Below are positions 1-64,000 of a stretch of 64,000 nucleotides of DNA, piece by piece. Numbering within the stretch: the first letter of the stretch is position 1; the number at the start of each line of letters is the position of its first letter. A program made the translations under genes and the position numbers. This stretch comes from Faecalibacillus intestinalis. GTDB taxonomy: Bacteria > Bacillota_I > Bacilli_A > Erysipelotrichales > Coprobacillaceae. The stretch covers positions 1 to 64,000 of the forward strand of contig NZ_PYLQ01000012.1 in the NCBI RefSeq assembly GCF_003024685.1. The letters run 5' to 3'. Below the pieces are notes generated by a model. The model was given only the letters and a program-made list of their open reading frames with translations. It was not told where the DNA came from and did no database searches.

Positions 1-15
1 ATAGGAGAAAAGAAA

Positions 16-648
16 ATGGAATTTATAATTGATACAGTAAACTTAGAAGATATAAAAGAAGCAGTAGAATATATGCCAATTGTAGGAGTAACAAGTAATC
101 CTTCAATCGTAAAGAAAACAAGTCCAAAAGACTTCTTTCAACATATGAAAGAAGTAAGAAAAATCATTGGAAAAGAAAGAAGTCTTCATATTCAAGTGAT
201 TTCTAAGGAATGTGATGAAATCGTTAAAGAAGCCCATCGTATTATTGAAGAAATTGATGATCAAGTTTATATCAAAGTGCCTGTTTCTTATGAAGGAGTC
301 AAAGCTATTAAACAATTAAAGGCAGAAGGAATAAATGTAACAGCGACAGCTGTTTATGATTTGATGCAAGCCTATATGGCCTTGGCAGCAGGAGCAGACT
401 ATATTGCACCTTATGTCAATAGAATAGGGAACCTAGGAAATGATCCAATGGAACTGATCAATGAATTATCTAATAGAATCGTACAAGATGGTTATGATTG
501 TAAGATATTAGCAGCAAGCTTTAAAGGGGTACAACAAGTAAGAGATGCCTTCAATTATGGAAGTCAAGCAATCACAGCGCCAGTAGAAGTCTTAAAACAA
601 ATCTTTGCGAATCCAAGTATTGAAAAAGCAAGTTTTAAACTAATGTGA
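16..648 (+). CDS. fsa: Transaldolase-like fructose-6-phosphate aldolase
   Basis: A 210-residue cytosolic aldolase of the transaldolase/TalC family, a compact single TIM barrel about 100 residues shorter than classical transaldolase. The family reversibly cleaves fructose 6-phosphate or transfers dihydroxyacetone units. The N-terminal VGVTSNPSIVKK stretch (about residue 23) and the ILAASFKGVQQV strand (about residue 165), which carries a family lysine, are both recognisable. The start follows AGGAG in the first bases of the window. The last 85 bases overlap the convergent ABC permease ORF. Whether it acts as fructose-6-phosphate aldolase or transaldolase cannot be decided from sequence alone. 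Confidence 0.85.
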   Translation: MEFIIDTVNLEDIKEAVEYMPIVGVTSNPSIVKKTSPKDFFQHMKEVRKIIGKERSLHIQVISKECDEIVKEAHRIIEEIDDQVYIKVPVSYEGVKAIKQLKAEGINVTATAVYDLMQAYMALAAGADYIAPYVNRIGNLGNDPMELINELSNRIVQDGYDCKILAASFKGVQQVRDAFNYGSQAITAPVEVLKQIFANPSIEKASFKLM

Positions 649-1280
649 TAAGAAATTATATTACAGATGAATGTGAATATAACAGTTGCAAGTGTTACCA
701 TAGATAAATGGTTTTCTATAAGTGAATCAATAATTGTTTCTAAATCAAAACCAATGAATTTTGTTAGAAAATAAATTAGAGCTACAAATAAGAAGATACC
801 ACCAAAAACAATGATCATTGCAAGTTGACTTCTTTGTGCTTCAAAGTAGACTCCTACAGGAGTTATGATTGCAATCACAAAATAAGAAAACATAAGTGTT
901 AGTAGGCAACCTTGTAGAAAATCACTATTTAGAAAATGAAATGATTGTTGAATACGATAGTAACCTATACTTGAAATACAAATCGCAAAGAATAGAAAAA
1001 GTAATCCTAATAAAATACCTAAGCTATATTTTTGTTTAAGATAATCTTCTTTTTTTATAGGCAAAGTAAATAAAGATGTAAAGCCATGATTGATACTATC
1101 ATAACTAATTGTACTCATTAAAATGATACCTGGAAATACACTGAAATAACCTAAAACAAAGGTGGGTTTCTTATAGAAATAAGAAGAGCCAAAACCAAAT
1201 AAAACAAGAAAGAGAAAGAGTAATTTGCTTTCTTTGATATATGAAAAATCTTTAATAAATAGTCCCTTCATTTTATTCAC
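564..1280 (-). CDS. ABC-2 type transporter permease subunit
   Basis: A 238-residue integral membrane protein with about six hydrophobic segments, such as LLFLFLVLFGFG near residue 20 and LGILLGLLFLFFAICI near 90. It is the membrane partner of the ATPase encoded just upstream, whose 3' end it overlaps by 8 bases, so the two are probably translationally coupled. The layout matches YtrBC-type exporters controlled by a short GntR protein. The C-terminal ~20 residues are read from the antisense of the aldolase 3' end, which suggests the native stop was lost when the two genes were brought together. The substrate is unknown. Confidence 0.8.
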   Translation of the reverse strand: MNKMKGLFIKDFSYIKESKLLFLFLVLFGFGSSYFYKKPTFVLGYFSVFPGIILMSTISYDSINHGFTSLFTLPIKKEDYLKQKYSLGILLGLLFLFFAICISSIGYYRIQQSFHFLNSDFLQGCLLTLMFSYFVIAIITPVGVYFEAQRSQLAMIIVFGGIFLFVALIYFLTKFIGFDLETIIDSLIENHLSMVTLATVIFTFICNIISYHISLKLAFSILGFAKICFKTSTGAVIA

Positions 1281-2109
1281 CCCTTAACATCATAGAAAAT
1301 AAAGTATCAAAATTATTCTTTTCAATAATAATTTCTGGATAGTTTTCTTGATAGAATTGTTTTTGATTTGTTAAAGCAGTATAACCATAATTTTCTTTTC
1401 TCGTCTTTATAAAGTAATTATGATCTACTTGATTAAATTGTTCTTCTGTTAATTTTAACAAACCATATTGATCTAATAAACAATCCGTTGTTTCATGGAA
1501 TATAAATTTGCCATCATCAATCATATAAATATCATCACATAGACCTTCTAAATCAGAAGAAATATGAGAACTAATTAAAACTGAACGGTTTTCATCTTCT
1601 TCCATAAATTCTCGAATTAAGTCAATGATTTCTTCTCGAGCAAGAACATCTAAACCATTTGTTGGTTCGTCGAGAATAAGAAATGAGGCATGATGTGATA
1701 AGGCAATTAAAACATTGAGTTTTGCTTTCATACCGGTAGAGAATTCATTGATTTTTTTATCTAAAGGAAATTGATATTGTTTACATTTTTGTAGAAAGTA
1801 ATCTAAATCAAAATCTTTATAGGTGTTATTTAAAAGATTTATTAAATCTTTCAATTTAAGATATTCACATAAAGAAATATTAGCTAGTGTACAACCAATT
1901 TTATTTTTATCAACATCTTTATAATCTTTATCTAAAAGTGTAATATCACCAGAATCGATATGAATGAGATTTAAAATAACTTTAAAAAGTGTAGTTTTTC
2001 CTGAACCATTTTTTCCTATTATTCCAGTAATGGAACCGGGTTTTATTTCTAATGAACAATCTAAATGAAAATGTGAATAAGTTTTTTGAATATGATTAAC
2101 TTTTAACAT
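1273..2109 (-). CDS. ABC transporter ATP-binding protein (YtrB-like)
   Basis: A 278-residue ABC ATPase. It has a Walker A GKNGSGKTT near residue 33, a degenerate signature FSTGMKAK near 123, and Walker B with LILDEPTNGLD near 143. The extra ~70 residues after the nucleotide-binding domain are typical of single-domain ABC-2 exporter ATPases. It starts one base after the GntR stop and overlaps the permease, so the three genes form one leftward operon. The system probably exports or responds to a cell-envelope-active compound, as YtrA-regulated operons do. This is inference from layout, not from a substrate signature. Confidence 0.88.
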   Translation of the reverse strand: MLKVNHIQKTYSHFHLDCSLEIKPGSITGIIGKNGSGKTTLFKVILNLIHIDSGDITLLDKDYKDVDKNKIGCTLANISLCEYLKLKDLINLLNNTYKDFDLDYFLQKCKQYQFPLDKKINEFSTGMKAKLNVLIALSHHASFLILDEPTNGLDVLAREEIIDLIREFMEEDENRSVLISSHISSDLEGLCDDIYMIDDGKFIFHETTDCLLDQYGLLKLTEEQFNQVDHNYFIKTRKENYGYTALTNQKQFYQENYPEIIIEKNNFDTLFSMMLRGE

Positions 2110-2110
2110 A

Positions 2111-2482
2111 TTACTCCTCCATTAATAGTTCTAGCATTTCTTTAATTTCTTCATAACTCACACCAGCTTGTTTTCCTTTTTGAATGGCTTTTTCTAAATA
2201 ATCTTCTATCTCTTTTCGTGCTTCTTCTAGAAGTGTTTCTTCATTAACAGCAAGAATAAAAGTTCCTTTACCATGAATTGTTTTAGTAAGACCTCCGTTT
2301 TCTAAAAAATCATAGGCTTTTTTTACAGTAAGAGCACTAATTTGTAATTCTTTAGCAAGACTTCTTACAGAAGGCAAAGCATCATTTTCTTTTAAAGTGT
2401 GGTTATTGATTTGTTTCTTTATCTGATCGACAATTTGTTCATAAATTGGAATCATAGATGAGTGATTAATAATTATGCGCAT
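2111..2482 (-). CDS. YtrA-type GntR transcriptional repressor
   Basis: A 123-residue short GntR-family regulator. The winged helix spans roughly residues 10-75 (IYEQIVDQIKKQI, then LPSVRSLAKELQIS and NGGLTKTIHGKGTF). It is followed by a short helical dimerisation tail instead of a ligand-binding domain, as in the YtrA subfamily. The ATG at 2482 is preferred over a longer upstream reading because GGAGGAGG lies at the right distance and the promoter lies inside the longer ORF. It heads the ABC operon and probably represses it through the TACTGTT repeats just upstream. Confidence 0.87.
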   Translation of the reverse strand: MRIIINHSSMIPIYEQIVDQIKKQINNHTLKENDALPSVRSLAKELQISALTVKKAYDFLENGGLTKTIHGKGTFILAVNEETLLEEARKEIEDYLEKAIQKGKQAGVSYEEIKEMLELLMEE

Positions 2483-2498
2483 ATAAGTCCTCCTCCAT

Positions 2499-2545
2499 CT
2501 ATAAACAGTATATAACAGTATAAAACAGTTTGTCAACTGTTTGGG
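2499..2545 (-). promoter_or_regulatory. Promoter and GntR operator of the ABC operon
   Basis: On the minus strand TTGACA (2531-2536) is followed after 18 bases by TATACT (2507-2512). The spacer and flanks hold repeated ACTGTTT / TATACTGTTA half-sites and their inverted AAACAGTT counterparts. The repeats overlap both core elements, which fits autorepression by the short GntR protein. Confidence 0.7.
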
Positions 2546-2689
2546 CAATCCAGCCAATAAAATAGTGAGAGAACGATGATAAAATAAGGCAGAAGGAAGA
2601 TGAAGATGATGAGTAATCATGTTATTGGATATGGAATGAATGAGGTTGTAGAAACAGCAGTTACCATGTTTTAAAAATCTGAGATAAGC

Positions 2690-3039
2690 GTAAATACTTG
2701 CAAGAAAATTATTAATGCATGCCTTGGTAGTTCATGTAGATATGATAGGAATAAATATGAAACTATAGAGTATCTTTATGAAGATTATTATGGAAATTGT
2801 CTGAAAAAAATTGAAAAAAGGAAGATCAAGTTGTACTTGGGCGTTGGGAAATTCCTAGTGAAATTAGAGAAGCTATTGTAGCACCACAAATTTGTAAAGA
2901 ATGTTATAACAAGTTGTCTCAAAAATATGATATGGAAAAAGCATTTGTTCCTGACGATGAAAAGCATGTGGTAAATTTTATATTTTTTGTTGAGGTATTT
3001 TATTTAAAAGATATAATAGTTGAAAAAGGAGTGTTGAAT
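2690..3039 (+). pseudogene. Decayed coding remnant before the acetyltransferase
   Basis: Two short stretches read like protein in different frames: one with EYLYEDYYGNCLKKI around 2760-2810, the other with GRWEIPSEIREAIVAP and ICKECYNKLSQKYD around 2840-2930. A stop and frame change separate them. The second stays open into the downstream gene, so naive gene callers will extend that gene's start. I do not recognise the ancestral family; the CxxC suggests a former metal-binding domain. Confidence 0.4.
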
Positions 3040-3597
3040 ATGACTGAAAAAGAAAAGATGGAAGCAGGTTTATGGTATGATGCGAATAATGATCAAGAAC
3101 TCATAGATCAAAGATTAGTTTGTCAGGATTTATGCTTTGAATTAAATCAATTAAAACCAAGTGATGAAAAAAGAAATGAAATAATTGAAAAGATTTTAGG
3201 ATATTTTCCAGAGAATCTTGTTTTGTTAAGTCCTTTTACAGCAGATTATGGAAAAAATATAAAATTAGGAAAGAATGTTTTTGTGAACATTAATAACTAT
3301 TTTATGGATGGGGCATCCATTGAAATAGGTGATCATGTTTTTATTGGTCCTTCTTGTGGGTTTTATACAGCGAATCATCCATTGAATTATACAAGAAGAA
3401 ATCAAGGACTAGAAAAAGCTTTACCAATTAAAGTAGGGAATAATTGTTGGTTTGGGGCCAATGTTTCTGTGATGCCAGGAGTTACCATTGGTGCGGGGTG
3501 TGTGATTGCAGCAGGAGCAGTGGTGACTAAAAATATGCCAGACAATAGCCTGATTGCAGGTGTTCCAGCAAAAGTCATTAAAACAATTGAACAATAA
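3040..3597 (+). CDS. maa: Maltose/galactoside O-acetyltransferase family protein
   Basis: A 185-residue acetyl-CoA-dependent O-acetyltransferase of the left-handed beta-helix (LbetaH) family. The N-terminal maltose acetyltransferase motif MTEKEKMEAGLWYDAN is followed by hexapeptide repeats, including IGPSCGFYTANHP with the catalytic His, and ends with the typical VPAKVIK. The ATG at 3040 is chosen because AAAAGGAGT precedes it and the family N-terminus begins there; upstream reading is a fused remnant. It is monocistronic and ends in a strong hairpin shared with asd. The substrate is probably a sugar, but its identity is not visible. Confidence 0.88.
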   Translation: MTEKEKMEAGLWYDANNDQELIDQRLVCQDLCFELNQLKPSDEKRNEIIEKILGYFPENLVLLSPFTADYGKNIKLGKNVFVNINNYFMDGASIEIGDHVFIGPSCGFYTANHPLNYTRRNQGLEKALPIKVGNNCWFGANVSVMPGVTIGAGCVIAAGAVVTKNMPDNSLIAGVPAKVIKTIEQ

Positions 3598-3630
3598 AAA
3601 TGACCTCCATTGGAGGTCATTGCCTTTTAT
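3596..3630. terminator. Bidirectional terminator between maa and asd
   Basis: A 9-bp stem ATGACCTCC/GGAGGTCAT with a 3-base loop is flanked by A-rich sequence on the left and TTTTATTTT on the right. It can stop both converging transcripts. Confidence 0.85.
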
Positions 3631-4664
3631 TTTAATAAACCTAATTCAATCATTTTTAATCCGATGTCTACAGAGTTATAAGCAGCACCTTTCATTAATT
3701 GGTCACCTGTAATCCATAAACTTAAAGCGTTATCTTTATATAAATCTTTTCTAACGCGTCCAACGTGAGTTAATTCATCACCAATAAAGCTTGTTGGCAT
3801 TGGATATACTTGGTTAGCTAAATCATCACATAAATCGATACCTGTACTATTTCCTAATAATTCAAAGACTTTATCCATATCGATTGTTTTTTTAGTTTCA
3901 ATATAGATTGATTCACTATGTCCACGTAAAACAGGAACACGTACACAAGTCGCATTGACTTCAATATCTTTATTGAAGATTTTTTTAGTTTCATTAACCA
4001 TTTTCATTTCTTCTTTACTATATCCATTTGATAAATCAAATTTATCAACTTGAGGAATACAGTTGAAAGCAATTGGAAAATGTTTTTTATCTCCAGCACA
4101 AGGTAATGTTTTAGCAACAGGTTCTTTACCATCTAAAACTTCTTGGCTTTGACGATAAAGCTCTTCCATACCAGCAACACCAGCACCAGATACAGCTTGG
4201 TAAGTAGAAACAACGATTCTTTCAATATCAAATTCATCATTTAATCTTGTTAATGCACTACACATCATAATTGTTGTACAGTTTGGACAAGAAATAATTC
4301 CATGATGATTTACTAATGCTTCACCATTTACTTCAGGTACAACTAAAGGAACATTAGGATCCATTCTAAAATGTGAAGTATTATCAATATTGACACATCC
4401 AGCTTCTACGGCATATTTCATATATTTTTCTGAAATACTTCCACCAGCAGACCAGAAAGCAACTTCAACACCTTCAAAACTGTTTTCAGTTAATTCTTCA
4501 ACAACAAATTTATGTCCTTCAAATTCGATTTCTTTTCCAGCACTTCTTGCAGAAGCTAATAATTTAATACTTTCAAAAGGAAAGTTAAATTGGAAAACAC
4601 ATCTTAACATTTCACGACCAACGGCACCAGTAGCACCTACAATAGCAATTTTAAATTTTTTCAT
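3627..4664 (-). CDS. asd: Aspartate-semialdehyde dehydrogenase
   Basis: A 345-residue NADP-dependent enzyme that reduces aspartyl phosphate to aspartate semialdehyde, the branch point to lysine/diaminopimelate and homoserine. An N-terminal Rossmann motif VGATGAVGREML is followed by the active-site SCPNCTTIMM (Cys near residue 129) and the QAVSGAGVAG loop. The length is normal. It lies 13 bases downstream of hom in the same leftward operon, so it is expected to come under the hom leader attenuator. The bidirectional terminator follows. Confidence 0.95.
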   Translation of the reverse strand: MKKFKIAIVGATGAVGREMLRCVFQFNFPFESIKLLASARSAGKEIEFEGHKFVVEELTENSFEGVEVAFWSAGGSISEKYMKYAVEAGCVNIDNTSHFRMDPNVPLVVPEVNGEALVNHHGIISCPNCTTIMMCSALTRLNDEFDIERIVVSTYQAVSGAGVAGMEELYRQSQEVLDGKEPVAKTLPCAGDKKHFPIAFNCIPQVDKFDLSNGYSKEEMKMVNETKKIFNKDIEVNATCVRVPVLRGHSESIYIETKKTIDMDKVFELLGNSTGIDLCDDLANQVYPMPTSFIGDELTHVGRVRKDLYKDNALSLWITGDQLMKGAAYNSVDIGLKMIELGLLK

Positions 4665-4677
4665 TTTTATAATCTCC

Positions 4678-5832
4678 TTATCCTCTTACTTTGAAAATAA
4701 CAGCATTTTCATCATTTAATTTATTTTTTAAATCAGCTAATTCAATTTCTTCTGTTATATAAATATGATCATCTTTTTCACTATAGTATGTTTCATAAGG
4801 AATATCTACAGGTTTAGATGCTCTTACATAATAGCGTGAAGAAGAAATAGGGTAAACATGTTTACAATCTTCATAATCATGTGACCATCTTTCTACTTGG
4901 TGTGTTTTCATGATATCACTGACAACAGCTGAAGCAGTGACATAACGTCCAGCACCACGACCATAATAGATGATGTTATTAACATAATCGTTATCGATTT
5001 CAACAACGTTGTAAGAATCCATAACATTAGCAACAAGTTCATTTAAATTAACAAGTGTTGCGGAAACATCAATTCCTAAACCATCTTTAACAGGTTTTGC
5101 TTGAGCAATCATTTTAAAACGATAACCTAATTTTTTAGCGTAATCCATATCTAATTTAGTGACATTACGGATACCGCTAGCTTGAATTTGATCAAAGTCA
5201 ACAAATTTTTGATAACCATTTTGCGCTAAGATACAAATTTTATGAGCAGCATCAATTCCATCTAAGTCTAAAGCTGGATTAGCTTCAACATATCCTAAAC
5301 CATCTGCAATTGATAAGGCTTCATCAAAATCAAGATTTTCATTTTCCATTAAAGTTAAAATAAAGTTTGTTGTTCCATTTAAAATACCAACAATTTCTTT
5401 AGTGTTATTTGCAATCAAACTTTCTTTTTGACTTGCTAGAACAGGAATACCTCCCCCTACAGAAGCTTCATAGAAAATATGTACATCATTTGCTTTAGCA
5501 GTTTTGAAAATTTCTTTTCCATAATGAGCTAATAAAGCTTTATTAGCTGTAACTACATGTTTTTTGTTATTTAATGCTTCTAAGATAATGTTTTTCGCAA
5601 TTGTTGTTCCCCCAATAAGTTCAACCACGACATCAATTTCCTCATCATTAATAACATCATGATAATCTTTTGTATAGATGATTTCCTTAGGTAAGTCTAC
5701 TTCTTCAAGACCACACCCGTATTTAACAACAATTTCTTGTTTCATTTCTTTTTCTAAACGTGTTTTTTCATTTGTAAGAATTTCAATGACCCCATATCCT
5801 ACAGTACCAAGTCCAATAACACCTATTTTCAT
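4678..5832 (-). CDS. hom: Homoserine dehydrogenase
   Basis: A 384-residue NAD(P)H-dependent reductase converting aspartate semialdehyde to homoserine. A Rossmann fold (IGVIGLGTVGYGV) precedes VVTANKALLAHYG, GILNGTTNFIL and GLGYVEANPALDLDG. It is shorter than the ~430-residue Gram-positive form with a full C-terminal ACT domain; only about 60 residues follow the catalytic domain, so classical ACT feedback by threonine may be reduced. It is first in hom-asd and is preceded by its own promoter, a Thr/Ile leader peptide and a terminator hairpin immediately before the AAGGGGG ribosome site. Confidence 0.94.
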   Translation of the reverse strand: MKIGVIGLGTVGYGVIEILTNEKTRLEKEMKQEIVVKYGCGLEEVDLPKEIIYTKDYHDVINDEEIDVVVELIGGTTIAKNIILEALNNKKHVVTANKALLAHYGKEIFKTAKANDVHIFYEASVGGGIPVLASQKESLIANNTKEIVGILNGTTNFILTLMENENLDFDEALSIADGLGYVEANPALDLDGIDAAHKICILAQNGYQKFVDFDQIQASGIRNVTKLDMDYAKKLGYRFKMIAQAKPVKDGLGIDVSATLVNLNELVANVMDSYNVVEIDNDYVNNIIYYGRGAGRYVTASAVVSDIMKTHQVERWSHDYEDCKHVYPISSSRYYVRASKPVDIPYETYYSEKDDHIYITEEIELADLKNKLNDENAVIFKVRG

Positions 5833-5847
5833 GATAGTCCCCCTTAT

Positions 5848-5873
5848 AATAAAAATAGACCAAATGGTCTATT
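5848..5873 (-). terminator. Attenuator terminator in the hom leader
   Basis: In the RNA the stem AATAGACC (5873-5866) pairs with GGTCTATT (5861-5854) around a 4-base loop, followed by TTTATT. It lies directly upstream of the hom ribosome site. Its 5' arm can instead pair with 5898-5888, which gives an alternative antiterminator. Confidence 0.85.
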
Positions 5874-5909
5874 GAAAACTTAACATAAACAAACCATTAT
5901 TCTTGAGCT

Positions 5910-5951
5910 TTATTTTTTAAATGCATCAATAATAGTTTTAATGGTTATCAT
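5910..5951 (-). CDS. Threonine/isoleucine leader peptide of hom-asd
   Basis: A 13-codon ORF, MITIKTIIDAFKK, lies in the hom leader with a GAGG ribosome site seven bases upstream of its ATG. Two Thr and four Ile codons occur among the first eight, the two end products of this pathway branch. The Thr/Ile codons overlap RNA segment 1 (5946-5939), which can pair with segment 2 (5899-5892). The stop lies about 10 bases before segment 2. This is the geometry of ribosome-stalling attenuators such as enterobacterial thrL. No T-box core sequence is present. Confidence 0.75.
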   Translation of the reverse strand: MITIKTIIDAFKK

Positions 5952-5982
5952 AGTTAAGCCTCGCTTTCTTTACTTTTTTGAT

Positions 5983-6011
5983 ATAATAGCATGATTGTAT
6001 ACAGTAGTCAA
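5983..6011 (-). promoter_or_regulatory. hom promoter with GTATAC dyad
   Basis: On the minus strand TTGACT (6011-6006) is followed after 17 bases by TATTAT (5988-5983). A palindromic core GTATAC (5997-6002) sits in the spacer close to the -35 box. The predicted start gives a ~145-base leader. Confidence 0.75.
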
Positions 6012-6065
6012 TTTTTTCTCATAGTTTCTTTCCTTATATTATATTAATAATAAAATCTTGGATTG

Positions 6066-6094
6066 TTGACTTTGTATACAATATTCAATATAAT
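6066..6094 (+). promoter_or_regulatory. thrC promoter with GTATAC dyad
   Basis: TTGACT (6066-6071), 17 bases, TATAAT (6089-6094). The palindrome TTGTATACAA lies directly after the -35 box (6072-6081), mirroring the hom promoter. This suggests one DNA-binding regulator for both divergent threonine operons. Confidence 0.8.
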
Positions 6095-6120
6095 AAATTC
6101 AATTATTGGAGGATATAGCG

Positions 6121-7605
6121 ATGAATAAGACATATGTAAGTACGCGTAATCATCAAAATCAAATCAATTTCTATCAAGCAATTGTACAAGGAATTGGTGA
6201 TGATGGGGGATTGTTAGTTCCTAATTTTGATTTTCAAAAATTAGATTTAAATAAATTAGTTCAATTAAATTATGTAGATTTAGCAACAGAGGTGATTTCA
6301 ACTTTTGTTCCTGAAGATGGTAAAGAACTTATCCATCAAGCATGTTTAAATGCATATGGAAAAGGTTTATTTCCAAAAATTGTTGTTCCTGTAAAAAAAG
6401 CAGGAGATGTTTATGTAGCTGAATTATTCCATGGACAAACAGCTGCTTTTAAAGATATGGCATTATCTTTATTACCACATTTAATGACTTTATCTTTAAA
6501 ACAATTAAAAGAAGATCGTGAAGTCATGATTTTAGCAGCAACAAGTGGTGATACTGGTAAAGCTGCTTTAGAAGGATTTAAAGATGTTGAAGGAACATGT
6601 ATTAAAGTATTTTATCCATTAGATGGAGTAAGTGCGATTCAACAACAACAAATGGTTTCTCAAGAAGGAAAAAATGTTAAAGTTGTTGGAATTCATGGTA
6701 ACTTTGATGATGCTCAAAGTGCTGTAAAAGTAGCGTTTGGAGATAAAATGTTAAAAGAAGTAAGTGATCAACATCATGTTTTCTTATCTTCAGCTAACTC
6801 AATTAATGTAGGACGTTTGATTCCACAAATCGTTTATTATTTCCATAGTTATTTTGAACTTGTAAGAAATAAAGAAATTGAAATGGGAGATCAAGTAAAC
6901 TTCTGTATACCTAGTGGAAACTTTGGGAATTGTTTGGCAGGATGGTTTGCGAAAAATATGGGTCTTCCTGTTAATAAATTTATTACCGCATCTAATAAGA
7001 ATAATATTTTAACTGATTTCTTTACAACAGGTAAATATGATGCTAATAGGGAATTCTTTAAAACAAATGCACCGGCAATGGATATTTTAGTATCAAGTAA
7101 CTTAGAAAGACTTGTATGGTATATGTCTGGAAAAGATGGTGATAAGGTTAAAGAATACATGGAAAAATTAAAAGCAGATGGTATTTATGAAGTTGATGAT
7201 GAAACATTTGCACGTATTCAAGATCAATTTAAAGCAGGATATTTAAATGAAGAAGAAGTTTTAAAAACAATTAAAGATTGTTATGAAGATAATGGTTATG
7301 TTTTAGATACACATACAGCGTGTGGTTATGGTGTATTAAAACAATATCAAAAGGAAACTGGAGATCAAACTAAAACAATCTTACTTTCAACAGCTTCACC
7401 ATATAAATTCCCTGAATCTGTTTATAAAGCATTATTCAATGAAGAATTAGATGTTTATGATGCAATTGAAAAATTAAATAAAAAAACAGGTGTAGCAGTA
7501 CCTAAACCATTAGTTGGAATTAAGGATAGAGAAGTGCTACATAAAACACATATTGATAAAACAGAAATTATTAATTTTATTAAATCAGAAATGGAAGGAC
7601 TTTAA
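6121..7605 (+). CDS. thrC: Threonine synthase
   Basis: A 494-residue PLP enzyme converting O-phosphohomoserine to threonine. It is of the longer threonine synthase type with the N-terminal YVSTRN and LVPNFDFQKL segments. The PLP-lysine motif FHGQTAAFKDMALSLLP and the ATSGDTGKAALEGF phosphate-binding loop are intact. The ATG at 6121 is chosen because GGAGG lies just upstream; an in-frame TTG at 6106 would overlap that ribosome site. It is followed after three bases by thrB. It has no leader peptide, unlike hom, so its control is probably at the promoter. Confidence 0.95.
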   Translation: MNKTYVSTRNHQNQINFYQAIVQGIGDDGGLLVPNFDFQKLDLNKLVQLNYVDLATEVISTFVPEDGKELIHQACLNAYGKGLFPKIVVPVKKAGDVYVAELFHGQTAAFKDMALSLLPHLMTLSLKQLKEDREVMILAATSGDTGKAALEGFKDVEGTCIKVFYPLDGVSAIQQQQMVSQEGKNVKVVGIHGNFDDAQSAVKVAFGDKMLKEVSDQHHVFLSSANSINVGRLIPQIVYYFHSYFELVRNKEIEMGDQVNFCIPSGNFGNCLAGWFAKNMGLPVNKFITASNKNNILTDFFTTGKYDANREFFKTNAPAMDILVSSNLERLVWYMSGKDGDKVKEYMEKLKADGIYEVDDETFARIQDQFKAGYLNEEEVLKTIKDCYEDNGYVLDTHTACGYGVLKQYQKETGDQTKTILLSTASPYKFPESVYKALFNEELDVYDAIEKLNKKTGVAVPKPLVGIKDREVLHKTHIDKTEIINFIKSEMEGL

Positions 7606-7608
7606 AGA

Positions 7609-8502
7609 ATGAAAGTCAAAGTCAAAGTACCAGCAACAAGTGCCAATTTAGGACCAGGATTTGACGTTGCTGGATTAGCGTTAACTTTATATAATACCTT
7701 TACTTTTGAATTAAATGAAGGTGGATTAAATATTACAGGTTGTCCAACACAATTTTGTAATGAAGAAAACTTAACATACCAAGCTTTTAGCCAAGCAGCT
7801 CAAAGCTGTGGTTTAGATTTTAAAGGTGTCAATATTCATTGTGAAAGTCAAGTTCCTTATACAAGAGGTCTTGGAAGTAGTTCAACATGTATTGTGGCAG
7901 GAATCGTTGGAGCTTTTGCTTTTAAAGACAAAACAGATGATCGACAAGAAATTCTTGAACTTGCGACCAAGATTGAAGGACATCCAGACAACGTTGCACC
8001 AGCTATTTTTGGTGGTTTAACAGTTTCGGTCATGGAAGAAGAACAAGTACTTACATTAAATGTTCCTGTAAAACATGAATATCGTTTTGTAGCTTTAATT
8101 CCACCATTTACTTTATCTACTGAAGAATCACGTAAAGTGTTACCACAAACATTAGATCGTCAAGATGCAATCAAAAATGTTTCCCATTTAGCTCTTGTCG
8201 TTGCTTCTTTGATTAATGGTTATGATGATGGTTTAAAATTAGGATTTAAAGATCGTTTACATCAACCTTATCGTGGTAAGTTGATTCATAATTATGATGA
8301 AATTATGAATGTTTTAGAAAACGATGAAAATGTTTTAGGATGTTATTTATCAGGGGCAGGACCTACTTTAATGGCAGTTATTCGTGAAGAAGATAAAATG
8401 GGTGTTGTTCGCTTAAAAGAAGAACTTGGATCATTATTAAATGATTGGGAAGTTATTAAATTAGAATTAGATCATAAAGGTTATACTTGTGATTATGAAT
8501 AA
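7609..8502 (+). CDS. thrB: Homoserine kinase
   Basis: A 297-residue GHMP-family kinase phosphorylating homoserine for threonine synthase. The N-terminal PATSANLGPGFDVAGLAL motif, the ATP-binding PYTRGLGSSSTCIVAG loop near residue 85 and the C-terminal GCYLSGAGPTLMA motif are all present. It starts four bases after the thrC stop (thrC-thrB operon) and ends in a terminator. Together with hom and asd it supplies every step from aspartyl phosphate to threonine; aspartokinase is not in the window. Confidence 0.95.
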   Translation: MKVKVKVPATSANLGPGFDVAGLALTLYNTFTFELNEGGLNITGCPTQFCNEENLTYQAFSQAAQSCGLDFKGVNIHCESQVPYTRGLGSSSTCIVAGIVGAFAFKDKTDDRQEILELATKIEGHPDNVAPAIFGGLTVSVMEEEQVLTLNVPVKHEYRFVALIPPFTLSTEESRKVLPQTLDRQDAIKNVSHLALVVASLINGYDDGLKLGFKDRLHQPYRGKLIHNYDEIMNVLENDENVLGCYLSGAGPTLMAVIREEDKMGVVRLKEELGSLLNDWEVIKLELDHKGYTCDYE

Positions 8503-8504
8503 GG

Positions 8505-8536
8505 GATAAGGAGATTTTACTCCTTATCTTTCTTTT
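8505..8536. terminator. Bidirectional terminator after thrB
   Basis: Stem ATAAGGAG/CTCCTTAT (8506-8513 and 8520-8527) followed by a T-rich run. Its right arm lies inside the last codons of the convergent HTH gene. Confidence 0.8.
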
Positions 8537-8750
8537 TTTCTTCAATAATGCTTAGATAATCAATACTTTTTTCTAAAAGTTTAGAAAGTAATTTCCAAGT
8601 ATCGAGGGACATTTCTCTTTCGTTATTCTCATAGTGAGAGTATGTACGCGGGGATACATGGATCAATTTAGCTATGTCTTTTTGTTTTAAATCTTTATCC
8701 TCCCTGGTATTTTTTAAATTAATATAAATATATTTCTTCTTTTTAGTCAT
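8517..8750 (-). CDS. Small XRE-family HTH regulator
   Basis: A 77-residue protein that is almost entirely a helix-turn-helix domain: LKNTREDKDLKQKDIAKLI, then VSPRTYSHYENNEREMSLDTW. A lysine-rich tail follows. The domain resembles Cro/C1-type repressors of small size. It is transcribed alone toward thrB and shares its terminator. Its target is not evident; candidates are its own promoter or the divergent gene pair starting at 8942. Confidence 0.8.
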   Translation of the reverse strand: MTKKKKYIYINLKNTREDKDLKQKDIAKLIHVSPRTYSHYENNEREMSLDTWKLLSKLLEKSIDYLSIIEEKKKDKE

Positions 8751-8841
8751 TTTTTACCTTTCTTTATTTCTCTACTAACACGCTATAATCATAGTATCAA
8801 CGGAGTATGGAGTGTTCTTATTTTCATTATATGGAAAGATT

Positions 8842-8882
8842 AATTAGAATTGTTGTAATGGAACAATTTGGTCTTTTTTTTG
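8842..8882 (+). terminator. Hairpin with T-run upstream of the small acidic gene
   Basis: GAATTGTT and AACAATTT form a stem around about eight bases, followed shortly by TTTTTTTT. It could end a short rightward transcript from the TATAAT near 8775, or attenuate the next gene. No known RNA family is recognised. Confidence 0.4.
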
Positions 8883-8941
8883 ATAAATTCATCATTTAGA
8901 CATATTATTTGTTATAATGAAAAATACATGGAGGTATTAAT

Positions 8942-9181
8942 ATGGAAGGTATTACAGAAATTGATAAAACTGAATATATAGATGAATGTAAAGAAATTGT
9001 AAGAAATGAAATACCAGAGGAATTATCTGATGAAATGCTTACAATTGTAACAAATGAAATTATGGATACATGTTTATTTATTGGTGGAGATTTTAAAAAA
9101 GAAAATATTATAGATATTACAAAACAATATGTTACAATGGGTGGCATTCGAAGAATCAAGAAAGCACATGAGGATATTTAA
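8942..9181 (+). CDS. Small acidic protein of unknown function
   Basis: A 79-residue, Glu/Asp-rich, probably helical protein with no signal peptide or membrane segment. I do not recognise the family. The ATG follows GGAGG at a good distance. The stop lies one base before the start of the alpha/beta hydrolase, so the two are almost certainly co-translated. The absence of a DNA-binding or metal-binding motif leaves its role open; it may be a partner or regulator of the hydrolase. Confidence 0.65.
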   Translation: MEGITEIDKTEYIDECKEIVRNEIPEELSDEMLTIVTNEIMDTCLFIGGDFKKENIIDITKQYVTMGGIRRIKKAHEDI

Positions 9182-9182
9182 A

Positions 9183-9914
9183 ATGCAACATTATTGTGAA
9201 ATTCCTACACCTAAAGGTACACTTAGAGGTTTTTTTCATAAACCTAATCAAGATAAACATCCGGTTTGTTTGATTTTTCATGGTTTTACGGGACAAAAAA
9301 CAGGAACAAAGTTTTCTTATGTTCAATTATCCCGTATGTTAGAATCAAAAGGAATAGCATCATTTCGTTTTGACTTTTTAGGAAGTGGAGAAAGTGATGG
9401 TAATTTTGTCGATATGACTTTTCAAGATGAACTTTCTTGTGCAAGAGTGATTTTAGAAGAATGTTTAAAAATGGAAAATTGTACTGAAATCTATGTTTTA
9501 GGTCATTCAATGGGTGGCGCTATTGCTAGTGAACTTGCTAAGCTTTATCCAGATGTGATTAAAAAGATGGTCTTATGGGCACCTGCTTTCAATTTACCAG
9601 ATGCGCTTCATTATTTAACAGGACAAGTTGAAAGAGCGAAAACTTATGATCATGGTGGGTATGAAATATCAGATGATTTTGTAGAAGATATTTTAAAAAG
9701 AGATTTTTATCAAGAATTAGATACTTATCAAAATGATTTACTTGTGATTCATGGAACAAAAGATACAACAGTTCCTTATGAAATCAGTAACAAATACATG
9801 AAACTATTTCATAAAGGAACAAAGTTTGTTTCGATAGAAGATGGCAATCATAATTTTGATAAACTAGCTGATATTAAACAAGTTTTAAAATTAACTTTAA
9901 AATTTTTTGAATAA
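9183..9914 (+). CDS. Alpha/beta hydrolase (serine esterase)
   Basis: A 243-residue cytosolic alpha/beta hydrolase. The oxyanion region LIFHGFTGQKTG, nucleophile elbow GHSMGGAIASE, the acid in HGTKDTTVPYE and the late GNHNFDK histidine give a complete catalytic triad. It resembles cinnamoyl esterases/BAAT-like lipases of gut Firmicutes. The ATG at 9183 is chosen because GAGG lies 8-9 bases upstream and the family N-terminus begins there; in-frame ATGs upstream fall inside the preceding gene. It ends in a strong terminator. The natural ester is unknown. Confidence 0.87.
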   Translation: MQHYCEIPTPKGTLRGFFHKPNQDKHPVCLIFHGFTGQKTGTKFSYVQLSRMLESKGIASFRFDFLGSGESDGNFVDMTFQDELSCARVILEECLKMENCTEIYVLGHSMGGAIASELAKLYPDVIKKMVLWAPAFNLPDALHYLTGQVERAKTYDHGGYEISDDFVEDILKRDFYQELDTYQNDLLVIHGTKDTTVPYEISNKYMKLFHKGTKFVSIEDGNHNFDKLADIKQVLKLTLKFFE

Positions 9915-9938
9915 TGTGTTTAGCACATTATTTTTTTA
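9910..9938 (+). terminator. Terminator after the hydrolase operon
   Basis: Stem AATAATGTG/CACATTATT with a 5-base loop followed by seven T. Confidence 0.85.
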
Positions 9939-10008
9939 TCAACAAATTTGTTGTAATATAATACTATACGTTATATAATATTATTGTAAAAAGAATAGGA
10001 GGGCAAAT

Positions 10009-10335
10009 ATGATATTTAATACAGGGGCTGCTTTGTTAGACGCCATTGTTTTAAGTGTTGTCGCTAAAAAAGAAGAAGGAACCTATGGTTATAAAATTAC
10101 ACAAGATGTGAGAAAAGGAATCGATGTTTCAGAATCGACACTCTATCCTGTCCTTAGAAGATTACAAAAAGATGATTGTTTAGAGACATATGATAAACAA
10201 ATTGATGGTAGAAATCGAAGATATTATAGAATTACAGATAATGGAAAGAATAAATTAGAGATGTATAGAAATGAATGGATAAGTTATACAGAAAAAATTA
10301 ATTCATTATTAAAAGGAGGGGATAATAATGAATAA
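10009..10335 (+). CDS. PadR-family transcriptional regulator
   Basis: A 108-residue winged-helix repressor: LLDAIVLSVVAKKEEGTYGYKITQDV, then STLYPVLRRLQKDDCLETY and the wing GRNRRYYRIT, typical of PadR subfamily 2. It overlaps the DUF1700 gene by 8 bases and heads a four-gene operon. A near-palindromic AT-rich stretch (about 9955-9985) overlaps its promoter and may be its operator. In other Firmicutes this PadR/DUF1700/DUF4097/PspC layout responds to envelope stress; that role here is inferred from context. Confidence 0.9.
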   Translation: MIFNTGAALLDAIVLSVVAKKEEGTYGYKITQDVRKGIDVSESTLYPVLRRLQKDDCLETYDKQIDGRNRRYYRITDNGKNKLEMYRNEWISYTEKINSLLKGGDNNE

Positions 10336-10924
10336 GGAACAATTTTTAGATGAATTGGAAAAATTATTACAAGATATAGATTCAATAGAAAGAGATGAAG
10401 CACTTAATTATTATCGTGATTACTTTGAAGATGCAGGAAGTGAACATGAACAAGAAATTATAGATGAATTAGGAACACCTGAAAAAGTTGCACAAACAAT
10501 TAAAGAGGGACTTGATATAAATGAGCAAGAAAATGAAGAAGTAATTCATTATAATGAAAGAAATACACGTATATTAAGAGGAATCATTGTTGTTTTATTA
10601 GTTTTACTTATTTTACCAACAATTGGTGGTGTTGGTGGTTTAGTAGTAGCAGCGTTTGGTTTATTTCTTTCAATTGTATGTATCGGTATATTTGGTACAT
10701 TTGGATTGTTATGTGCTTTAGTTGCTTTAGTTGTTGTTGCTATTAAAATGTTTATGGATGGTTTAATTGCTGGTGGTCTTATTTGTTTAGGTGTTGGTTT
10801 ATTATTATTTTCTTTGAGTTATTTAACTTCTTTAATGACAGTCAGTATTTTTAAATATTTACCCCAAGCATTTAGAGCACTCATTGATTTAGGTAAAGAT
10901 ATTTATAATAAGGTGGTGGGTTAA
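10328..10924 (+). CDS. DUF1700 family membrane protein
   Basis: A 198-residue protein. Its N-terminal ~75 residues (FLDELEKLLQDIDSIERDEAL, YYRDYFEDAG, LGTPEKVAQTI) are the cytosolic DUF1700/HAAS helical domain that usually binds a PadR partner. Three or four glycine/valine-rich membrane segments follow from about residue 80. It overlaps padR and is followed one base later by the DUF4097 gene. It probably transmits a membrane signal to PadR. Confidence 0.85.
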   Translation: MNKEQFLDELEKLLQDIDSIERDEALNYYRDYFEDAGSEHEQEIIDELGTPEKVAQTIKEGLDINEQENEEVIHYNERNTRILRGIIVVLLVLLILPTIGGVGGLVVAAFGLFLSIVCIGIFGTFGLLCALVALVVVAIKMFMDGLIAGGLICLGVGLLLFSLSYLTSLMTVSIFKYLPQAFRALIDLGKDIYNKVVG

Positions 10925-10925
10925 T

Positions 10926-11684
10926 ATGAAAATTTATAAATGTATTGCACTTGTAACATTAATTCTTGGTCTTGCTTTATGCGTTGGTGGTGTTTTGATG
11001 AATGGCTTAGATCAATTACCTGGTGAAGCACAAAAAGTAACGAATTATGTTAAATTTAAATCTTTTGGTAAAGCAAAAGATGTTAATTTGGAATTAGGTG
11101 TTGATGCTCATTGTAACCTTGATTTAGAATTATCAGCATTAAATGGTAAAATCGTTTATTATGATGGAAATACAATTAAAGTAGAAGGAAGTCATGTTAA
11201 TAAAGATTATGATTTTAAATATAATGGACAAGTTGCAGATATTTCTTTTACGGGTGTTACTCGTAAAAAAGAAACAAGTAACCTTACTTTATATATTCCA
11301 AGAAATATTCAATTTAATCACATTGATTTAGATATTGATGCCTCAAAGATTACAATTGAAGATTTACAATGCAATCAATTAGAAATGGAAAGTGATACAA
11401 GTAAAGTAACAATCAAACATTTACTTGTTAAAGGAAATACTGATATTTCTAATGATATGGGGGATCTTGAGATTTCAAATTTAGATACGTATAACTTAGA
11501 TTTAGAAAATGATATGGGAAATGTATCTTTAGTGATGACAGATACAAGAGATCAATATAAAGTGACAAAAGATGGAAGTATGAGTTCTATTCATATAAGT
11601 GATGCAAGTCAAGTAATAGGAAATAAAAATATTGATATCGATACAGATATGGGAAATGTAACAATTCATTTTAAGGGGGAATAA
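10926..11684 (+). CDS. DUF4097 family envelope protein
   Basis: A 252-residue protein with one N-terminal membrane anchor (IALVTLILGLALCVGGVLM) and an extracytoplasmic DUF4097 domain built of repeating beta-strands. Near-repeats such as LENDMGNVSL, NDMGDLEIS and TDMGNVTIH suggest a right-handed beta-helix/adhesin-like fold. It is third in the PadR operon and lies two bases before the PspC gene. Function in the family is unknown; an envelope-stress or surface role is inferred from neighbours. Confidence 0.82.
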   Translation: MKIYKCIALVTLILGLALCVGGVLMNGLDQLPGEAQKVTNYVKFKSFGKAKDVNLELGVDAHCNLDLELSALNGKIVYYDGNTIKVEGSHVNKDYDFKYNGQVADISFTGVTRKKETSNLTLYIPRNIQFNHIDLDIDASKITIEDLQCNQLEMESDTSKVTIKHLLVKGNTDISNDMGDLEISNLDTYNLDLENDMGNVSLVMTDTRDQYKVTKDGSMSSIHISDASQVIGNKNIDIDTDMGNVTIHFKGE

Positions 11685-11686
11685 TA

Positions 11687-11875
11687 ATGAATAAAAAGTT
11701 ATATCGTTCAACTAAAGATAAGGTATTAGCAGGGGTATGCGGAGGACTTGGAGAATATTTTGATGTAGATCCAACACTTGTAAGACTTGCTTGTGGTTTG
11801 CTTTGTTTATATGCAGGAACAGGACTTCTTGCCTATGTTGTTGCAGCATGTATTATACCTGTAGATCCAAGATAG
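11687..11875 (+). CDS. PspC domain protein
   Basis: A 62-residue PspC-domain protein. KLYRSTKDKVLAGVCGGLGE and the aspartate-rich FDVDPTLVRL motif are followed by one membrane segment. PspC proteins belong to phage-shock and LiaIFSR-like envelope responses. It closes the PadR operon. The ribosome site GGGGGAA is strong. Confidence 0.9.
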   Translation: MNKKLYRSTKDKVLAGVCGGLGEYFDVDPTLVRLACGLLCLYAGTGLLAYVVAACIIPVDPR

Positions 11876-11926
11876 TTTTTATTTGATATTAGAATAAAAA
11901 ATATTCGATTTTGTCGCATTATTTTG

Positions 11927-11955
11927 TTGACATTGATATTGTGATTTCATATAAT
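11927..11955 (+). promoter_or_regulatory. Strong promoter of rplM-rpsI
   Basis: TTGACA (11927-11932), 17-base spacer, TATAAT (11950-11955): a consensus housekeeping promoter upstream of the ribosomal protein leader. Confidence 0.9.
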
Positions 11956-11957
11956 TA

Positions 11958-12012
11958 AAAAGGTTTCATAGGCAAAAACCTTTTAAAGTCCCCGGTAAGG
12001 ATAAACAAAGGA
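11958..12012 (+). ncRNA. Ribosomal protein L13 leader RNA
   Basis: The 5' UTR contains a hairpin AAAAGGTTT/AAAACCTTTT around CATAGGC, then AAAGTCCCCGGTAAGG. Position directly before rplM, a hairpin and a conserved CCCCGGTAA-type segment match the Firmicutes L13 leader, through which free L13 represses its own operon. Identification rests on memory of the motif; a covariance search against the L13 leader model would settle it. Confidence 0.7.
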
Positions 12013-12024
12013 GAAAAGAAAAAG

Positions 12025-12462
12025 ATGAGACAAACAACAATGGCAAATGCTGCCACAATCGAAAGAAAATGGTATGTAGTTGACGCAGCTGGACAAACAT
12101 TAGGTCGTTTAGCTTCAGAAGTTGCTACAGTGTTAAGAGGGAAAAATAAACCTACTTACACACCACATGTTGATACTGGTGATTATGTAATCATTATCAA
12201 TGCTGACAAAGTAGTTATGACAGGTAAAAAATTAGAAAACACTAAATATTACCGTCATTCAGGATGGTTAGGTGGTCTTAAAGTTAAGACAGCTAAACAA
12301 TTCTTAGAACAAAATCCAACAGGATTTGTTGAAGCAGCAGTTAAAGGTATGTTACCACATAACACTTTAGGTAGAAAACAAGGAATGAAATTATTTGTTT
12401 ATGCTGGTGATAAACATCCTCATGCAGCACAAAATCCAGTAGAAATGAAAGTGAAAGGGTAA
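12025..12462 (+). CDS. rplM: 50S ribosomal protein L13
   Basis: A 145-residue L13 of normal length. Signature segments are [36 protein letters not shown] and [15 protein letters not shown] four-residue-longer start MRQTTMANA is typical of Gram-positive L13. It is followed 11 bases later by rpsI, the universal L13-S9 pair. Confidence 0.98.
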
Positions 12463-12473
12463 GGTGAAAGATA

Positions 12474-12866
12474 ATGGCAAACGTACAATATAGAGGAACA
12501 GGTAGAAGAAAATCTTCTGTAGCACGTGTTATCTTAACACCAGGTACAGGAAACTTCGTTATTAATGGAAAAGAAGCTAGAGAATATTTAGCATCAGACG
12601 TATTAAACATGATCGTTAATCAACCATTAGAATTAACAAACACTAAAGACAAATTTGATGTAACTGTTAATGTTTATGGTGGAGGGTACTCAGGACAAGC
12701 TGGTGCAATCCGTCATGGTGTTGCTAGAGCTTTATTACAAGCTGGTGACGATTATAGACCAACATTAAAAGCTGCAGGATTCTTAACTCGTGATTCACGT
12801 GTTAAAGAACGTAAAAAATATGGTCTTAAAAAAGCACGTCGTGCTCCACAATTCTCAAAACGTTAA
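12474..12866 (+). CDS. rpsI: 30S ribosomal protein S9
   Basis: A 130-residue S9 that starts at [14 protein letters not shown] and ends in the conserved basic tail [12 protein letters not shown], the KR that reaches the P-site tRNA. It is co-transcribed with rplM. Its 3' end is a known integration site for Firmicutes mobile elements, and the accessory region begins right after its terminator. Confidence 0.98.
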
Positions 12867-12899
12867 TTTATACGTTTATTCAGAGAAATTCAAAGAAAC

Positions 12900-12931
12900 T
12901 CAAATCGGCAAAACTCGATTTGGTTTTTTTG
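12900..12931 (+). terminator. Terminator of rplM-rpsI
   Basis: Stem CAAATCG/CGATTTG with an 8-base loop followed by GGTTTTTTT. Confidence 0.85.
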
Positions 12932-12956
12932 TTTTTTGTAAAATAAATAAAAACGG

Positions 12957-12978
12957 TATGCAACTAGTATGCAACAAA
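12957..12978. repeat. Direct repeat R1 at the rpsI end (candidate attachment site)
   Basis: Contains TATGCAACT and TATGCAACAAA. It matches R2 (14474-14495) at 19 of 22 positions and R3 (16230-16251) more weakly. Position next to the rpsI end and near an integrase remnant suggests an att-type scar. Confidence 0.45.
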
Positions 12979-13013
12979 TAAAAATGGAATGACCTAATGA
13001 GTGTCATTCCATT
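12975..13013 (-). terminator. Terminator overlapping the end of toxN
   Basis: An 11-bp stem AATGGAATGAC/GTCATTCCATT includes the last codons of the toxin; leftward transcripts meet TTTTATTTG after it. Confidence 0.8.
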
Positions 13014-13545
13014 CGTTCATTTTTTCTTCTAATAAATTAAAATTGCAATAAGCAAATTTAATTATGTTTGTTTTCTTTTGATAATTGATAATACTTATGG
13101 TTTTATCAAAAATTGTTTTTTTCTTTCTTTTGCAAAATTCATACTCTTTTGCAAGTAAGTCTCGATCTTTGTGGTTGCGTATATCAATTTCATGATAACA
13201 ATTATTTGCAACAGGAATTGCTTTTTTTAAATCAATAACAGATAATAGTTTTTTGATTTCGCCATTGCCTATATCTTTAATAATATCTAATTTATGTACT
13301 TCTGTTTTGTTTATGTTTTCGTAAATAACCAAGTAATCAGCACCATTATTTTTCAATTTTAAATGTTTTGGTTTTGCGGAGGTTAAAGGAACAAAATAAG
13401 GAATTGAGTTATTGTATATAATGATTCCTACATAGGGTTTATTTTCATAATCATGACGTTGCTTATTCAAATAAACTTCAGAATCATAAGAATATAAGTA
13501 TTTAATATAATCTATATCTATAGTATAAAATTTCACTTTAATCAC
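12994..13545 (-). CDS. toxN: ToxN/AbiQ-type endoribonuclease (type III toxin)
   Basis: About 183 residues. This family is the RNase toxin of type III toxin-antitoxin systems, held inactive by a processed RNA and often protecting against phage. Family landmarks are VKFYTIDIDYIKYLYSYDS at the N-terminus, KPYVGIIIY, YFVPLTSAKPKHLK (core motif near residue 60), LKKAIPV, and the C-terminal CNFNLLEEK. A GTG at 13545 or 13536 is the likely start; the much longer upstream ORF would run through the antitoxin RNA. It is preceded by terminator, RNA and promoter, the standard type III order. Confidence 0.85.
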   Translation of the reverse strand: MIKVKFYTIDIDYIKYLYSYDSEVYLNKQRHDYENKPYVGIIIYNNSIPYFVPLTSAKPKHLKLKNNGADYLVIYENINKTEVHKLDIIKDIGNGEIKKLLSVIDLKKAIPVANNCYHEIDIRNHKDRDLLAKEYEFCKRKKKTIFDKTISIINYQKKTNIIKFAYCNFNLLEEKMNEWNDTH

Positions 13546-13558
13546 ATTCCCTTTTTGT

Positions 13559-13587
13559 AAAATAAAAGGAAGGATTTGCATCCTTCC
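13559..13587 (-). terminator. Attenuating terminator between RNA antitoxin and toxin
   Basis: Stem GGAAGGAT/ATCCTTCC with a 4-base loop followed in the RNA by TTTTATTTT, 14 bases before the toxin start. Type III loci use such a partial terminator to make excess antitoxin over toxin mRNA. Confidence 0.85.
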
Positions 13588-13648
13588 ACACTTTAACGCC
13601 CTACACTTGTGGCGGTAGGAGCCGTACTGTTCGGTAATTTCTACCTTC
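13559..13648 (-). ncRNA. Candidate type III RNA antitoxin (ToxI-like)
   Basis: A ~90-base GC-richer transcript lies between promoter and terminator ahead of toxN. It holds short complementary pairs (GGTA/TACC, CCG/CGG, CTAC/GTAG) compatible with pseudoknot folding. Two loosely similar segments, TTACCGAACAGTACGG and CTACCGCCACAAGTGTAGG, may be degenerate repeat units. Repeats are far less regular than in well-known ToxI arrays, as in short CptI/TenpI-like antitoxins. Confidence 0.65.
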
Positions 13649-13654
13649 AAATAA

Positions 13655-13682
13655 ATTATACACAATTAAGTGTACAAGTCAA
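13655..13682 (-). promoter_or_regulatory. Promoter of the type III TA locus
   Basis: On the minus strand TTGACT (13682-13677), 16 bases, TATAAT (13660-13655). The spacer holds inverted TACAC/GTGTA arms. Confidence 0.75.
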
Positions 13683-13714
13683 TTATTAATATTGACTTAT
13701 ACATTATATTCATA

Positions 13715-14008
13715 TTACTTATTTTTTATACTTTCTGGATAGTAAATACTATTAACTGCATCAATCAACAAATTAATATCAATATGTGTATAAACTTTTT
13801 CGGTCAAGCTCATTGCTCCTTTATGTCCAACAATCATTTTTTGATATGTAGGAGATACTTTCGCTTCAGCTAATAATGAAATACAGGTATGTCTACAACA
13901 ATGAGGTGTTTGATCAAATCCAAGTTGTACCATTAATGGGAGAAAATAGCTATCATAGTAATTTCTATATTTGAATTGTTTATTTTCTTCGGTGTGTAAT
14001 AAATATTC
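13715..14008 (-). pseudogene. C-terminal remnant of a tyrosine recombinase/integrase
   Basis: About 97 residues remain. TPHCCRHTCISLLAEAKV (second catalytic Arg box), IVGHKGAMSLTEKVYTHID (His and nucleophile Tyr) and the tail are intact. Upstream reading continues as EYLLHTEENKQFKYRNYYDS to a TGA at 14009-14011, exactly where small-RNA cassette A begins. The N-terminal arm-binding domain and first catalytic Arg are missing. This is the fossil integrase of a mobile element that used the rpsI region. Confidence 0.82.
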
Positions 14009-14042
14009 TCAATTATGCAACAAATTGGATTTTGAAAACAAC

Positions 14043-14071
14043 TTGCATATTAAAATACTAAATGCTATAAT
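14043..14071 (+). promoter_or_regulatory. Promoter of antitoxin RNA A
   Basis: TTGCAT (14043-14048), 17 bases, TATAAT (14066-14071). The same arrangement occurs in copies B (16290-16318) and C (24419-24447). Confidence 0.8.
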
Positions 14072-14075
14072 CTAA

Positions 14076-14140
14076 TTGCAAGTTAGAGATCATTGTATCA
14101 ATGCAAAAAGGTAAGAATGTGTCAGATTCTTACCTTTTTT
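14076..14140 (+). ncRNA. Antitoxin small RNA A
   Basis: A ~65-base RNA: a 5' hairpin TTGCA/TGCAA (14076-14080, 14102-14106) exposes a 21-base loop, then a terminator stem AAAAAGGTAAGAAT/ATTCTTACCTTTTT. Bases 14080-14100 repeat, with one mismatch, the top strand at 14246-14266. The RNA is therefore complementary at 20 of 21 positions to the toxin mRNA from the end of its ribosome site into codon 4. The terminator is shared with the convergent toxin mRNA, giving further 3' overlap. Confidence 0.78.
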
Positions 14141-14172
14141 GAAATTTTAGAGTGTTCTTAGCACTAGGCTCG

Positions 14173-14259
14173 TTATCGTTTGAATATCTTGTCCAACCAT
14201 TTGCATATGTAGTATACTAATACACCTGCCACGACAGATATTATTAAGTTAGAAATCAT
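14173..14259 (-). CDS. 28-residue hydrophobic peptide, candidate type I toxin
   Basis: A 28-residue ORF with a hydrophobic N-terminal half (MISNLIISVVAGVLVYY) and a basic tail (ICKWLDKIFKR), the usual build of membrane-active type I toxins. Its ribosome site AAAGGAGGTGAT (14274-14263) is a full match to the 16S 3' end. It is partly masked by an upstream CCTCC (14285-14276 region), a common safeguard in such mRNAs. A small RNA from the opposite strand is complementary to the start region. The layout is that of par/Fst loci; the peptide sequence differs from Fst. Confidence 0.72.
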   Translation of the reverse strand: MISNLIISVVAGVLVYYICKWLDKIFKR

Positions 14260-14297
14260 TGTATCACCTCCTTTCATGGGAGGACGATAACAAAGTA

Positions 14298-14306
14298 ATT
14301 ATATCA
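14298..14306 (-). promoter_or_regulatory. Extended -10 promoter of toxin A
   Basis: Minus-strand TGATATAAT (TGn plus TATAAT, 14306-14298) with no clear -35 box. Transcription from about 14291 would give a ~30-base 5' UTR containing the CCTCC/GGAGG hairpin. Confidence 0.6.
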
Positions 14307-14348
14307 AATATTGTCGATAATGAATATGAAATGCTAAGTTAAATTTAA

Positions 14349-14953
14349 AATATACATATACAATATATTTATTTTTTTGTATAGATTAATTAGTGATATT
14401 GTTCTTCCCTGAAAACATAAAAAATTAATAATATATTTTTAGGTTTGTTAATAAAGTTTTAAAGCGTTTTGACAATGCAACTTATATGCAACAAAATTAC
14501 GCTATCTCCCTTAATTTATCGTGTTTTGTAATTCTCAAAATGTTAGTAATAACTTTTATGAGATATCTAAAGAAGTATTTTAACTTTGTAAGAAGTTTGA
14601 ATACTTCTTTTTTTTAAAATAAGGATATACTGACAATAATGAATATAGTAAAGAATGGTTAAATTTGAAACTTTGTATTATCATAAGAAATCAATAATAT
14701 TATTACAATGGGTAGAAAATAGAATTACCTAGATGTTGGTTGAAATATTGGAATATAGTAGAATGTAAATTTGAAAGAAATTTATATTTGTGTAGGTATA
14801 ATAAATGATAACGTGTGAAAATGCTTCATTATATCAATATACTCTATGATAATAAAAGTGCTTCTCACGGTACCTTAAATAACAAAATTTATAAAATAGT
14901 ACCATGAATTTAGGATTTATGCTATGATAGTGGTAAAGATTGGAGGAAAAATC
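14349..14953. other. AT-rich intergenic stretch without a clear gene
   Basis: About 600 bases. It holds repeat R2 (14474-14495) and, at about 14570-14612, a hairpin AGAAGTATT/AATACTTCT followed by eight T, which looks like the terminator of a lost or unseen transcript. No ORF of convincing composition is present. A TATGAT box just before the ATPase may be its -10 element. Confidence 0.5.
14474..14495. repeat. Direct repeat R2
   Basis: AATGCAACT and TATGCAACAAA, 19/22 identical to R1. The preceding GTTTTGAC is also found before R3, extending that match to about 30 bases. Confidence 0.45.
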
Positions 14954-16198
14954 ATGTTTAATAATGTGTATCCAAGAGAAAAGTATTTAAAAAAAATCCG
15001 TCCGTTTTATGATTCGGATATTATAAAAGTAATTACCGGCATTAGAAGGTGTGGAAAATCATTTATTTTAAAAGCTATTATGAATGAGTTGATTGATAGA
15101 GGAATCCCAAAAACACAAATTATTTATATTCCTTTAGATAGAAGAGGGTACAAAAATATAAAAACTTCTGAAGAACTCGAAACAAAAATAGAATCTATGC
15201 TAGGTGATGATGAAAATTATTATTTATTTATAGATGAAGTGCAAAATGTTTTTGGGTTTGAAAGTGTAATTCATGCATATGCTGAAGAAGGATATTCAAT
15301 ATTCCTTACTGGTTCAAATTCTTATTTACTAAGTGATGAAATTTCAACAAAACTTACAGGTAGGTATCTAAACTTTGAAACTTTTACACTAGATTTTTCA
15401 GAGTATTTAGAAATGAAACGATTCTTTAAAAAGAAAATAGATCAAGATATATATGTTGAGTTTGAAGAATATATTTTAAATGGAGGCTTTCCAAAAACTA
15501 TAGAGTTTGATGATATTCAAGCAAGGCAAACATACACTAGAGGAATTATATCTGAAATTTTTGAAAAAGATGTTAAAACAAGAAAAAGAATTTCAAATGT
15601 TCCAGTATATGAAAGAGTACAATCTTTTCTTTTAAATAATTATTCAGCACCATTTTCGCTAAGTAATCTGCTTGAATGTTTGGAAAAGGAAGGATATAAA
15701 ACAAAGGCAACAACAGTTAGAGGTTATATCGAAGATTTAAAAAAAGCAAAAATAATATATGAGTGTAATCGCTTTGATCTTAAAAGTAAAAAATCTTTAA
15801 GAAGAGAACAAAAATATTATTTATCAGATTTGGCTATATATTTTGCTATGAATACGGATAATAGATTGAGTTATGGACCTTCACTTGAAAATATGGTTTA
15901 TTTATATTTAGCGAGCCAAGATTATCAAATTAGCATTGGTAAAATAGGTAAATTGGAATGTGATTTTATTACACGGAATACGAGTGGTGATTACGCATAT
16001 ATTCAAGTTACTTATACCATGCAAGGTGAGGATATAAAAGCCACAGAACGGATTAAGGAGAGAGAGTACCGACCATTTAGAAAAATAAGGGATGGTTATC
16101 CTCGCTATATTGTTTCATTAGATAGATTTCGTGATCAACAAGAAGGTGTTCATCATATAAATGCTATTGATTTGTTTTTAGGTAAAGAAAAAATATAA
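14954..16198 (+). CDS. AAA ATPase with DUF4143 (AAA_14 family)
   Basis: A 414-residue protein: N-terminal AAA_14 ATPase (VITGIRRCGKSFILKAI Walker A, YYLFIDEVQNVFGFE Walker B, LTGSNSYLLSDE sensor) and a C-terminal DUF4143 domain with a degenerate nuclease-like core (LECDFITR...YIQVTY). Members are frequent, often in many paralogs, in gut Firmicutes and Bacteroidetes; function is unknown. The start at 14954 follows TTGGAGG; an ATG ten codons earlier overlaps that site. It lies alone between R2 and R3 and is plausibly an accreted module. Confidence 0.87.
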   Translation: MFNNVYPREKYLKKIRPFYDSDIIKVITGIRRCGKSFILKAIMNELIDRGIPKTQIIYIPLDRRGYKNIKTSEELETKIESMLGDDENYYLFIDEVQNVFGFESVIHAYAEEGYSIFLTGSNSYLLSDEISTKLTGRYLNFETFTLDFSEYLEMKRFFKKKIDQDIYVEFEEYILNGGFPKTIEFDDIQARQTYTRGIISEIFEKDVKTRKRISNVPVYERVQSFLLNNYSAPFSLSNLLECLEKEGYKTKATTVRGYIEDLKKAKIIYECNRFDLKSKKSLRREQKYYLSDLAIYFAMNTDNRLSYGPSLENMVYLYLASQDYQISIGKIGKLECDFITRNTSGDYAYIQVTYTMQGEDIKATERIKEREYRPFRKIRDGYPRYIVSLDRFRDQQEGVHHINAIDLFLGKEKI

Positions 16199-16229
16199 TG
16201 TGTAATAAGTTATTTTGCATTGTTTTGAC

Positions 16230-16251
16230 AATTCGACTATTATGTAACAAA
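16230..16251. repeat. Direct repeat R3
   Basis: AATTCGACTATTATGTAACAAA-like segment, 17/22 identical to R2 and preceded by the same GTTTTGAC. It lies directly after the ATPase gene and before small-RNA copy B. Confidence 0.35.
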
Positions 16252-16322
16252 GTTATCAAATATGCAACAAATTGGATTTTGAAATCAACTTGCACATTAA
16301 AATATTAGATGCTATAATCTAA

Positions 16323-16386
16323 TTGCAAATTGGAATGCAATTAACATCAAAACGAAAAGGTAAGGAATGGTACGCCTTACCTTTTC
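16323..16386 (+). ncRNA. Orphan antitoxin-like small RNA B
   Basis: Same promoter as A and C (TTGCAC 16290-16295, 17 bases, TATAAT 16313-16318). A 7-bp hairpin AATTGCA/TGCAATT shows a different loop, AATTGGAA. The terminator stem is AAAAGGTAAGG/CCTTACCTTTT. Homology stops soon after the terminator and no toxin ORF follows; the next gene is an unrelated reductase. Either the toxin half was deleted or the RNA now acts in trans. Confidence 0.65.
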
Positions 16387-16484
16387 TATTTTTAAGAGTT
16401 AGCTATTGTAGGAAAATAGTCATTTATAAATATAATATGGTTTACAATACAATTGTTAGAATTTTTTTTATTAGAACTATATTA

Positions 16485-17237
16485 TTATTTTCCGGCTACA
16501 CAACCGCTATCAACAGGAAGTATAACACCATTTATAAAGGATGATGTATCTTCACATAAGAATAGTGCTGCATTAGCAATATCTTCTGGTTTTCCTAAAT
16601 GACCAGCTGGGTTTGATTCTTCTGCTTGTTTATAAGCTTCAGGCGCAATTTCTTTAAGTGAATTTACTAATTCAGTTTCAATAGTACCTGGGGCAATAGC
16701 ATTAATAGTAATATTAGATGTTGCGTAATCAAGTGCAGCTGCTTTTGTGATACCCACAACACCATGTTTTGCTGCACAATAGATTGAATTTCCTTTGACC
16801 CCTAATAGTCCAGCACCTGATGCAGTGTTGACAATACGTCCAAAACCATTTTCTTTCATTATTTTTATTTCTTCAATCATACAGTTTGTAACAGCTATTA
16901 AGCAAATTCCAATTACTTTATTGACTTCTTCACTAGTACATTCATCAAGTGGTTTTGCTGGAATACCAAATCCTGCATTATTCATAGCGTAATCTAGTTT
17001 TCCAAATTGTTCTTTTATCCATATATAGGCACTTTTGATTTCATCAATATCAAATAAATTAACATGTTTATAAACAACTTTTTTTCTTTGATCACATAAT
17101 TCTTTTGCCAAAACTTCTCCTTTATCGTCTTGAACATCAAAAATAATAACTTGACAACCTCTATCAGCAAACATGCGAACCATAGCTTTTCCTATTCCGC
17201 TTGCTCCACCAGTAATTAATACAATACGATTTTTCAT
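16485..17237 (-). CDS. Short-chain dehydrogenase/reductase
   Basis: A 250-residue classical SDR. The cofactor motif is TGGASGIGKAM, followed by NNAGFG, a catalytic Ser in NTASGAG, YCAAKHG (Tyr-x-x-x-Lys) and the C-terminal FINGVILPVDSG. The family oxidises or reduces alcohols/ketones with NAD(P)H, from sugars to bile-acid steroids; the substrate cannot be told here. GGAGG precedes the start. Its promoter has the 19-base spacer and dyad typical of MerR-activated genes, and a MerR regulator is divergently encoded next door. Confidence 0.88.
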   Translation of the reverse strand: MKNRIVLITGGASGIGKAMVRMFADRGCQVIIFDVQDDKGEVLAKELCDQRKKVVYKHVNLFDIDEIKSAYIWIKEQFGKLDYAMNNAGFGIPAKPLDECTSEEVNKVIGICLIAVTNCMIEEIKIMKENGFGRIVNTASGAGLLGVKGNSIYCAAKHGVVGITKAAALDYATSNITINAIAPGTIETELVNSLKEIAPEAYKQAEESNPAGHLGKPEDIANAALFLCEDTSSFINGVILPVDSGCVAGK

Positions 17238-17267
17238 TTTTCTACCTCCAAATTTGATTATATATAA

Positions 17268-17298
17268 ATTATAATTTATGGAGTAACTCTATAGTCAA
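17268..17298 (-). promoter_or_regulatory. MerR-type promoter of the reductase
   Basis: Minus-strand TTGACT (17298-17293), a 19-base spacer and TATAAT (17273-17268). The spacer contains the dyad ATnGAGTnACTCnAT. The long spacer with a central dyad is diagnostic of promoters twisted into activity by MerR-family proteins. Confidence 0.82.
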
Positions 17299-17430
17299 GG
17301 AAGGTTTTATTTATCTAATTTAGGTATGATTGCTTCTAAATATACATGAAATTGCAGAAATAAATCTTGTATGATATAATTCTATATCAATAAAACATAG
17401 GAGTAACTTAAATGTTAAGGAGTTTAGATT

Positions 17431-18252
17431 ATGAAAATTAGTGATGCAGCTAAATTGTTGGGAATCTCTACAGATACAATACGTTATTATGAAAAAGAAG
17501 GAGTTATTACTCCAAAAAGAACAAGTAAAAATAATTATCGTGATCTAGACAATAGAGATATTATTTCATTATTGATTTGTATATATAATCGAAAAATTGG
17601 CTATTCTATGAAAGAATCGGTAGAATATGTTGAAGGTATACCAGTTTCTAAAATAACAGATATTTTAAATAAAAAAATTGATGAACTAGAGCTAGAAGTA
17701 AAAGAAACTAAAAATCTTATTAATTATTTAACAACTTTAAAAATGGAGTCAGAAATAGACTTTTATAATATTGGAAACTATTGGATTACTGTTGAACCTA
17801 AATGCTATTTATTGCCATATGCAAAAATTTCTCAATCAGAAATATGTTTTACTAAAGATAATCCAAGATATTATGCAAAATTATTTGAATATCTTCCGTT
17901 TATTAACCAAGCACAAGTAACTAATGTAGAAAATATATGTGATTCTCCACAAAGTGTAACAGAGTGGTTTTTTGTAATACCAGAAATTATTTATAATCAA
18001 ATTCCTCAAGAATTTTTAGAAGATGCAAAAGTTATGCCAAGGAGACATTGTTTAAATACGGTTGTTATTAATGAAGATTGGGAATACCCAAATACTGAAA
18101 TTTTTAGAGATATTTTTAGTTATTTGAAAAAACACAATATTAAATCTTGTGGAATTGCAACAGCAACTTATCCAAATTACTATTTTCAAGAAAGTGGTAA
18201 AAAAGTACGTTATGCGAAAGTTAAAGTACCTATAGAATTGAAAGGCGTATAA
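17431..18252 (+). CDS. MerR-family transcriptional regulator
   Basis: A 273-residue MerR protein. The N-terminal winged helix MKISDAAKLLGISTDTIRYYEKEGVI is followed by a long dimerisation helix (about residues 78-110), then a C-terminal ~160-residue domain resembling GyrI/BmrR-type ligand-binding domains. That build suggests sensing of a small organic molecule rather than a metal. It is divergent from the reductase whose promoter carries the MerR dyad; a related GAGTAACT lies in its own leader near 17402. Confidence 0.85.
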   Translation: MKISDAAKLLGISTDTIRYYEKEGVITPKRTSKNNYRDLDNRDIISLLICIYNRKIGYSMKESVEYVEGIPVSKITDILNKKIDELELEVKETKNLINYLTTLKMESEIDFYNIGNYWITVEPKCYLLPYAKISQSEICFTKDNPRYYAKLFEYLPFINQAQVTNVENICDSPQSVTEWFFVIPEIIYNQIPQEFLEDAKVMPRRHCLNTVVINEDWEYPNTEIFRDIFSYLKKHNIKSCGIATATYPNYYFQESGKKVRYAKVKVPIELKGV

Positions 18253-18331
18253 AAAATATAGATTTTATAAAAGTGTGCATATTTATTTTTTTGTTTTATA
18301 ATATGAATATATTTAGAAAAGGAGAAATTTT

Positions 18332-20932
18332 ATGAAAAAGAAATATGAAGTTCTTTTTTATATCGATAAACTATCTACACAAAAAAATCAAAATAATCCC
18401 TCTAAAATGTTATTTTCAACGAAAGAATTAGCAAGTTATTTAAATATTCAACGTTCTAATTTATCTGCTATTTTGAATGAGTTAGTTAGAGAAAACAAAT
18501 TAGAAAAAATATCTGGGAGACCTGTGCTTTATAAAATACATAATAAATTAGATGAAAATGATCTAATCTTTAATCAACTTATAGGGGTTAATGGAAGCCT
18601 CGCTAAGCCCATTCAAGATATTAAATCAACGCTCTTATATCCTGGAAAAAAACCTATTATTTTATTGACAGGGGAAAGTGGTACGGGTAAGAGTTTATTT
18701 GCTAAAAAAATATATGAATTTTGCAAAGAAAAAGGACTTGTTAGTCAAAGTGGGCAATTAGTGAAGTTAAATTGTAAGTACTTTATGAATGATGAAACTA
18801 TGATTAAAAATATATTTGTTGATTATAGAAAATCTACTATAGATAAAGCAAAAAACGGAATGATTTATTTTGATAACGTTCATTTAATACCAGAAAAATA
18901 TAAATCAATTATATATGATTTAATTGAAATGAGTTCAATAAAAGAAAATAATTTTATGGTTGTTTTGTCATCTGATTACTTTAATGAAAATGCTTTAAAA
19001 AGCAATGCTCTTGATAATATATCAATAAAAATTGATTTACCTTCTTTAGATAAAAGAGGATTGGTTGAAAGACTAGAAATAGTGCAAGAATGTTTTAAAA
19101 ATGAAGCAAGAAAAATCGATAAATCGTTTGTTGTTGAACCTGAAACCTTAGAATGTTTATTGCTTTATCATTGTAAAAATAATATAAAACAACTTATAAA
19201 TGATATTTCTAGTGCATGTTCACATGCTTTTTTGAAGAATTTAGATAATGATTCAAATGTTTATGTTTATCTTGACGATTTTCCAATCTATGTAAAAAAA
19301 GGATTTATTTTTTATAAAGAAAAGGACATAGAACTAAATAAAATTATTTCACATGATTTTTTATATTATTATTCAAAAGACACTATTGAAAAAGTAAAAA
19401 TAAAAGAAAGTAATTATACTGTTTATGAACATCTTGAAAAACAAGGCACACGAAAAACTGATACCTCTCTTTTATTGAAAAATAGATATGAACAATTGAT
19501 ATCATATTATAGGCAATATATTGATAAAGAAAAAATAGATGAGTTGACCATTGGAAAATATGTTTCACAAGATATTATAGATATAGTAAAAGAATTTTTA
19601 GATAACTCATCACAAAAATTAAAAAGAATATTTACTCAAGATGTCTTTCTTATTTTATCGCTTCATTTGACAAAAATAATAAATAATAATCAAAATGAAT
19701 ATATAAATTTTGATTTAAATCAGGTAATAAATAAATATCAAAAAGAATATATATTAAGTTTAAAATTAATAGAAAATCTTGAGAAAAGATATAAAATATC
19801 CATTCCATTAGGTGAAGCGATAAATGTAGTTTTAATTTTACTTTTGAATCAACTGAAAGAAACTGAAAATAAACCAGTATTACTGATTGCTATGCATGGA
19901 AAGAACGTTGCAAATTCTCTTGCTGGTGTTGTTAAACAAATGTCAAATAGTAATAGTGTTTATTCATACGATCTTTTATTAGAAAAGAAAATGCAAGTGG
20001 CTTATGAAGAAATGAAATCATTGATAGAGAAAATTAATAGAGGAAAGGGTGTATTACTTATATATGATATGGGTTCTGTAAAAACTATGGGTAAATTAAT
20101 ATCTAAAGAAACAGGTATAGATATTCGTTTTATTGCTGCCCCCTCCACAATACTTGCCTTGGAAACTGTAAAAAAGATGAGTTGTAACGATAATTTAGAT
20201 GATATTATGTCTGGATTGGAACAAAGTTATCAACATTATTTTCCTACTATTGTTGAAAACTATTATCGCCAAAAAAAGAAAAATATTATTATCACTTTAT
20301 GTATGAATGGCGAAGGTGGTGCTATTCAAATAAAAAAATATTTAGAAGATTCATTGGAATTACAAGATATTGATATTTTTCCATTATCAATGAGCAATCA
20401 AAAAGAATTACTGTTTAAAATTAATGAATTAAAAAAGTTATATAATATTTTATGCACAATGGGACCATTTGATCCTCAATTATATGGCGTTAAATTTATT
20501 TCAATAACTCAATTATTCAATACGCCATTAGATAAATTAACTTTATTAATTTCAAGTTCTGATCAAGATATTGTCATAAAAAAGAAAATAAAATATTCAT
20601 TAATATTTAATAATATTGAGAAGCAAGCACCTAATATTGATATTGATATCTTGAAAAAAGTATTGCCAAAATTTATTCAGGAATTGGATCATCAGTATAA
20701 ATTGTCCTATGATAAAAAGATAGGGATTATTATGCATCTTAGTGGAGTTATCTGTAGTTTGGTTGATAATATTCCAATTCCTAAAAAATTTAATTATAAA
20801 AATATAATTTTGACACATAAAAAAACTTATGAATATTTATATGATATATTAGAGATAATAGAAGAACCTTTTCATATTCGATTTTCTGATTCTGATATTG
20901 CAAGTTTGATTATGATTATCAAAGAAATTTAA
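18332..20932 (+). CDS. LevR-like PRD/AAA transcriptional activator
   Basis: An 866-residue PTS-controlled regulator. Order: N-terminal HTH (FSTKELASYLNIQRSNLSAI), sigma-54-activator-type AAA+ module (Walker A TGESGTGKS near 115, Walker B GMIYFDNVH near 175), PRD1 (about 390-500, LSLHLTKI), mannose-type EIIA-like domain (VLLIAMHGKN near 520), EIIB-like region (about 660-750) and PRD2 (KIGIIMHLSGVICSL near 800). The GAFTGA loop that contacts sigma-54 is not recognisable. It presumably controls the beta-glucoside PTS operon immediately downstream. Confidence 0.86.
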   Translation: MKKKYEVLFYIDKLSTQKNQNNPSKMLFSTKELASYLNIQRSNLSAILNELVRENKLEKISGRPVLYKIHNKLDENDLIFNQLIGVNGSLAKPIQDIKSTLLYPGKKPIILLTGESGTGKSLFAKKIYEFCKEKGLVSQSGQLVKLNCKYFMNDETMIKNIFVDYRKSTIDKAKNGMIYFDNVHLIPEKYKSIIYDLIEMSSIKENNFMVVLSSDYFNENALKSNALDNISIKIDLPSLDKRGLVERLEIVQECFKNEARKIDKSFVVEPETLECLLLYHCKNNIKQLINDISSACSHAFLKNLDNDSNVYVYLDDFPIYVKKGFIFYKEKDIELNKIISHDFLYYYSKDTIEKVKIKESNYTVYEHLEKQGTRKTDTSLLLKNRYEQLISYYRQYIDKEKIDELTIGKYVSQDIIDIVKEFLDNSSQKLKRIFTQDVFLILSLHLTKIINNNQNEYINFDLNQVINKYQKEYILSLKLIENLEKRYKISIPLGEAINVVLILLLNQLKETENKPVLLIAMHGKNVANSLAGVVKQMSNSNSVYSYDLLLEKKMQVAYEEMKSLIEKINRGKGVLLIYDMGSVKTMGKLISKETGIDIRFIAAPSTILALETVKKMSCNDNLDDIMSGLEQSYQHYFPTIVENYYRQKKKNIIITLCMNGEGGAIQIKKYLEDSLELQDIDIFPLSMSNQKELLFKINELKKLYNILCTMGPFDPQLYGVKFISITQLFNTPLDKLTLLISSSDQDIVIKKKIKYSLIFNNIEKQAPNIDIDILKKVLPKFIQELDHQYKLSYDKKIGIIMHLSGVICSLVDNIPIPKKFNYKNIILTHKKTYEYLYDILEIIEEPFHIRFSDSDIASLIMIIKEI

Positions 20933-20942
20933 TACTTATTTT

Positions 20943-20974
20943 AGTAGCTTATTGTAAAGTAAGCTATTTTTTTA
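20943..20974 (+). terminator. Terminator after the LevR-like gene
   Basis: Stem TAGCTTA/TAAGCTA followed by TTTTTTTA. Confidence 0.8.
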
Positions 20975-20980
20975 TTTATT

Positions 20981-21115
20981 AGTGTATAAAGTGTATAAAA
21001 AATATTTAATAGTAATAAAAAGATAAAAATTTATTGCTTATAGAAATATAAATTAAAGTAAGAAATAAATAGGGATGAAGAAAAAAGTGTATAAATTTAA
21101 AAAAAAGTGTATAAA
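20981..21115. repeat. Four direct repeats AGTGTATAAA upstream of the PTS operon
   Basis: Exact copies start at 20981, 20990, 21086 and 21106, in two pairs. They lie between the regulator gene and the PTS promoter, where an upstream activator site would be expected. Confidence 0.6.
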
Positions 21116-21142
21116 TAAAATAAAATAAGCAAAATACGTTAT

Positions 21143-21171
21143 TTGAATAAGAAGCGGTTACATTTTATACT
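21143..21171 (+). promoter_or_regulatory. PTS operon promoter with cre-like site in the spacer
   Basis: TTGAAT (21143-21148), 17 bases, TATACT (21166-21171). The spacer contains AAGAAGCGGTTACA, resembling a CcpA catabolite-repression site. No -24/-12 element (TGGCAC...TTGCA) is visible in this intergenic region. Confidence 0.65.
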
Positions 21172-21256
21172 ACAGTTGTTAAGTAAAAAGAAATAAAAGA
21201 TCGATCGAGTGTTCAATTTACTTTGACACTACCAAATTTAAAGAGAGGGAAGATTT

Positions 21257-21562
21257 ATGAAAGTATTATTAATGTGTGCTAATGGTTTGTCGACAGGCAT
21301 TTTAATGAATAAGATGAATCAATGGGCGAAACAAAATAACGAAGATTTAGAGGTAAAAGCAATTCCAATTGATGATTATTTAAGTGTTTATAAAGATTAT
21401 GATGTCTTATTAGTGGGACCACAAATGAGATATAAAATTAAAGATGTTCAAAAAGCAGTAACTGATCGACCTTCGGCTGTTATTAATCCTTCAGATTATG
21501 CTTTGGGGAATGTTGAAAATATTATAAAAGAAGTAAAAAGAATGATAAAGGAGGAAAAATAA
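21257..21562 (+). CDS. PTS lactose/cellobiose-type EIIB
   Basis: A 101-residue EIIB. The phosphocysteine loop LMCANGLSTGILMNKM near residue 8 is intact. It receives phosphate from EIIA and passes it to sugar bound by the membrane EIIC encoded next. The ribosome site AGAGAGGG is good. No EIIA gene lies in this operon, so an EIIA encoded elsewhere must serve it. Confidence 0.93.
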   Translation: MKVLLMCANGLSTGILMNKMNQWAKQNNEDLEVKAIPIDDYLSVYKDYDVLLVGPQMRYKIKDVQKAVTDRPSAVINPSDYALGNVENIIKEVKRMIKEEK

Positions 21563-24329
<2,767 letters not shown>

Positions 24330-24452
24330 TTTTATAATTTTTCTTCCTTGACAATATATAAAACTGAAATGAATTTTCGTTATGTACCTTGTATAACAAA
24401 TTGGATTTTGAAATCAACTTGCACATTAAAATATTAGATGCTATAATCTAAA

Positions 24453-24513
24453 TGCAAATCTGAGAACAATTGCATCAAACGAAAAGGTAAGGAGTGCCAT
24501 TCCTTACCTTTTC
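24453..24513 (+). ncRNA. Antitoxin small RNA C
   Basis: Promoter TTGCAC (24419-24424), 17 bases, TATAAT (24442-24447). A 6-bp hairpin ATGCAA/TTGCAT shows loop ATCTGAGAACAA. AAATCTGAGAACAA (24456-24469) is identical to 24619-24632, the top strand over its own toxin's first codons. The terminator stem is AAAAGGTAAGGA/TCCTTACCTTTT. The guide differs from copy A, yet matches its own neighbour. Confidence 0.72.
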
Positions 24514-24552
24514 TAGTATTTTAGAGTGTACTTAGCACTAGGCTGGTTATCG

Positions 24553-24640
24553 TTTAAATCTTTTGTCCAACCATTTGCATATGTAATAAACTAAAAACAT
24601 GCCACGACAGATATTACTAAATCTGAGAACAACTTACACC
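24553..24640 (-). pseudogene. Broken copy of the small hydrophobic toxin
   Basis: Reads LFSDLVISVVA, then frameshifts one base early relative to copy A and meets a stop; the ICKWLDK tail follows in another frame. The strong ribosome site AAAGGAGGTG remains, but the expected ATG is replaced by a TAA-containing segment. RNA C still keeps what seems to be the older start sequence. The peptide cannot be made. Confidence 0.7.
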
Positions 24641-24885
24641 ACCTCCTTTCAGGGGAGGACGATAACAAAGTAATTATATAAAATATTGTCGATAATGAAT
24701 ATGAAATGCTAAGTTAAATTTAAGGTGTTTTAGTTAATGAAAGTATTGTGATGTGTTTGTTTACATCTTGATAATTGCTATTTTATAATGGGGATTACAA
24801 ACTTGTTATAAAGGCGGAAAAAGGAGCAACTTTTTGTGGATTTTTAGATGTAGGTTCCATTGGAATTTATAAACCTGAACAATAG

Positions 24886-25164
24886 TTTGATTTAAGAACA
24901 TGGATAAATGAAGGATGTAGGGAGTTTCAAGAAGAAGATAATAGTGATTTAGGAAATGTTTATATTATAAAGTTACCAAAGGATAAATTAAAAGTTTTGG
25001 CTGAAACTAAAAGAATATTTGCTTTAAATATCAGTACAGGTACCCTTTATAAAAAGGTGAATAAATTACCATATGCAATAATGAAAGATGTTTATGAGTC
25101 AAAAGCAGATACATATATAGAACAAACGTCTTTTCCGGAATGTTATGAATTTAGAAGTAATTAA
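24886..25164 (+). pseudogene. Unrecognised decayed ORF
   Basis: An open frame of 92 codons without an initiation codon or ribosome site, directly after a TAG: LRTWINEGCREFQEED, then YIIKLPKDKLKVLAETKR and ending CYEFRSN. Sequence before it (24800-24882) also looks degraded. I do not recognise the family. It appears to be the 3' part of a lost accessory gene. Confidence 0.4.
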
Positions 25165-25250
25165 ACTTGATGTTCAAATATTTCTTTTTTTTTAATAAAA
25201 GAGAATACCGTTTATAATGTGAATGAATAAAGATTTATTATGGAGGAGTT

Positions 25251-25994
25251 ATGAAAGTATTGTGTTTTGGATCTGCTAATTTGGATCATGTATATAAAGT
25301 AGATCATTTTACGGTACCGGGAGAAACTCAAGGATGTCTTGAATATAATATTAAATGTGGAGGAAAAGGCGTTAATCAAGCGATTGCCATGGCATTTGCT
25401 GGTAATGATACTTATTTTGCGGGAATTATTGGTAGTGATGGTGGCTTATTGAAAGATGCTTTAGTAGATAAAGGTGTTCATATTGATTATATGAAGATTT
25501 CTAATAAACCAACAGGGCATGCAATTATTGAAGTTGATCAAAGTGGACAAAATCATATTCTTTTATATGGTGGAACAAATAAAGAAATTGATTTTGAATA
25601 TATCGATGAGGTACTTTCTCATTTTTCAAAGGGTGATATTGTTGTATTACAAAATGAAATAAATAATGTTCCTTATATCATAGAGCGTTGTTATGAAAAA
25701 GAAATGAAAAGCTTTTTCAATGCAGCTCCTTATGATATAGCTGTTAAAAACTCTCCTATTGAAAAAGTAACTTGGCTTGTTGTTAATGAAACAGAAGGAG
25801 CTGCATTAAGTAATGAAGAAGATTACGAAAAGATTATTCAAACATTAAAACAAAAATATCCTCATACCCACATTCTTTTTACAATGGGAAAAGAAGGAAG
25901 CAGAGTTTTAACAGATAAAGAAGATATAAAAGTAGAAGCACTAAAAGTAAATGCTGTTGATTCAATTCCAAATTATGAGGAAGTGTTTGAATAA
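25251..25994 (+). CDS. PfkB-family sugar kinase, C-terminally truncated
   Basis: A 247-residue ribokinase-like protein. The N-terminal FGSANLDHVYKV, the sugar-binding GGKGVNQAIAMA motif and LVVNETEG are well preserved. The family signature with the catalytic Asp (GAGD) should follow KVNAVDS, but here the frame ends in IPNYEEVFE. About 50 residues are missing, so catalysis is doubtful. A hairpin TTTGAA/TTCAAA and T-run overlap the stop. It may be a pseudogene or a sugar-binding relic. Confidence 0.78.
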   Translation: MKVLCFGSANLDHVYKVDHFTVPGETQGCLEYNIKCGGKGVNQAIAMAFAGNDTYFAGIIGSDGGLLKDALVDKGVHIDYMKISNKPTGHAIIEVDQSGQNHILLYGGTNKEIDFEYIDEVLSHFSKGDIVVLQNEINNVPYIIERCYEKEMKSFFNAAPYDIAVKNSPIEKVTWLVVNETEGAALSNEEDYEKIIQTLKQKYPHTHILFTMGKEGSRVLTDKEDIKVEALKVNAVDSIPNYEEVFE

Positions 25995-26018
25995 ATTCAA
26001 ATGCTTTTTATTTTTAAA
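25984..26018 (+). terminator. Terminator overlapping the end of the kinase gene
   Basis: TTTGAA/TTCAAA stem with a 4-base loop, then TGCTTTTTATTTTT. Confidence 0.6.
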
Positions 26019-26152
26019 TGAAAGGTAAACTTTTTCATGAAAAAATATGTTCAAACATATTAAGTCTATATACCACAATAGAAATTCTAAATTTTGAAAT
26101 TAAAGAAAATTTGAATATATGAGAAAAATGGTCTTTTATTTATTTTTTAGTA

Positions 26153-26184
26153 TGTTATAATACATTTAACAACTAAGTTAAATG
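26153..26184 (+). promoter_or_regulatory. Promoter and operator of the ArsR-SdpI pair
   Basis: An extended -10 element TGTTATAAT (26153-26161) is followed immediately by the perfect inverted repeat CATTTAAC-n6-GTTAAATG (26163-26184). The dyad covers the likely transcription start, an ideal site for autorepression by the ArsR protein. Confidence 0.75.
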
Positions 26185-26206
26185 TTAAATGTAAAGGATG
26201 ATGAAT

Positions 26207-26470
26207 ATGGCAATGCAAGATACGCTTCATGCTTTGACGGATCCAACAAGAAGAGAAATACTTAATTTGCTTAAGCAATCAAGAATGTCTGCAGGTGATA
26301 TTGTTAAAAACTTTTCTGTATCAGGAGCGGCAATCTCAAGACATCTTTCTGTTTTAAAAGAAGCAGGTTTAATTCGTGATGAGCGAGAGGGAAAATTTAT
26401 TTATTATGAGCTTAATACAACGGTATTAGAAGAAATTATGTTATGGATGAGTGAGTTAAAAGGAGAATGA
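26207..26470 (+). CDS. ArsR-family repressor (SdpR-like)
   Basis: An 87-residue winged-helix repressor. ALTDPTRREILNLLK and ISRHLSVLKEAGLIRDEREGK are typical of the SdpR branch, and no metal-binding Cys pairs are present. The ATG at 26207 is chosen because AAAGG lies nine bases upstream; ATGs at 26198/26201 are too close to it. It overlaps or abuts the SdpI-like gene, as in sdpRI, where SdpI sequesters SdpR at the membrane when toxin is present. Confidence 0.85.
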   Translation: MAMQDTLHALTDPTRREILNLLKQSRMSAGDIVKNFSVSGAAISRHLSVLKEAGLIRDEREGKFIYYELNTTVLEEIMLWMSELKGE

Positions 26471-26472
26471 TT

Positions 26473-27108
26473 ATGATGAAACGAAATAAAAATAAAGTAA
26501 TATTATCTTCTATTGTTGTTTTACTTCCAATGGTTATTGGTTTGCTTATATGGAATCAATTACCAAAAGATGTTGCTACACATTTTGGTTTTAATGGACA
26601 ACCTGATGGTTATTCATCAAAAGAATTTGCAGTATTTGTCTTACCATTAATTATATTTGTGATTCATCTTTTTTGTATCTTTGCTGTAAGTACAGATCCA
26701 AAATCCAAAAATATTAATGACAAGATGTATTCAATTGTTTTGTGGATTTGCCCTTTGGTTTCAGTATTTATTTGTAATTGTATTTATGGGTATACATTAG
26801 GTTTTATTAAAAATATTGGCTTTATTACAGGGTTATTATTAGGAACGTTGTATATTGTTTTAGGTAATTATCTTCCAACTGTAAAGCCTAATTATACAGT
26901 TGGAATACGTGTTCCTTGGACTTTAAATGATCAAGATAATTGGTATCATACTCATCGCTTTAGTGGCAAATGTATGGTATTAGGTGGGGTCCTACTTATT
27001 ATGCTGTTACCTTTTATGGATATGTTTATGCTTTTTACTTTAGCTCTTGTACCAGGAATCTTACCAATTATTTATTCCTATTTATATCATCGAAAGAAAG
27101 CTAGATAA
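26473..27108 (+). CDS. SdpI-family membrane protein
   Basis: A 211-residue protein with about six membrane segments: a DUF1648 region (LPKDVATHFGFNGQPDGYSSK) and an SdpI domain (VGIRVPWTLNDQDNWYHTHRFSG). In Bacillus SdpI gives immunity to the SdpC killing factor and titrates SdpR. The start at 26473 follows AAGGAG; the ORF could also begin at 26467 overlapping the repressor stop. No sdpC-like toxin gene is nearby, so this is immunity or signalling without a local toxin. Confidence 0.85.
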   Translation: MMKRNKNKVILSSIVVLLPMVIGLLIWNQLPKDVATHFGFNGQPDGYSSKEFAVFVLPLIIFVIHLFCIFAVSTDPKSKNINDKMYSIVLWICPLVSVFICNCIYGYTLGFIKNIGFITGLLLGTLYIVLGNYLPTVKPNYTVGIRVPWTLNDQDNWYHTHRFSGKCMVLGGVLLIMLLPFMDMFMLFTLALVPGILPIIYSYLYHRKKAR

Positions 27109-27111
27109 TAT

Positions 27112-27154
27112 AAAAAATGTATTTGAACTTGAAAGGGTTTGGATACATTTTTTT
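27112..27154 (+). terminator. Terminator after the SdpI gene
   Basis: Outer stem AAAAAATGTAT/ATACATTTTTT with a partly paired interior, ending in a T-run. Confidence 0.75.
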
Positions 27155-27159
27155 AATAA

Positions 27160-27188
27160 TTGATAAAACTAATATGATTAGTTAAAAT
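27160..27188 (+). promoter_or_regulatory. TetR promoter/operator
   Basis: TTGATA (27160-27165), 17 bases, TAAAAT (27183-27188). The spacer is filled by the perfect dyad AACTAAT-ATG-ATTAGTT (27167-27183), a probable autorepression site. Confidence 0.65.
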
Positions 27189-27216
27189 AATAATATAATT
27201 AATTAGGAGAAATACT

Positions 27217-27783
27217 ATGAGTAATATTAGTCGAGAACGAATTATTGAAACAGCAGCAAATTTATCAAATAAAGCAGGGTTAGAGAATTTATCATTAAAG
27301 ATGATTGCTGAAGAGCTAAAGATAAAATCCCCTTCTCTCTATAATCATGTTTCTAGCCTTGATGATATAAAAAAACAATTAATGCTCTATGGCTGGAAAC
27401 AAATTGAAAAATTAACGATAGAAGCAGCTGTTGGAGTGACAGGATACGAGGCATTAAAAAACATGTGTTATGCATTTTATAATTATGCAATTAATAATAA
27501 AGGAATCTTTACAGCGATGCTTTGGTATAACAAATATGAAAGTATTGAAAAAGAAAATGCAACCAGAAAATTATTTGAAATGATTTTTAAAGTGATGAAA
27601 ACAGTAAATATAAGTGATGAAAATATCAATCATATCATAAGAACACTGCGCAGTTTTTTAGAAGGATTTTCTTTGCTTGTAAATAACAATGCTTTTGGTA
27701 ATCCAGTATCTATAAAAGAAAGTTTTGATTTATCATTAGAAATTATAATAAATGGAATTAAAACATTAGAAGGGACTGAATAA
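27217..27783 (+). CDS. TetR-family regulator
   Basis: A 188-residue TetR protein. The N-terminal HTH has SRERIIETAANLSNKAGLENLSL and LKIKSPSLYNHVSSLDDIKK. The C-terminal half fits the WHG-type ligand domain seen in YcdC/AcrR relatives. The downstream acetyltransferase starts one base after its stop, so the two form an operon with rarA close behind. The ligand is unknown. Confidence 0.87.
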   Translation: MSNISRERIIETAANLSNKAGLENLSLKMIAEELKIKSPSLYNHVSSLDDIKKQLMLYGWKQIEKLTIEAAVGVTGYEALKNMCYAFYNYAINNKGIFTAMLWYNKYESIEKENATRKLFEMIFKVMKTVNISDENINHIIRTLRSFLEGFSLLVNNNAFGNPVSIKESFDLSLEIIINGIKTLEGTE

Positions 27784-27784
27784 T

Positions 27785-28543
27785 ATGAATCAGTATATAA
27801 ATTTGACATTAGAAAATATTGAAAAAGAACATATTTGTTGCGCTATAGGAGATAAAAAACATCAAGCAGGTGTCACACAAAAAAAAGAATGGATTAAAAA
27901 TAAAATAAAAGATGGACATGTATTTAGAAAATTGGATGCTAGAGGTAAAGTGTTTGTTGAATACGAGTCTATAGAAACAGCATGGGTGCCTATTAGTGGA
28001 AGTAATTATGAATATATTTATTGTTTATGGGTGGCAGGAAGTTTTAAAGGAAAAGGAATAGCTAATGAATTATTGGAATATGTGATTAACGATTCTAAAG
28101 AAAAAGCTAAAAGTGGGGTATGTACACTTGTTTCTAAAAAGAAGAAGCCTTTTCTTGGAGAAAAGAAATTCTTTGAACATTATGGCTTTAAAGTAGTTGA
28201 TACAATTGGTGAATATGAATTAATGGCACTTCAATTTGATAATCATGAAATACCACGCTTTAATGAACAGGCAAGAACTATGAAAATAGAACAACAAGAT
28301 TTTACAGTTTATTATAGTTATGAATGTCCTTATGTTGAATATGGAGTTAAAGAATTATCAAATTATGCTAAAGAAAATAATTTGATAATTAATTTTATTA
28401 AAATAGATACATTAGAAAAGGCTAAAAATGTTCCTTGTATCTTTAATAATTGGGCTAATTTTTATAAAGGTGAATTTATATCGAATACAATATTAAATGC
28501 AAAATCATTTGAAAAACTAATGACAAAGATAAAAGAGGAATAA
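27785..28543 (+). CDS. GNAT acetyltransferase with YoaP-like C-terminal domain
   Basis: A 252-residue two-domain protein. Residues 1-150 form a GNAT fold with the acetyl-CoA loop WVAGSFKGKGIANELLEYV. Residues ~165-250 form a thioredoxin-like YoaP domain with a YSYECPYVEYGV segment and a single Cys. The acetylated substrate is unknown. It lies between a TetR regulator and rarA with tight spacing. Confidence 0.8.
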   Translation: MNQYINLTLENIEKEHICCAIGDKKHQAGVTQKKEWIKNKIKDGHVFRKLDARGKVFVEYESIETAWVPISGSNYEYIYCLWVAGSFKGKGIANELLEYVINDSKEKAKSGVCTLVSKKKKPFLGEKKFFEHYGFKVVDTIGEYELMALQFDNHEIPRFNEQARTMKIEQQDFTVYYSYECPYVEYGVKELSNYAKENNLIINFIKIDTLEKAKNVPCIFNNWANFYKGEFISNTILNAKSFEKLMTKIKEE

Positions 28544-28547
28544 GAAA

Positions 28548-29864
28548 ATGAATTTATTTGATATGAATGAAAATACAAGACAACTCCCACTAGCAAGCCG
28601 TATGAGACCAGAGAAACTCGATGAAATAGTTGGCCAACTTCATATCATAGGGAAAGATAAATTGCTTTATCGTGCAATAAAGGCTGATCGTTTAGGTTCT
28701 ATTATTTTATATGGACCACCAGGGGTAGGGAAAACAACGATTGCTCGAGTAATTGCGAATACGACAAAATCATACTTTTGTAAATTAAATGCAACAAATG
28801 CAGGAATCAAGGATTTAGAAAAAATCATTGAAGAAGCTAAATTTAATCAAAATGCTTATCAAAAAGGAACAATTTTATTTATTGATGAAATTCATCGCTT
28901 TAATAAAACACAACAAGATTATCTTCTTCCTTTTGTTGAAGATGGAATTGTTATATTAATAGGAGCTACAACAGAAAATCCTTATTTTGAAGTCAATAAT
29001 GCTTTACTTTCAAGATGTCGTATCTTTGAATTAAAACCTTTAGAAAAAGATGATTTAATAACCTTAATTGATCGTACATTAAAAGATCAAGAAAAAGGTT
29101 TAGGTAAAGAAAAGATTATAATTGATGAAAATGCTAAAAGCTTCCTTGCAGATCAAGCAGGAGGAGATGCCAGAAGTGTTCTAAACGCCTTAGAACTTGC
29201 TTATCTTACAACTGAAAGAAACAAAAAAGGGATAATTTCAATTACTTTAGAAGTAGCTGAACAATGTATTCGAAAAAAGGCCATAAGATATGATAAAAAT
29301 GGTGATAATCACTATGATACTATTTCTGCCTTTATTGAATCGATGAAACATACCGATCCAGATGCAACACTTTATTATCTAGCAAGAATGTTGATTGCTG
29401 GAGAGGATGTTAAATATATTGCTAGAAGAATTTGTGTTTGTGCATCTGAAGATATAGGTTTGGCTAATTCACAAGCTCTTGTTGTAGCGACAAATGCTTT
29501 TCTAGCGGTAGAAAGAATAGGAATGCCAGAGTCTACAACAATTTTAGCACATGCTGCTTTATATGTTTGTTGTTCGCCTAAATCATCAGCGGTTTCTAAT
29601 GGCATTTATCAAGCAATGGATGAGACAAACAAAACAACGGATGTTCCTATTCCAGCATTTTTACAAGATGCAAGTTATAAAAATGCTTATAAATTAGGAA
29701 GAGGTGTTGGTTTAGATAATGTTCATCAATTTCCTAATCATTATTCAGGTAAAAAATGTATGCCTGATGAATTAGATCATCATCATTATTTTAATTTATC
29801 ACAAATGGGTAGTGAAAAAAGAATCCAAGCATTTTTAGATTATCTTAAAAATAATACAAAGTAG
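28548..29864 (+). CDS. rarA: Replication-associated recombination protein A (MgsA/RarA)
   Basis: A 438-residue AAA+ clamp-loader-like ATPase acting at stalled replication forks. Motifs: PLASRMRPEKLDEIVGQ, Walker A YGPPGVGKTT, Walker B ILFIDEIHRFNKTQQD, sensor GATTENPYFEVN, arginine finger ALLSRC, and the C-terminal tetramerisation domain with YPNHYSGK-like HQFPNHYSGKKC. The start is four bases after the GNAT gene stop plus AAG. A terminator follows. Confidence 0.95.
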   Translation: MNLFDMNENTRQLPLASRMRPEKLDEIVGQLHIIGKDKLLYRAIKADRLGSIILYGPPGVGKTTIARVIANTTKSYFCKLNATNAGIKDLEKIIEEAKFNQNAYQKGTILFIDEIHRFNKTQQDYLLPFVEDGIVILIGATTENPYFEVNNALLSRCRIFELKPLEKDDLITLIDRTLKDQEKGLGKEKIIIDENAKSFLADQAGGDARSVLNALELAYLTTERNKKGIISITLEVAEQCIRKKAIRYDKNGDNHYDTISAFIESMKHTDPDATLYYLARMLIAGEDVKYIARRICVCASEDIGLANSQALVVATNAFLAVERIGMPESTTILAHAALYVCCSPKSSAVSNGIYQAMDETNKTTDVPIPAFLQDASYKNAYKLGRGVGLDNVHQFPNHYSGKKCMPDELDHHHYFNLSQMGSEKRIQAFLDYLKNNTK

Positions 29865-29892
29865 AAGTTATTATTTGAATAGCTTCTTTTTT
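29864..29892 (+). terminator. Terminator after rarA
   Basis: Stem GAAGTTATT/AATAGCTTC (one G-U pair) with a 5-base loop and TTTTTT. Confidence 0.75.
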
Positions 29893-29977
29893 AAATCAAC
29901 ATTCTTCTTTATTTGTGTTGTTTGGTTTCATTTTTCTATTTTTTATAATAAACCTGTAAGAAATGGAGGAAATGAAA

Positions 29978-30334
29978 ATGAATACAGATAAAATTTATGC
30001 AGAACAACTTGCTAATGAATATGCGCCAAAGGATACATCAAAGGTAGTGGCTCTTCGAAAATTAGATGCAAAGGCAAAATTACCAGCTAATATTTTTACT
30101 TATACTTTAGGAATTATTTCAGCTTTATTGATGGGTGTTGGAATGTGTTTATCAATGAATGTCATTGGTAGTGGGACAACGGGTATGTTTGTTTTAGGTG
30201 TTATTATTGGTTTAATTGGTTTAATTGGAATGGGAATTAATTATCCGGTTTATAAGAAAATACTTGTTCGTGGAAAACAAAAGTATGCTTTTGAAATTAT
30301 GGAACTTGCTAAAGAAATTAGTGATGAAGAATAA
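29978..30334 (+). CDS. Small two-helix membrane protein
   Basis: A 118-residue protein. A soluble N-terminal ~40 residues (YAEQLANEYAPKDTSKVVALRKLDAKA) are followed by two hydrophobic segments (IFTYTLGIISALLMGVGM and FVLGVIIGLIGLIGMG) and a helical tail. Similar proteins in Clostridia-type genomes carry the label dihydropteridine reductase with little support; I see no cofactor motif. The ATG at 29978 is chosen because GGAGG lies eight bases upstream. Confidence 0.7.
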   Translation: MNTDKIYAEQLANEYAPKDTSKVVALRKLDAKAKLPANIFTYTLGIISALLMGVGMCLSMNVIGSGTTGMFVLGVIIGLIGLIGMGINYPVYKKILVRGKQKYAFEIMELAKEISDEE

Positions 30335-30454
30335 CGGTAATAATATTTAATTAATATTAATTAAGGTTCATTTTTTCGGTTAAACTTATAATATGATAAT
30401 ATAAATAGTTTAAATGGAAGTAAAATTTCATAAATAAAACAAAGGGTAAAGATT

Positions 30455-31048
30455 ATGAATAAAAATGAAAGTAAATATTTTAATACAGCGATAAAAATGG
30501 ATCAGGCTTTTCTAGAACTTTTAGAAAAGAAAGACTTTGCTTATATTACGGTTAAAGAGATTTGTCATGAAGCAGGTGTGAATCGTTCGACCTTTTATTT
30601 ACATTATGAAACATTAGATGATTTATTAAAGGAAAGTGTTGAATATATGAATCGTCATTTTCTTGAGCATATGGGACAAGATTCACGAAATTTTGTGAAT
30701 AAGATCAATGATTGTTCAAAAGATGAACTTTATCTAATTACACCCAAATATTTAAAACCTTATTTAAGTTATATTAAAAGGAACAAACGTCTTTTTTTAA
30801 CAGCTATAAAAAAAGCAAAAGTGCTACAACTTAATCAAAGTTATTCACAATTATTTCAACATGTTTTAATGCCAATCTTAGATTGTTATCAAGTTCCTCA
30901 AGAAGAAAGAAAATACATTATGTCTTTTTATATACAAGGCATTATAGCAATTATTACTCAATGGCTAAAAGATGATTGTAAAGAAGAAATAGAATTTGTG
31001 ATGCAAGTGATTCAACGATGTATCAAACAACCAAAGGGGAATTTATGA
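30455..31048 (+). CDS. TetR/AcrR-family regulator
   Basis: A 197-residue TetR protein. The HTH is YITVKEICHEAGVNRSTFYLHYETLDDLLKES near residues 25-60; the C-terminal all-helical domain is of the type common in Firmicutes dehydrogenase regulators. Its TGA overlaps the ATG of the alcohol dehydrogenase (ATGA), so both are translated from one message. AT-rich inverted TTAAAC/GTTTAA arms flank the likely promoter near 30385-30415. Confidence 0.87.
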   Translation: MNKNESKYFNTAIKMDQAFLELLEKKDFAYITVKEICHEAGVNRSTFYLHYETLDDLLKESVEYMNRHFLEHMGQDSRNFVNKINDCSKDELYLITPKYLKPYLSYIKRNKRLFLTAIKKAKVLQLNQSYSQLFQHVLMPILDCYQVPQEERKYIMSFYIQGIIAIITQWLKDDCKEEIEFVMQVIQRCIKQPKGNL

Positions 31049-32079
31049 AAGCAGGAATTTATTTAGGAAAAGAAAAAGTAAAAATACAAGAATTACCTCT
31101 TCCTGAAGTGGGTAATTATGATGTTTTAATACAAAATATTTATTCAAGTATATGTGGAACAGATGTGGCTGTTTTTATGCATGGTCCAAATACAGGACAT
31201 AAAGTGAATGTTGGTGGTGAATTTGGTCATGAAACAATTTCAAGAATTGTTAAGGTGGGAAAAGAAGTTAAGGATTTTAAAGTAGGAGACCGTGTTTATC
31301 CTTATCCTTTATATGCTAAAGATGATACTTCAAGAGCGGGGACACTAGGTGGATTTTCAGAGTATATATTAGTACCAAATGTTAAGAAAAATCATTCTCT
31401 CTATCAGGTAGACAAACGTATTTCAGATAAACTAGCAAGTTTAATTGAACCTTTTACTGTAGGCTGTCGAGGGGCTAGAAGGGGCATGATTCTAAGTGGT
31501 CAAGGGTATGTCAAAGGACAAAATGCGGTTGTTTTTGGCAGTGGAACGATTGGTATTGCTGCAGCGGTTGCTTTTAAATATTTTGGGATGGAAAAAGTGA
31601 TGATTTGTGATTATTCAGCTTATCGTTTAGAAATTGCTAAAAAATTAGGTTTTGAAACATGTAACCTACAAGTAGATGATTTTATAAATCATGCCAAAGA
31701 TTATTTTGGAATGGCTTATTCTTTAAATGGTCCAACTGCAAATATTGATTGTTGGTTAGATGCAGCAGGTGCTAAAAGTATTCTTGATGATTTTTTAAAA
31801 CTAGGAAAAATAGAAAGTCGTTTTGTTTCAGTAGCGGTCAATAAAGAACCACGCTCCATTGATTTATTGCATATGACATATGCACAACAAAGTATTATTG
31901 GCTCTGGTGGTTATATGAAAGAAGAGGTTGATGATGTTCAAGAAATCATGGCTTGTGGTAAGTGGAATTTAGAAAGTATGATTACTCATGAATTTCCATT
32001 AGAACAGCTTGATCAAGCTTTATATAAGGCTAGTGATGTCAATAATTCTTTAAATGTGATTATTAAAATGAAAAAATAA
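31045..32079 (+). CDS. Zinc-dependent medium-chain alcohol dehydrogenase
   Basis: A 344-residue MDR-family dehydrogenase. Catalytic-zinc ligands are seen in SSICGTDVAVF and GGEFGHETISRIVKVG; the NAD(P) loop is VFGSGTIGIAAAVA near residue 172. The four-cysteine structural zinc lobe is absent, with only PYPLYAKDDTSRAGTLGG there. It resembles polyol/threonine-type dehydrogenases. It is coupled to the TetR gene by overlapping stop/start. Substrate unknown. Confidence 0.88.
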   Translation: MKAGIYLGKEKVKIQELPLPEVGNYDVLIQNIYSSICGTDVAVFMHGPNTGHKVNVGGEFGHETISRIVKVGKEVKDFKVGDRVYPYPLYAKDDTSRAGTLGGFSEYILVPNVKKNHSLYQVDKRISDKLASLIEPFTVGCRGARRGMILSGQGYVKGQNAVVFGSGTIGIAAAVAFKYFGMEKVMICDYSAYRLEIAKKLGFETCNLQVDDFINHAKDYFGMAYSLNGPTANIDCWLDAAGAKSILDDFLKLGKIESRFVSVAVNKEPRSIDLLHMTYAQQSIIGSGGYMKEEVDDVQEIMACGKWNLESMITHEFPLEQLDQALYKASDVNNSLNVIIKMKK

Positions 32080-32108
32080 GTGTCGCTATAGGCTGGCACT
32101 TATTTTAT
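32075..32108. terminator. Bidirectional terminator between ADH and HxlR genes
   Basis: Stem AATAAGTGTC/GGCACTTATT with a 10-base loop, A-rich left and TTTTATT right. Confidence 0.75.
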
Positions 32109-32428
32109 TGAATAGTTCTTTTATAATTTTCTCCCCAATTCCACATAGAATCAAGAATAGGTTTTAGGCTTTTTACTAAGTCAGTTAAACTATATTCGAC
32201 ACGCGGTGGTACTTCAGCATAAACTTTTCTATGAACAATCCCTTTTGTTTCCATTTCTTTTAAATTAGAAGTTAAAACTTTTTGACTGATTTTCCCAATA
32301 CTTCTTTGTAATTTCCCAAATCTTTTAGAACCAGGCATTAAATCACGAATAATTAATACTTTCCATTTATTTCCAATAAGGGTAAGTGTTGTTTCTACTG
32401 GACAAGCAGGTAATTCATTATTTTCCAT
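32105..32428 (-). CDS. HxlR-family transcriptional regulator
   Basis: A 107-residue winged-helix protein. CPVETTLTLIGNKWKVLIIRDL (conserved Cys and NKWK), RFGKLQRSIGKISQKVLTSNLKEM and the wing RKVYAEVPPRVEYSLT define HxlR. Such regulators often sense quinones or oxidants through the N-terminal Cys and control nitroreductases or flavoproteins. The divergent neighbour is a decayed flavoprotein-like gene. A dyad GCACT-n4-AGTGC (32485-32498 region) lies in its promoter. Confidence 0.88.
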   Translation of the reverse strand: MENNELPACPVETTLTLIGNKWKVLIIRDLMPGSKRFGKLQRSIGKISQKVLTSNLKEMETKGIVHRKVYAEVPPRVEYSLTDLVKSLKPILDSMWNWGENYKRTIQ

Positions 32429-32559
32429 TTTATTTCCTTCAAAATGCTTATATTAAACAATAATTTTAAAATGGATAGTATATAGCACTTTAGAGTGCAT
32501 ATATTTGTGTAAAGTTATTATAATAGCGAAGATGAAAAAAATAATTATTTCATAATGAT

Positions 32560-33112
32560 TAATAACGATGGAAGTAAATGTGAATGATTCGTAAAACTTT
32601 TAAATGATACGCCAGTACAATATTTAACTATTGTAGAGCTGTATTTGAAGATAATAAAGCTGAAAAAGAAATATGGATAATCCAATTTTTGAAGTGTTTT
32701 ATTTAGCTGATGCTCAAGTATTATTGCTGATAATGGACAATCACCAAAAGAATATACATTATAATATTTATTTCTAAAAATAAGAGATGTTTTAATAAAG
32801 AAATATTGATTAATGGATTATTAAAATATTGGTGGAAGAAATTTACTCACAAGATACAAGAGGTGCTTTAGAAGTTTTTGGTTATATGAAGCAAGTGAAG
32901 AATATATTGATTTAGTGTTTTTAGTCATATAGTAAGAGATTCTATTTTTATTGGTAAAACAATAGAAAATAAACATGAGTATTTTGTACAAAATAGCTGT
33001 ATAGGGTGTAAATTATGTTATAGTGTTTGTCCACATATTACTCAAAAACTTGTTATTAATCAACATCTAAAGAAATTTGTTCTAAACAATATATTGAATT
33101 ATTATAAAAAGT
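32560..33112 (+). pseudogene. Decayed flavoprotein-like gene with C-terminal Fe-S motif
   Basis: Stretches in several frames still read as protein: LNDTPVQYLTIV near the start, as in pyridoxamine-phosphate-oxidase-like flavoproteins, and near the end SCIGCKLCYSVCP, a ferredoxin-type cluster motif, followed by a basic tail to a TAA. At least three frameshifts or stops interrupt it. It is divergent from HxlR and was probably its target before inactivation. Confidence 0.55.
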
Positions 33113-33136
33113 AAGGATTGTGTGTCCTTACTTTTT
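33106..33136. terminator. Bidirectional terminator
   Basis: A 12-bp stem AAAAAGTAAGGA/TCCTTACTTTTT with a 7-base loop, between the decayed gene and the LytTR gene. Confidence 0.85.
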
Positions 33137-33755
33137 AAATACTCTCTTTGAAGTTTCTACCAATGGGTAGAATAGTAGAATTTTTTAAAATGAGTTCTTT
33201 AGCTTTTATTTCTTGAATATAGTTTTTATTTACGACAAATGATTTATGAATTTGAATAAAGTCAGAAGAATTGATTTCTTTTATAAATAAAGATAAATTT
33301 TTTCTTTCAATAAAATCACCATTATCATGATGAATTACAAGTTTATGATTCATGGATTCTACATACATAATTTGAGCAAGTCTTAATTCAAAAGACATTT
33401 GTTTATTTTTATAATGATATGTTTTAAATCTAGTAAATATTTGTTGATGAATAGTTTTTGATTTAGAGTGAAGATTGTTTTCTAAATCATCTTTTTCAAA
33501 ATATAAATGAATCCCTAATGTTAAACATTCATTAAGTAAATGAAAGTCATTAGGACCAATAATATAAATTAAAGTTTCTGGATATCTATTGATTTGATGA
33601 ATTTTATCTAAATCATTGAGGGTATTTATTTCAATAAAGTAGATATCATCATAAGATGCAGGATTGAATTTTTCTAAATAGTAATCTTTTGAGGTAAAGT
33701 GTTTTTTGATGATTTCAAAATAACACTCTTGTATATTACAAGCTATAGAAATCAT
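33135..33755 (-). CDS. LytTR-type response regulator with degenerate receiver
   Basis: A 206-residue protein. The C-terminal ~100 residues are a LytTR DNA-binding domain (LAQIMYVESMNHKLVIHHDNG, FIQIHKSFVVNKNYI, LPIGRNFKES). The N-terminal ~110 residues have the size of a receiver, but the acidic pocket and phospho-acceptor Asp are not evident (IYFIEINTLNDLDKI). It overlaps the upstream membrane protein gene by four bases. It is divergent from a permease-ATPase pair, its likely target. No histidine kinase is adjacent. Confidence 0.82.
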   Translation of the reverse strand: MISIACNIQECYFEIIKKHFTSKDYYLEKFNPASYDDIYFIEINTLNDLDKIHQINRYPETLIYIIGPNDFHLLNECLTLGIHLYFEKDDLENNLHSKSKTIHQQIFTRFKTYHYKNKQMSFELRLAQIMYVESMNHKLVIHHDNGDFIERKNLSLFIKEINSSDFIQIHKSFVVNKNYIQEIKAKELILKNSTILPIGRNFKESI

Positions 33756-34333
33756 TTTTTACCTCCATGTATTTTTTCTAAATAATAAGATAAAGCTTCT
33801 TGTTTATCTAATTGATCTAGAATATGATATTTATCTTTAAAGATAACGCCTTTACTTTTTAAAAATTCAATTGCATCGATAATTTCTTTTCTTTTTCTAG
33901 TAACGATTGGTTGAAAAGAAAAAGAAGAGCCATCTTTCATCAATACTTTAAAAATAACATTATAACCATTGGTTCCATAAAAAAGCATTGGAACTGCTTC
34001 ATAAGTGACATGAATAGATATAATCTTATCTAGTTTTATTTTCATTTGATATTCCATATTTCTAGTGAAAATTGTTTTAAAAAATGCTTGTGATTTATCG
34101 ATTACATTATTATAAAAAGTGTATTTAAGATAATATTCATCCACTTCCCAAATATTATTACAAAATGCCATACTAGGAAGAAAAATAAAGATAATCAAAA
34201 AAATAAGCATAAATCCACAAATATTCATTCCTGAAAATGGACTATAAATGATTAAAAAAACAGCCCAAAAAATAATGATGAATGAATAAATAAAACTTAA
34301 TTTATAATGGGGTTTTCCTACTTTGTACTTCAT
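33752..34333 (-). CDS. Two-helix membrane protein next to LytTR regulator
   Basis: A 193-residue protein: two adjacent membrane segments at residues ~12-60 (FIYSFIIIFWAVFLIIYS and CGFMLIFLIIFIFLPS), then a soluble beta-rich region resembling a PH-like domain (WEVDEYYLKYTFYNNVID) and a short helical tail. I do not recognise a named family. Four-base overlap with the LytTR gene indicates coupled expression; it may serve as the signal-input partner in place of a kinase. Confidence 0.65.
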   Translation of the reverse strand: MKYKVGKPHYKLSFIYSFIIIFWAVFLIIYSPFSGMNICGFMLIFLIIFIFLPSMAFCNNIWEVDEYYLKYTFYNNVIDKSQAFFKTIFTRNMEYQMKIKLDKIISIHVTYEAVPMLFYGTNGYNVIFKVLMKDGSSFSFQPIVTRKRKEIIDAIEFLKSKGVIFKDKYHILDQLDKQEALSYYLEKIHGGKK

Positions 34334-34390
34334 GCTATCCCTCCTTTAACTGTATTGTATCATAAGTAGATTTATTTAAGATGTTGTTTG

Positions 34391-34421
34391 TGTCATTTCT
34401 AGGTTGTTGGTGCCACTTTTA
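34391..34421. promoter_or_regulatory. Candidate LytTR direct-repeat site
   Basis: TGTCATTTCTA (34391-34401) and TGCCACTTTTA (34411-34421) are 8/11 identical with a 20-base period, about two helical turns, within the divergent region between the LytTR operon and the ABC genes. LytTR proteins bind pairs of direct repeats with this spacing. Confidence 0.45.
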
Positions 34422-34469
34422 TTGTAAGGTGTGATGGAAAGTTTATGATGGAGTTAGGAGGTGGGAGCA

Positions 34470-35744
34470 ATGAAGGTTTTTTCACTAGCTACGTTAACAT
34501 TAAAAAGGAATAAAAAACAATATATGATTTATGGACTCACACTTATTTTTGCAATTGTCATTCATTTGATCTTTTCAGAATTTATCAACAATCCCTATTT
34601 AATAGAAGAAGATAGGGCTAGAGGAATAGATGGTCCTCTTGGAGCGGATATACCATTATCAATGGGATTACCATTTTTAATTATTTTATTTTGTTGGTTT
34701 ATGATTATTTATGCCAGTCAATATAATTTCAATAAAAAACATCAAGAATTTGGAATTTTATTTACTTGTGGATTTAACTTGTTAGATTTTATTAAATATA
34801 CATTGATTCAAATGGGGATTGTTTTTATCTTTGTTTTACCGATTTCATTTATTTTAGGTGTTCTTAGCTTATTTTTCATTCATTCAAAGATATATCCTTA
34901 TCTACAAATCAATTATTCAATTTATACCATTATGCCAAGTACCTTTTTTACAACGATTTCAGCTTTATGTGTATTAGTTGTTATTGTGATCATCTTTTTA
35001 ATAGGGCAACTTCATAAAAGTGATATTTATACTTTAATGAATGATGAAAATAAGGTACAAGCTATTCATTTTGTAAGTTTTAAAAAAATGATGATGTATT
35101 TACTTATTTATTTGATAGGATTTTGTTCAATTATAACGGTTGAAGGAAATTTAATAAATTATATTCCGCCAACAGCTTTAGGTGTTGTGGGAATGTATGG
35201 ATTATATAAGTATTTATTACCACAAATCTTTTTAAAAAATAAAAAGAATTTAAAAGGAGAACAAATATATATTTGTTTATCACATGTGGGATTGATGATT
35301 AAATCAACAGCTTCGTTAATTGGCTTACTTACATTATTGATTACAGTTTTATTACCTGTTTTAGCGTCACAAAATATTGAAAGTAATGAATTTGTGACAG
35401 GAATGATCAGTTATTTGTTTATTGTAGCGATGGTAATTATTTCTATTTTATATAAGATGAATATGGAAAAGAAAAATAAAATGAAGGAATTTAATACTTT
35501 AAATAAAGTAGGTTATGTTTATAGTGATTTAAAGAAGATGCTTTTGAAAGAAAATATCCTTTATTTTATTTGTGTTTTAGTAATTCCATTACCTTATTTA
35601 ATCTTTATGGCGAGAGAGTTTATTTTAATGAATTCTACAATGTTATTTTTCTATAGTGGATTATTTATCTATTATGTAGTGACATTATTGATTTGTCTTT
35701 TATTAAATTATTGTGTAGGGAAAGTACAACTAGGAGGACAATAA
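34470..35744 (+). CDS. FtsX-like ABC transporter permease
   Basis: A 424-residue permease with about ten membrane segments in the MacB/BceB-like style: N-terminal LKRNKKQYMIYGLTLIFAI, a short extracellular loop, then KKHQEFGILFTCGF, which is typical of peptide-antibiotic-sensing permeases. It is smaller than BceB (~650 residues) and lacks its large extracellular domain. The ATG at 34470 follows GGAGG. It is followed two bases later by its ATPase. It probably exports or removes an envelope-active peptide. Confidence 0.82.
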   Translation: MKVFSLATLTLKRNKKQYMIYGLTLIFAIVIHLIFSEFINNPYLIEEDRARGIDGPLGADIPLSMGLPFLIILFCWFMIIYASQYNFNKKHQEFGILFTCGFNLLDFIKYTLIQMGIVFIFVLPISFILGVLSLFFIHSKIYPYLQINYSIYTIMPSTFFTTISALCVLVVIVIIFLIGQLHKSDIYTLMNDENKVQAIHFVSFKKMMMYLLIYLIGFCSIITVEGNLINYIPPTALGVVGMYGLYKYLLPQIFLKNKKNLKGEQIYICLSHVGLMIKSTASLIGLLTLLITVLLPVLASQNIESNEFVTGMISYLFIVAMVIISILYKMNMEKKNKMKEFNTLNKVGYVYSDLKKMLLKENILYFICVLVIPLPYLIFMAREFILMNSTMLFFYSGLFIYYVVTLLICLLLNYCVGKVQLGGQ

Positions 35745-35745
35745 T

Positions 35746-36507
35746 ATGAAAACAGTTTTACGAGCAAAAAATATGACAAAAATTTATGGACTTGGAAGTA
35801 AACAACCATTTACAGCTTTAGAAAATATTGATTTAGAAATTAAAACAGGAGAGTTTATTGTTGTTATGGGACCATCAGGTTCCGGTAAATCTACTTTAGT
35901 AAATAATATTTCAACAATAGATATTCCTACTAATGGGAGTTTGTATATTTTAAATCAAGAAGTGAAACAAATGTCTGAAAATCAATTAGGAAAATTTAGG
36001 TATCAATATTTAGGTTTTGTTTTTCAAAATTATAATTTATTAAATTCTTTAACGGTTTATGAAAATATTATGATTCCTTTAAAACTCATTGGCGAAAATA
36101 AAAAAGTTATTGATGAAAAAGTCCATCAAATTACAAAAGAATTAGATATTGAATCACTACTCAATAAATATCCTCATGAATGTTCGGGAGGACAACAACA
36201 AAGAGTCGCTATTGCTAGAGCATTAATTGGAAATCCTAAAATCATTATTGCAGATGAACCAACAGGAAACTTAGATAGTCAAAATTCACATGAAATATTA
36301 TCTATCTTTAAAAAGATGAATGAAAATCATATTACAATTGTTATGGTCAGTCACGATCCTTTAATTGCTTCTTATTCATCAAGACTTCTTTATTTAAAAG
36401 ATGGTAAAATTGAAAAAGAATTATTTAGAGGAAATAAAACACAACAAGAATATTTTAAAGAAATTGTAAGTATTAATTCAAAGGAAATGCAAAAGATGTT
36501 AGATTGA
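35746..36507 (+). CDS. ABC transporter ATP-binding protein (LolD/BceA type)
   Basis: A 253-residue ATPase: Walker A GPSGSGKST, LGFVFQNYNLLNSLTVYENI (Q-loop), signature CSGGQQQRVAIARAL, Walker B IIIADEPTGNLDSQNS and the H-loop VSHDP. All are typical of the MacB/LolD/BceA branch. It partners the permease directly upstream. A long perfect terminator follows. Confidence 0.93.
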   Translation: MKTVLRAKNMTKIYGLGSKQPFTALENIDLEIKTGEFIVVMGPSGSGKSTLVNNISTIDIPTNGSLYILNQEVKQMSENQLGKFRYQYLGFVFQNYNLLNSLTVYENIMIPLKLIGENKKVIDEKVHQITKELDIESLLNKYPHECSGGQQQRVAIARALIGNPKIIIADEPTGNLDSQNSHEILSIFKKMNENHITIVMVSHDPLIASYSSRLLYLKDGKIEKELFRGNKTQQEYFKEIVSINSKEMQKMLD

Positions 36508-36517
36508 TGATATTTTC

Positions 36518-36553
36518 AAACTTGTTTGTACAACTTGTACAAACAAGTTTTTT
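36518..36553 (+). terminator. Strong terminator after the ABC operon
   Basis: A perfect 15-bp stem starting AAACTTGTTTGTACA with a 3-base loop and TTTTTT. Confidence 0.9.
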
Positions 36554-36620
36554 AATGAAAAGCTTGATTTTTATCAAAGTACAGGTGTAATCTTTTAGCG
36601 TAAATAAAGGATGAAGGAAA

Positions 36621-37637
36621 ATGAATGTTAATGAAATAAGAGAAAAAAGTAGAAGTGTTATTGGACCTTATTGTAAGTCATGTCCAGTATGTAATGGAAA
36701 AGCTTGTTCGAATAAAATCCCTGGACCAGGCTCTAAAGGAACAGGAACAGTAGCTATTAAAAATTATGAGGCTTGGCAAAAGATAGAAGTTAAAATGGAT
36801 ACTCTTGCTGAAAATAAAGAAATTGATACAACTTTTGAAATGTTTGGAAAAACATTTAAGTATCCTATTTTTGCTGGACCAGTAGGAGCAGTAAGTCAAC
36901 ATTATAGTGATTTATATAATGATAATATGTTTAATGAAATTTATGTACGTGCTTGTGCAAAAAGTGGGATTGCTGCTTTTACAGGGGATGGTTTAAATGA
37001 AGAAATCATGATGCATGCAACACATGCTATTAAAGAAAATAGTGGCATTGGTGTTCCAACGATTAAACCTTGGGATAAAGATACTTGCTTTAAAAAATTA
37101 GATCTTGCTAATGAATCAAATGCTTTTGCGATTGCTATGGATATTGATGCTGCAGGACTTCCTTTTTTACAAGGAAGAATTCCTCCGGCTGGTAGAAAGA
37201 GTGTAGAAGAGTTAAAAGAGATTATTGATTATGCCCACGTTCCTTTTATTGTTAAAGGGATTATGTCAGTTGAAGGTGCACAAAAAGCGGTAGATGCAGG
37301 TGCCAAAGCGATTGTTGTTTCCAATCATGGAGGAAGAGTTTTAGATGGGACTCCTGCAACAGCATGTGTTTTAGAAGAAATTGCTGATCAATTTAAAGGA
37401 CAAGTTAAAATTATTGTTGATGGTGGTATTCGTAGTGGCTTAGATGTTTTTAAAGCCCTTGCTTTAGGTGCGGATGCAGTCATTATAGCAAGACCATTTG
37501 TTAATATGATTTATGGTGGTAAAGATGAAGGTGTTGAAGCTTATGTTCAACAGTTAGGTCAAGAATTAGAAAATACGATGATGATGACAGGTGTTTCTTC
37601 TTTAAGAGAAATTTCTAAAAAGAATATTTATAAATAG
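36621..37637 (+). CDS. FMN-dependent alpha-hydroxy-acid oxidising protein
   Basis: A 338-residue TIM-barrel flavoenzyme of the lactate oxidase/dehydrogenase family. It has YPIFAGPVGA near residue 80, IVKGIMSVEGAQKAVDAGA, the active-site SNHGGRVLDGTPA and IIVDGGIRSGLDVFKALALGADAV (FMN phosphate). The N-terminus carries CKSCPVCNGKAC, a four-cysteine cluster absent from classical members that may bind a metal or Fe-S centre. It is monocistronic with its own terminator. Substrate not determinable. Confidence 0.87.
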   Translation: MNVNEIREKSRSVIGPYCKSCPVCNGKACSNKIPGPGSKGTGTVAIKNYEAWQKIEVKMDTLAENKEIDTTFEMFGKTFKYPIFAGPVGAVSQHYSDLYNDNMFNEIYVRACAKSGIAAFTGDGLNEEIMMHATHAIKENSGIGVPTIKPWDKDTCFKKLDLANESNAFAIAMDIDAAGLPFLQGRIPPAGRKSVEELKEIIDYAHVPFIVKGIMSVEGAQKAVDAGAKAIVVSNHGGRVLDGTPATACVLEEIADQFKGQVKIIVDGGIRSGLDVFKALALGADAVIIARPFVNMIYGGKDEGVEAYVQQLGQELENTMMMTGVSSLREISKKNIYK

Positions 37638-37670
37638 AAGTCTTTGTGAAAAACTATAGACTTCTTTTTT
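37637..37670 (+). terminator. Terminator after the FMN oxidase gene
   Basis: Stem GAAGTCT/AGACTTC with a long A-rich loop, then TTTTTT. Confidence 0.75.
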
Positions 37671-37692
37671 ATTATAATAATAATCATTGTTT

Positions 37693-37770
37693 ATGAATTA
37701 TTATCGTGATAATATATAGATATGAATTATTATCGTGATAATATATAGATATGAATTATTATCATAATAA
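37693..37770. repeat. Tandem operator-like repeats upstream of the YheO regulator
   Basis: Two perfect 29-base units (37693-37721, 37722-37750) and a diverged partial third (37751-37770). Each unit contains the dyad ATTATC-GT-GATAAT; the third has ATTATC-AT-AATAAT. They lie directly before the ribosome site of the regulator gene. A TTGTTT/TAATAT promoter can be drawn through the first unit. Confidence 0.7.
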
Positions 37771-37793
37771 TAAGGGAAATGAGGAAGAATAGT

Positions 37794-38456
37794 ATGTACA
37801 AAAGTTTAGAACCTTATGCAAAATTAGTTAATTTTTTAAGTGCTGCATTAGGTGACAATTGTGAAATAGCTTTACATGATTTGACATCTAAAGATCAAGA
37901 AATTGTAGCTATTTCAAATAATCCAATTTCAGGAAGAGAAGTTGGAGCAAAATTATCAAATTTATCTTTACATTATTTAGAAGAAAAACAATATTTAAAT
38001 CATGACTTTGTCATGAATTATAAAACTGTAGGTAATGATGGTAAATTAATGAGAGCAGCGACTTATTTTATTAAAGAAGAAGGTCGTGAAATGCCCGTAG
38101 GAATGTTATGTATTAATGTGAATATTTCAGATTTAGAATATTTAACTTCTACAATTAAAAAGATTTTAGGGATTAAGGAAGAAAAAGATATTGAATTTAA
38201 AATGGATAATCCAGTTGAAATCTTATCATCTCCATTAGATGAAATGATTGATATGTATATTAAAGAATGCTTAGAAAAGATGGGATTCCCAAGTTATTTC
38301 TTAGCTGAAAGATTAAATGTAGATGAAAAGATAAAAGTTGTAAAATATTTACAAGAAAAAGGGACTTTTAAGGTTAAAGGTGCTATTGTATTAGTGGCTG
38401 AAAAATTAGCGGTATCTGAACCAACAGTTTATCGTTATTTGAAGAAAAATGTATAA
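37794..38456 (+). CDS. YheO/DauR-type PAS-HTH transcriptional regulator
   Basis: A 220-residue protein. The N-terminal YheO-type PAS domain (about residues 1-115: EPYAKLVNFLSAALGDNCEIALHDL, MLCINVNISDL) is joined to a C-terminal HTH_22 domain (LAEKLAVSEPTVYRYLKK). Relatives sense amino acids, as in DauR/D-arginine. The ATG at 37794 is chosen because GAGGA lies nine bases upstream. Tandem dyads in front suggest tight autoregulation. The pyrophosphatase gene begins 12 bases after its stop. Confidence 0.85.
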   Translation: MYKSLEPYAKLVNFLSAALGDNCEIALHDLTSKDQEIVAISNNPISGREVGAKLSNLSLHYLEEKQYLNHDFVMNYKTVGNDGKLMRAATYFIKEEGREMPVGMLCINVNISDLEYLTSTIKKILGIKEEKDIEFKMDNPVEILSSPLDEMIDMYIKECLEKMGFPSYFLAERLNVDEKIKVVKYLQEKGTFKVKGAIVLVAEKLAVSEPTVYRYLKKNV

Positions 38457-38468
38457 AGGAGAATATGA

Positions 38469-40109
38469 ATGAGTGATTTAGTTTATGTAAGTGGACATAG
38501 AAATCCAGATACAGATAGTATTTGTTCGGCAATTGCTTATAGTTATTTATTAAATGCAACAAATAAATATAATGCAATTCCTGTACGTTTAGGAGAAATT
38601 AATAGGGAAACTGAATATGTTTTAAAACGTTTTGGAGTAGAACACCCTGTTTTACTTAAAACAGTTAAACAAAAAGTTGAAGATTTAAATTATGATAAAG
38701 TAACTGTTTTTTCTAAAGATTTAACTTTAAAAACAGCTTGGTTTTTATTAAAACAACAAAATTTAAAATCTGCACCTATTTTAGATGAACATGGTCAATT
38801 ATTAGGTTTATTATCTACATCTAATATTATTGAAGGATATATGGATCAATGGGATAGTGAAGTTTTAAAGAAAGCTAAAACTCCTGTTGAAAATGTTATT
38901 GATACTTTAGAAGCAAATGTGATTTATTTAAATAATGCGTTAAAAGTGATTGAAGGAGATATTCACATTGCAGCAATGTCAGGTAGTGAAGCTAAAAAAC
39001 GTATTCATGAAAATGATGTTGTGATTGTAGGTGGAGATAGAAGTGATGATTTAGAAGAACTTATTTCAGTTAAACCATCTTTAATTGTATTAACTGGTTC
39101 TTTAACTGCTGATGAAAATGTTGTAAAAAAATGTGAAGAACAAGGAATTTCAATTATTTCTACACCATTTAATACTTATCAAACATCTCAACAAATTGTT
39201 CAAGCAATTCCTGTTGAATATGTCATGATCAAAGGAGATATTAAAACTTTCTCTACAGATGATACTTTAGATTATATGAAAGAAGTTATGTCTGAAACAA
39301 GATATCGAGGATATCCAGTTATTGATTTAAATAATCGTTGTGTAGGAAGTATTTCTCGTTTTGCTTTATTAAAAGGATTAAGAAAAAAAGTTATTTTAGT
39401 AGACCACAATGAAAGAGGTCAATCTATTCCTGGTATTGAAGAAGCTGATATTTTAGAAATCGTCGATCACCATAGAGTGGCTGATATTCAAACAGTAGGA
39501 CCATTATTATTTAGAGGAGAACCATTAGGTTCAACAGCTACAATTGTAACTAAAATGTTTGATGAATTAGATGTTGAAATGCCAAGTCATATTGCTGGTT
39601 TATTATTAGGTGCGGTTGTTTCTGATACATTATTATTCAAATCACCAACTTGTACACCAGTTGATACTAAGATTGCTAAGAAACTAGCTAAAATTGCAGG
39701 TGTTGATATTCAAGAATTTGCAATGGAAATGTTTAAAGCAGGAACTTCTTTAGTTGGTAAAACTGTAGATGAAATCTTTAACCAAGACTTCAAAAAATTC
39801 AGTTTTGATAACTTACAAGTAGGGGTTGCTCAAGTAAACTCAATGGATATTGAAGGATTCTTACCATACAAAAAAGATATGTTAGATTATATGAATAAAT
39901 TTGCGGAAGATAATAATTTGGAATTCACATTATTATTACTTACAGATATTATCAACGCTAACAGTGAAATCTTTGTTGGTGGACCACGTCCTGAATTAGT
40001 AGAAAAAGCATTTAATGTTCAATTAACAGAATGTCAAGGAACATTAGTTGGTGTTATTTCTCGTAAAAAACAAGTAGTTCCAGCAATTACTGCTGTTATG
40101 AGTGAATAA
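38469..40109 (+). CDS. Manganese-dependent inorganic pyrophosphatase with CBS and DRTGG domains
   Basis: A 546-residue family II pyrophosphatase (DHH-DHHA2). N-terminal GHRNPDTDSICSAIAYSYL and VDHHRVADI give the metal site. A regulatory insertion (about residues 65-300) contains two CBS motifs around a DRTGG domain; in such enzymes adenine nucleotides and ApnA modulate activity. It hydrolyses pyrophosphate from biosynthesis. It is co-transcribed with the YheO regulator and rqcP. Confidence 0.93.
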   Translation: MSDLVYVSGHRNPDTDSICSAIAYSYLLNATNKYNAIPVRLGEINRETEYVLKRFGVEHPVLLKTVKQKVEDLNYDKVTVFSKDLTLKTAWFLLKQQNLKSAPILDEHGQLLGLLSTSNIIEGYMDQWDSEVLKKAKTPVENVIDTLEANVIYLNNALKVIEGDIHIAAMSGSEAKKRIHENDVVIVGGDRSDDLEELISVKPSLIVLTGSLTADENVVKKCEEQGISIISTPFNTYQTSQQIVQAIPVEYVMIKGDIKTFSTDDTLDYMKEVMSETRYRGYPVIDLNNRCVGSISRFALLKGLRKKVILVDHNERGQSIPGIEEADILEIVDHHRVADIQTVGPLLFRGEPLGSTATIVTKMFDELDVEMPSHIAGLLLGAVVSDTLLFKSPTCTPVDTKIAKKLAKIAGVDIQEFAMEMFKAGTSLVGKTVDEIFNQDFKKFSFDNLQVGVAQVNSMDIEGFLPYKKDMLDYMNKFAEDNNLEFTLLLLTDIINANSEIFVGGPRPELVEKAFNVQLTECQGTLVGVISRKKQVVPAITAVMSE

Positions 40110-40110
40110 G

Positions 40111-40377
40111 ATGAGATTAGATAAATTTTTAAAAGTATCAAGAATTATTAAAAGACGAACTTTATCTAAAGAGATTTCTCAAAGCGAACGTGTTAAAGTC
40201 AATGGTAAAGTGGCTAAACCTTCAACAAAGTTAAATGTTGGAGATTTGATTGAAATTGAATTTGGAAGAACGATATTAACGGTTAAAGTTAAACTTCTTA
40301 AGGAACATGTTTTAAAAGATGAAAGTACAATGCTTTATGATATTGTTGATGAAAAAAGAAAAGAAGTAAATGAATAA
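40111..40377 (+). CDS. rqcP: S4-domain protein RqcP (YabO)
   Basis: An 88-residue protein that is a single S4 RNA-binding domain: MRLDKFLKVSRIIKRRT and VKVNGKVAKPSTKLNVGD. RqcP helps RqcH add alanine tails to stalled nascent chains on 50S subunits. The ATG at 40111 follows the pyrophosphatase stop by one base. The order rqcP-yabP-yabQ-divIC is conserved in spore formers. Confidence 0.92.
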   Translation: MRLDKFLKVSRIIKRRTLSKEISQSERVKVNGKVAKPSTKLNVGDLIEIEFGRTILTVKVKLLKEHVLKDESTMLYDIVDEKRKEVNE

Positions 40378-40404
40378 GAGAATGTCATGAACATTCTCTT
40401 TTTT
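40376..40404 (+). terminator. Terminator between rqcP and yabP
   Basis: Stem AAGAGAATGT/ACATTCTCTT with a 5-base loop and TTTT. It separates growth-phase rqcP from the sporulation genes. Confidence 0.85.
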
Positions 40405-40428
40405 CATATGATATAGAGGAGGGATATT

Positions 40429-40722
40429 ATGGATAATCAAATACATTTTGAACAAACACCTTATCATCATGTGTATTTAAAAGATCGTAAGACATTGGAA
40501 CTTACAGGCATTAAAAAAATTGAAAGTTTTGATTCTTTAGAATTTTTAATTGAAACATCTTTAGGATATTTAAATATTAAAGGTAGCGATTTAGCACTTG
40601 TGCGTTTTGATCAAGAGAAAAAAGAGGTCAGTATTAAAGGAAATATTGATGCGATTTCTTACTTATCGAATAAAAGAACAACAAAGAGTAAAGATAGTGT
40701 TTTAAATAAATTATTAAAATAA
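40429..40722 (+). CDS. yabP: Sporulation protein YabP
   Basis: A 97-residue YabP/YqfC-family protein: HHVYLKDRKTLELTGIKKIESF and TSLGYLNIKGSDLALVRFD. It is made in the mother cell and needed for cortex formation. GGAGG precedes it after the rqcP terminator, consistent with a separate sporulation promoter. Its TAA overlaps the yabQ ATG by one base. Confidence 0.9.
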   Translation: MDNQIHFEQTPYHHVYLKDRKTLELTGIKKIESFDSLEFLIETSLGYLNIKGSDLALVRFDQEKKEVSIKGNIDAISYLSNKRTTKSKDSVLNKLLK

Positions 40723-41108
40723 TGGATTTAATTACACAAATACAAGGAATAGGGTATTCTTTTGTATACGGGATTATCTTTACCTTTGTATATCATTTTA
40801 TTTATAGTCATCTCATCAAAATTAAAATCAAATTTATTTATTTTATTATGCAAGGTTGTTTTGGTATTATTTTTGCTGCAATCTATTTTATAGGCTTATT
40901 AAAAATCAATGAAGGTATTTTAAGAGCGTATTTTTTAGTGAGTGTTTTAGCGGGATATGTTGTTTATCAAAATTTGATGCATGAAAAAATGTATATTGTG
41001 ATTGTTAAAATAAACCAAAAATTAACACGACTATTTAAACCTGTGCGCTTTGTTTTTTTGAAGTTTGATGGTATAATAGGGTCTATAAAAAAGAGGGTGA
41101 AAAGATGA
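40722..41108 (+). CDS. yabQ: Spore cortex biosynthesis protein YabQ
   Basis: A 128-residue membrane protein with four hydrophobic segments (IQGIGYSFVYGIIFTFVYHF at the start, then CFGIIFAAIYFIGLL). Length and place between yabP and divIC identify YabQ, which localises to the forespore membrane for cortex synthesis. Sequence conservation is low in the family, so context carries much of the weight. It overlaps divIC by four bases. Confidence 0.85.
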   Translation: MDLITQIQGIGYSFVYGIIFTFVYHFIYSHLIKIKIKFIYFIMQGCFGIIFAAIYFIGLLKINEGILRAYFLVSVLAGYVVYQNLMHEKMYIVIVKINQKLTRLFKPVRFVFLKFDGIIGSIKKRVKR

Positions 41109-41398
41109 CAAAAAAAAGACTAAAAAAAGTGTATAAACCAATGGCTTATATTTCTATTGGATGCTTTTTAATATACATCTTATTATCTCAAGCCATGTCT
41201 GTTTTTTCAAGAACAGCAGAAATTGATAAACTCGAAAAAGAAGTCGCAATAGTAAAAAAAGAAAAGAATGATTTACAAAATGAAGTAAGTCTTTTAAATG
41301 ATGATGATTATGTGACGCGTTATGCAAGAGAAAACTATGTTTTCACAAAAGATGGGGAACAAGTTGTCATCTTACCAGATATAGATCAAGAAAAATAA
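41105..41398 (+). CDS. divIC: Septum formation initiator DivIC/FtsB-like
   Basis: A 97-residue bitopic protein: basic cytosolic N-terminus, one membrane helix (ISIGCFLIYILLSQAM) and an extracellular coiled coil (EIDKLEKEVAIVKKEKNDLQNEVSLL), ending with the DDYVTRYARENYVFTKDGEQV motif. It works with FtsL and DivIB in the divisome. It is translationally coupled to yabQ. Confidence 0.92.
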   Translation: MTKKRLKKVYKPMAYISIGCFLIYILLSQAMSVFSRTAEIDKLEKEVAIVKKEKNDLQNEVSLLNDDDYVTRYARENYVFTKDGEQVVILPDIDQEK

Positions 41399-41434
41399 GC
41401 AAAGATTGCTTATTTTTGTTTTAGGAGATTTTTT

Positions 41435-42187
41435 ATGATTATTCAAGAAGAAATGTATATACGTTCATTAAAAAGAACAAGAAAAATAGATATTTATGTT
41501 CCAGATGATTATCAAACATCAAAAAAAAGATATCCTGTTTTAATTATTAATGATGGACAAAATGCTTTTTTTGATGAGCAATCTTATATAGGAAAAAGTT
41601 GGGGGTTTTTACAAGCGGTAAAGCAATTAAATATTGATGTGATTTTAGTAGCTATCTATTGTAATTTTGAACTTTTAAAAAGAGAAGATGAATATGGGCC
41701 ATGGATGATGAATCAAGATTTATCAAGAGAATATGGTACACATAGACTCGTAGGAGGAGAAGGAAATGCTTATGTGACATTTCTAACAACGCAATTAAAA
41801 CCTTATTTAGATCAAAACTTTCCTACTAAAATAGATGATTATGGGATAGTGGGAAGTTCAATGGGAGCTCTTATTTCATTTTACGCTTTTTTAAAGTATC
41901 CTACGATCTTTAAAAAATGTGCTATTTTATCAACAGCATTTTGGATTTATGAAGAAGAATTTGTAAATTTATTGAAAGTCAGTTCAATAAGTCATAATAT
42001 GTTGTATATGGATGTTGGTGGTCAAGAAGATGATAAAAGGTATATTCCAAGTAATGAACATTTAAAAGAATGTATCGAGGGAAAATTACAAAATTATCAA
42101 TATCATTTTTTTCCAAATGGAAAGCATAGTGAATATGATTGGTCACAAAGAGTACCACTTTTTTTAGAAATGTTTTATGGAGGATAA
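41435..42187 (+). CDS. Putative esterase (PF00756-like alpha/beta hydrolase)
   Basis: A 250-residue esterase-D/enterochelin-esterase-like hydrolase. VPDDYQTSKKRYPVLIINDGQN begins the fold, DYGIVGSSMGALISFYAF holds the nucleophile Ser near residue 145, and HFFPNGKHSEYDW the His. No signal peptide is seen, so it is cytosolic. Substrate unknown. It overlaps or closely precedes the HAD gene, part of a divIC-hydrolase-HAD-ung-folC cluster. Confidence 0.82.
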   Translation: MIIQEEMYIRSLKRTRKIDIYVPDDYQTSKKRYPVLIINDGQNAFFDEQSYIGKSWGFLQAVKQLNIDVILVAIYCNFELLKREDEYGPWMMNQDLSREYGTHRLVGGEGNAYVTFLTTQLKPYLDQNFPTKIDDYGIVGSSMGALISFYAFLKYPTIFKKCAILSTAFWIYEEEFVNLLKVSSISHNMLYMDVGGQEDDKRYIPSNEHLKECIEGKLQNYQYHFFPNGKHSEYDWSQRVPLFLEMFYGG

Positions 42188-42191
42188 TTGT

Positions 42192-43019
42192 ATGTATCGA
42201 TTAATGTTTTCAGATTTAGATGAAACTTTATTAGTAAATCATCATGTACCAAAGGTAAATCAAGAAGCTATTTTAAAAGCTAGAAAAGAAGGTTTAAAGT
42301 TTGTTCCTTGTACAGGAAGAGCTTTTAATATGATTCCAGATATTTTAAAAGAAATAGGCACATATGATCAAGCAGGAGAGTATTCTTTATGTTTTAATGG
42401 AGGATTGATTGTTGAAAATAAAAATAATAAGGTTCTTCATTTCAAAGGATTAGAGTTTGAAAAAGCAAAAGAAATATTTGACAATGCAAGAGATTTAGAT
42501 GTTTGTGTTTTAGTATTTACTTTAGATTGTTGTTATATTTTTCATGCTGATGAAGATGAAATTCAAAGAAAGATTGCTCAAAAAGCTAAATTTGAAGTGA
42601 TTGATGATTTTGATATTTCTTTTTTAAAGAATGAAAAAATAGCTAAGATTTTATATGAAAAAAGAGATATGGATTATTTAAAAGTACTAGCTTTAAAATT
42701 ACCTCAAAGTATTCAAGATACATGTAGTATAGCTTTTTCTAGTGGACGTTATTTAGAGATGAATACTAAGGGTGTTGATAAAGGATATGGAATGCGTTGG
42801 TTAGTCGATTATTTAGGCTATGATATGGATGAAACGATTGGTATTGGGGATAATTATAATGATGTAGAAATGATTAAAACTGCGAAATTAGGATGTGCTG
42901 TTGCTTGTGCGAGAGATGATATTAAAGAATTGGCACAGTATGTAACAAAGAAGGATTATGATGAAGGGGCAGTAAGTGAAGTTATTGAAAAGTTTGTATT
43001 AGGAGAAGATCATGAATAG
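42192..43019 (+). CDS. Cof-type HAD-superfamily phosphatase
   Basis: A 275-residue HAD-IIB hydrolase: motif I FSDLDETLL, motif II VPCTGRAF, Lys in motif III region, and motif IV IGIGDNYNDVEMI near residue 217. It probably dephosphorylates sugar phosphates or flavin intermediates. The ATG at 42192 follows GGAGG that lies in the end of the esterase gene. It overlaps ung by eight bases. Confidence 0.9.
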   Translation: MYRLMFSDLDETLLVNHHVPKVNQEAILKARKEGLKFVPCTGRAFNMIPDILKEIGTYDQAGEYSLCFNGGLIVENKNNKVLHFKGLEFEKAKEIFDNARDLDVCVLVFTLDCCYIFHADEDEIQRKIAQKAKFEVIDDFDISFLKNEKIAKILYEKRDMDYLKVLALKLPQSIQDTCSIAFSSGRYLEMNTKGVDKGYGMRWLVDYLGYDMDETIGIGDNYNDVEMIKTAKLGCAVACARDDIKELAQYVTKKDYDEGAVSEVIEKFVLGEDHE

Positions 43020-43671
43020 ATTTAAAACAATAGTAGAAATTGAATCTCAAAAAGAATATTATCAAAAGTTACATCAAATCATTGAAAAAGAATATGAAAC
43101 TAAAACAATTTATCCACCAAAACAACAAATCTTTAGAGCACTTAATTTATGTGATTTTGATGATATTAAAGTTGTTATTTTAGGACAAGATCCTTATCAT
43201 GAACCTCATCAAGCAAATGGACTTGCTTTTTCAGTAACTAAAGATGTCCGTATTCCTCCTAGTCTTGTTAATATTTATAAAGAAATACATGATGATTTAG
43301 GATTACCTATCCCTCATCATGGAGATTTAACTTATTGGGCTAAACAAGGTGTTCTATTACTTAATAATGTTTTAACTGTTGAAAGAGGTAAAGCTAATTC
43401 ACATAAAGGATTAGGATGGGAAACTTTTACTTTAAATGTTGTCCGTTATTTAAATGAAAGAGAAAAGCCGCTGGTTTTTATTCTTTGGGGAAAGAATGCT
43501 ATTGAAAAGAAAAAATATATTGATTCTAGACATTTAGTTCTTACAAGTGTACATCCTTCACCACTTTCAGCTTATAGAGGATTTTTTGGATCAAAACCAT
43601 TTTCTAAAACAAATGCTTTTTTAATAAAAAATGGTATGACACCAATTGATTGGAGTAATCCAGATGTTTAA
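43012..43671 (+). CDS. ung: Uracil-DNA glycosylase
   Basis: A 219-residue family 1 UDG: catalytic VVILGQDPYHEPHQANGLAFS, LLLNNVLTVERGKANSHKG and the DNA-intercalation loop HPSPLSAYRGFFG. It removes uracil from DNA. It overlaps the HAD gene upstream and folC downstream by eight bases each. Confidence 0.97.
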   Translation: MNRFKTIVEIESQKEYYQKLHQIIEKEYETKTIYPPKQQIFRALNLCDFDDIKVVILGQDPYHEPHQANGLAFSVTKDVRIPPSLVNIYKEIHDDLGLPIPHHGDLTYWAKQGVLLLNNVLTVERGKANSHKGLGWETFTLNVVRYLNEREKPLVFILWGKNAIEKKKYIDSRHLVLTSVHPSPLSAYRGFFGSKPFSKTNAFLIKNGMTPIDWSNPDV

Positions 43672-44812
43672 AACAGTAGATGAAGCCATTCATTTTATAG
43701 AATCTCAAAGAGCTAAACGCTCTTTTGAAGATTTTCAAAAGATAATAGAAAGATATCAAATACCTATTGATTTAAAAAATGTAATTCATGTAGCAGGAAC
43801 AAATGGTAAAGGTTCAACTGTTACATTTATAAAAGATTTATTAATGAAACAAGGATATCATGTAGGTACTTTTACTTCACCTTATATTATTAAACATCAT
43901 GAAAGAATTTCAGTTGATGGAAAACCTATATCAGATGATGATTTATTAAGATTCATTAATCAATTACTGCCTTTAATACAACAAGAACATCTTTCAATGT
44001 TTGAAATAGATACGTTGATTATGTTGTATTATTTTAATGAATTAGATTTAGATTATCATATTATTGAATGTGGTATAGGAGGACTTCATGATAAAACAAA
44101 TGTGATTAAAAGTAATGTTGCAGTGATAACAAATATTGGTTATGATCATCAATTTATGTTAGGTGATACTTTGTTAGAAATAGCCAGTCATAAAGTAGGT
44201 ATTGTTAAAGAAAATGTTCCTTTATTTACAACTGAACAAAATAAAGAAATATTAAGTTATTTTAAAGATTATTGTACAAAACATCAAAGTACTTTTTATC
44301 CTTTACAAGTAGAAAAACAATATCAGTATCCTTATCATCTACATTTTCATCAAAAAGAATATGTATTACATTTACCAACATATCAAGTAAGTAATTTAAC
44401 GCTTGCTTTAAATGTTGTTGATTATCTTTGTGATTTAAATGGTGAAGATATTCAAGCGGTGATCGATGATTTTAAATGGCCTTGTCGTTTTGAACAATTT
44501 GGACATCTTTATTTAGATGGTGCTCATAATATCAGTGGAATAGAGGCATTAATTCAAACAATCAAAGAAAGAAAATTGGAAGATGTTGGAATTGTTTTTA
44601 GTGCTTTGATGGATAAAGATTGTCAAAAGATGTTAGATATGTTGAAAGAATTTGATGTTGTGATTGCTGATTTTGATGATGAAAGAAGTCAAGGGGGACA
44701 TATTCCCTATCAAAAAGCTATTGAAATAATGAAGGCTAAACATCAAAATATTGTTGTAACAGGATCATTACATTTTGTATCAACAGTACGAAAATATGTA
44801 ATAAGTGCGTAA
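43664..44812 (+). CDS. folC: Folylpolyglutamate synthase/dihydrofolate synthase
   Basis: A 382-residue Mur-ligase-family enzyme: HVAGTNGKGSTVTFIKDLL (P-loop), FTSPYIIKHHERI, IIECGIGGLHDKTNVI and the C-terminal LYLDGAHNISGI. It adds glutamate to folates. It is shorter than the usual 420-430 residues, mainly at the C-terminus. The ATG at 43664 overlaps the ung end; GGAG lies upstream. Confidence 0.93.
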   Translation: MFKTVDEAIHFIESQRAKRSFEDFQKIIERYQIPIDLKNVIHVAGTNGKGSTVTFIKDLLMKQGYHVGTFTSPYIIKHHERISVDGKPISDDDLLRFINQLLPLIQQEHLSMFEIDTLIMLYYFNELDLDYHIIECGIGGLHDKTNVIKSNVAVITNIGYDHQFMLGDTLLEIASHKVGIVKENVPLFTTEQNKEILSYFKDYCTKHQSTFYPLQVEKQYQYPYHLHFHQKEYVLHLPTYQVSNLTLALNVVDYLCDLNGEDIQAVIDDFKWPCRFEQFGHLYLDGAHNISGIEALIQTIKERKLEDVGIVFSALMDKDCQKMLDMLKEFDVVIADFDDERSQGGHIPYQKAIEIMKAKHQNIVVTGSLHFVSTVRKYVISA

Positions 44813-44825
44813 GCACTTATTTTAC
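44800..44825. terminator. Bidirectional terminator between folC and gerQ
   Basis: Stem AATAAGTGC/GCACTTATT with GTAA loop; T-rich sequence on both exits. Confidence 0.85.
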
Positions 44826-45152
44826 TTTATATTGATAATCTAAAGGCTCATCAAATTCTGCCCATAATAAATAAACAAGTAATAACATTACTGTTTTACC
44901 AGTATCAGTTACGATAATAAAATGATCTCTACCAGCTTGTTGCAATGTTCCTGTATAAATCTTATCATTCCATGTTTTAGAACCGGTATAACTAAAATAG
45001 AATGTTCCTTTTTTACCAACGTTAACACGTAAGATATTTTCAACATATGTTTGTTCTACAGGTTGAGTAGGGGGAACAGTTTGTTGCCTGGTAAGATTTT
45101 CATTATCATCTTCTTTTACTAAGTAAGGGTTTAAATCATCAAAATAATCCAT
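44817..45152 (-). CDS. gerQ: Spore coat protein GerQ
   Basis: A 111-residue protein. The C-terminal ~75 residues match the GerQ domain (YVENILRVNVGKKGTFYFSY, GTLQQAGRDHFIIVTD, TVMLLLVYLLWAEFDEPL). The N-terminus is Gln/Pro-rich, as in coat proteins cross-linked by transglutaminase. GerQ positions CwlJ in the coat; the genes are adjacent here (cwlJ first), strongly supporting both calls. Confidence 0.9.
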   Translation of the reverse strand: MDYFDDLNPYLVKEDDNENLTRQQTVPPTQPVEQTYVENILRVNVGKKGTFYFSYTGSKTWNDKIYTGTLQQAGRDHFIIVTDTGKTVMLLLVYLLWAEFDEPLDYQYKVK

Positions 45153-45161
45153 AGAGACCTC

Positions 45162-45581
45162 CTATAAGTCACAATTATCTTTTAACCCTGGGTTATAAAA
45201 ACAATGTTTTTTATATTTTCCAGATAGTCTTCCATAAAACGTTTCTGGACAATCAACATTTGTGCCAGGATTTTTAAACCATAAGGCGTTCGTGGCGGGT
45301 TCATTTCGATAGCCATTAATACATCTTAAGGCAATGTCTTTTTCATTTTGACTCACAGGTTCATTAAATAGCGGTTGTCCTACTCCAGCAAATTGATTTG
45401 TCTGATAGACAACTTCACTAATAGTTCTGACATTTCTAAAAATGTCACAATTTGCGACAACACGATTGACAACGACATTTCCTACAAGGAGCATGCCTTC
45501 TTCGCCCTCTCCTAAAGCTTCAGATTTTATCAATCTCGCCAATAATTCGACTTCTTTTTCGGTATATGAAATTCGAGCCAT
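45162..45581 (-). CDS. cwlJ: Spore cortex-lytic cell wall hydrolase CwlJ
   Basis: A 139-residue SleB/CwlJ-type lytic enzyme without signal peptide, as for CwlJ: LLARLIKSEALGEGEEGMLLVGNVVVNRV (catalytic Glu), VVYQTNQFAGVG and ALWFKNPG. It degrades cortex peptidoglycan during germination. It is followed ten bases later by gerQ in one leftward operon. Confidence 0.93.
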   Translation of the reverse strand: MARISYTEKEVELLARLIKSEALGEGEEGMLLVGNVVVNRVVANCDIFRNVRTISEVVYQTNQFAGVGQPLFNEPVSQNEKDIALRCINGYRNEPATNALWFKNPGTNVDCPETFYGRLSGKYKKHCFYNPGLKDNCDL

Positions 45582-45734
45582 GTTTTCACCTCAAAATAAT
45601 TTATGATTATCCTTTAAATTTATGTCAAAAAAGGAGTACAATAATATTACCCTAAGTATTTGATCTATTATTGCTTAAAAACTTAAATAATTCCGTGAAT
45701 TATAAAGTGAAATATGATAAGATAAAGATGTAGA

Positions 45735-45748
45735 TTAAAGCGCTTACA
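45735..45748 (+). promoter_or_regulatory. cre-type catabolite site before glgC
   Basis: TTAAAGCGCTTACA lies ~22 bases upstream of the glgC ATG, next to the ribosome site. The AAAGCGCTT core fits the CcpA-binding consensus. Its location downstream of the likely promoter would give roadblock-type repression. Confidence 0.65.
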
Positions 45749-45770
45749 TTTTGTATAGGAGGAGTTAAAA

Positions 45771-46898
45771 ATGGGAAAAGAAATTGTCGCTATGATTTTA
45801 GCTGGAGGGCGTGGAACACGTTTAAAAGAACTTACAGCAAAAGTCGCAAAACCGGCAGTTCACTTTGGGGGGAAATATCGTATCATCGACTTTCCACTAA
45901 GTAACTGCGCAAATTCAGGTATTGATATCGTAGGTGTACTTACACAATATGAATCAGTTTTACTTGGAACTTATGTTGGAGCTGGAACTAAATGGGGATT
46001 AGATGGAGCTAATTCTTTGGCTGCTATTTTACCAGCACGTGAAAGAGACGAAGTAGGAGCCACTTGGTATGCAGGTACTGCAGATGCCATTTATCAAAAC
46101 TTAGATTTCTTAGATCGTTATGATCCAGAATATGTTTTGATTTTATCAGGAGATCATATTTATAAAATGGAATACGATCAAATGTTAGCAGCTCATAAAC
46201 AACGTGGTGCAGATGCTACAATTGCAGTATTAAATGTATCACTTAAAGAAGCGAGTCGTTTTGGTATTATGAATGCTCATGAAGATGGAACTATTTATGA
46301 ATTCGAAGAAAAACCAGAACATCCAAAATCAACTCTTGCATCTATGGGTATTTATATCTTTACTTATAAACAATTACGTAAATATCTAGTAGCTGATGCA
46401 AAAGATAAAGATAGTAAACATGACTTTGGTATGAATATCATTCCAGCAATGTTAAATGATAATAAAAAGCTTTATGCTTGGGAATTTGATGGATATTGGA
46501 AAGATGTTGGTACTGTAGATAGTTTATGGGAAGCTAACATGGATTTACTTAAAGATAAAGATTTAGATTTATATAATATCAAAAAAGATTGGAAAATCTA
46601 TACTGAAGACACTTTAGGAAAACCTCAAATTATCGGTGAAAAAGCAGAAGTTAAAAACTCTCTTGTTACTCAAGGATGTATGGTTAACGGAACTGTTGAA
46701 GGATCTGTTTTATTCAATAATGTCAATGTTGGAGAAGGCGCAAAAGTTGTTGACTCTGTATTGATGCCTGGTGTTCTTGTAGAAGAAGGGGCAGAAATCT
46801 ATAAAGCCATTATTGATGAAAATGTAGTTGTTAAAGCTGGAACTGTCATTAATTCAGAAGCTAAAGAAGTTGAATTAGTGAGCGATAATAGTAGATAA
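45771..46898 (+). CDS. glgC: Glucose-1-phosphate adenylyltransferase
   Basis: A 375-residue ADP-glucose pyrophosphorylase: [37 protein letters not shown] split across the N-terminal nucleotidyltransferase motif, [25 protein letters not shown], and a C-terminal beta-helix. It makes ADP-glucose for glycogen. It is first of glgC-glgD-glgA; AGGAGG precedes it. Confidence 0.97.
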
Positions 46899-46913
46899 GA
46901 GGGGGAAGTAAAG

Positions 46914-48026
46914 ATGGCAAAAGTTATTGGTTTAGTAAACTTACATTCAGATATAGAATTTACGGGATTAACAGAAAGAAGACCAGTGGCCTCTGTAAGC
47001 TTCCTTGGTCGTTATGGAATTATTGACTTTGTTTTATCAAATATGTCAAATTCTAAAATAGATGCAATTGGGGTTATGATTCAAAAGAAACCACGTTCTT
47101 TATTTAAACATTTAGGAAATGGTAATTCTTGGAACTTTAACCAAAAAGCTGGTGGTGTTTCATTACTTTATAATGAAAAATATGCTAACGATCCTAAATA
47201 CAATCATGATATTAACAACTTAGTTGAAAATATTCATTTCTTAGAAACAAGTAATGCAGATTATGTTGTGATTGCACCTGCTCATATCGTTACCACAATG
47301 GATTATAATGATGTGATTACAGCTCATGAAAAATCAGGAGCAACAATCACAATGACTTATCGTAAAGCAAAAGATGCAGATGTTGCTTGGGTTGGTTGTG
47401 ATGTTTTAGAAATAGATAAAGATGGTTTATTAACTGGTAAAACAATTAATAAAGGTACAAGAAAAAGACAAAATATTTCATTAGAAACTTATGTAATCAA
47501 TAGAAAAGAATTATTAGAAATCATGAAAAAAGCACATAAGATTTCTGCTTTCTATGATTTAAAAGATATTCTAGGATATTTATGTGATGAAAAACAAATT
47601 CATACTTATGAATATAAAGGATATGCTAGATGCTTAGATTCTACAGAAGCATACTTCAAATATTCATTGGAAATGTTAGATATTGATATTTCATCACGTG
47701 TATTTAAATCAAATTGGCCAATTTATACAAATACAAACGACACACCTCCAACAAAATATTTAGCAAACGCTAATGTAAAAAAATCATTCGTAGCTAATGG
47801 CGCAGTAATTGATGGAACTGTTGAAAATAGTATTCTTGGACGTGAAGTTACAATTGGGAAAGGTGCAGTTATTAAAAACTGTGTTATCTTCTCTGGATCT
47901 AAGATTGCTTCTGGAGCAGTATTAGAAAACGTAATTATTGATAAACGTGCAAAAGTTGAAAAGAAATTAGAATTAAAAGGAACAGAAACAAGTCCACTTT
48001 ATATTAAAGAAGGAGACCGTGTTTAA
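46914..48026 (+). CDS. glgD: GlgD, non-catalytic/regulatory ADP-glucose pyrophosphorylase subunit
   Basis: A 370-residue GlgC paralog. It keeps the fold (SFLGRYGIIDFVLSNMSNS, YVVIAPAHIVTTMDYND and the C-terminal beta-helix) but lacks the GGxGTRL nucleotide loop and the SGDH catalytic motif. In Firmicutes GlgD pairs with GlgC and raises its activity. It lies between glgC and glgA; the stop overlaps the glgA start. Confidence 0.94.
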   Translation: MAKVIGLVNLHSDIEFTGLTERRPVASVSFLGRYGIIDFVLSNMSNSKIDAIGVMIQKKPRSLFKHLGNGNSWNFNQKAGGVSLLYNEKYANDPKYNHDINNLVENIHFLETSNADYVVIAPAHIVTTMDYNDVITAHEKSGATITMTYRKAKDADVAWVGCDVLEIDKDGLLTGKTINKGTRKRQNISLETYVINRKELLEIMKKAHKISAFYDLKDILGYLCDEKQIHTYEYKGYARCLDSTEAYFKYSLEMLDIDISSRVFKSNWPIYTNTNDTPPTKYLANANVKKSFVANGAVIDGTVENSILGREVTIGKGAVIKNCVIFSGSKIASGAVLENVIIDKRAKVEKKLELKGTETSPLYIKEGDRV

Positions 48027-49453
48027 TGAGAGTTATGTATGTTGCCAGTGAAGCGACTCCTTTTATCAAATCGGGTGGTTTAGCTGACGTTATTGGTTCA
48101 TTACCAAAAGAAACAGCAAAAAAAGATGTTGAAAGTATTGTTGTTATTCCTAAATATCAAGATATGAAATTTGTAGATCAAATTGAATATGTAACAAATT
48201 TTGATATCTATATGGGATGGAGAAAACGCTATTGTGGTATATTTAAAGCTGAAGTAGATGGTGTAACTTTCTATTTCATTGATAATGAACAATATTTTGG
48301 TAGACCAGGATTATATGGTTATGATGATGATTATGAAAGATTTGCATTCTTTGATTTTGCGGTTCTAGAATTAATTAGTCATTTAAATATTAAACCTGAT
48401 GTTTTACAATTAAATGATTGGCAAACAGCAATGATTGCAATGCTTTATAAAGAAAGATATTGTTATTATGATTATTATCAAAATATTAAAATTGTATTCA
48501 CAATTCATAATATTTTGTTCCAAGGAAAAGCTGATCCAAAATTATTGGAAGAATATTTTGCGTTAGATAGTTATTTATATTATAACGGGAACTGTCGTAA
48601 TGATGGATGTTTAAATATGATGAAGGCGGCAATTTTCTACAGTGATGTTATTACGACAGTGTCTCCGACTTACGCTAAAGAAATTTTAACTGATCAATAT
48701 GGTGAAGGATTACAATCTATTCTTGAAATGAGAAAACATGATTTATATGGTATTTTAAATGGTGTTGATTATGATGTTATCAATCCAAGTAAAGATCAAA
48801 CAATCGTTAAAAAATATTCAGCTCGTTCAGTTAAAAATGGTAAGTTGGAAAATAAATTAGCATTACAAAGACAAGTTGGATTACCAGAAGATCCAGAAGT
48901 TGCTTTAATCGGTATCGTAACAAGATTAACTGAACAAAAAGGATTAGATTTGATTATTAATCAATTTGAAGCAATGTGTCAAAGAAAAGTTCAAATCGTT
49001 ATCTTGGGTTCAGGAGATCGTATGTATGAAGATGCTTTAAAAGGTGCAGCATGGGCGCATCAAGATAAAGTATCATTCCAATGTAAATATGATTTTGTAT
49101 TATCAAATCGTATCTATGCAGGATGTGATATGTTCTTAATGCCATCATTATTTGAACCTTGTGGTTTGTCACAAATGATGTCATTAAAATATGGAACAAT
49201 TCCTATTGTTAGAGAAACAGGTGGTTTAGCTGACAGTGTTCAACCATATAATGAATTTGAACAAACTGGTACAGGATTCAGTTTTTCTAACTATAATGCA
49301 CATGAGATGATGGATACAATTGATTATGCATTGCATACTTTCTATGATTATCCAGATGCATGGGATGCAATAGTGCAACGTGCAATGGCTGAAAAATTAG
49401 ATTGGGATGCAAGTGCAGAACAATACATTCGTTTATTTGCGTCATTACTTTAA
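48026..49453 (+). CDS. glgA: Glycogen synthase
   Basis: A 475-residue GT5 enzyme transferring glucose from ADP-glucose to glycogen: MRVMYVASEATPFIKSGGLADVIGSLP (substrate KxGGL motif), HILQLNDWQTA-like region near residue 130, and PSLFEPCGLSQMMSLKYGTIP near residue 375. It is last of the operon; no branching enzyme follows in the window. Confidence 0.97.
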   Translation: MRVMYVASEATPFIKSGGLADVIGSLPKETAKKDVESIVVIPKYQDMKFVDQIEYVTNFDIYMGWRKRYCGIFKAEVDGVTFYFIDNEQYFGRPGLYGYDDDYERFAFFDFAVLELISHLNIKPDVLQLNDWQTAMIAMLYKERYCYYDYYQNIKIVFTIHNILFQGKADPKLLEEYFALDSYLYYNGNCRNDGCLNMMKAAIFYSDVITTVSPTYAKEILTDQYGEGLQSILEMRKHDLYGILNGVDYDVINPSKDQTIVKKYSARSVKNGKLENKLALQRQVGLPEDPEVALIGIVTRLTEQKGLDLIINQFEAMCQRKVQIVILGSGDRMYEDALKGAAWAHQDKVSFQCKYDFVLSNRIYAGCDMFLMPSLFEPCGLSQMMSLKYGTIPIVRETGGLADSVQPYNEFEQTGTGFSFSNYNAHEMMDTIDYALHTFYDYPDAWDAIVQRAMAEKLDWDASAEQYIRLFASLL

Positions 49454-49546
49454 AAATAGAGGAGTATCACTTGGTGGTACTTCTTTTATTATCTTGAAAA
49501 GTATTGATAATAAGGGTATTATATGAAATATAAGGGAGTTGTTGAC

Positions 49547-50218
49547 GTGAATAAAAAAGGAAACAAAAAGGGGTTTACATTAGTAGAAATTATTGTTGTA
49601 CTTGTTATACTTGCTATACTTGCAGCTATTGCAGTTCCATCAGTATTAGGATATGTTGAACAAGCAAAAGAATCTGAACAATTATATAAAGTAAGAGATG
49701 CATTGATTGCATCACAAACAACTTTGATTAGAACTTATGGGACTGATGGTGAATTTGGTGATGATAATGGCTCTAAAAATGGAAATAAAAAATTAACTAA
49801 AGAACAGGCTGCTGATTTAAAATCAAAAGCAGGATTGGAAAAAAATCCATATATATTGATTTTTGGAGCGGGGCATACTTCTTATAAAGGAAGTGCAGAT
49901 GAAGAAAAAATGTATCATGTTTACTGTGTTATCTATCAAGAAACAAAAGATAGTAAGCCATGGTTTTATGATGGTAAAATATGGTCTCATAAATATTTAT
50001 GGTCTAAAAGCGGAGAAGCAAATGCTAAAGAAGAAGTGGGGCGTGCAATGTATACAAAGGCTGAAAATGGCATTAACTATAATCGTATGAAAGGTGTAAA
50101 GGATTCTACCAAACAAGATGTTAAAGTACAATTGTATTGTGCTTATATTAAAGGTGAATCTAATGCTTCTGATAATGTTCCTGGTTTTTGGAATGATATA
50201 AGAAATAAAAGCAATTAA
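49547..50218 (+). CDS. Type IV prepilin-like protein
   Basis: A 223-residue protein with a class III signal: basic KKGNKKG followed by FTLVEIIVVLVILAILAAIA, cleaved after Gly and methylated at Phe, and the pilin Glu5. The globular C-terminal part is charged and contains one late Cys. A GTG at 49547 is chosen because AAGGGAG lies eight bases upstream; an upstream in-frame ATG overlaps that site. No prepilin peptidase or assembly ATPase is nearby, so it is a minor or stand-alone pilin using machinery elsewhere. Confidence 0.82.
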   Translation: MNKKGNKKGFTLVEIIVVLVILAILAAIAVPSVLGYVEQAKESEQLYKVRDALIASQTTLIRTYGTDGEFGDDNGSKNGNKKLTKEQAADLKSKAGLEKNPYILIFGAGHTSYKGSADEEKMYHVYCVIYQETKDSKPWFYDGKIWSHKYLWSKSGEANAKEEVGRAMYTKAENGINYNRMKGVKDSTKQDVKVQLYCAYIKGESNASDNVPGFWNDIRNKSN

Positions 50219-50246
50219 TGTCAGTTTAAACTGGCATTTTTTTTTA
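50217..50246 (+). terminator. Terminator after the prepilin gene
   Basis: Stem AATGTCAGTTT/AAACTGGCATT with almost no loop beyond the central AAA/TTT, then nine T. Confidence 0.75.
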
Positions 50247-50334
50247 GAACAAAATGAAGAACAAAATGGTCTTTTCCATAGAGTTGTCAAAATCAATAAA
50301 GTCGTGTAGAATAATAAGAAGACGAGGTGATGAT

Positions 50335-50856
50335 ATGAAAAGCATAATAAAATTAATGGTGGTTTTTGTTTGTGTTGTTTCATTAGTTGCTTGTGGAAGA
50401 AAAGATACAACTGTTTCAGCAAATAAAGATGGTGTTTTATATGAGGCAGGTGTAGGGGTTTCTTTTTATTATCCTTCTGATTTTAAATTAAGTGAGGGTA
50501 ATCCAAATGATGGAGTTACACGTTTTACTAAAGAAAATCAAATATTATTTTATAAAGTAGAAGAAAATGAATATGATAATGATACTGATCAATTATCTGA
50601 ACTTTATAAAGGTGAATTAGAGGCTTCAGGAGTTTCATCATTAAAAGTTAAAATGCCAGCTTTAGAAAGTGGACTTAAATGTTATGAATATAAGGGAAGT
50701 TATGTAAAAACTGGATTGAAGTTTATTCATTTAGTATATTTTGATGATAAGAATACGTATGTTTATGGTTATGAAGCAAATCGAAAAGATTTTAGAAAGA
50801 ATTTAAAGAAAATGATTGTTTATTTAGAGTCTTTTACGAAGTCTTCTGGATTGTAA
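50335..50856 (+). CDS. Putative lipoprotein
   Basis: A 173-residue exported lipoprotein: signal peptide MKSIIKLMVVFVCVVSLVAC with lipobox LVAC and Cys at residue 20. The mature ~150 residues resemble a PsbP/MOG1-like small alpha/beta fold (VGVSFYYPSDFKLSEG near the start), often found in Gram-positive lipoproteins of unknown role. The ATG at 50335 follows GAGGTGAT; the longer upstream reading lacks a ribosome site. Confidence 0.75.
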   Translation: MKSIIKLMVVFVCVVSLVACGRKDTTVSANKDGVLYEAGVGVSFYYPSDFKLSEGNPNDGVTRFTKENQILFYKVEENEYDNDTDQLSELYKGELEASGVSSLKVKMPALESGLKCYEYKGSYVKTGLKFIHLVYFDDKNTYVYGYEANRKDFRKNLKKMIVYLESFTKSSGL

Positions 50857-50878
50857 AATAAATATTTTGTGATAGAAT
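50851..50878 (+). promoter_or_regulatory. Promoter of the cysS T-box operon
   Basis: TTGTAA (50851-50856), 16 bases, TAGAAT (50873-50878). It overlaps the lipoprotein stop codon and precedes the T-box leader. Confidence 0.6.
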
Positions 50879-50894
50879 AAGGTCAATAAAAAAA

Positions 50895-51090
50895 TTATAG
50901 GTAAGAGAAGTATATTGATGATATTTTATAGAGAGGGCATGCTGGTGGAAATTGTCTAAATGATTGAATAGAAATGCACTTACTTGAGTCTTTTGAAAAG
51001 AAAGAACGTTGATTGCGTTAAGGTCATGATAAGCATCGTCTATCTGGTGGAAGAACACGGCAGTGTCTAGATAGTGTATGCTTTTTTTAT
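50895..51090 (+). ncRNA. Cysteine-specific T-box leader
   Basis: Stem I closes with GTAAG/CTTAC and contains AGAGAGGGCATGCTGGTGG-like conserved loops. The specifier codon TGC (50975-50977) lies in GAAATGCAC. A T-box segment TGGTGGAAGAACACGG (from 51045) has TGGA (51048-51051) to pair with the UCCA end of tRNA-Cys. It overlaps a terminator with arms 51033-51045 and 51069-51081 and a T7 run. Uncharged tRNA-Cys would permit transcription of cysS. Confidence 0.85.
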
Positions 51091-51109
51091 TAGAGGAGAG
51101 AGGAACATT

Positions 51110-52447
51110 ATGAAATTATTTAATACACTTACAAATAAAAAAGAAGAATTTAAACCTTTAAAAGAAGGTGAAGTAAGTATTTATGTATGTGGACCTACAG
51201 TTTATAACTATGTTCATATTGGAAATACAAGACCAATGATTGTTTTTGATGTTTTAAGAAGAACATTTGAATATTTAGGGAATAAAGTGACTTTTGTTTC
51301 AAACTTTACTGATGTAGATGATAAAATTATTAAAGCAGCTAAACAAGAAGGTATTACTGAAAAAGAATTAACTGATAAATATATTAAGGCTTATGAAGAT
51401 GTTAGAAGAGGATTAAACTTAGAATTTCCTACTTATGCACCTAGAGTTACAGAAACAATGGATCAAATTATTTCTTTTATTCAAAAATTAGTAGATAAAG
51501 GTTATGCATATGTAGTTGATGGAGATGTTTATTTTAGAGTTTCTAAAGTAAAGGAATATGGCGAATTATCGGGTATTAAAATTGAAGACCTTGTAGCAGG
51601 TGCAAGTGAACGTGTTGAAGATAAAGGTGTTAAAGAAGAAACAACGGATTTCGCTTTATGGAAGAAAACAGATGAAGGTATTCAATTTGATAGTCCATGG
51701 TCAAAAGGGAGACCAGGATGGCATACAGAATGTGTTGTTATGATCAATGATATTTTTGAAAATGGGCGTATTGATATCCATGGTGGAGGTCAAGATTTAA
51801 AATTTCCACATCATGAAAATGAAATTGCTCAATCAAGAGCTTTAAATGGACATCCTATTGCAGATACATGGATGCATAATCAAATGATCAATATTAATAA
51901 TGAAAAGATGTCTAAATCTTTAGGTAATGTTGTTTGGGCTAAAGATTTAATTGTAGAACTTGGATGCAATGTTTATAAATGGTTTATGTTATCAAGCCAT
52001 TATAGAAATCCTTTAAATATGACAAATGAGATTATTGAAGGTGTAAAAAAAGAAGTAGCTAAAGTAGAAAACGTTTTAAAACAAACATCTCTTTATGTAC
52101 AAGTAAATCATCTTGATGGTGATGACTTTAATAAAGACACTGTTGATCATATGGTAGATGCTTTAGCGGATGATTTAAATACTTCTTTATCTTTAACTGA
52201 AATTTTAAATCAAGTTAAAGTATTAAATCAAGCAATGCGTGTTAAAGAAAAAGACAATACTTTAATTTTAAAAGAATATAATACTTTACTTAAGATGACA
52301 GATGTCATTGGATTTGTTTTTAAACCAAAACAATTAGATGAAGATGAATTAGAATTATATTCAAAATGGTTAGACGCTAAAGCTGTTAAAGATTTTGAAA
52401 AAGCTGATCAATATCGTGCAGAATTAATTCAAAAGGGGATTATTTAA
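51110..52447 (+). CDS. cysS: Cysteinyl-tRNA synthetase
   Basis: A 445-residue class I synthetase: zinc Cys in VSIYVCGPTVYNYVHIGNTRP (HIGN motif), GWHTECVVMI and HPHHENEIAQS-like zinc ligands, and KMSKS in NNEKMSKSLGN. It charges tRNA-Cys and is controlled by the T-box just upstream. The ATG at 51110 follows GAGAGAGG. Its stop overlaps mrnC. Confidence 0.97.
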   Translation: MKLFNTLTNKKEEFKPLKEGEVSIYVCGPTVYNYVHIGNTRPMIVFDVLRRTFEYLGNKVTFVSNFTDVDDKIIKAAKQEGITEKELTDKYIKAYEDVRRGLNLEFPTYAPRVTETMDQIISFIQKLVDKGYAYVVDGDVYFRVSKVKEYGELSGIKIEDLVAGASERVEDKGVKEETTDFALWKKTDEGIQFDSPWSKGRPGWHTECVVMINDIFENGRIDIHGGGQDLKFPHHENEIAQSRALNGHPIADTWMHNQMININNEKMSKSLGNVVWAKDLIVELGCNVYKWFMLSSHYRNPLNMTNEIIEGVKKEVAKVENVLKQTSLYVQVNHLDGDDFNKDTVDHMVDALADDLNTSLSLTEILNQVKVLNQAMRVKEKDNTLILKEYNTLLKMTDVIGFVFKPKQLDEDELELYSKWLDAKAVKDFEKADQYRAELIQKGII

Positions 52448-52839
52448 TGAATCCAGATTTTATCAATCCATTAGTTCTTGCTTATTTAGGAGATAGTGTT
52501 TTAGAACTTTTAGTTAGAGATTATTTAGTAAAAGAAAGTGAACTAAAAAAAGTAAATGAGTTGTGCCAAGAAGCAACTCATTTTGTTAGTAGTTTGTCCC
52601 ATGAAAAATTTATTTTACATTTATTAGAAATTGATTTTTTAACTGAAAAAGAAGTTGGTATTTTTAAAAGAGGGAGAAATACAAAAACTTCTAAAAGAGA
52701 TACTAAAGAACATCGTTATTCAACAGGATTTGAATGTTTAATAGGACATTTATATTTAAATGAATGTAAAGATAGAATTTATGAGATATTTGATGAATTC
52801 AAAAGATATGTAAATGAGACAAATTTGAGACAAATTTGA
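52447..52839 (+). CDS. mrnC: Mini-ribonuclease 3
   Basis: A 130-residue RNase III-like nuclease without a dsRNA-binding domain: NPLVLAYLGDSVLELLVRDYL contains the catalytic acidic residues, and TGFECLIGHLYL the second cluster. It matures 23S rRNA ends. It overlaps cysS by one base and rlmB follows, the conserved Firmicutes order. Confidence 0.94.
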   Translation: MNPDFINPLVLAYLGDSVLELLVRDYLVKESELKKVNELCQEATHFVSSLSHEKFILHLLEIDFLTEKEVGIFKRGRNTKTSKRDTKEHRYSTGFECLIGHLYLNECKDRIYEIFDEFKRYVNETNLRQI

Positions 52840-52859
52840 GACGAAAAATGGAGAAAAAT

Positions 52860-53582
52860 ATGAAACAATATATATATGGAAAGAACCCTATCATGGAGGC
52901 GTTAAAGGGTGCAAGTGTTTATAAGATTTATATGTTAAATGGGCATAAGGATCCTAAAATTTTTGATATTTGTAAAAGAAATCAAATTCCATTAGAATTT
53001 GTTGATAAGAAAGAATTTGATAAGAAGGTAGGAAAGGTTGTTCATCAAGGAGTGATGGCCTATATTGAAAATTATCGCTATTATACAATTGATGAAATTT
53101 TAAAAGATATTCCTGAAAATAAACAACCTCTATTACTTATGTTAGATGGTTTGGAAGATCCTCATAATCTAGGTGCTATTTTGAGAACATGTGATGCTGT
53201 TGGTGTTGATGGTGTTATTATTGGAAAAAATAGAAGTGTTGGATTGAATGGAACGGTTGCGAAAGTTTCAACAGGAGCTATTCATCATGTAAAAGTAGCA
53301 CAGGTAACAAATTTGACAAGAACATTAGAAGATTTAAAAAAGAAGGCATTTTGGGTCGTTGGTTGTGAATTAGAAAATAGTCAAGATTATAGAAGTGTTG
53401 ATTACAATATGCCTACAGTATTAGTTATTGGTTCAGAGGGATTTGGAATGTCAAGATTGGTAAAGAAAAGTTGTGATATTAATGTTGTTTTACCAATGGT
53501 AGGACATGTGAATTCATTAAATGCATCAGTAGCTGCATCTGTTCTTTTATATCAAGTCTATAACTCACGTCATCCTTTATAG
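52860..53582 (+). CDS. rlmB: 23S rRNA (guanosine-2'-O)-methyltransferase RlmB
   Basis: A 240-residue SpoU/TrmH-type methyltransferase: N-terminal substrate domain (YIYGKNPIMEAL), and knotted catalytic motifs LDGLEDPHNLGAILRTCDA, VIGSEGFGMSRLV and LPMVGHVNSLNASVAASV. The ATG at 52860 follows GGAGA; an in-frame ATG 24 bases earlier overlaps mrnC. Confidence 0.94.
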   Translation: MKQYIYGKNPIMEALKGASVYKIYMLNGHKDPKIFDICKRNQIPLEFVDKKEFDKKVGKVVHQGVMAYIENYRYYTIDEILKDIPENKQPLLLMLDGLEDPHNLGAILRTCDAVGVDGVIIGKNRSVGLNGTVAKVSTGAIHHVKVAQVTNLTRTLEDLKKKAFWVVGCELENSQDYRSVDYNMPTVLVIGSEGFGMSRLVKKSCDINVVLPMVGHVNSLNASVAASVLLYQVYNSRHPL

Positions 53583-53602
53583 TAAGAAAGGAGAGACAAA
53601 CT

Positions 53603-54190
53603 ATGATAGCGTATAATGAACAAGAATTATTGTATTTATATCATTTAGGTTCTTCAATAGCGTATAAATTGTTGTTAGATGAGTATAAAAATAAAATTGA
53701 AATTTTTGTGAAACGTTATTGTAGAGAAACAGCATTAACTTCTGCAGAAGATTATAGTCAAGAGGCGTTACTTGTTTTGATTGGAATTTTTGATCGCTAT
53801 CGCTATGATAAGAATGCTTCTATAAATACATATTTTTCATATGCGATTAATGATGTATTAAAATTACAAAAAAGGATACTTAATAGAGGTAATAAAATTT
53901 CTACGATTTCTTTAGATCAAGAAATCTATGGAAGTAATATGCGTATTGAAAATATTATTGCAGATCAAAAGAGTTATAATAGACCGGAATATCAATTACG
54001 GTTAAATGAAAACAAAAGTTATTATTTAAATAAAATAGAAAAAGCAAGCTCTTCACTTGAAAGAAAAATATTTGATTGTTTTATGAAAGGATATAAGAGT
54101 AAAGAAATTGCTGAATTGTTGAATATTGATATTCGTTGTGTCTATAATGCGAAATATCGCTTACAAAAAAAGATGGACAAATCTAAATAA
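53603..54190 (+). CDS. sigH: RNA polymerase sigma-H factor (SigH-like)
   Basis: A 195-residue sigma-70-family factor: region 2 (EDYSQEALLVLIGIFDRYRYDKNASINTYFSYAIND) and region 4 HTH (KEIAELLNIDIRCVYNAKYRLQKKM). The place between rlmB and rpmG-secE-nusG is that of Bacillus/Clostridium sigH, which starts sporulation and stationary-phase genes. The sequence is more divergent than usual, so the name leans on synteny. Confidence 0.83.
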   Translation: MIAYNEQELLYLYHLGSSIAYKLLLDEYKNKIEIFVKRYCRETALTSAEDYSQEALLVLIGIFDRYRYDKNASINTYFSYAINDVLKLQKRILNRGNKISTISLDQEIYGSNMRIENIIADQKSYNRPEYQLRLNENKSYYLNKIEKASSSLERKIFDCFMKGYKSKEIAELLNIDIRCVYNAKYRLQKKMDKSK

Positions 54191-54248
54191 GATTGACTAT
54201 AGCTAGCTTTTATGCTAAATTATAGTGGCATAGAAATGAGTTGATAAG

Positions 54249-54398
54249 ATGAAAGAAAAAATCATTTTAGTGTGTAGTGAATGTTTATCGAGAAACTACA
54301 CAATGACTAAAAATAAACGATTAAATGTAAAAAGATTAGAATTAAATAAATATTGTAAACGTTGTGGAAAGCATACGTTACATAAAGAAACAAAATAA
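54249..54398 (+). CDS. rpmG: 50S ribosomal protein L33
   Basis: A 49-residue L33 of the zinc-binding type: [17 protein letters not shown] and [14 protein letters not shown] give two CxxC pairs. It is in the canonical place before secE and nusG and is short enough to be missed by gene callers. The ribosome site is weak (TGAG). Confidence 0.93.
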
Positions 54399-54410
54399 GG
54401 AGGCTATGTC

Positions 54411-54650
54411 GTGTTTGGTAAAAAGGCGGAAACAGAAGTCGTTGAAGAAGTAGAACGTGAATTAAAATTTAAAGAGTGGTTCAATTTAAAAGGAATCAGA
54501 GCTGAAATTAAAAATGTTCATTGGTTAACAAAAAAAGAATTATTTAATAATTCTTTAACTGTATTAGTGTTTACTTTTGTAATGGGGTTATTCTTCTTTG
54601 GTGGAGATGCCGTTATTGCATTTATATTGAAAGCATTGGGGATGGATTAA
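54411..54650 (+). CDS. secE: Preprotein translocase subunit SecE
   Basis: A 79-residue protein with one C-terminal membrane helix and the amphipathic GIRAEIKNVHWLTKKELFNNS motif typical of SecE. A GTG start at 54411 follows AAGGAGG. It stabilises SecY; it is followed by nusG two bases later. Confidence 0.93.
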   Translation: MFGKKAETEVVEEVERELKFKEWFNLKGIRAEIKNVHWLTKKELFNNSLTVLVFTFVMGLFFFGGDAVIAFILKALGMD

Positions 54651-54652
54651 TT

Positions 54653-55207
54653 ATGGCAGGAATGAATGATGAAGGAAGACAATGGTATGTTGTTTGTACA
54701 TACAATGGTCATGAAAATAAAGTAAAAGAAAACTTAGAAAAACGTATTGAATCAATGGGATTACAAGATTGCTTATATAATATTATTATTCCAGAACATG
54801 TAGAAACAGTTATTAAAGATGGTAAAAAAATCAACAAAGTAACAAATATGTTTCCTGGATATGTTCTTGTAGAAATGGTTATGACAGATGAAGCTTGGTA
54901 TGTTGTACGTAATACTTCAGGGGTTTCAGGATTCATTGGTTCTTCTGGTGGAGGAGCAAAACCTTTCCCGCTTCAAAAACATGAATTAGATCCAATCTTA
55001 AAGAATATGGGTATTAGTACTTCAGCAATCGAAATTGACTATGCTGTTGGAGATGAAGTAAATGTTATTTCAGGTCCATTTACTGGTAAAAGTGGAACTG
55101 TTGAATCGATTGATTTTGAAAAAGAAACGGCTAAAGTACTTATTGATTTTTTAGGTAATCAAACACCTATGGAAATTGATTTAGTAGCATTAGAAAAAAC
55201 ATTCTAG
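54653..55207 (+). CDS. nusG: Transcription termination/antitermination protein NusG
   Basis: A 184-residue NusG: NGN domain (RQWYVVCTYNGHENKVKENL, FPGYVLVEMVMTDEAWYVVR, TSGVSGFIG) and C-terminal KOW motif (GDEVNVISGPFTGKSGTVESID). It binds RNA polymerase. A terminator closes the cysS-nusG block. Confidence 0.97.
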   Translation: MAGMNDEGRQWYVVCTYNGHENKVKENLEKRIESMGLQDCLYNIIIPEHVETVIKDGKKINKVTNMFPGYVLVEMVMTDEAWYVVRNTSGVSGFIGSSGGGAKPFPLQKHELDPILKNMGISTSAIEIDYAVGDEVNVISGPFTGKSGTVESIDFEKETAKVLIDFLGNQTPMEIDLVALEKTF

Positions 55208-55235
55208 ACAAATGTATTCACATTTGTCTTTTATA
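55206..55235 (+). terminator. Terminator after nusG
   Basis: A 10-bp stem AGACAAATGT/ACATTTGTCT with ATTC loop and TTTATATT. Confidence 0.8.
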
Positions 55236-55249
55236 TTATGGAGGTAAAG

Positions 55250-56041
55250 ATGTCTAAATTATTTTTCTTTGATATAGATGGTACATTGATAGATTGTAAT
55301 AAAGGGCTTTATGGTATATCAACAGTAAATAGAAATTCCTTTGATCAGTTAAAACAAAAAGGTCATGATGTATTTCTAGCTACAGGTAGATGCAAATGTT
55401 TTATTACAGAAGGTGTTATGGATTATCCTTTTAGTGGATATGTCACTTGTAATGGGGGCTATGTAGAATATAAAGGAGATGCTATTTATAAAGCTGTTGT
55501 TCCAGCAAAAGCAATAGAAGAAACAATTAAATTATCTAAAGAACATCATTTTAGTTTCTATTTTGAAAGTAGCGATTATATTTATGTCTTAGACAAAAAT
55601 GACCCACAACATAAAGAATTTGCTAGAGTATGGGGAATGAAAGATGAAACAATTATTGATGATTTTGATCCACAAGAAATTGAAACATATATTGGAATGA
55701 TCGTTGTCAATTCAAAAGAAGATATTCCTCTTTTAGTTGAAACATTATCTCCATATTTTGATATTCAAAGACATCAAACAGGATGTTCGTTTGATTTAAC
55801 ATTAAAAGGTGTTTCTAAAGCTGTAGGAATCCAAAAATTAGTAGAAGCACTTCATAAAGATATCAAAGATACGATTGCTTTTGGAGATGGACGCAATGAT
55901 TTAGAAATGTTAGAAACTGTTGGAACAGGTGTTGCAATGGATAATGCGGTTCCTGAAGCAAAATTTGTGGCTGATGAAATATGTCCAGATGTCAATGATG
56001 ATGGAATTACAACATGGTTGAAGGAACGTGACTTTATTTAA
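55250..56041 (+). CDS. Cof-type HAD-superfamily phosphatase
   Basis: A 263-residue HAD-IIB hydrolase: motif I FFDIDGTLID, motif II FLATGRCK, and motif IV IAFGDGRNDLEMLETVG near residue 205. Substrate unknown, probably phosphosugars. The ATG at 55250 follows GGAGG; an in-frame ATG four codons earlier is part of that site. It is not closely related to the HAD gene at 42192. Confidence 0.9.
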   Translation: MSKLFFFDIDGTLIDCNKGLYGISTVNRNSFDQLKQKGHDVFLATGRCKCFITEGVMDYPFSGYVTCNGGYVEYKGDAIYKAVVPAKAIEETIKLSKEHHFSFYFESSDYIYVLDKNDPQHKEFARVWGMKDETIIDDFDPQEIETYIGMIVVNSKEDIPLLVETLSPYFDIQRHQTGCSFDLTLKGVSKAVGIQKLVEALHKDIKDTIAFGDGRNDLEMLETVGTGVAMDNAVPEAKFVADEICPDVNDDGITTWLKERDFI

Positions 56042-56073
56042 AGTGAACTTTTTTGTTATAATGACAAAGGTGA

Positions 56074-56478
56074 TTATATGAAAGAAAAAAATTAACGATG
56101 AAAGATATAGATCATAAGCTAAGTCGTGAAATCGTAAATACAGCAAAAACTCATGACGTATCAGTAATCAAATTAGAGCGACTTCAAAACATACGCTCTA
56201 CGACAAGAACAAGTCGAAAAAACAATCATAGCCTGCATACATGGTCGTTCTATAGACTAGCTACATTTATAGAATACAAAGCAAAACTGGCAGGCATAAA
56301 AGTTGAGTATGTAGATCCAGCATATACAAGTCAGATCTGTCCGATATGTGGAAGTGTTCATCATGCAAATGATAGAAATTATACGTGCAGATGTGGATTT
56401 CATACACATAGGGATCTATTGGGAGCCATAAATATATGCAACTCAACTGAGTATATTGGTAACAGATATACTGCCTAG
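56074..56478 (+). pseudogene. TnpB (IS605-type OrfB) C-terminal fragment
   Basis: About 130 residues remain of a ~370-residue RNA-guided nuclease: KDIDHKLSREIVNTAK, a RuvC strand with VSVIKLERLQNIR (catalytic Glu), the four-Cys zinc finger CPICGSVHHANDRNYTCRCG and HTHRDLLGAINI (last catalytic Asp). The N-terminal recognition domain and first RuvC Asp are missing, so it is not functional. No TnpA is present. Confidence 0.87.
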
Positions 56479-56614
56479 AGAACTATAGGTTCTGCTCTAG
56501 GAAGGGTAATGGCATACCCCTAACTTGCACTGCGACCTATCAGAAATGAACTGGTCAGCCAACAATGTTAACAGGTAGCAAGAATCCCCTGTCTTTAGAC
56601 ATGGGGAGTGTCAA
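56440..56614 (+). mobile_element. IS605-family right end / omega-RNA scaffold remnant
   Basis: Downstream of the TnpB fragment the non-coding stretch contains several short hairpins and ends in CCCCTGTC-TTTA-GACATGGGG (56587-56606) followed by AGTGTCAA. This is the classical IS200/IS605 right-end palindrome and the 3' scaffold of TnpB guide RNA. The guide would be the flanking host DNA after about 56614. Confidence 0.75.
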
Positions 56615-56702
56615 AACAAGAATATTTAGTGAATGTAGTATGTTAGAATGTAATAAAGATCTTGAACTTTATTATTTAGATTCTTTTAAAATAGTACATG
56701 AA

Positions 56703-56733
56703 AAGTAGACTCTTTATAAAAGTCTGCTTTTTA
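56703..56733 (+). terminator. Terminator between the IS remnant and the GDPD gene
   Basis: Stem AGTAGACT/AGTCTGCT with a 9-base loop and TTTT. A short open stretch before it (from about 56629, ending DSFKIVHEK) may be the 3' end of a gene split by the insertion. Confidence 0.6.
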
Positions 56734-56797
56734 AATTACATTTTTTTGGTGTATTCTTAACAATAAAAAGAGTAAAATAGGCTTTGGAGGTGAGACT

Positions 56798-57493
56798 ATG
56801 TTGTTGTTAGGACATAGAGGTTATAGTGATCAATATTCTGAAAATACAATGTTAGCTTTTTCAAAAGCTATTGAAAGTGGATTTGATGGTATTGAAACAG
56901 ATGTGCATAAAACAAAAGATGGTGTTCTTGTTTTATGTCATGATGAAAAAATCAATCGAACAAGTGATGGAAAAGGTTATATTAAAGATATGACTTATGA
57001 AGAGCTTTGTGCATATAATTTTGGAACAAAAGAAAATCCTCAAAGAATTCCTTTGTTGAAAGAATTATTGGAATTATGTAAAGGAAAAAATGTAAAGATC
57101 AACTTAGAAATTAAAACAAATAAAATTCAATATCCAGGAATAGAACTAGAAAGCTATCAAATGATCAAAGAAATGGGGATGCTAGATCAAGTTTTATTTT
57201 CAAGTTTTTATGTTGATTCTCTTTATAAATTAAGAGCAATTGATTCATCTTTATATTTAGGTTATCTTTTTGAAGATGATTATGAAAAAAATAAACAATT
57301 ATGTTTAACACAAAAATTTCATGTACATGCACGTGAAGATTTTCTAGATGAAGATGAAATTGCACTCTTTTTAAAAGCTGGATTAGACATCAATACATGG
57401 GGTGTAAAGAACCGTTTTAGATATGCTTATTTTAAGGAAAAAGGTGTCAATATTGTTATTGCAAATAAAAATTTTAAGAAATTAAAAATGTAA
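56798..57493 (+). CDS. Glycerophosphodiester phosphodiesterase
   Basis: A 231-residue cytosolic GDPD: catalytic LLLGHRGYSDQYSENTMLAF, GFDGIETDVHKTKDGVLVLCHDE and KINLEIKTNK. It splits glycerophosphodiesters into glycerol 3-phosphate and an alcohol. It resembles UgpQ and lacks a signal peptide. The ribosome site GGAGGTGAG is strong. Its stop codon overlaps a cre-like palindrome serving adhE. Confidence 0.93.
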   Translation: MLLLGHRGYSDQYSENTMLAFSKAIESGFDGIETDVHKTKDGVLVLCHDEKINRTSDGKGYIKDMTYEELCAYNFGTKENPQRIPLLKELLELCKGKNVKINLEIKTNKIQYPGIELESYQMIKEMGMLDQVLFSSFYVDSLYKLRAIDSSLYLGYLFEDDYEKNKQLCLTQKFHVHAREDFLDEDEIALFLKAGLDINTWGVKNRFRYAYFKEKGVNIVIANKNFKKLKM

Positions 57494-57501
57494 TCGCTTA
57501 C
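57490..57501. promoter_or_regulatory. cre-like palindrome upstream of adhE
   Basis: GTAATCGCTTAC overlaps the GDPD stop, about 35 bases before the adhE -35 box. It resembles the sites before glgC and the PTS operon. Confidence 0.5.
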
Positions 57502-57535
57502 GTTATTTTTTTTCACATCAAACGAGCGATAATGC

Positions 57536-57564
57536 TTGTTTTTTGTATGTTTTTCATGTAAGAT
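57536..57564 (+). promoter_or_regulatory. adhE promoter
   Basis: TTGTTT (57536-57541), 17 bases, TAAGAT (57559-57564), giving a leader of about 40 bases. Confidence 0.55.
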
Positions 57565-57611
57565 GGTTGTGTACAAATGAAAAATTTCACAATAGTTATG
57601 GAGGAAATAAA

Positions 57612-60257
57612 ATGGCAGAAAAAAAACCTGTACAACAAGCTGTCCCAACTGAAGCAGAAACTGATGCTCATGTTGATGACCTTGTAAACAAAGCTTTAAA
57701 AGCTTTAGAAGAATTTGAAGATTTTACACAAGAACAAGTAGACTACATCGTCGCTAAATGTTCTGTAGCTGGACTAGACCATCATGGTATTTTAGCTGAA
57801 GCTGCAGTTAACGAAACAGGACGTGGAGTATTTGAAGATAAAGCTGTTAAAAACTTATTTGCATGTGAATATGTTACTAACAATTTACGTCATTTAAAAA
57901 CAGTAGGGATCATCAATGAAGATCCATTAACTGGTATTACTGAAATTGCTGAACCAGTAGGTGTTGTTTGTGGTATCGTTCCAACAACTAACCCAACTTC
58001 AACAGTAATTTTCAAATCATTAATCGCTTTAAAAACAAGAAACCCAATCATTTTCTCGTTCCACCCAAGCGCTCATGAAAGTTCAAAACAAGCTGCTATC
58101 GTAATTAGAGATGCTGCTATTGCTGCTGGTGCACCAGAAAACTGTATCCAATGGTTATCAATTAAATCTATGTATGCTACTAATGCATTAATGAATCACC
58201 CAGGTGTTGCAACTATCTTAGCAACTGGTGGTAACGCAATGGTTAAAGCTGCATATTCATGTGGAAAACCTGCTTTAGGTGTAGGTGCTGGTAACGTACC
58301 TGCATATGTTGAAAAAACATGTGTATTACCAAGAGCTGTAAATGATATCGTATTATCAAAATCTTTCGACAATGGTATGATTTGTGCTTCTGAACAAGCA
58401 GCAGTCGTTGACCAAGAAATCTACAGTGATTTCATGAAAGAAATTAAAAGATTCCATGTTTACTTTGTAAATAAAGAAGAAAAAGCTAAACTTGAAAAAT
58501 TCATGTTTGGTGCAGAAGCTTATTCAGACAATGTTGCTCAAGCTAAATTAAATCCAAATGTTGTAGGTAAACCTGCTGAATGGATTGCTGAACAAGCTGG
58601 ATTCAAAGTGCCTGCTGAAACACAAATTATCTGTGCTGAATGTAAAGAAGTAGGACCAAATGAACCATTAACTAGAGAAAAATTATCTCCAGTATTAGCT
58701 ATCTTAAAAGCTAAAAGCACTGATGATGGTATCGCTAAAGCAGCTGCAATGGTTGAATTTAACGGTTTAGGTCACTCTGCTGCAATTCATACAGAAGATC
58801 ATGAAATTTCTAAAAAATTCGGACATGCATGTAAAGCAATCCGTATCATTGAAAACGCTCCATCAACATTCGGTGGTATTGGATCAGTATATAATGCATT
58901 CATTCCATCATTAACATTAGGTTGTGGTTCTTACGGACATAACTCAGTATCTAACAACGTAAGTGCTGTTAACTTAATCAATATTAAGAGAATAGGGAGA
59001 CGTAATAACAATATGCAATGGGTTAAACTTCCTCCAAAAGTATACTTTGAAAAGAATTCAATTAGATACTTAAGAGATATGAAACATATGGAAAAAGCCA
59101 TGATCGTTACTGATAGAAGTATGGTAAATCTTGGTTATGTTGAAAAAATCGAAGACGTTATTAGAAGAAGACGTAATCATGTAGATATCGAATTATTCTT
59201 TGATGTTGAACCAGATCCAAGTATTGATACTGTAAGAGAAGGGGTAGAATTAATGAGAAAATTCGAACCTGATTGTATCATTGCTTTAGGTGGGGGATCA
59301 TCAATGGATGCTGCTAAAGTTATGTGGTTAATGTATGAAAACCCAGAAGTTAACTTTGATGATATCAAACAAAAATTCATGGATATCAGAAAACGTGCTT
59401 TCAAATTCCCTGAATTAGGTAAAAAAGCAAAAATGATTTGTATCCCAACTACATCAGGAACTGGATCAGAAGTTACTCCTTTCGCAGTTATCACTGATAA
59501 GAAAGAAAACAAAAAATATCCATTAACTGACTATGCTTTAACACCAACTATCGCTATCGTTGACCCTGAATTCGTAATGTCATTACCAGGAGCAATCGCT
59601 GCTGATACAGGTATCGACGTATTAACTCATGCGGTTGAAGCTTATGTTTCAATTTTAGCATCTGACTTTACTGATGGATGGGCTAAACAAGCTGTTAAAT
59701 TAGTATTTGAATACTTAGAAGAATCAGTTAAGAAAGGTACTCCAATTGCTAGAGAAAAAATGCATAATGCTGCAACTATCGCAGGTATGGCATTCGCAAA
59801 TGCGTTCTTAGGAATGAACCACTCATTAGCTCATAAAATTGGTGGAGAATGGCATATTCCTCATGGTAGAACTAATGGTATCTTATTACCACACGTAATT
59901 AGATATAACGGAACTATTCCAACTAAATTAAATATCTGGCCAAAAATTGAAAACTATAAAGCTGATGTTAAATTCATGGAATTAGCTCAATTAATTGGAT
60001 TGAATCCTAAAACTCCAGCTGAAGGTGTTGAAATGTTCGCTGATGCTTGTGAAGAATTATGTCACAAAGTAGGTGTTGCATCTAACGTAGAATCTCAAGG
60101 TATCTCAAGAGAAGCTTGGGAAGAATCAGTTCATAGAATTGCTATGAATGCTTACGAAGATCAATGTACACCAGCTAACCCTAGAATGCCTATGGTTAAA
60201 GATATGGAAGATATCTTACGTAAAATTTACGATTACAAAAATAAATTTGATAAATAA
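57612..60257 (+). CDS. adhE: Bifunctional acetaldehyde-CoA/alcohol dehydrogenase
   Basis: An 881-residue AdhE. The N-terminal aldehyde dehydrogenase half has the active-site Cys in FDNGMICASEQAAV near residue 257. The C-terminal iron-dependent alcohol dehydrogenase half has GGGSSMDAAKVMW, HAVEAYVS and GMNHSLAHKIGGEWHIPHGR split over the Fe ligands. It reduces acetyl-CoA to ethanol and regenerates NAD+ in fermentation; it forms spirosome filaments. The ATG at 57612 follows GGAGG. Codon use is enriched in C-ending codons, typical of very high expression. Confidence 0.97.
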   Translation: MAEKKPVQQAVPTEAETDAHVDDLVNKALKALEEFEDFTQEQVDYIVAKCSVAGLDHHGILAEAAVNETGRGVFEDKAVKNLFACEYVTNNLRHLKTVGIINEDPLTGITEIAEPVGVVCGIVPTTNPTSTVIFKSLIALKTRNPIIFSFHPSAHESSKQAAIVIRDAAIAAGAPENCIQWLSIKSMYATNALMNHPGVATILATGGNAMVKAAYSCGKPALGVGAGNVPAYVEKTCVLPRAVNDIVLSKSFDNGMICASEQAAVVDQEIYSDFMKEIKRFHVYFVNKEEKAKLEKFMFGAEAYSDNVAQAKLNPNVVGKPAEWIAEQAGFKVPAETQIICAECKEVGPNEPLTREKLSPVLAILKAKSTDDGIAKAAAMVEFNGLGHSAAIHTEDHEISKKFGHACKAIRIIENAPSTFGGIGSVYNAFIPSLTLGCGSYGHNSVSNNVSAVNLINIKRIGRRNNNMQWVKLPPKVYFEKNSIRYLRDMKHMEKAMIVTDRSMVNLGYVEKIEDVIRRRRNHVDIELFFDVEPDPSIDTVREGVELMRKFEPDCIIALGGGSSMDAAKVMWLMYENPEVNFDDIKQKFMDIRKRAFKFPELGKKAKMICIPTTSGTGSEVTPFAVITDKKENKKYPLTDYALTPTIAIVDPEFVMSLPGAIAADTGIDVLTHAVEAYVSILASDFTDGWAKQAVKLVFEYLEESVKKGTPIAREKMHNAATIAGMAFANAFLGMNHSLAHKIGGEWHIPHGRTNGILLPHVIRYNGTIPTKLNIWPKIENYKADVKFMELAQLIGLNPKTPAEGVEMFADACEELCHKVGVASNVESQGISREAWEESVHRIAMNAYEDQCTPANPRMPMVKDMEDILRKIYDYKNKFDK

Positions 60258-60262
60258 TAGTT

Positions 60263-60290
60263 AAGGTAGGCATGTCCTACCTTTTCTTTT
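60263..60290 (+). terminator. adhE terminator
   Basis: Stem AAGGTAGG/CCTACCTT with a 5-base loop, then TTCTTTTTT. Confidence 0.85.
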
Positions 60291-60480
60291 TTATATTTTT
60301 TGTAACGGAATTTATTCACATTTTATTATGAACAACGAAAAGAAGAATTTGAACTATATGCACAATTAGCAAATTATGAAACGCAGTTTTATGAGTAAGA
60401 ATTTCTCTTAAGAGAAAGTTCATAATGAATTCATATAGAATTGTTATATTAATCATGTCAGATGAAGACAATATAATAAA
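60291..60480. other. Intergenic stretch with a short coding relic
   Basis: A frame reading YYEQRKEEFELYAQLANY and ending TQFYE before a TAA (about 60322-60396) looks like the C-terminal end of a lost protein; it has no start or ribosome site. A hairpin TTTCTCTTAAGAGAAA sits at about 60402-60418. A TATAAT at about 60471 probably belongs to the RNA that follows. Confidence 0.4.
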
Positions 60481-60552
60481 CAAGTATAAGTGACCCCTCT
60501 CCCAAAAATTCACTTATACGCAAAGGAGGAACGCGTGTTCCTTTTTTTGTGC
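60480..60552 (+). ncRNA. Candidate small RNA with C-rich loop
   Basis: Downstream of TATAAT (about 60470), a perfect 10-bp stem GTATAAGTGA/TCACTTATAC (60484-60493, 60510-60519) displays the loop CCCCTCTCCCAAAAAT. A terminator AGGAAC/GTTCCT plus seven T follows (to 60548). C-rich loops in Firmicutes sRNAs pair with ribosome-binding sites. No family is recognised, and the -35 box is weak. Confidence 0.5.
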
Positions 60553-60571
60553 AAAAATAATTAATTTATTA

Positions 60572-60600
60572 TTGCAATAAATATTTAATATTGTTAGAAT
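60572..60600 (+). promoter_or_regulatory. pyrG promoter
   Basis: TTGCAA (60572-60577), 17 bases, TAGAAT (60595-60600) with a TGn extension. The initiation region seven bases later is GGGC (60607-60610). Confidence 0.75.
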
Positions 60601-60606
60601 AAGAAA

Positions 60607-60648
60607 GGGCAATACAGTGTCTTCCATAGGAAGGCACTTTTTATTTTT
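60607..60648 (+). promoter_or_regulatory. pyrG attenuator (CTP-sensing reiterative initiation)
   Basis: The transcript would begin GGGC and soon meet a terminator, stem AGTGTCTTCC/GGAAGGCACT (60616-60638) with an ATA loop and a T-run. In Bacillus and Lactococcus, low CTP makes polymerase add extra G at GGG before C; the G-rich 5' end then pairs with the pyrimidine-rich stem and prevents termination. All needed parts are visible here. Confidence 0.72.
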
Positions 60649-60669
60649 ATAGATACTAGAGGAGGATAG

Positions 60670-62277
<1,608 letters not shown>

Positions 62278-62278
62278 A

Positions 62279-62308
62279 AAAGCAATATCGAAAGATATTG
62301 TTTTCTTA
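62279..62308 (+). terminator. pyrG terminator
   Basis: Stem GCAATATC/GATATTGT with GAAA loop, then TTTTC. Confidence 0.8.
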
Positions 62309-62311
62309 TAC

Positions 62312-62342
62312 AAAAAAGGAGATTGTCGAGGCAATCTCCAAA
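62312..62342 (-). terminator. glnS terminator
   Basis: On the minus strand GGAGATTG/CAATCTCC with a 6-7-base loop, followed by TTTTTTG. Confidence 0.85.
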
Positions 62343-62345
62343 TTT

Positions 62346-64000
62346 TTATTTCTTAGGTAATTTAAATGAGCTCTTTAATGAAACGACTCTATTAAATACA
62401 AAATGATCATCTGTAGAATCTTTGGTATCAATACAGAAATATCCATTTCTTACAAATTGGAATGAATCACCAGGTTTATATTTTTCAATAGCTGGTTCAA
62501 CATAACAATCTTCAATAACAGTTAATGAATTAGGATTTAAATTTAAAGATCCATCTTCATTATAAACACCTTTTTCTTCATCAACTAAGTTTTCATATAA
62601 ACGTGCTGTTACTTTCTTACAATGATGAACAGGAACCCAATGAATTGTACCTTTTACTTTTCTACCAGTAAATCCTGTACCGTTTTTAGTAATAGGATCA
62701 TAAGTACAATGAACAACAGTTACTTTTCCATTTTCATCTTTTTCAAAATCAACACATTTAACGAAATAAGCATTCATTAAACGAACTTCATTTCCTGGGA
62801 ACAATCTAAAATATTTTTTAGGTGGTTCTTCCATAAAGTCATCACGATCAATCCATAATTCTCTTTCAAATGGTACTTTTTCATAACCTAAATCAGGATT
62901 TTCCATGTTGACCATCGCATCTAAATATTCAACTTGTCCTTCGGGATAGTTATCAATTACTAATTTAATAGGATCTAAAACAGCCATCACACGAGGTGCT
63001 TTAGGTTTTAAATCATTACGAATACAATATTCTAACATCGCATAATCATTTGATGAGTTACTTTTTGTAACACCGACTAATTCCATAAAAGATTTAATTG
63101 ATTCAGGTGTAAATCCTCTACGTCTTAAAGCAGCGATTGTGACTAGTCGAGGATCATCCCAACCATCAACAATACCTTCATCTACTAAACGTTTAATATA
63201 ACGTTTTCCTGTAATAACGTTTGTTAGATAAAGTTTTGCAAATTCAATTTGTTTTGGTGGATGTTCATAACCAATTTCTTGAACGACCCAATCATATAAA
63301 GGACGATGATCTTCAAATTCAAGAGTACAAATTGAATGAGTAATTCCTTCAATGGCATCTTCAATTGGATGCGCAAAGTCATACATTGGATAAATACACC
63401 ATTTATCTCCTGTATTATGGTGTGTCATTCTGGCAACACGATAAATAATAGGATCACGCATATTGATATTTGATGAAGCCATATCAATTTTAGCTCTTAA
63501 TACTTTTGATCCATCTTCAAATTCACCATTTTTCATTCTTTCGAATAAATCTAAGTTTTCTTCGATTGAACGATTACGATATGGAGAATCTTTACCAGGT
63601 TCTGTTAAAGTACCACGGTATTCTCTAATTTGTTCAGGACTTAAATCACAAACATAAGCTTTTCCTTTTTTGATTAAAAGAACAGCAGCTTCATACATTT
63701 GATCAAAATAGTTTGAAGCAAATTTGATATCACCATCATATTTAGCACCTAACCATTCTACATCTGAAACAATACTTTCGACGAATTCTGTTTTTTCTTT
63801 CATTGGATTTGTATCATCGAAACGTAAATTGAATGTTCCATTATATTTTTTAGCTAATCCATAATTTAATAAGATTGATTTAGCATGACCAATGTGTAAA
63901 TAACCATTTGGTTCAGGAGGAAAACGTGTTGCAATTTTTGTATATTTTCCTTCCGCTAAATCTTGATCTATAATTTTTTCAATAAAATTTTTACTTACTA
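62346..64000 (-). CDS. glnS: Glutaminyl-tRNA synthetase (5' end outside the window)
   Basis: About 550 residues are visible. The frame stays open past the ATG at 63803 to the window edge, and the HIGH motif [21 protein letters not shown] lies in that upstream part, so the true start is beyond 64000, probably only a few codons away. Other features: [20 protein letters not shown], a KMSKS-equivalent near [17 protein letters not shown], and the C-terminal anticodon-binding beta-barrels. GlnRS is uncommon in Firmicutes, which usually amidate Glu-tRNA(Gln). Confidence 0.93.

Follow-up and report, generated by a model that had tools for sequence, protein, structure and literature searches.

A candidate threonine/isoleucine leader-peptide attenuator upstream of hom-asd in Faecalibacillus intestinalis

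The usual sensor for amino-acid genes in the Bacillota is the T-box riboswitch, and the homoserine dehydrogenase gene (hom) of Faecalibacillus intestinalis raises the question of what takes its place where no T-box is found. We analyzed a 64,000-nucleotide stretch of contig NZ_PYLQ01000012.1 (the window) from a genome of 2.79 Mb (G000), where it lies on contig C4. An earlier note on this DNA had proposed a ribosome-stalling attenuator before hom and had seen no T-box core there. Rfam bears out the latter point. The T-box family (RF00230) has 22 matches in the genome, 18 of them above the cut-off, with thrS, ilvA, cysS and the gene for methionyl-tRNA synthetase among the genes downstream; none of these matches lies at hom, and 26 loci surrounding related hom genes yielded none either. 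No Rfam family reached the gathering score in the window or in those 26 loci, and relaxed thresholds returned chance matches only. Searches with RF00506 (Thr_leader) came up empty for the genome and, at gathering score, for the window. Below the cut-off, T-box matches were seen at 50894-51068 on the plus strand of the window, upstream of cysS, and at G000:C4:69731-69918, upstream of ilvA just outside the window.

Layout of the hom leader

The hom protein is 98-99% identical to its homologues in Faecalibacillus faecis and one near relative. On the same strand, asd starts 13 nt past the end of hom, and the two probably form one operon (Table 1). Because the upstream neighbor thrC is divergent, a terminator in the 5' UTR can act on hom-asd only, and the hairpin at 5873-5854 cannot be the 3' terminator of another gene. 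Counted from a start predicted at ~5976 from the promoter position, the leader RNA is ~143 nt long. Every coordinate that the earlier note gave for its parts holds on the minus strand, and the intrinsic terminator that it built from segment 3, 5861-5854 and a U-run is indeed present before hom. The stem (5873-5866/5861-5854) has 8 bp, three of them G-C, and a loop of 4; it is the sole terminator-like site between 5600 and 6300 (shuffles average 0.2). Thr and Ile codons occupy positions 2, 3, 4, 6, 7 and 8 of the leader ORF, which has no internal Met codon.

Table 1. Positions of the hom leader parts, neighboring genes and related sites (window positions unless a contig is named)
Feature	Position	Strand	Details
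asd, aspartate-semialdehyde dehydrogenase	3627..4664	minus	NF011456, E 1.2e-134
hom, homoserine dehydrogenase, putative regulated gene	4678..5832	minus	NCBIfam NF004976, E 1.6e-112
Intrinsic terminator AATAGACC-ATTT-GGTCTATT	5854..5873	minus	followed by T tract to ~5848
Segment 3 AATAGACCATT	5863..5873	minus	antiterminator 3' strand, overlapping terminator 5' arm
P1 3' strand GTTAAGTTTT	5875..5884	minus	within loop of 2:3 antiterminator
Segment 2 TAATGGTTTGTT	5888..5899	minus	partner is segment 1 or segment 3
Leader peptide ORF MITIKTIIDAFKK	5910..5951	minus	ATG 5951, stop TAA 5912-5910
Segment 1 AACCATTA	5939..5946	minus	within control codons 2-5
P1 5' strand GAGGCTTAAC	5953..5962	minus	spans leader SD
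Leader SD, GAGG	5959..5962	minus	7 nt spacing to ATG
hom promoter, sigma-70-like	5983..6011	minus	TTGACT-17-TATTAT, TG ahead of -10
Palindrome-like site CTGTATACAA	6004-5995	minus	inside hom promoter spacer
TTGTATACAA sites in window	5995-6004; 6072-6081		hom promoter; thrC promoter
thrC	from 6121	plus	thrB with thrC, both divergent from hom
TTGTATACAA sites, G000	C8:37462, C8:37570, C20:33343, C15:22250, C6:42451, C6:49240, C6:29926, C7:24600/26463/26537, C24:8855
His leader	L110 ~3426-3376 (G000:C8)	minus	upstream of hisZ

The promoters of both hom and thrC carry a TTGTATACAA-type site, as do other amino-acid genes. Together with the low G-C content of the terminator stem, this would fit a weak, constitutively active terminator whose only effect is to lower hom-asd expression, with regulation left to operator-like TTGTATACAA sites at the promoters. 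Such an arrangement leaves the conserved alternative pairings and the codon bias described below unexplained, and we hold it to be very unlikely. Moreover, promoter-site control and an attenuator could coexist, as CodY and an attenuator do in Listeria (PMC5864092).

The palindrome itself has 14 exact sites in the genome compared to 12 for a control pattern, which is hardly more. Amino-acid and nitrogen genes have most of these sites in their promoter regions. Named by eye, the nearby genes are thrC/hom, hisZ, glutamate dehydrogenase, aroF, serC, an aconitase/isopropylmalate-dehydratase-like gene, four genes for oligopeptide-binding-like proteins, an alanine symporter and citrate synthase; GTATAC sites also occur in the hom promoters of many relatives. 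TTGTATACAA is possibly the operator of a global amino-acid regulator.

Alternative pairings and a masked ribosome

Both pairings proposed earlier for the leader form over their full length. Segment 1 AACCATTA (5946-5939) pairs with TAATGGTT of segment 2 (5899-5892) at 8 of 8 positions (1:2), and AATGGTTTGTT (5898-5888) pairs with segment 3 AATAGACCATT (5873-5863) at 11 of 11, two of them G-U (2:3). A further helix, P1, had been missed: GAGGCTTAAC pairs at 10 of 10 positions with GTTAAGTTTT (pair probability 0.82-0.99), sequestering the leader SD with RNA 3' of the leader stop. For the window sequence by itself, the P1 duplex energy is not unusual (p 0.28). The MFE fold of the leader (-28.9 kcal/mol, RNA z-score -3.0) contains 1:2, P1 and the terminator. 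Since the 3' strand of P1 lies in the loop of 2:3, P1 and 2:3 are topologically exclusive.

We folded the nascent RNA with RNA polymerase at the end of segment 3, masking a ribosome footprint from -15 to +13 relative to the P-site. With the ribosome stalled at any of the Thr/Ile codons, segment 3 paired upstream with a probability of 0.95-1.0, and its partner in the MFE structures was segment 2. This supports the proposal that stalling at these codons masks segment 1 and favors 2:3. The probability was still high at codon 9, dropped to 0.29 at codon 10 and stood at 0.02 for every position between codon 11 and the stop; 2:3 likewise reached ~0.02 in nascent RNA free of any ribosome. Masking is effective at codons 2-9, which is where all the Thr/Ile codons sit. 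None of 1000 dinucleotide shuffles of the leader, made with the terminator arm unchanged, reached the observed difference of 0.95 (best 0.59), so the codon positions and the pairing positions fit each other.

For a ribosome at the stop codon, the earlier note gave the outcome seen in the model, but the masking of segment 2 that it invoked is geometrically borderline and unnecessary. The model does give the termination state there (2:3 ~0.02), but the 3' edge of the ribosome falls at ~5902-5897 and covers little or nothing of segment 2; the model traces termination to 1:2, which re-forms together with P1, rather than to a masked segment 2. When the full-length RNA is folded to equilibrium, the terminator dominates in all states, including that with a stalled ribosome (3:4 0.94-1.0). 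Antitermination must therefore be kinetic and co-transcriptional, as is usual for attenuators.

From these parts we infer a mechanism in which translation of the leader would decide between termination and readthrough in vivo. RNA polymerase would transcribe the leader with a ribosome following closely. When Thr or Ile is scarce, the ribosome would stall at codons 2-8, covering segment 1 and displacing P1; segment 3 would be captured by segment 2 as it emerges, blocking the terminator and allowing hom-asd to be transcribed. When amino acids are ample, the ribosome would move on, 1:2 and P1 would form, and segment 3 would be free to build the terminator, ending transcription near 5850. P1 and 1:2 would form without a ribosome as well, which would make termination the default. 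Additionally, P1 should limit re-initiation because it hides the leader SD.

Leader peptides and helices in the Coprobacillaceae

We found hom in 40 of 43 genomes of Coprobacillaceae and compared the DNA upstream of it (39 distinct sequences). All 6 Faecalibacillus have a short ORF led by an SD, with a terminator, before hom; so do Thomasclavelia and members of ~8 further genera, so that hom leaders occur in ~10 genera of the family in total. The peptides include MMTIITIIDAFNK, MIIHMTIFK and MIIHITV in Faecalibacillus, MLSMGISLTITITSNSIITPIK and MLLMGMNSMMIIITSLIMPMNK in Thomasclavelia, and MMITINISKTIMCFLNC, MIKTINSSKTIMCLIYC, MKLMIMTS, MLTMIYVLR and MYKMMTMCISN in other genera. We selected leader ORFs by SD and position rather than content, one per locus and by eye, and took the expected codon counts from dinucleotide shuffles. 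Thr, Ile and Met, the three end products of homoserine, make up 42-52% of the peptides against an expected 23-27%. Over 25 full ORFs, start codons excluded, they account for 183 of 434 codons compared to 101 expected (z 10.0). Met, on which the earlier note had not remarked, is the most enriched residue in the relatives (41 versus 15 in the 25 leaders, z 7.2), followed by Ile (z 5.8) and Thr (z 4.3), and Leu and Val are not enriched in these leaders. The 12 divergent leaders alone give a z of 5.9 for the three residues and 4.4 for Met. The two other frames hold 5-12% of these residues and many stops.

These counts also bear on whether the leader ORF is a chance frame within a T-box, another riboswitch or a protein-bound attenuator. 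In favor of such a reading, this genome relies mostly on T-boxes as sensors, but a chance frame accounts neither for the enrichment in 25 leaders nor for the stops in the other frames. The leader, at ~140 nt, is also shorter than a T-box of ~190-240 nt, and with the empty Rfam searches we consider this whole group of explanations highly improbable.

Several loci depart from the common plan. L074 has an early stop in the leader and a broken 2:3, L036, L038 and L072 are missing the leader SD, and L027, L029, L031 and L032 have the SD, a P1-like helix and the terminator upstream of hom without an ATG-led ORF. All of these look like decayed lineages, and the last four are either decayed leaders or leaders that start at an unusual codon, for instance ATT. 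Among the genera of Coprobacillaceae, six lack the whole leader and others have lost its start or stop codon; seven genomes from another family of Erysipelotrichales have a short hom UTR with no such leader. L041 and L042 show a terminator-like hairpin before hom without a Thr/Ile/Met-rich ORF, possibly a different attenuator.

A similarity search with the leader DNA matched the two closest species only (E 1e-38 or better). Weaker matches elsewhere (E ~1e-4) were short and away from hom loci, and we set them aside as unlikely to be real. A covariance model built on Thomasclavelia (R1) found one match per Thomasclavelia genome, at hom, and did not match any other gene or genus; it thus neither shows a regulon nor reaches the diverged leaders.

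RNAalifold proved unreliable on mixed-clade MAFFT alignments because strands misalign, and we instead checked the helices strand by strand. A comparison of related hom leaders, which the earlier note had suggested as a check, upholds the SD-led Thr/Ile-rich ORF and the terminator in ~10 genera, and 1:2 is kept, but 2:3 is uneven. P1, pairing the leader SD with RNA past the leader stop, is present in all groups, its sequence differing considerably from one to the next, at z -2 to -4 in most relatives and weakly in L013 alone (-0.5). Between Faecalibacillus species, two P1 pairs changed on both sides (C-G/U-A, A-U/G-C), and 1:2 was swapped wholesale from AACCATTA/TAATGGTT to ATTCATATGACT/AGTTAGATGAAT with pairing retained. 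In nine Thomasclavelia, P1 and an inner helix are 92.9% paired, compared to 30-43% in slid controls, and their covariation score was equalled by 2 of 500 shuffles; the two-sided changes lie in the inner helix, while P1 varies on one side.

The 2:3 pairing is conserved in Faecalibacillus (L006 excepted) and in Thomasclavelia, where it is 93.7% paired with one-sided changes only. The Thomasclavelia segment GGUUCUA pairs with either the SD (AGGACC) or the terminator arm (UAGGGCC), and having two partners it changes through G-U steps only. In L006, L025, L026, L028 and L034, 2:3 hardly surpasses shuffles, if at all. In L004-L006, 1:2 and 2:3 have no common segment, and exclusion there depends on P1. 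Masking is also less clean in Thomasclavelia, where stalls at mid-leader codons change little.

The conservation of P1 invites a different view of the switch, in which access to the SD would be decisive and general initiation on the short ORF, not codon-specific stalling, would set termination. Of the helices, the one between P1's strands at the SD is retained most faithfully from genus to genus, often at -12 to -17 kcal/mol, and the four loci without an ATG-led ORF retain the SD, P1 and terminator all the same. SD access leaves unexplained both the Thr/Ile/Met enrichment (z 10) and the fact that masking is effective exactly at the Thr/Ile codons, and we judge it improbable as the main switch. 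The hom leaders combine a short ORF having its own SD, conserved control codons, a terminator before hom and computed exclusivity of 1:2 and 2:3, the last being weaker in some genera. Covariation is present for P1 and 1:2 in Faecalibacillus and for P1 and the inner helix in Thomasclavelia, with one-sided changes only in 2:3. We conclude, with a probability of roughly 0.87, that this is a ribosome-mediated transcription attenuator of hom-asd whose signal is the charging of tRNA-Thr and tRNA-Ile, joined in most relatives by that of tRNA-Met.

Relation to known leader peptides

The thr leader (thrL) of E. coli controls the homoserine/threonine branch through a Thr/Ile-coding peptide and segments that pair as 1:2, 2:3 and 3:4. 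The hom leader likewise has a Thr/Ile peptide and 1:2, 2:3 and 3:4 segments at the same pathway branch. It differs from thrL in its unrelated sequence, its SD-sequestering P1, the Met codons that most relatives add, its Bacillota host, and its target, since it governs hom-asd while thrCB forms a separate divergent unit. In contrast to a T-box (RF00230), which binds tRNA directly, it would sense through translation of a peptide.

The earlier note had presented such an attenuator as a surprise in a Firmicute. The lineage does mostly use T-boxes, but leader-peptide attenuation in Bacillota is on record (PMC9413887, PMC5864092, PMC5794164, PMC2965389), his operons of Erysipelotrichales included, so the surprise is smaller than claimed. 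Attenuators with leader peptides are described at hisS/hisZ in bacilli (PMC2965389). For his operons, they have been predicted in Peptostreptococcaceae, the B. cereus group and six Erysipelotrichales, among which Coprobacillus, Erysipelatoclostridium, Catenibacterium and Eggerthia are named (PMC9413887). The Erysipelotrichales his leaders share with the hom leader their order, runs of control codons and a terminator with an antiterminator; they differ in serving his operons through His codons rather than hom-asd through Thr/Ile/(Met). Experimental support exists for ribosome-mediated attenuation by the 13-aa leader peptide of Rli60 (ilv-leu) in Listeria monocytogenes (PMC5864092) and by the ilvD attenuator peptide of S. 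aureus (PMC5794164). These two have in common with the hom leader a short leader peptide, ribosome-mediated attenuation and a Bacillota host, but they respond to branched-chain amino acids at ilv-leu operons, with CodY as a second layer. The predicted antiterminator of Rli60 is weaker than its terminator (-10.3 versus -17.1 kcal/mol; PMC5864092), as it is in the hom leader.

The source genome has a second candidate leader-peptide attenuator, of the class predicted in PMC9413887. Upstream of hisZ, a His leader MKILNNTQLHHHHWKK (LHHHHWKK) is followed by a terminator and a possible antiterminator; under our simple masking model it gave no clean switch.

The hom leader combines classical logic with a new target gene, a new amino-acid combination, an SD-sequestering layout and an unrelated sequence. 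A search of the open-access literature turned up no Thr/Ile or Thr/Ile/Met leader at a Bacillota hom gene, and an older prediction in subscription papers is possible. Whether these leaders form an independently evolved class of attenuator falls, in our estimate, a little short of an even bet. In such a class, one peptide would integrate Thr, Ile and Met, the anti-antiterminator would be built on the leader's own SD, and a single pioneer ribosome would pass before the SD is shut, all in a lineage where T-boxes serve many of the other amino-acid genes.

A prediction that separates the relatives follows directly from the Met codons: hom readthrough should rise under Met shortage in Thomasclavelia and hardly in the window strain, because the leader of the latter has no internal Met. 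If the attenuator reading is right, the homoserine branch point would be added to the small set of Bacillota pathways under leader-peptide attenuation. Within one genome, a Thr/Ile leader and a His leader would then stand alongside the T-boxes of thrS, ilvA and the gene for methionyl-tRNA synthetase, and the diverged natural variants of the hom leader would offer material for asking why genes switch between sensors of tRNA charging.
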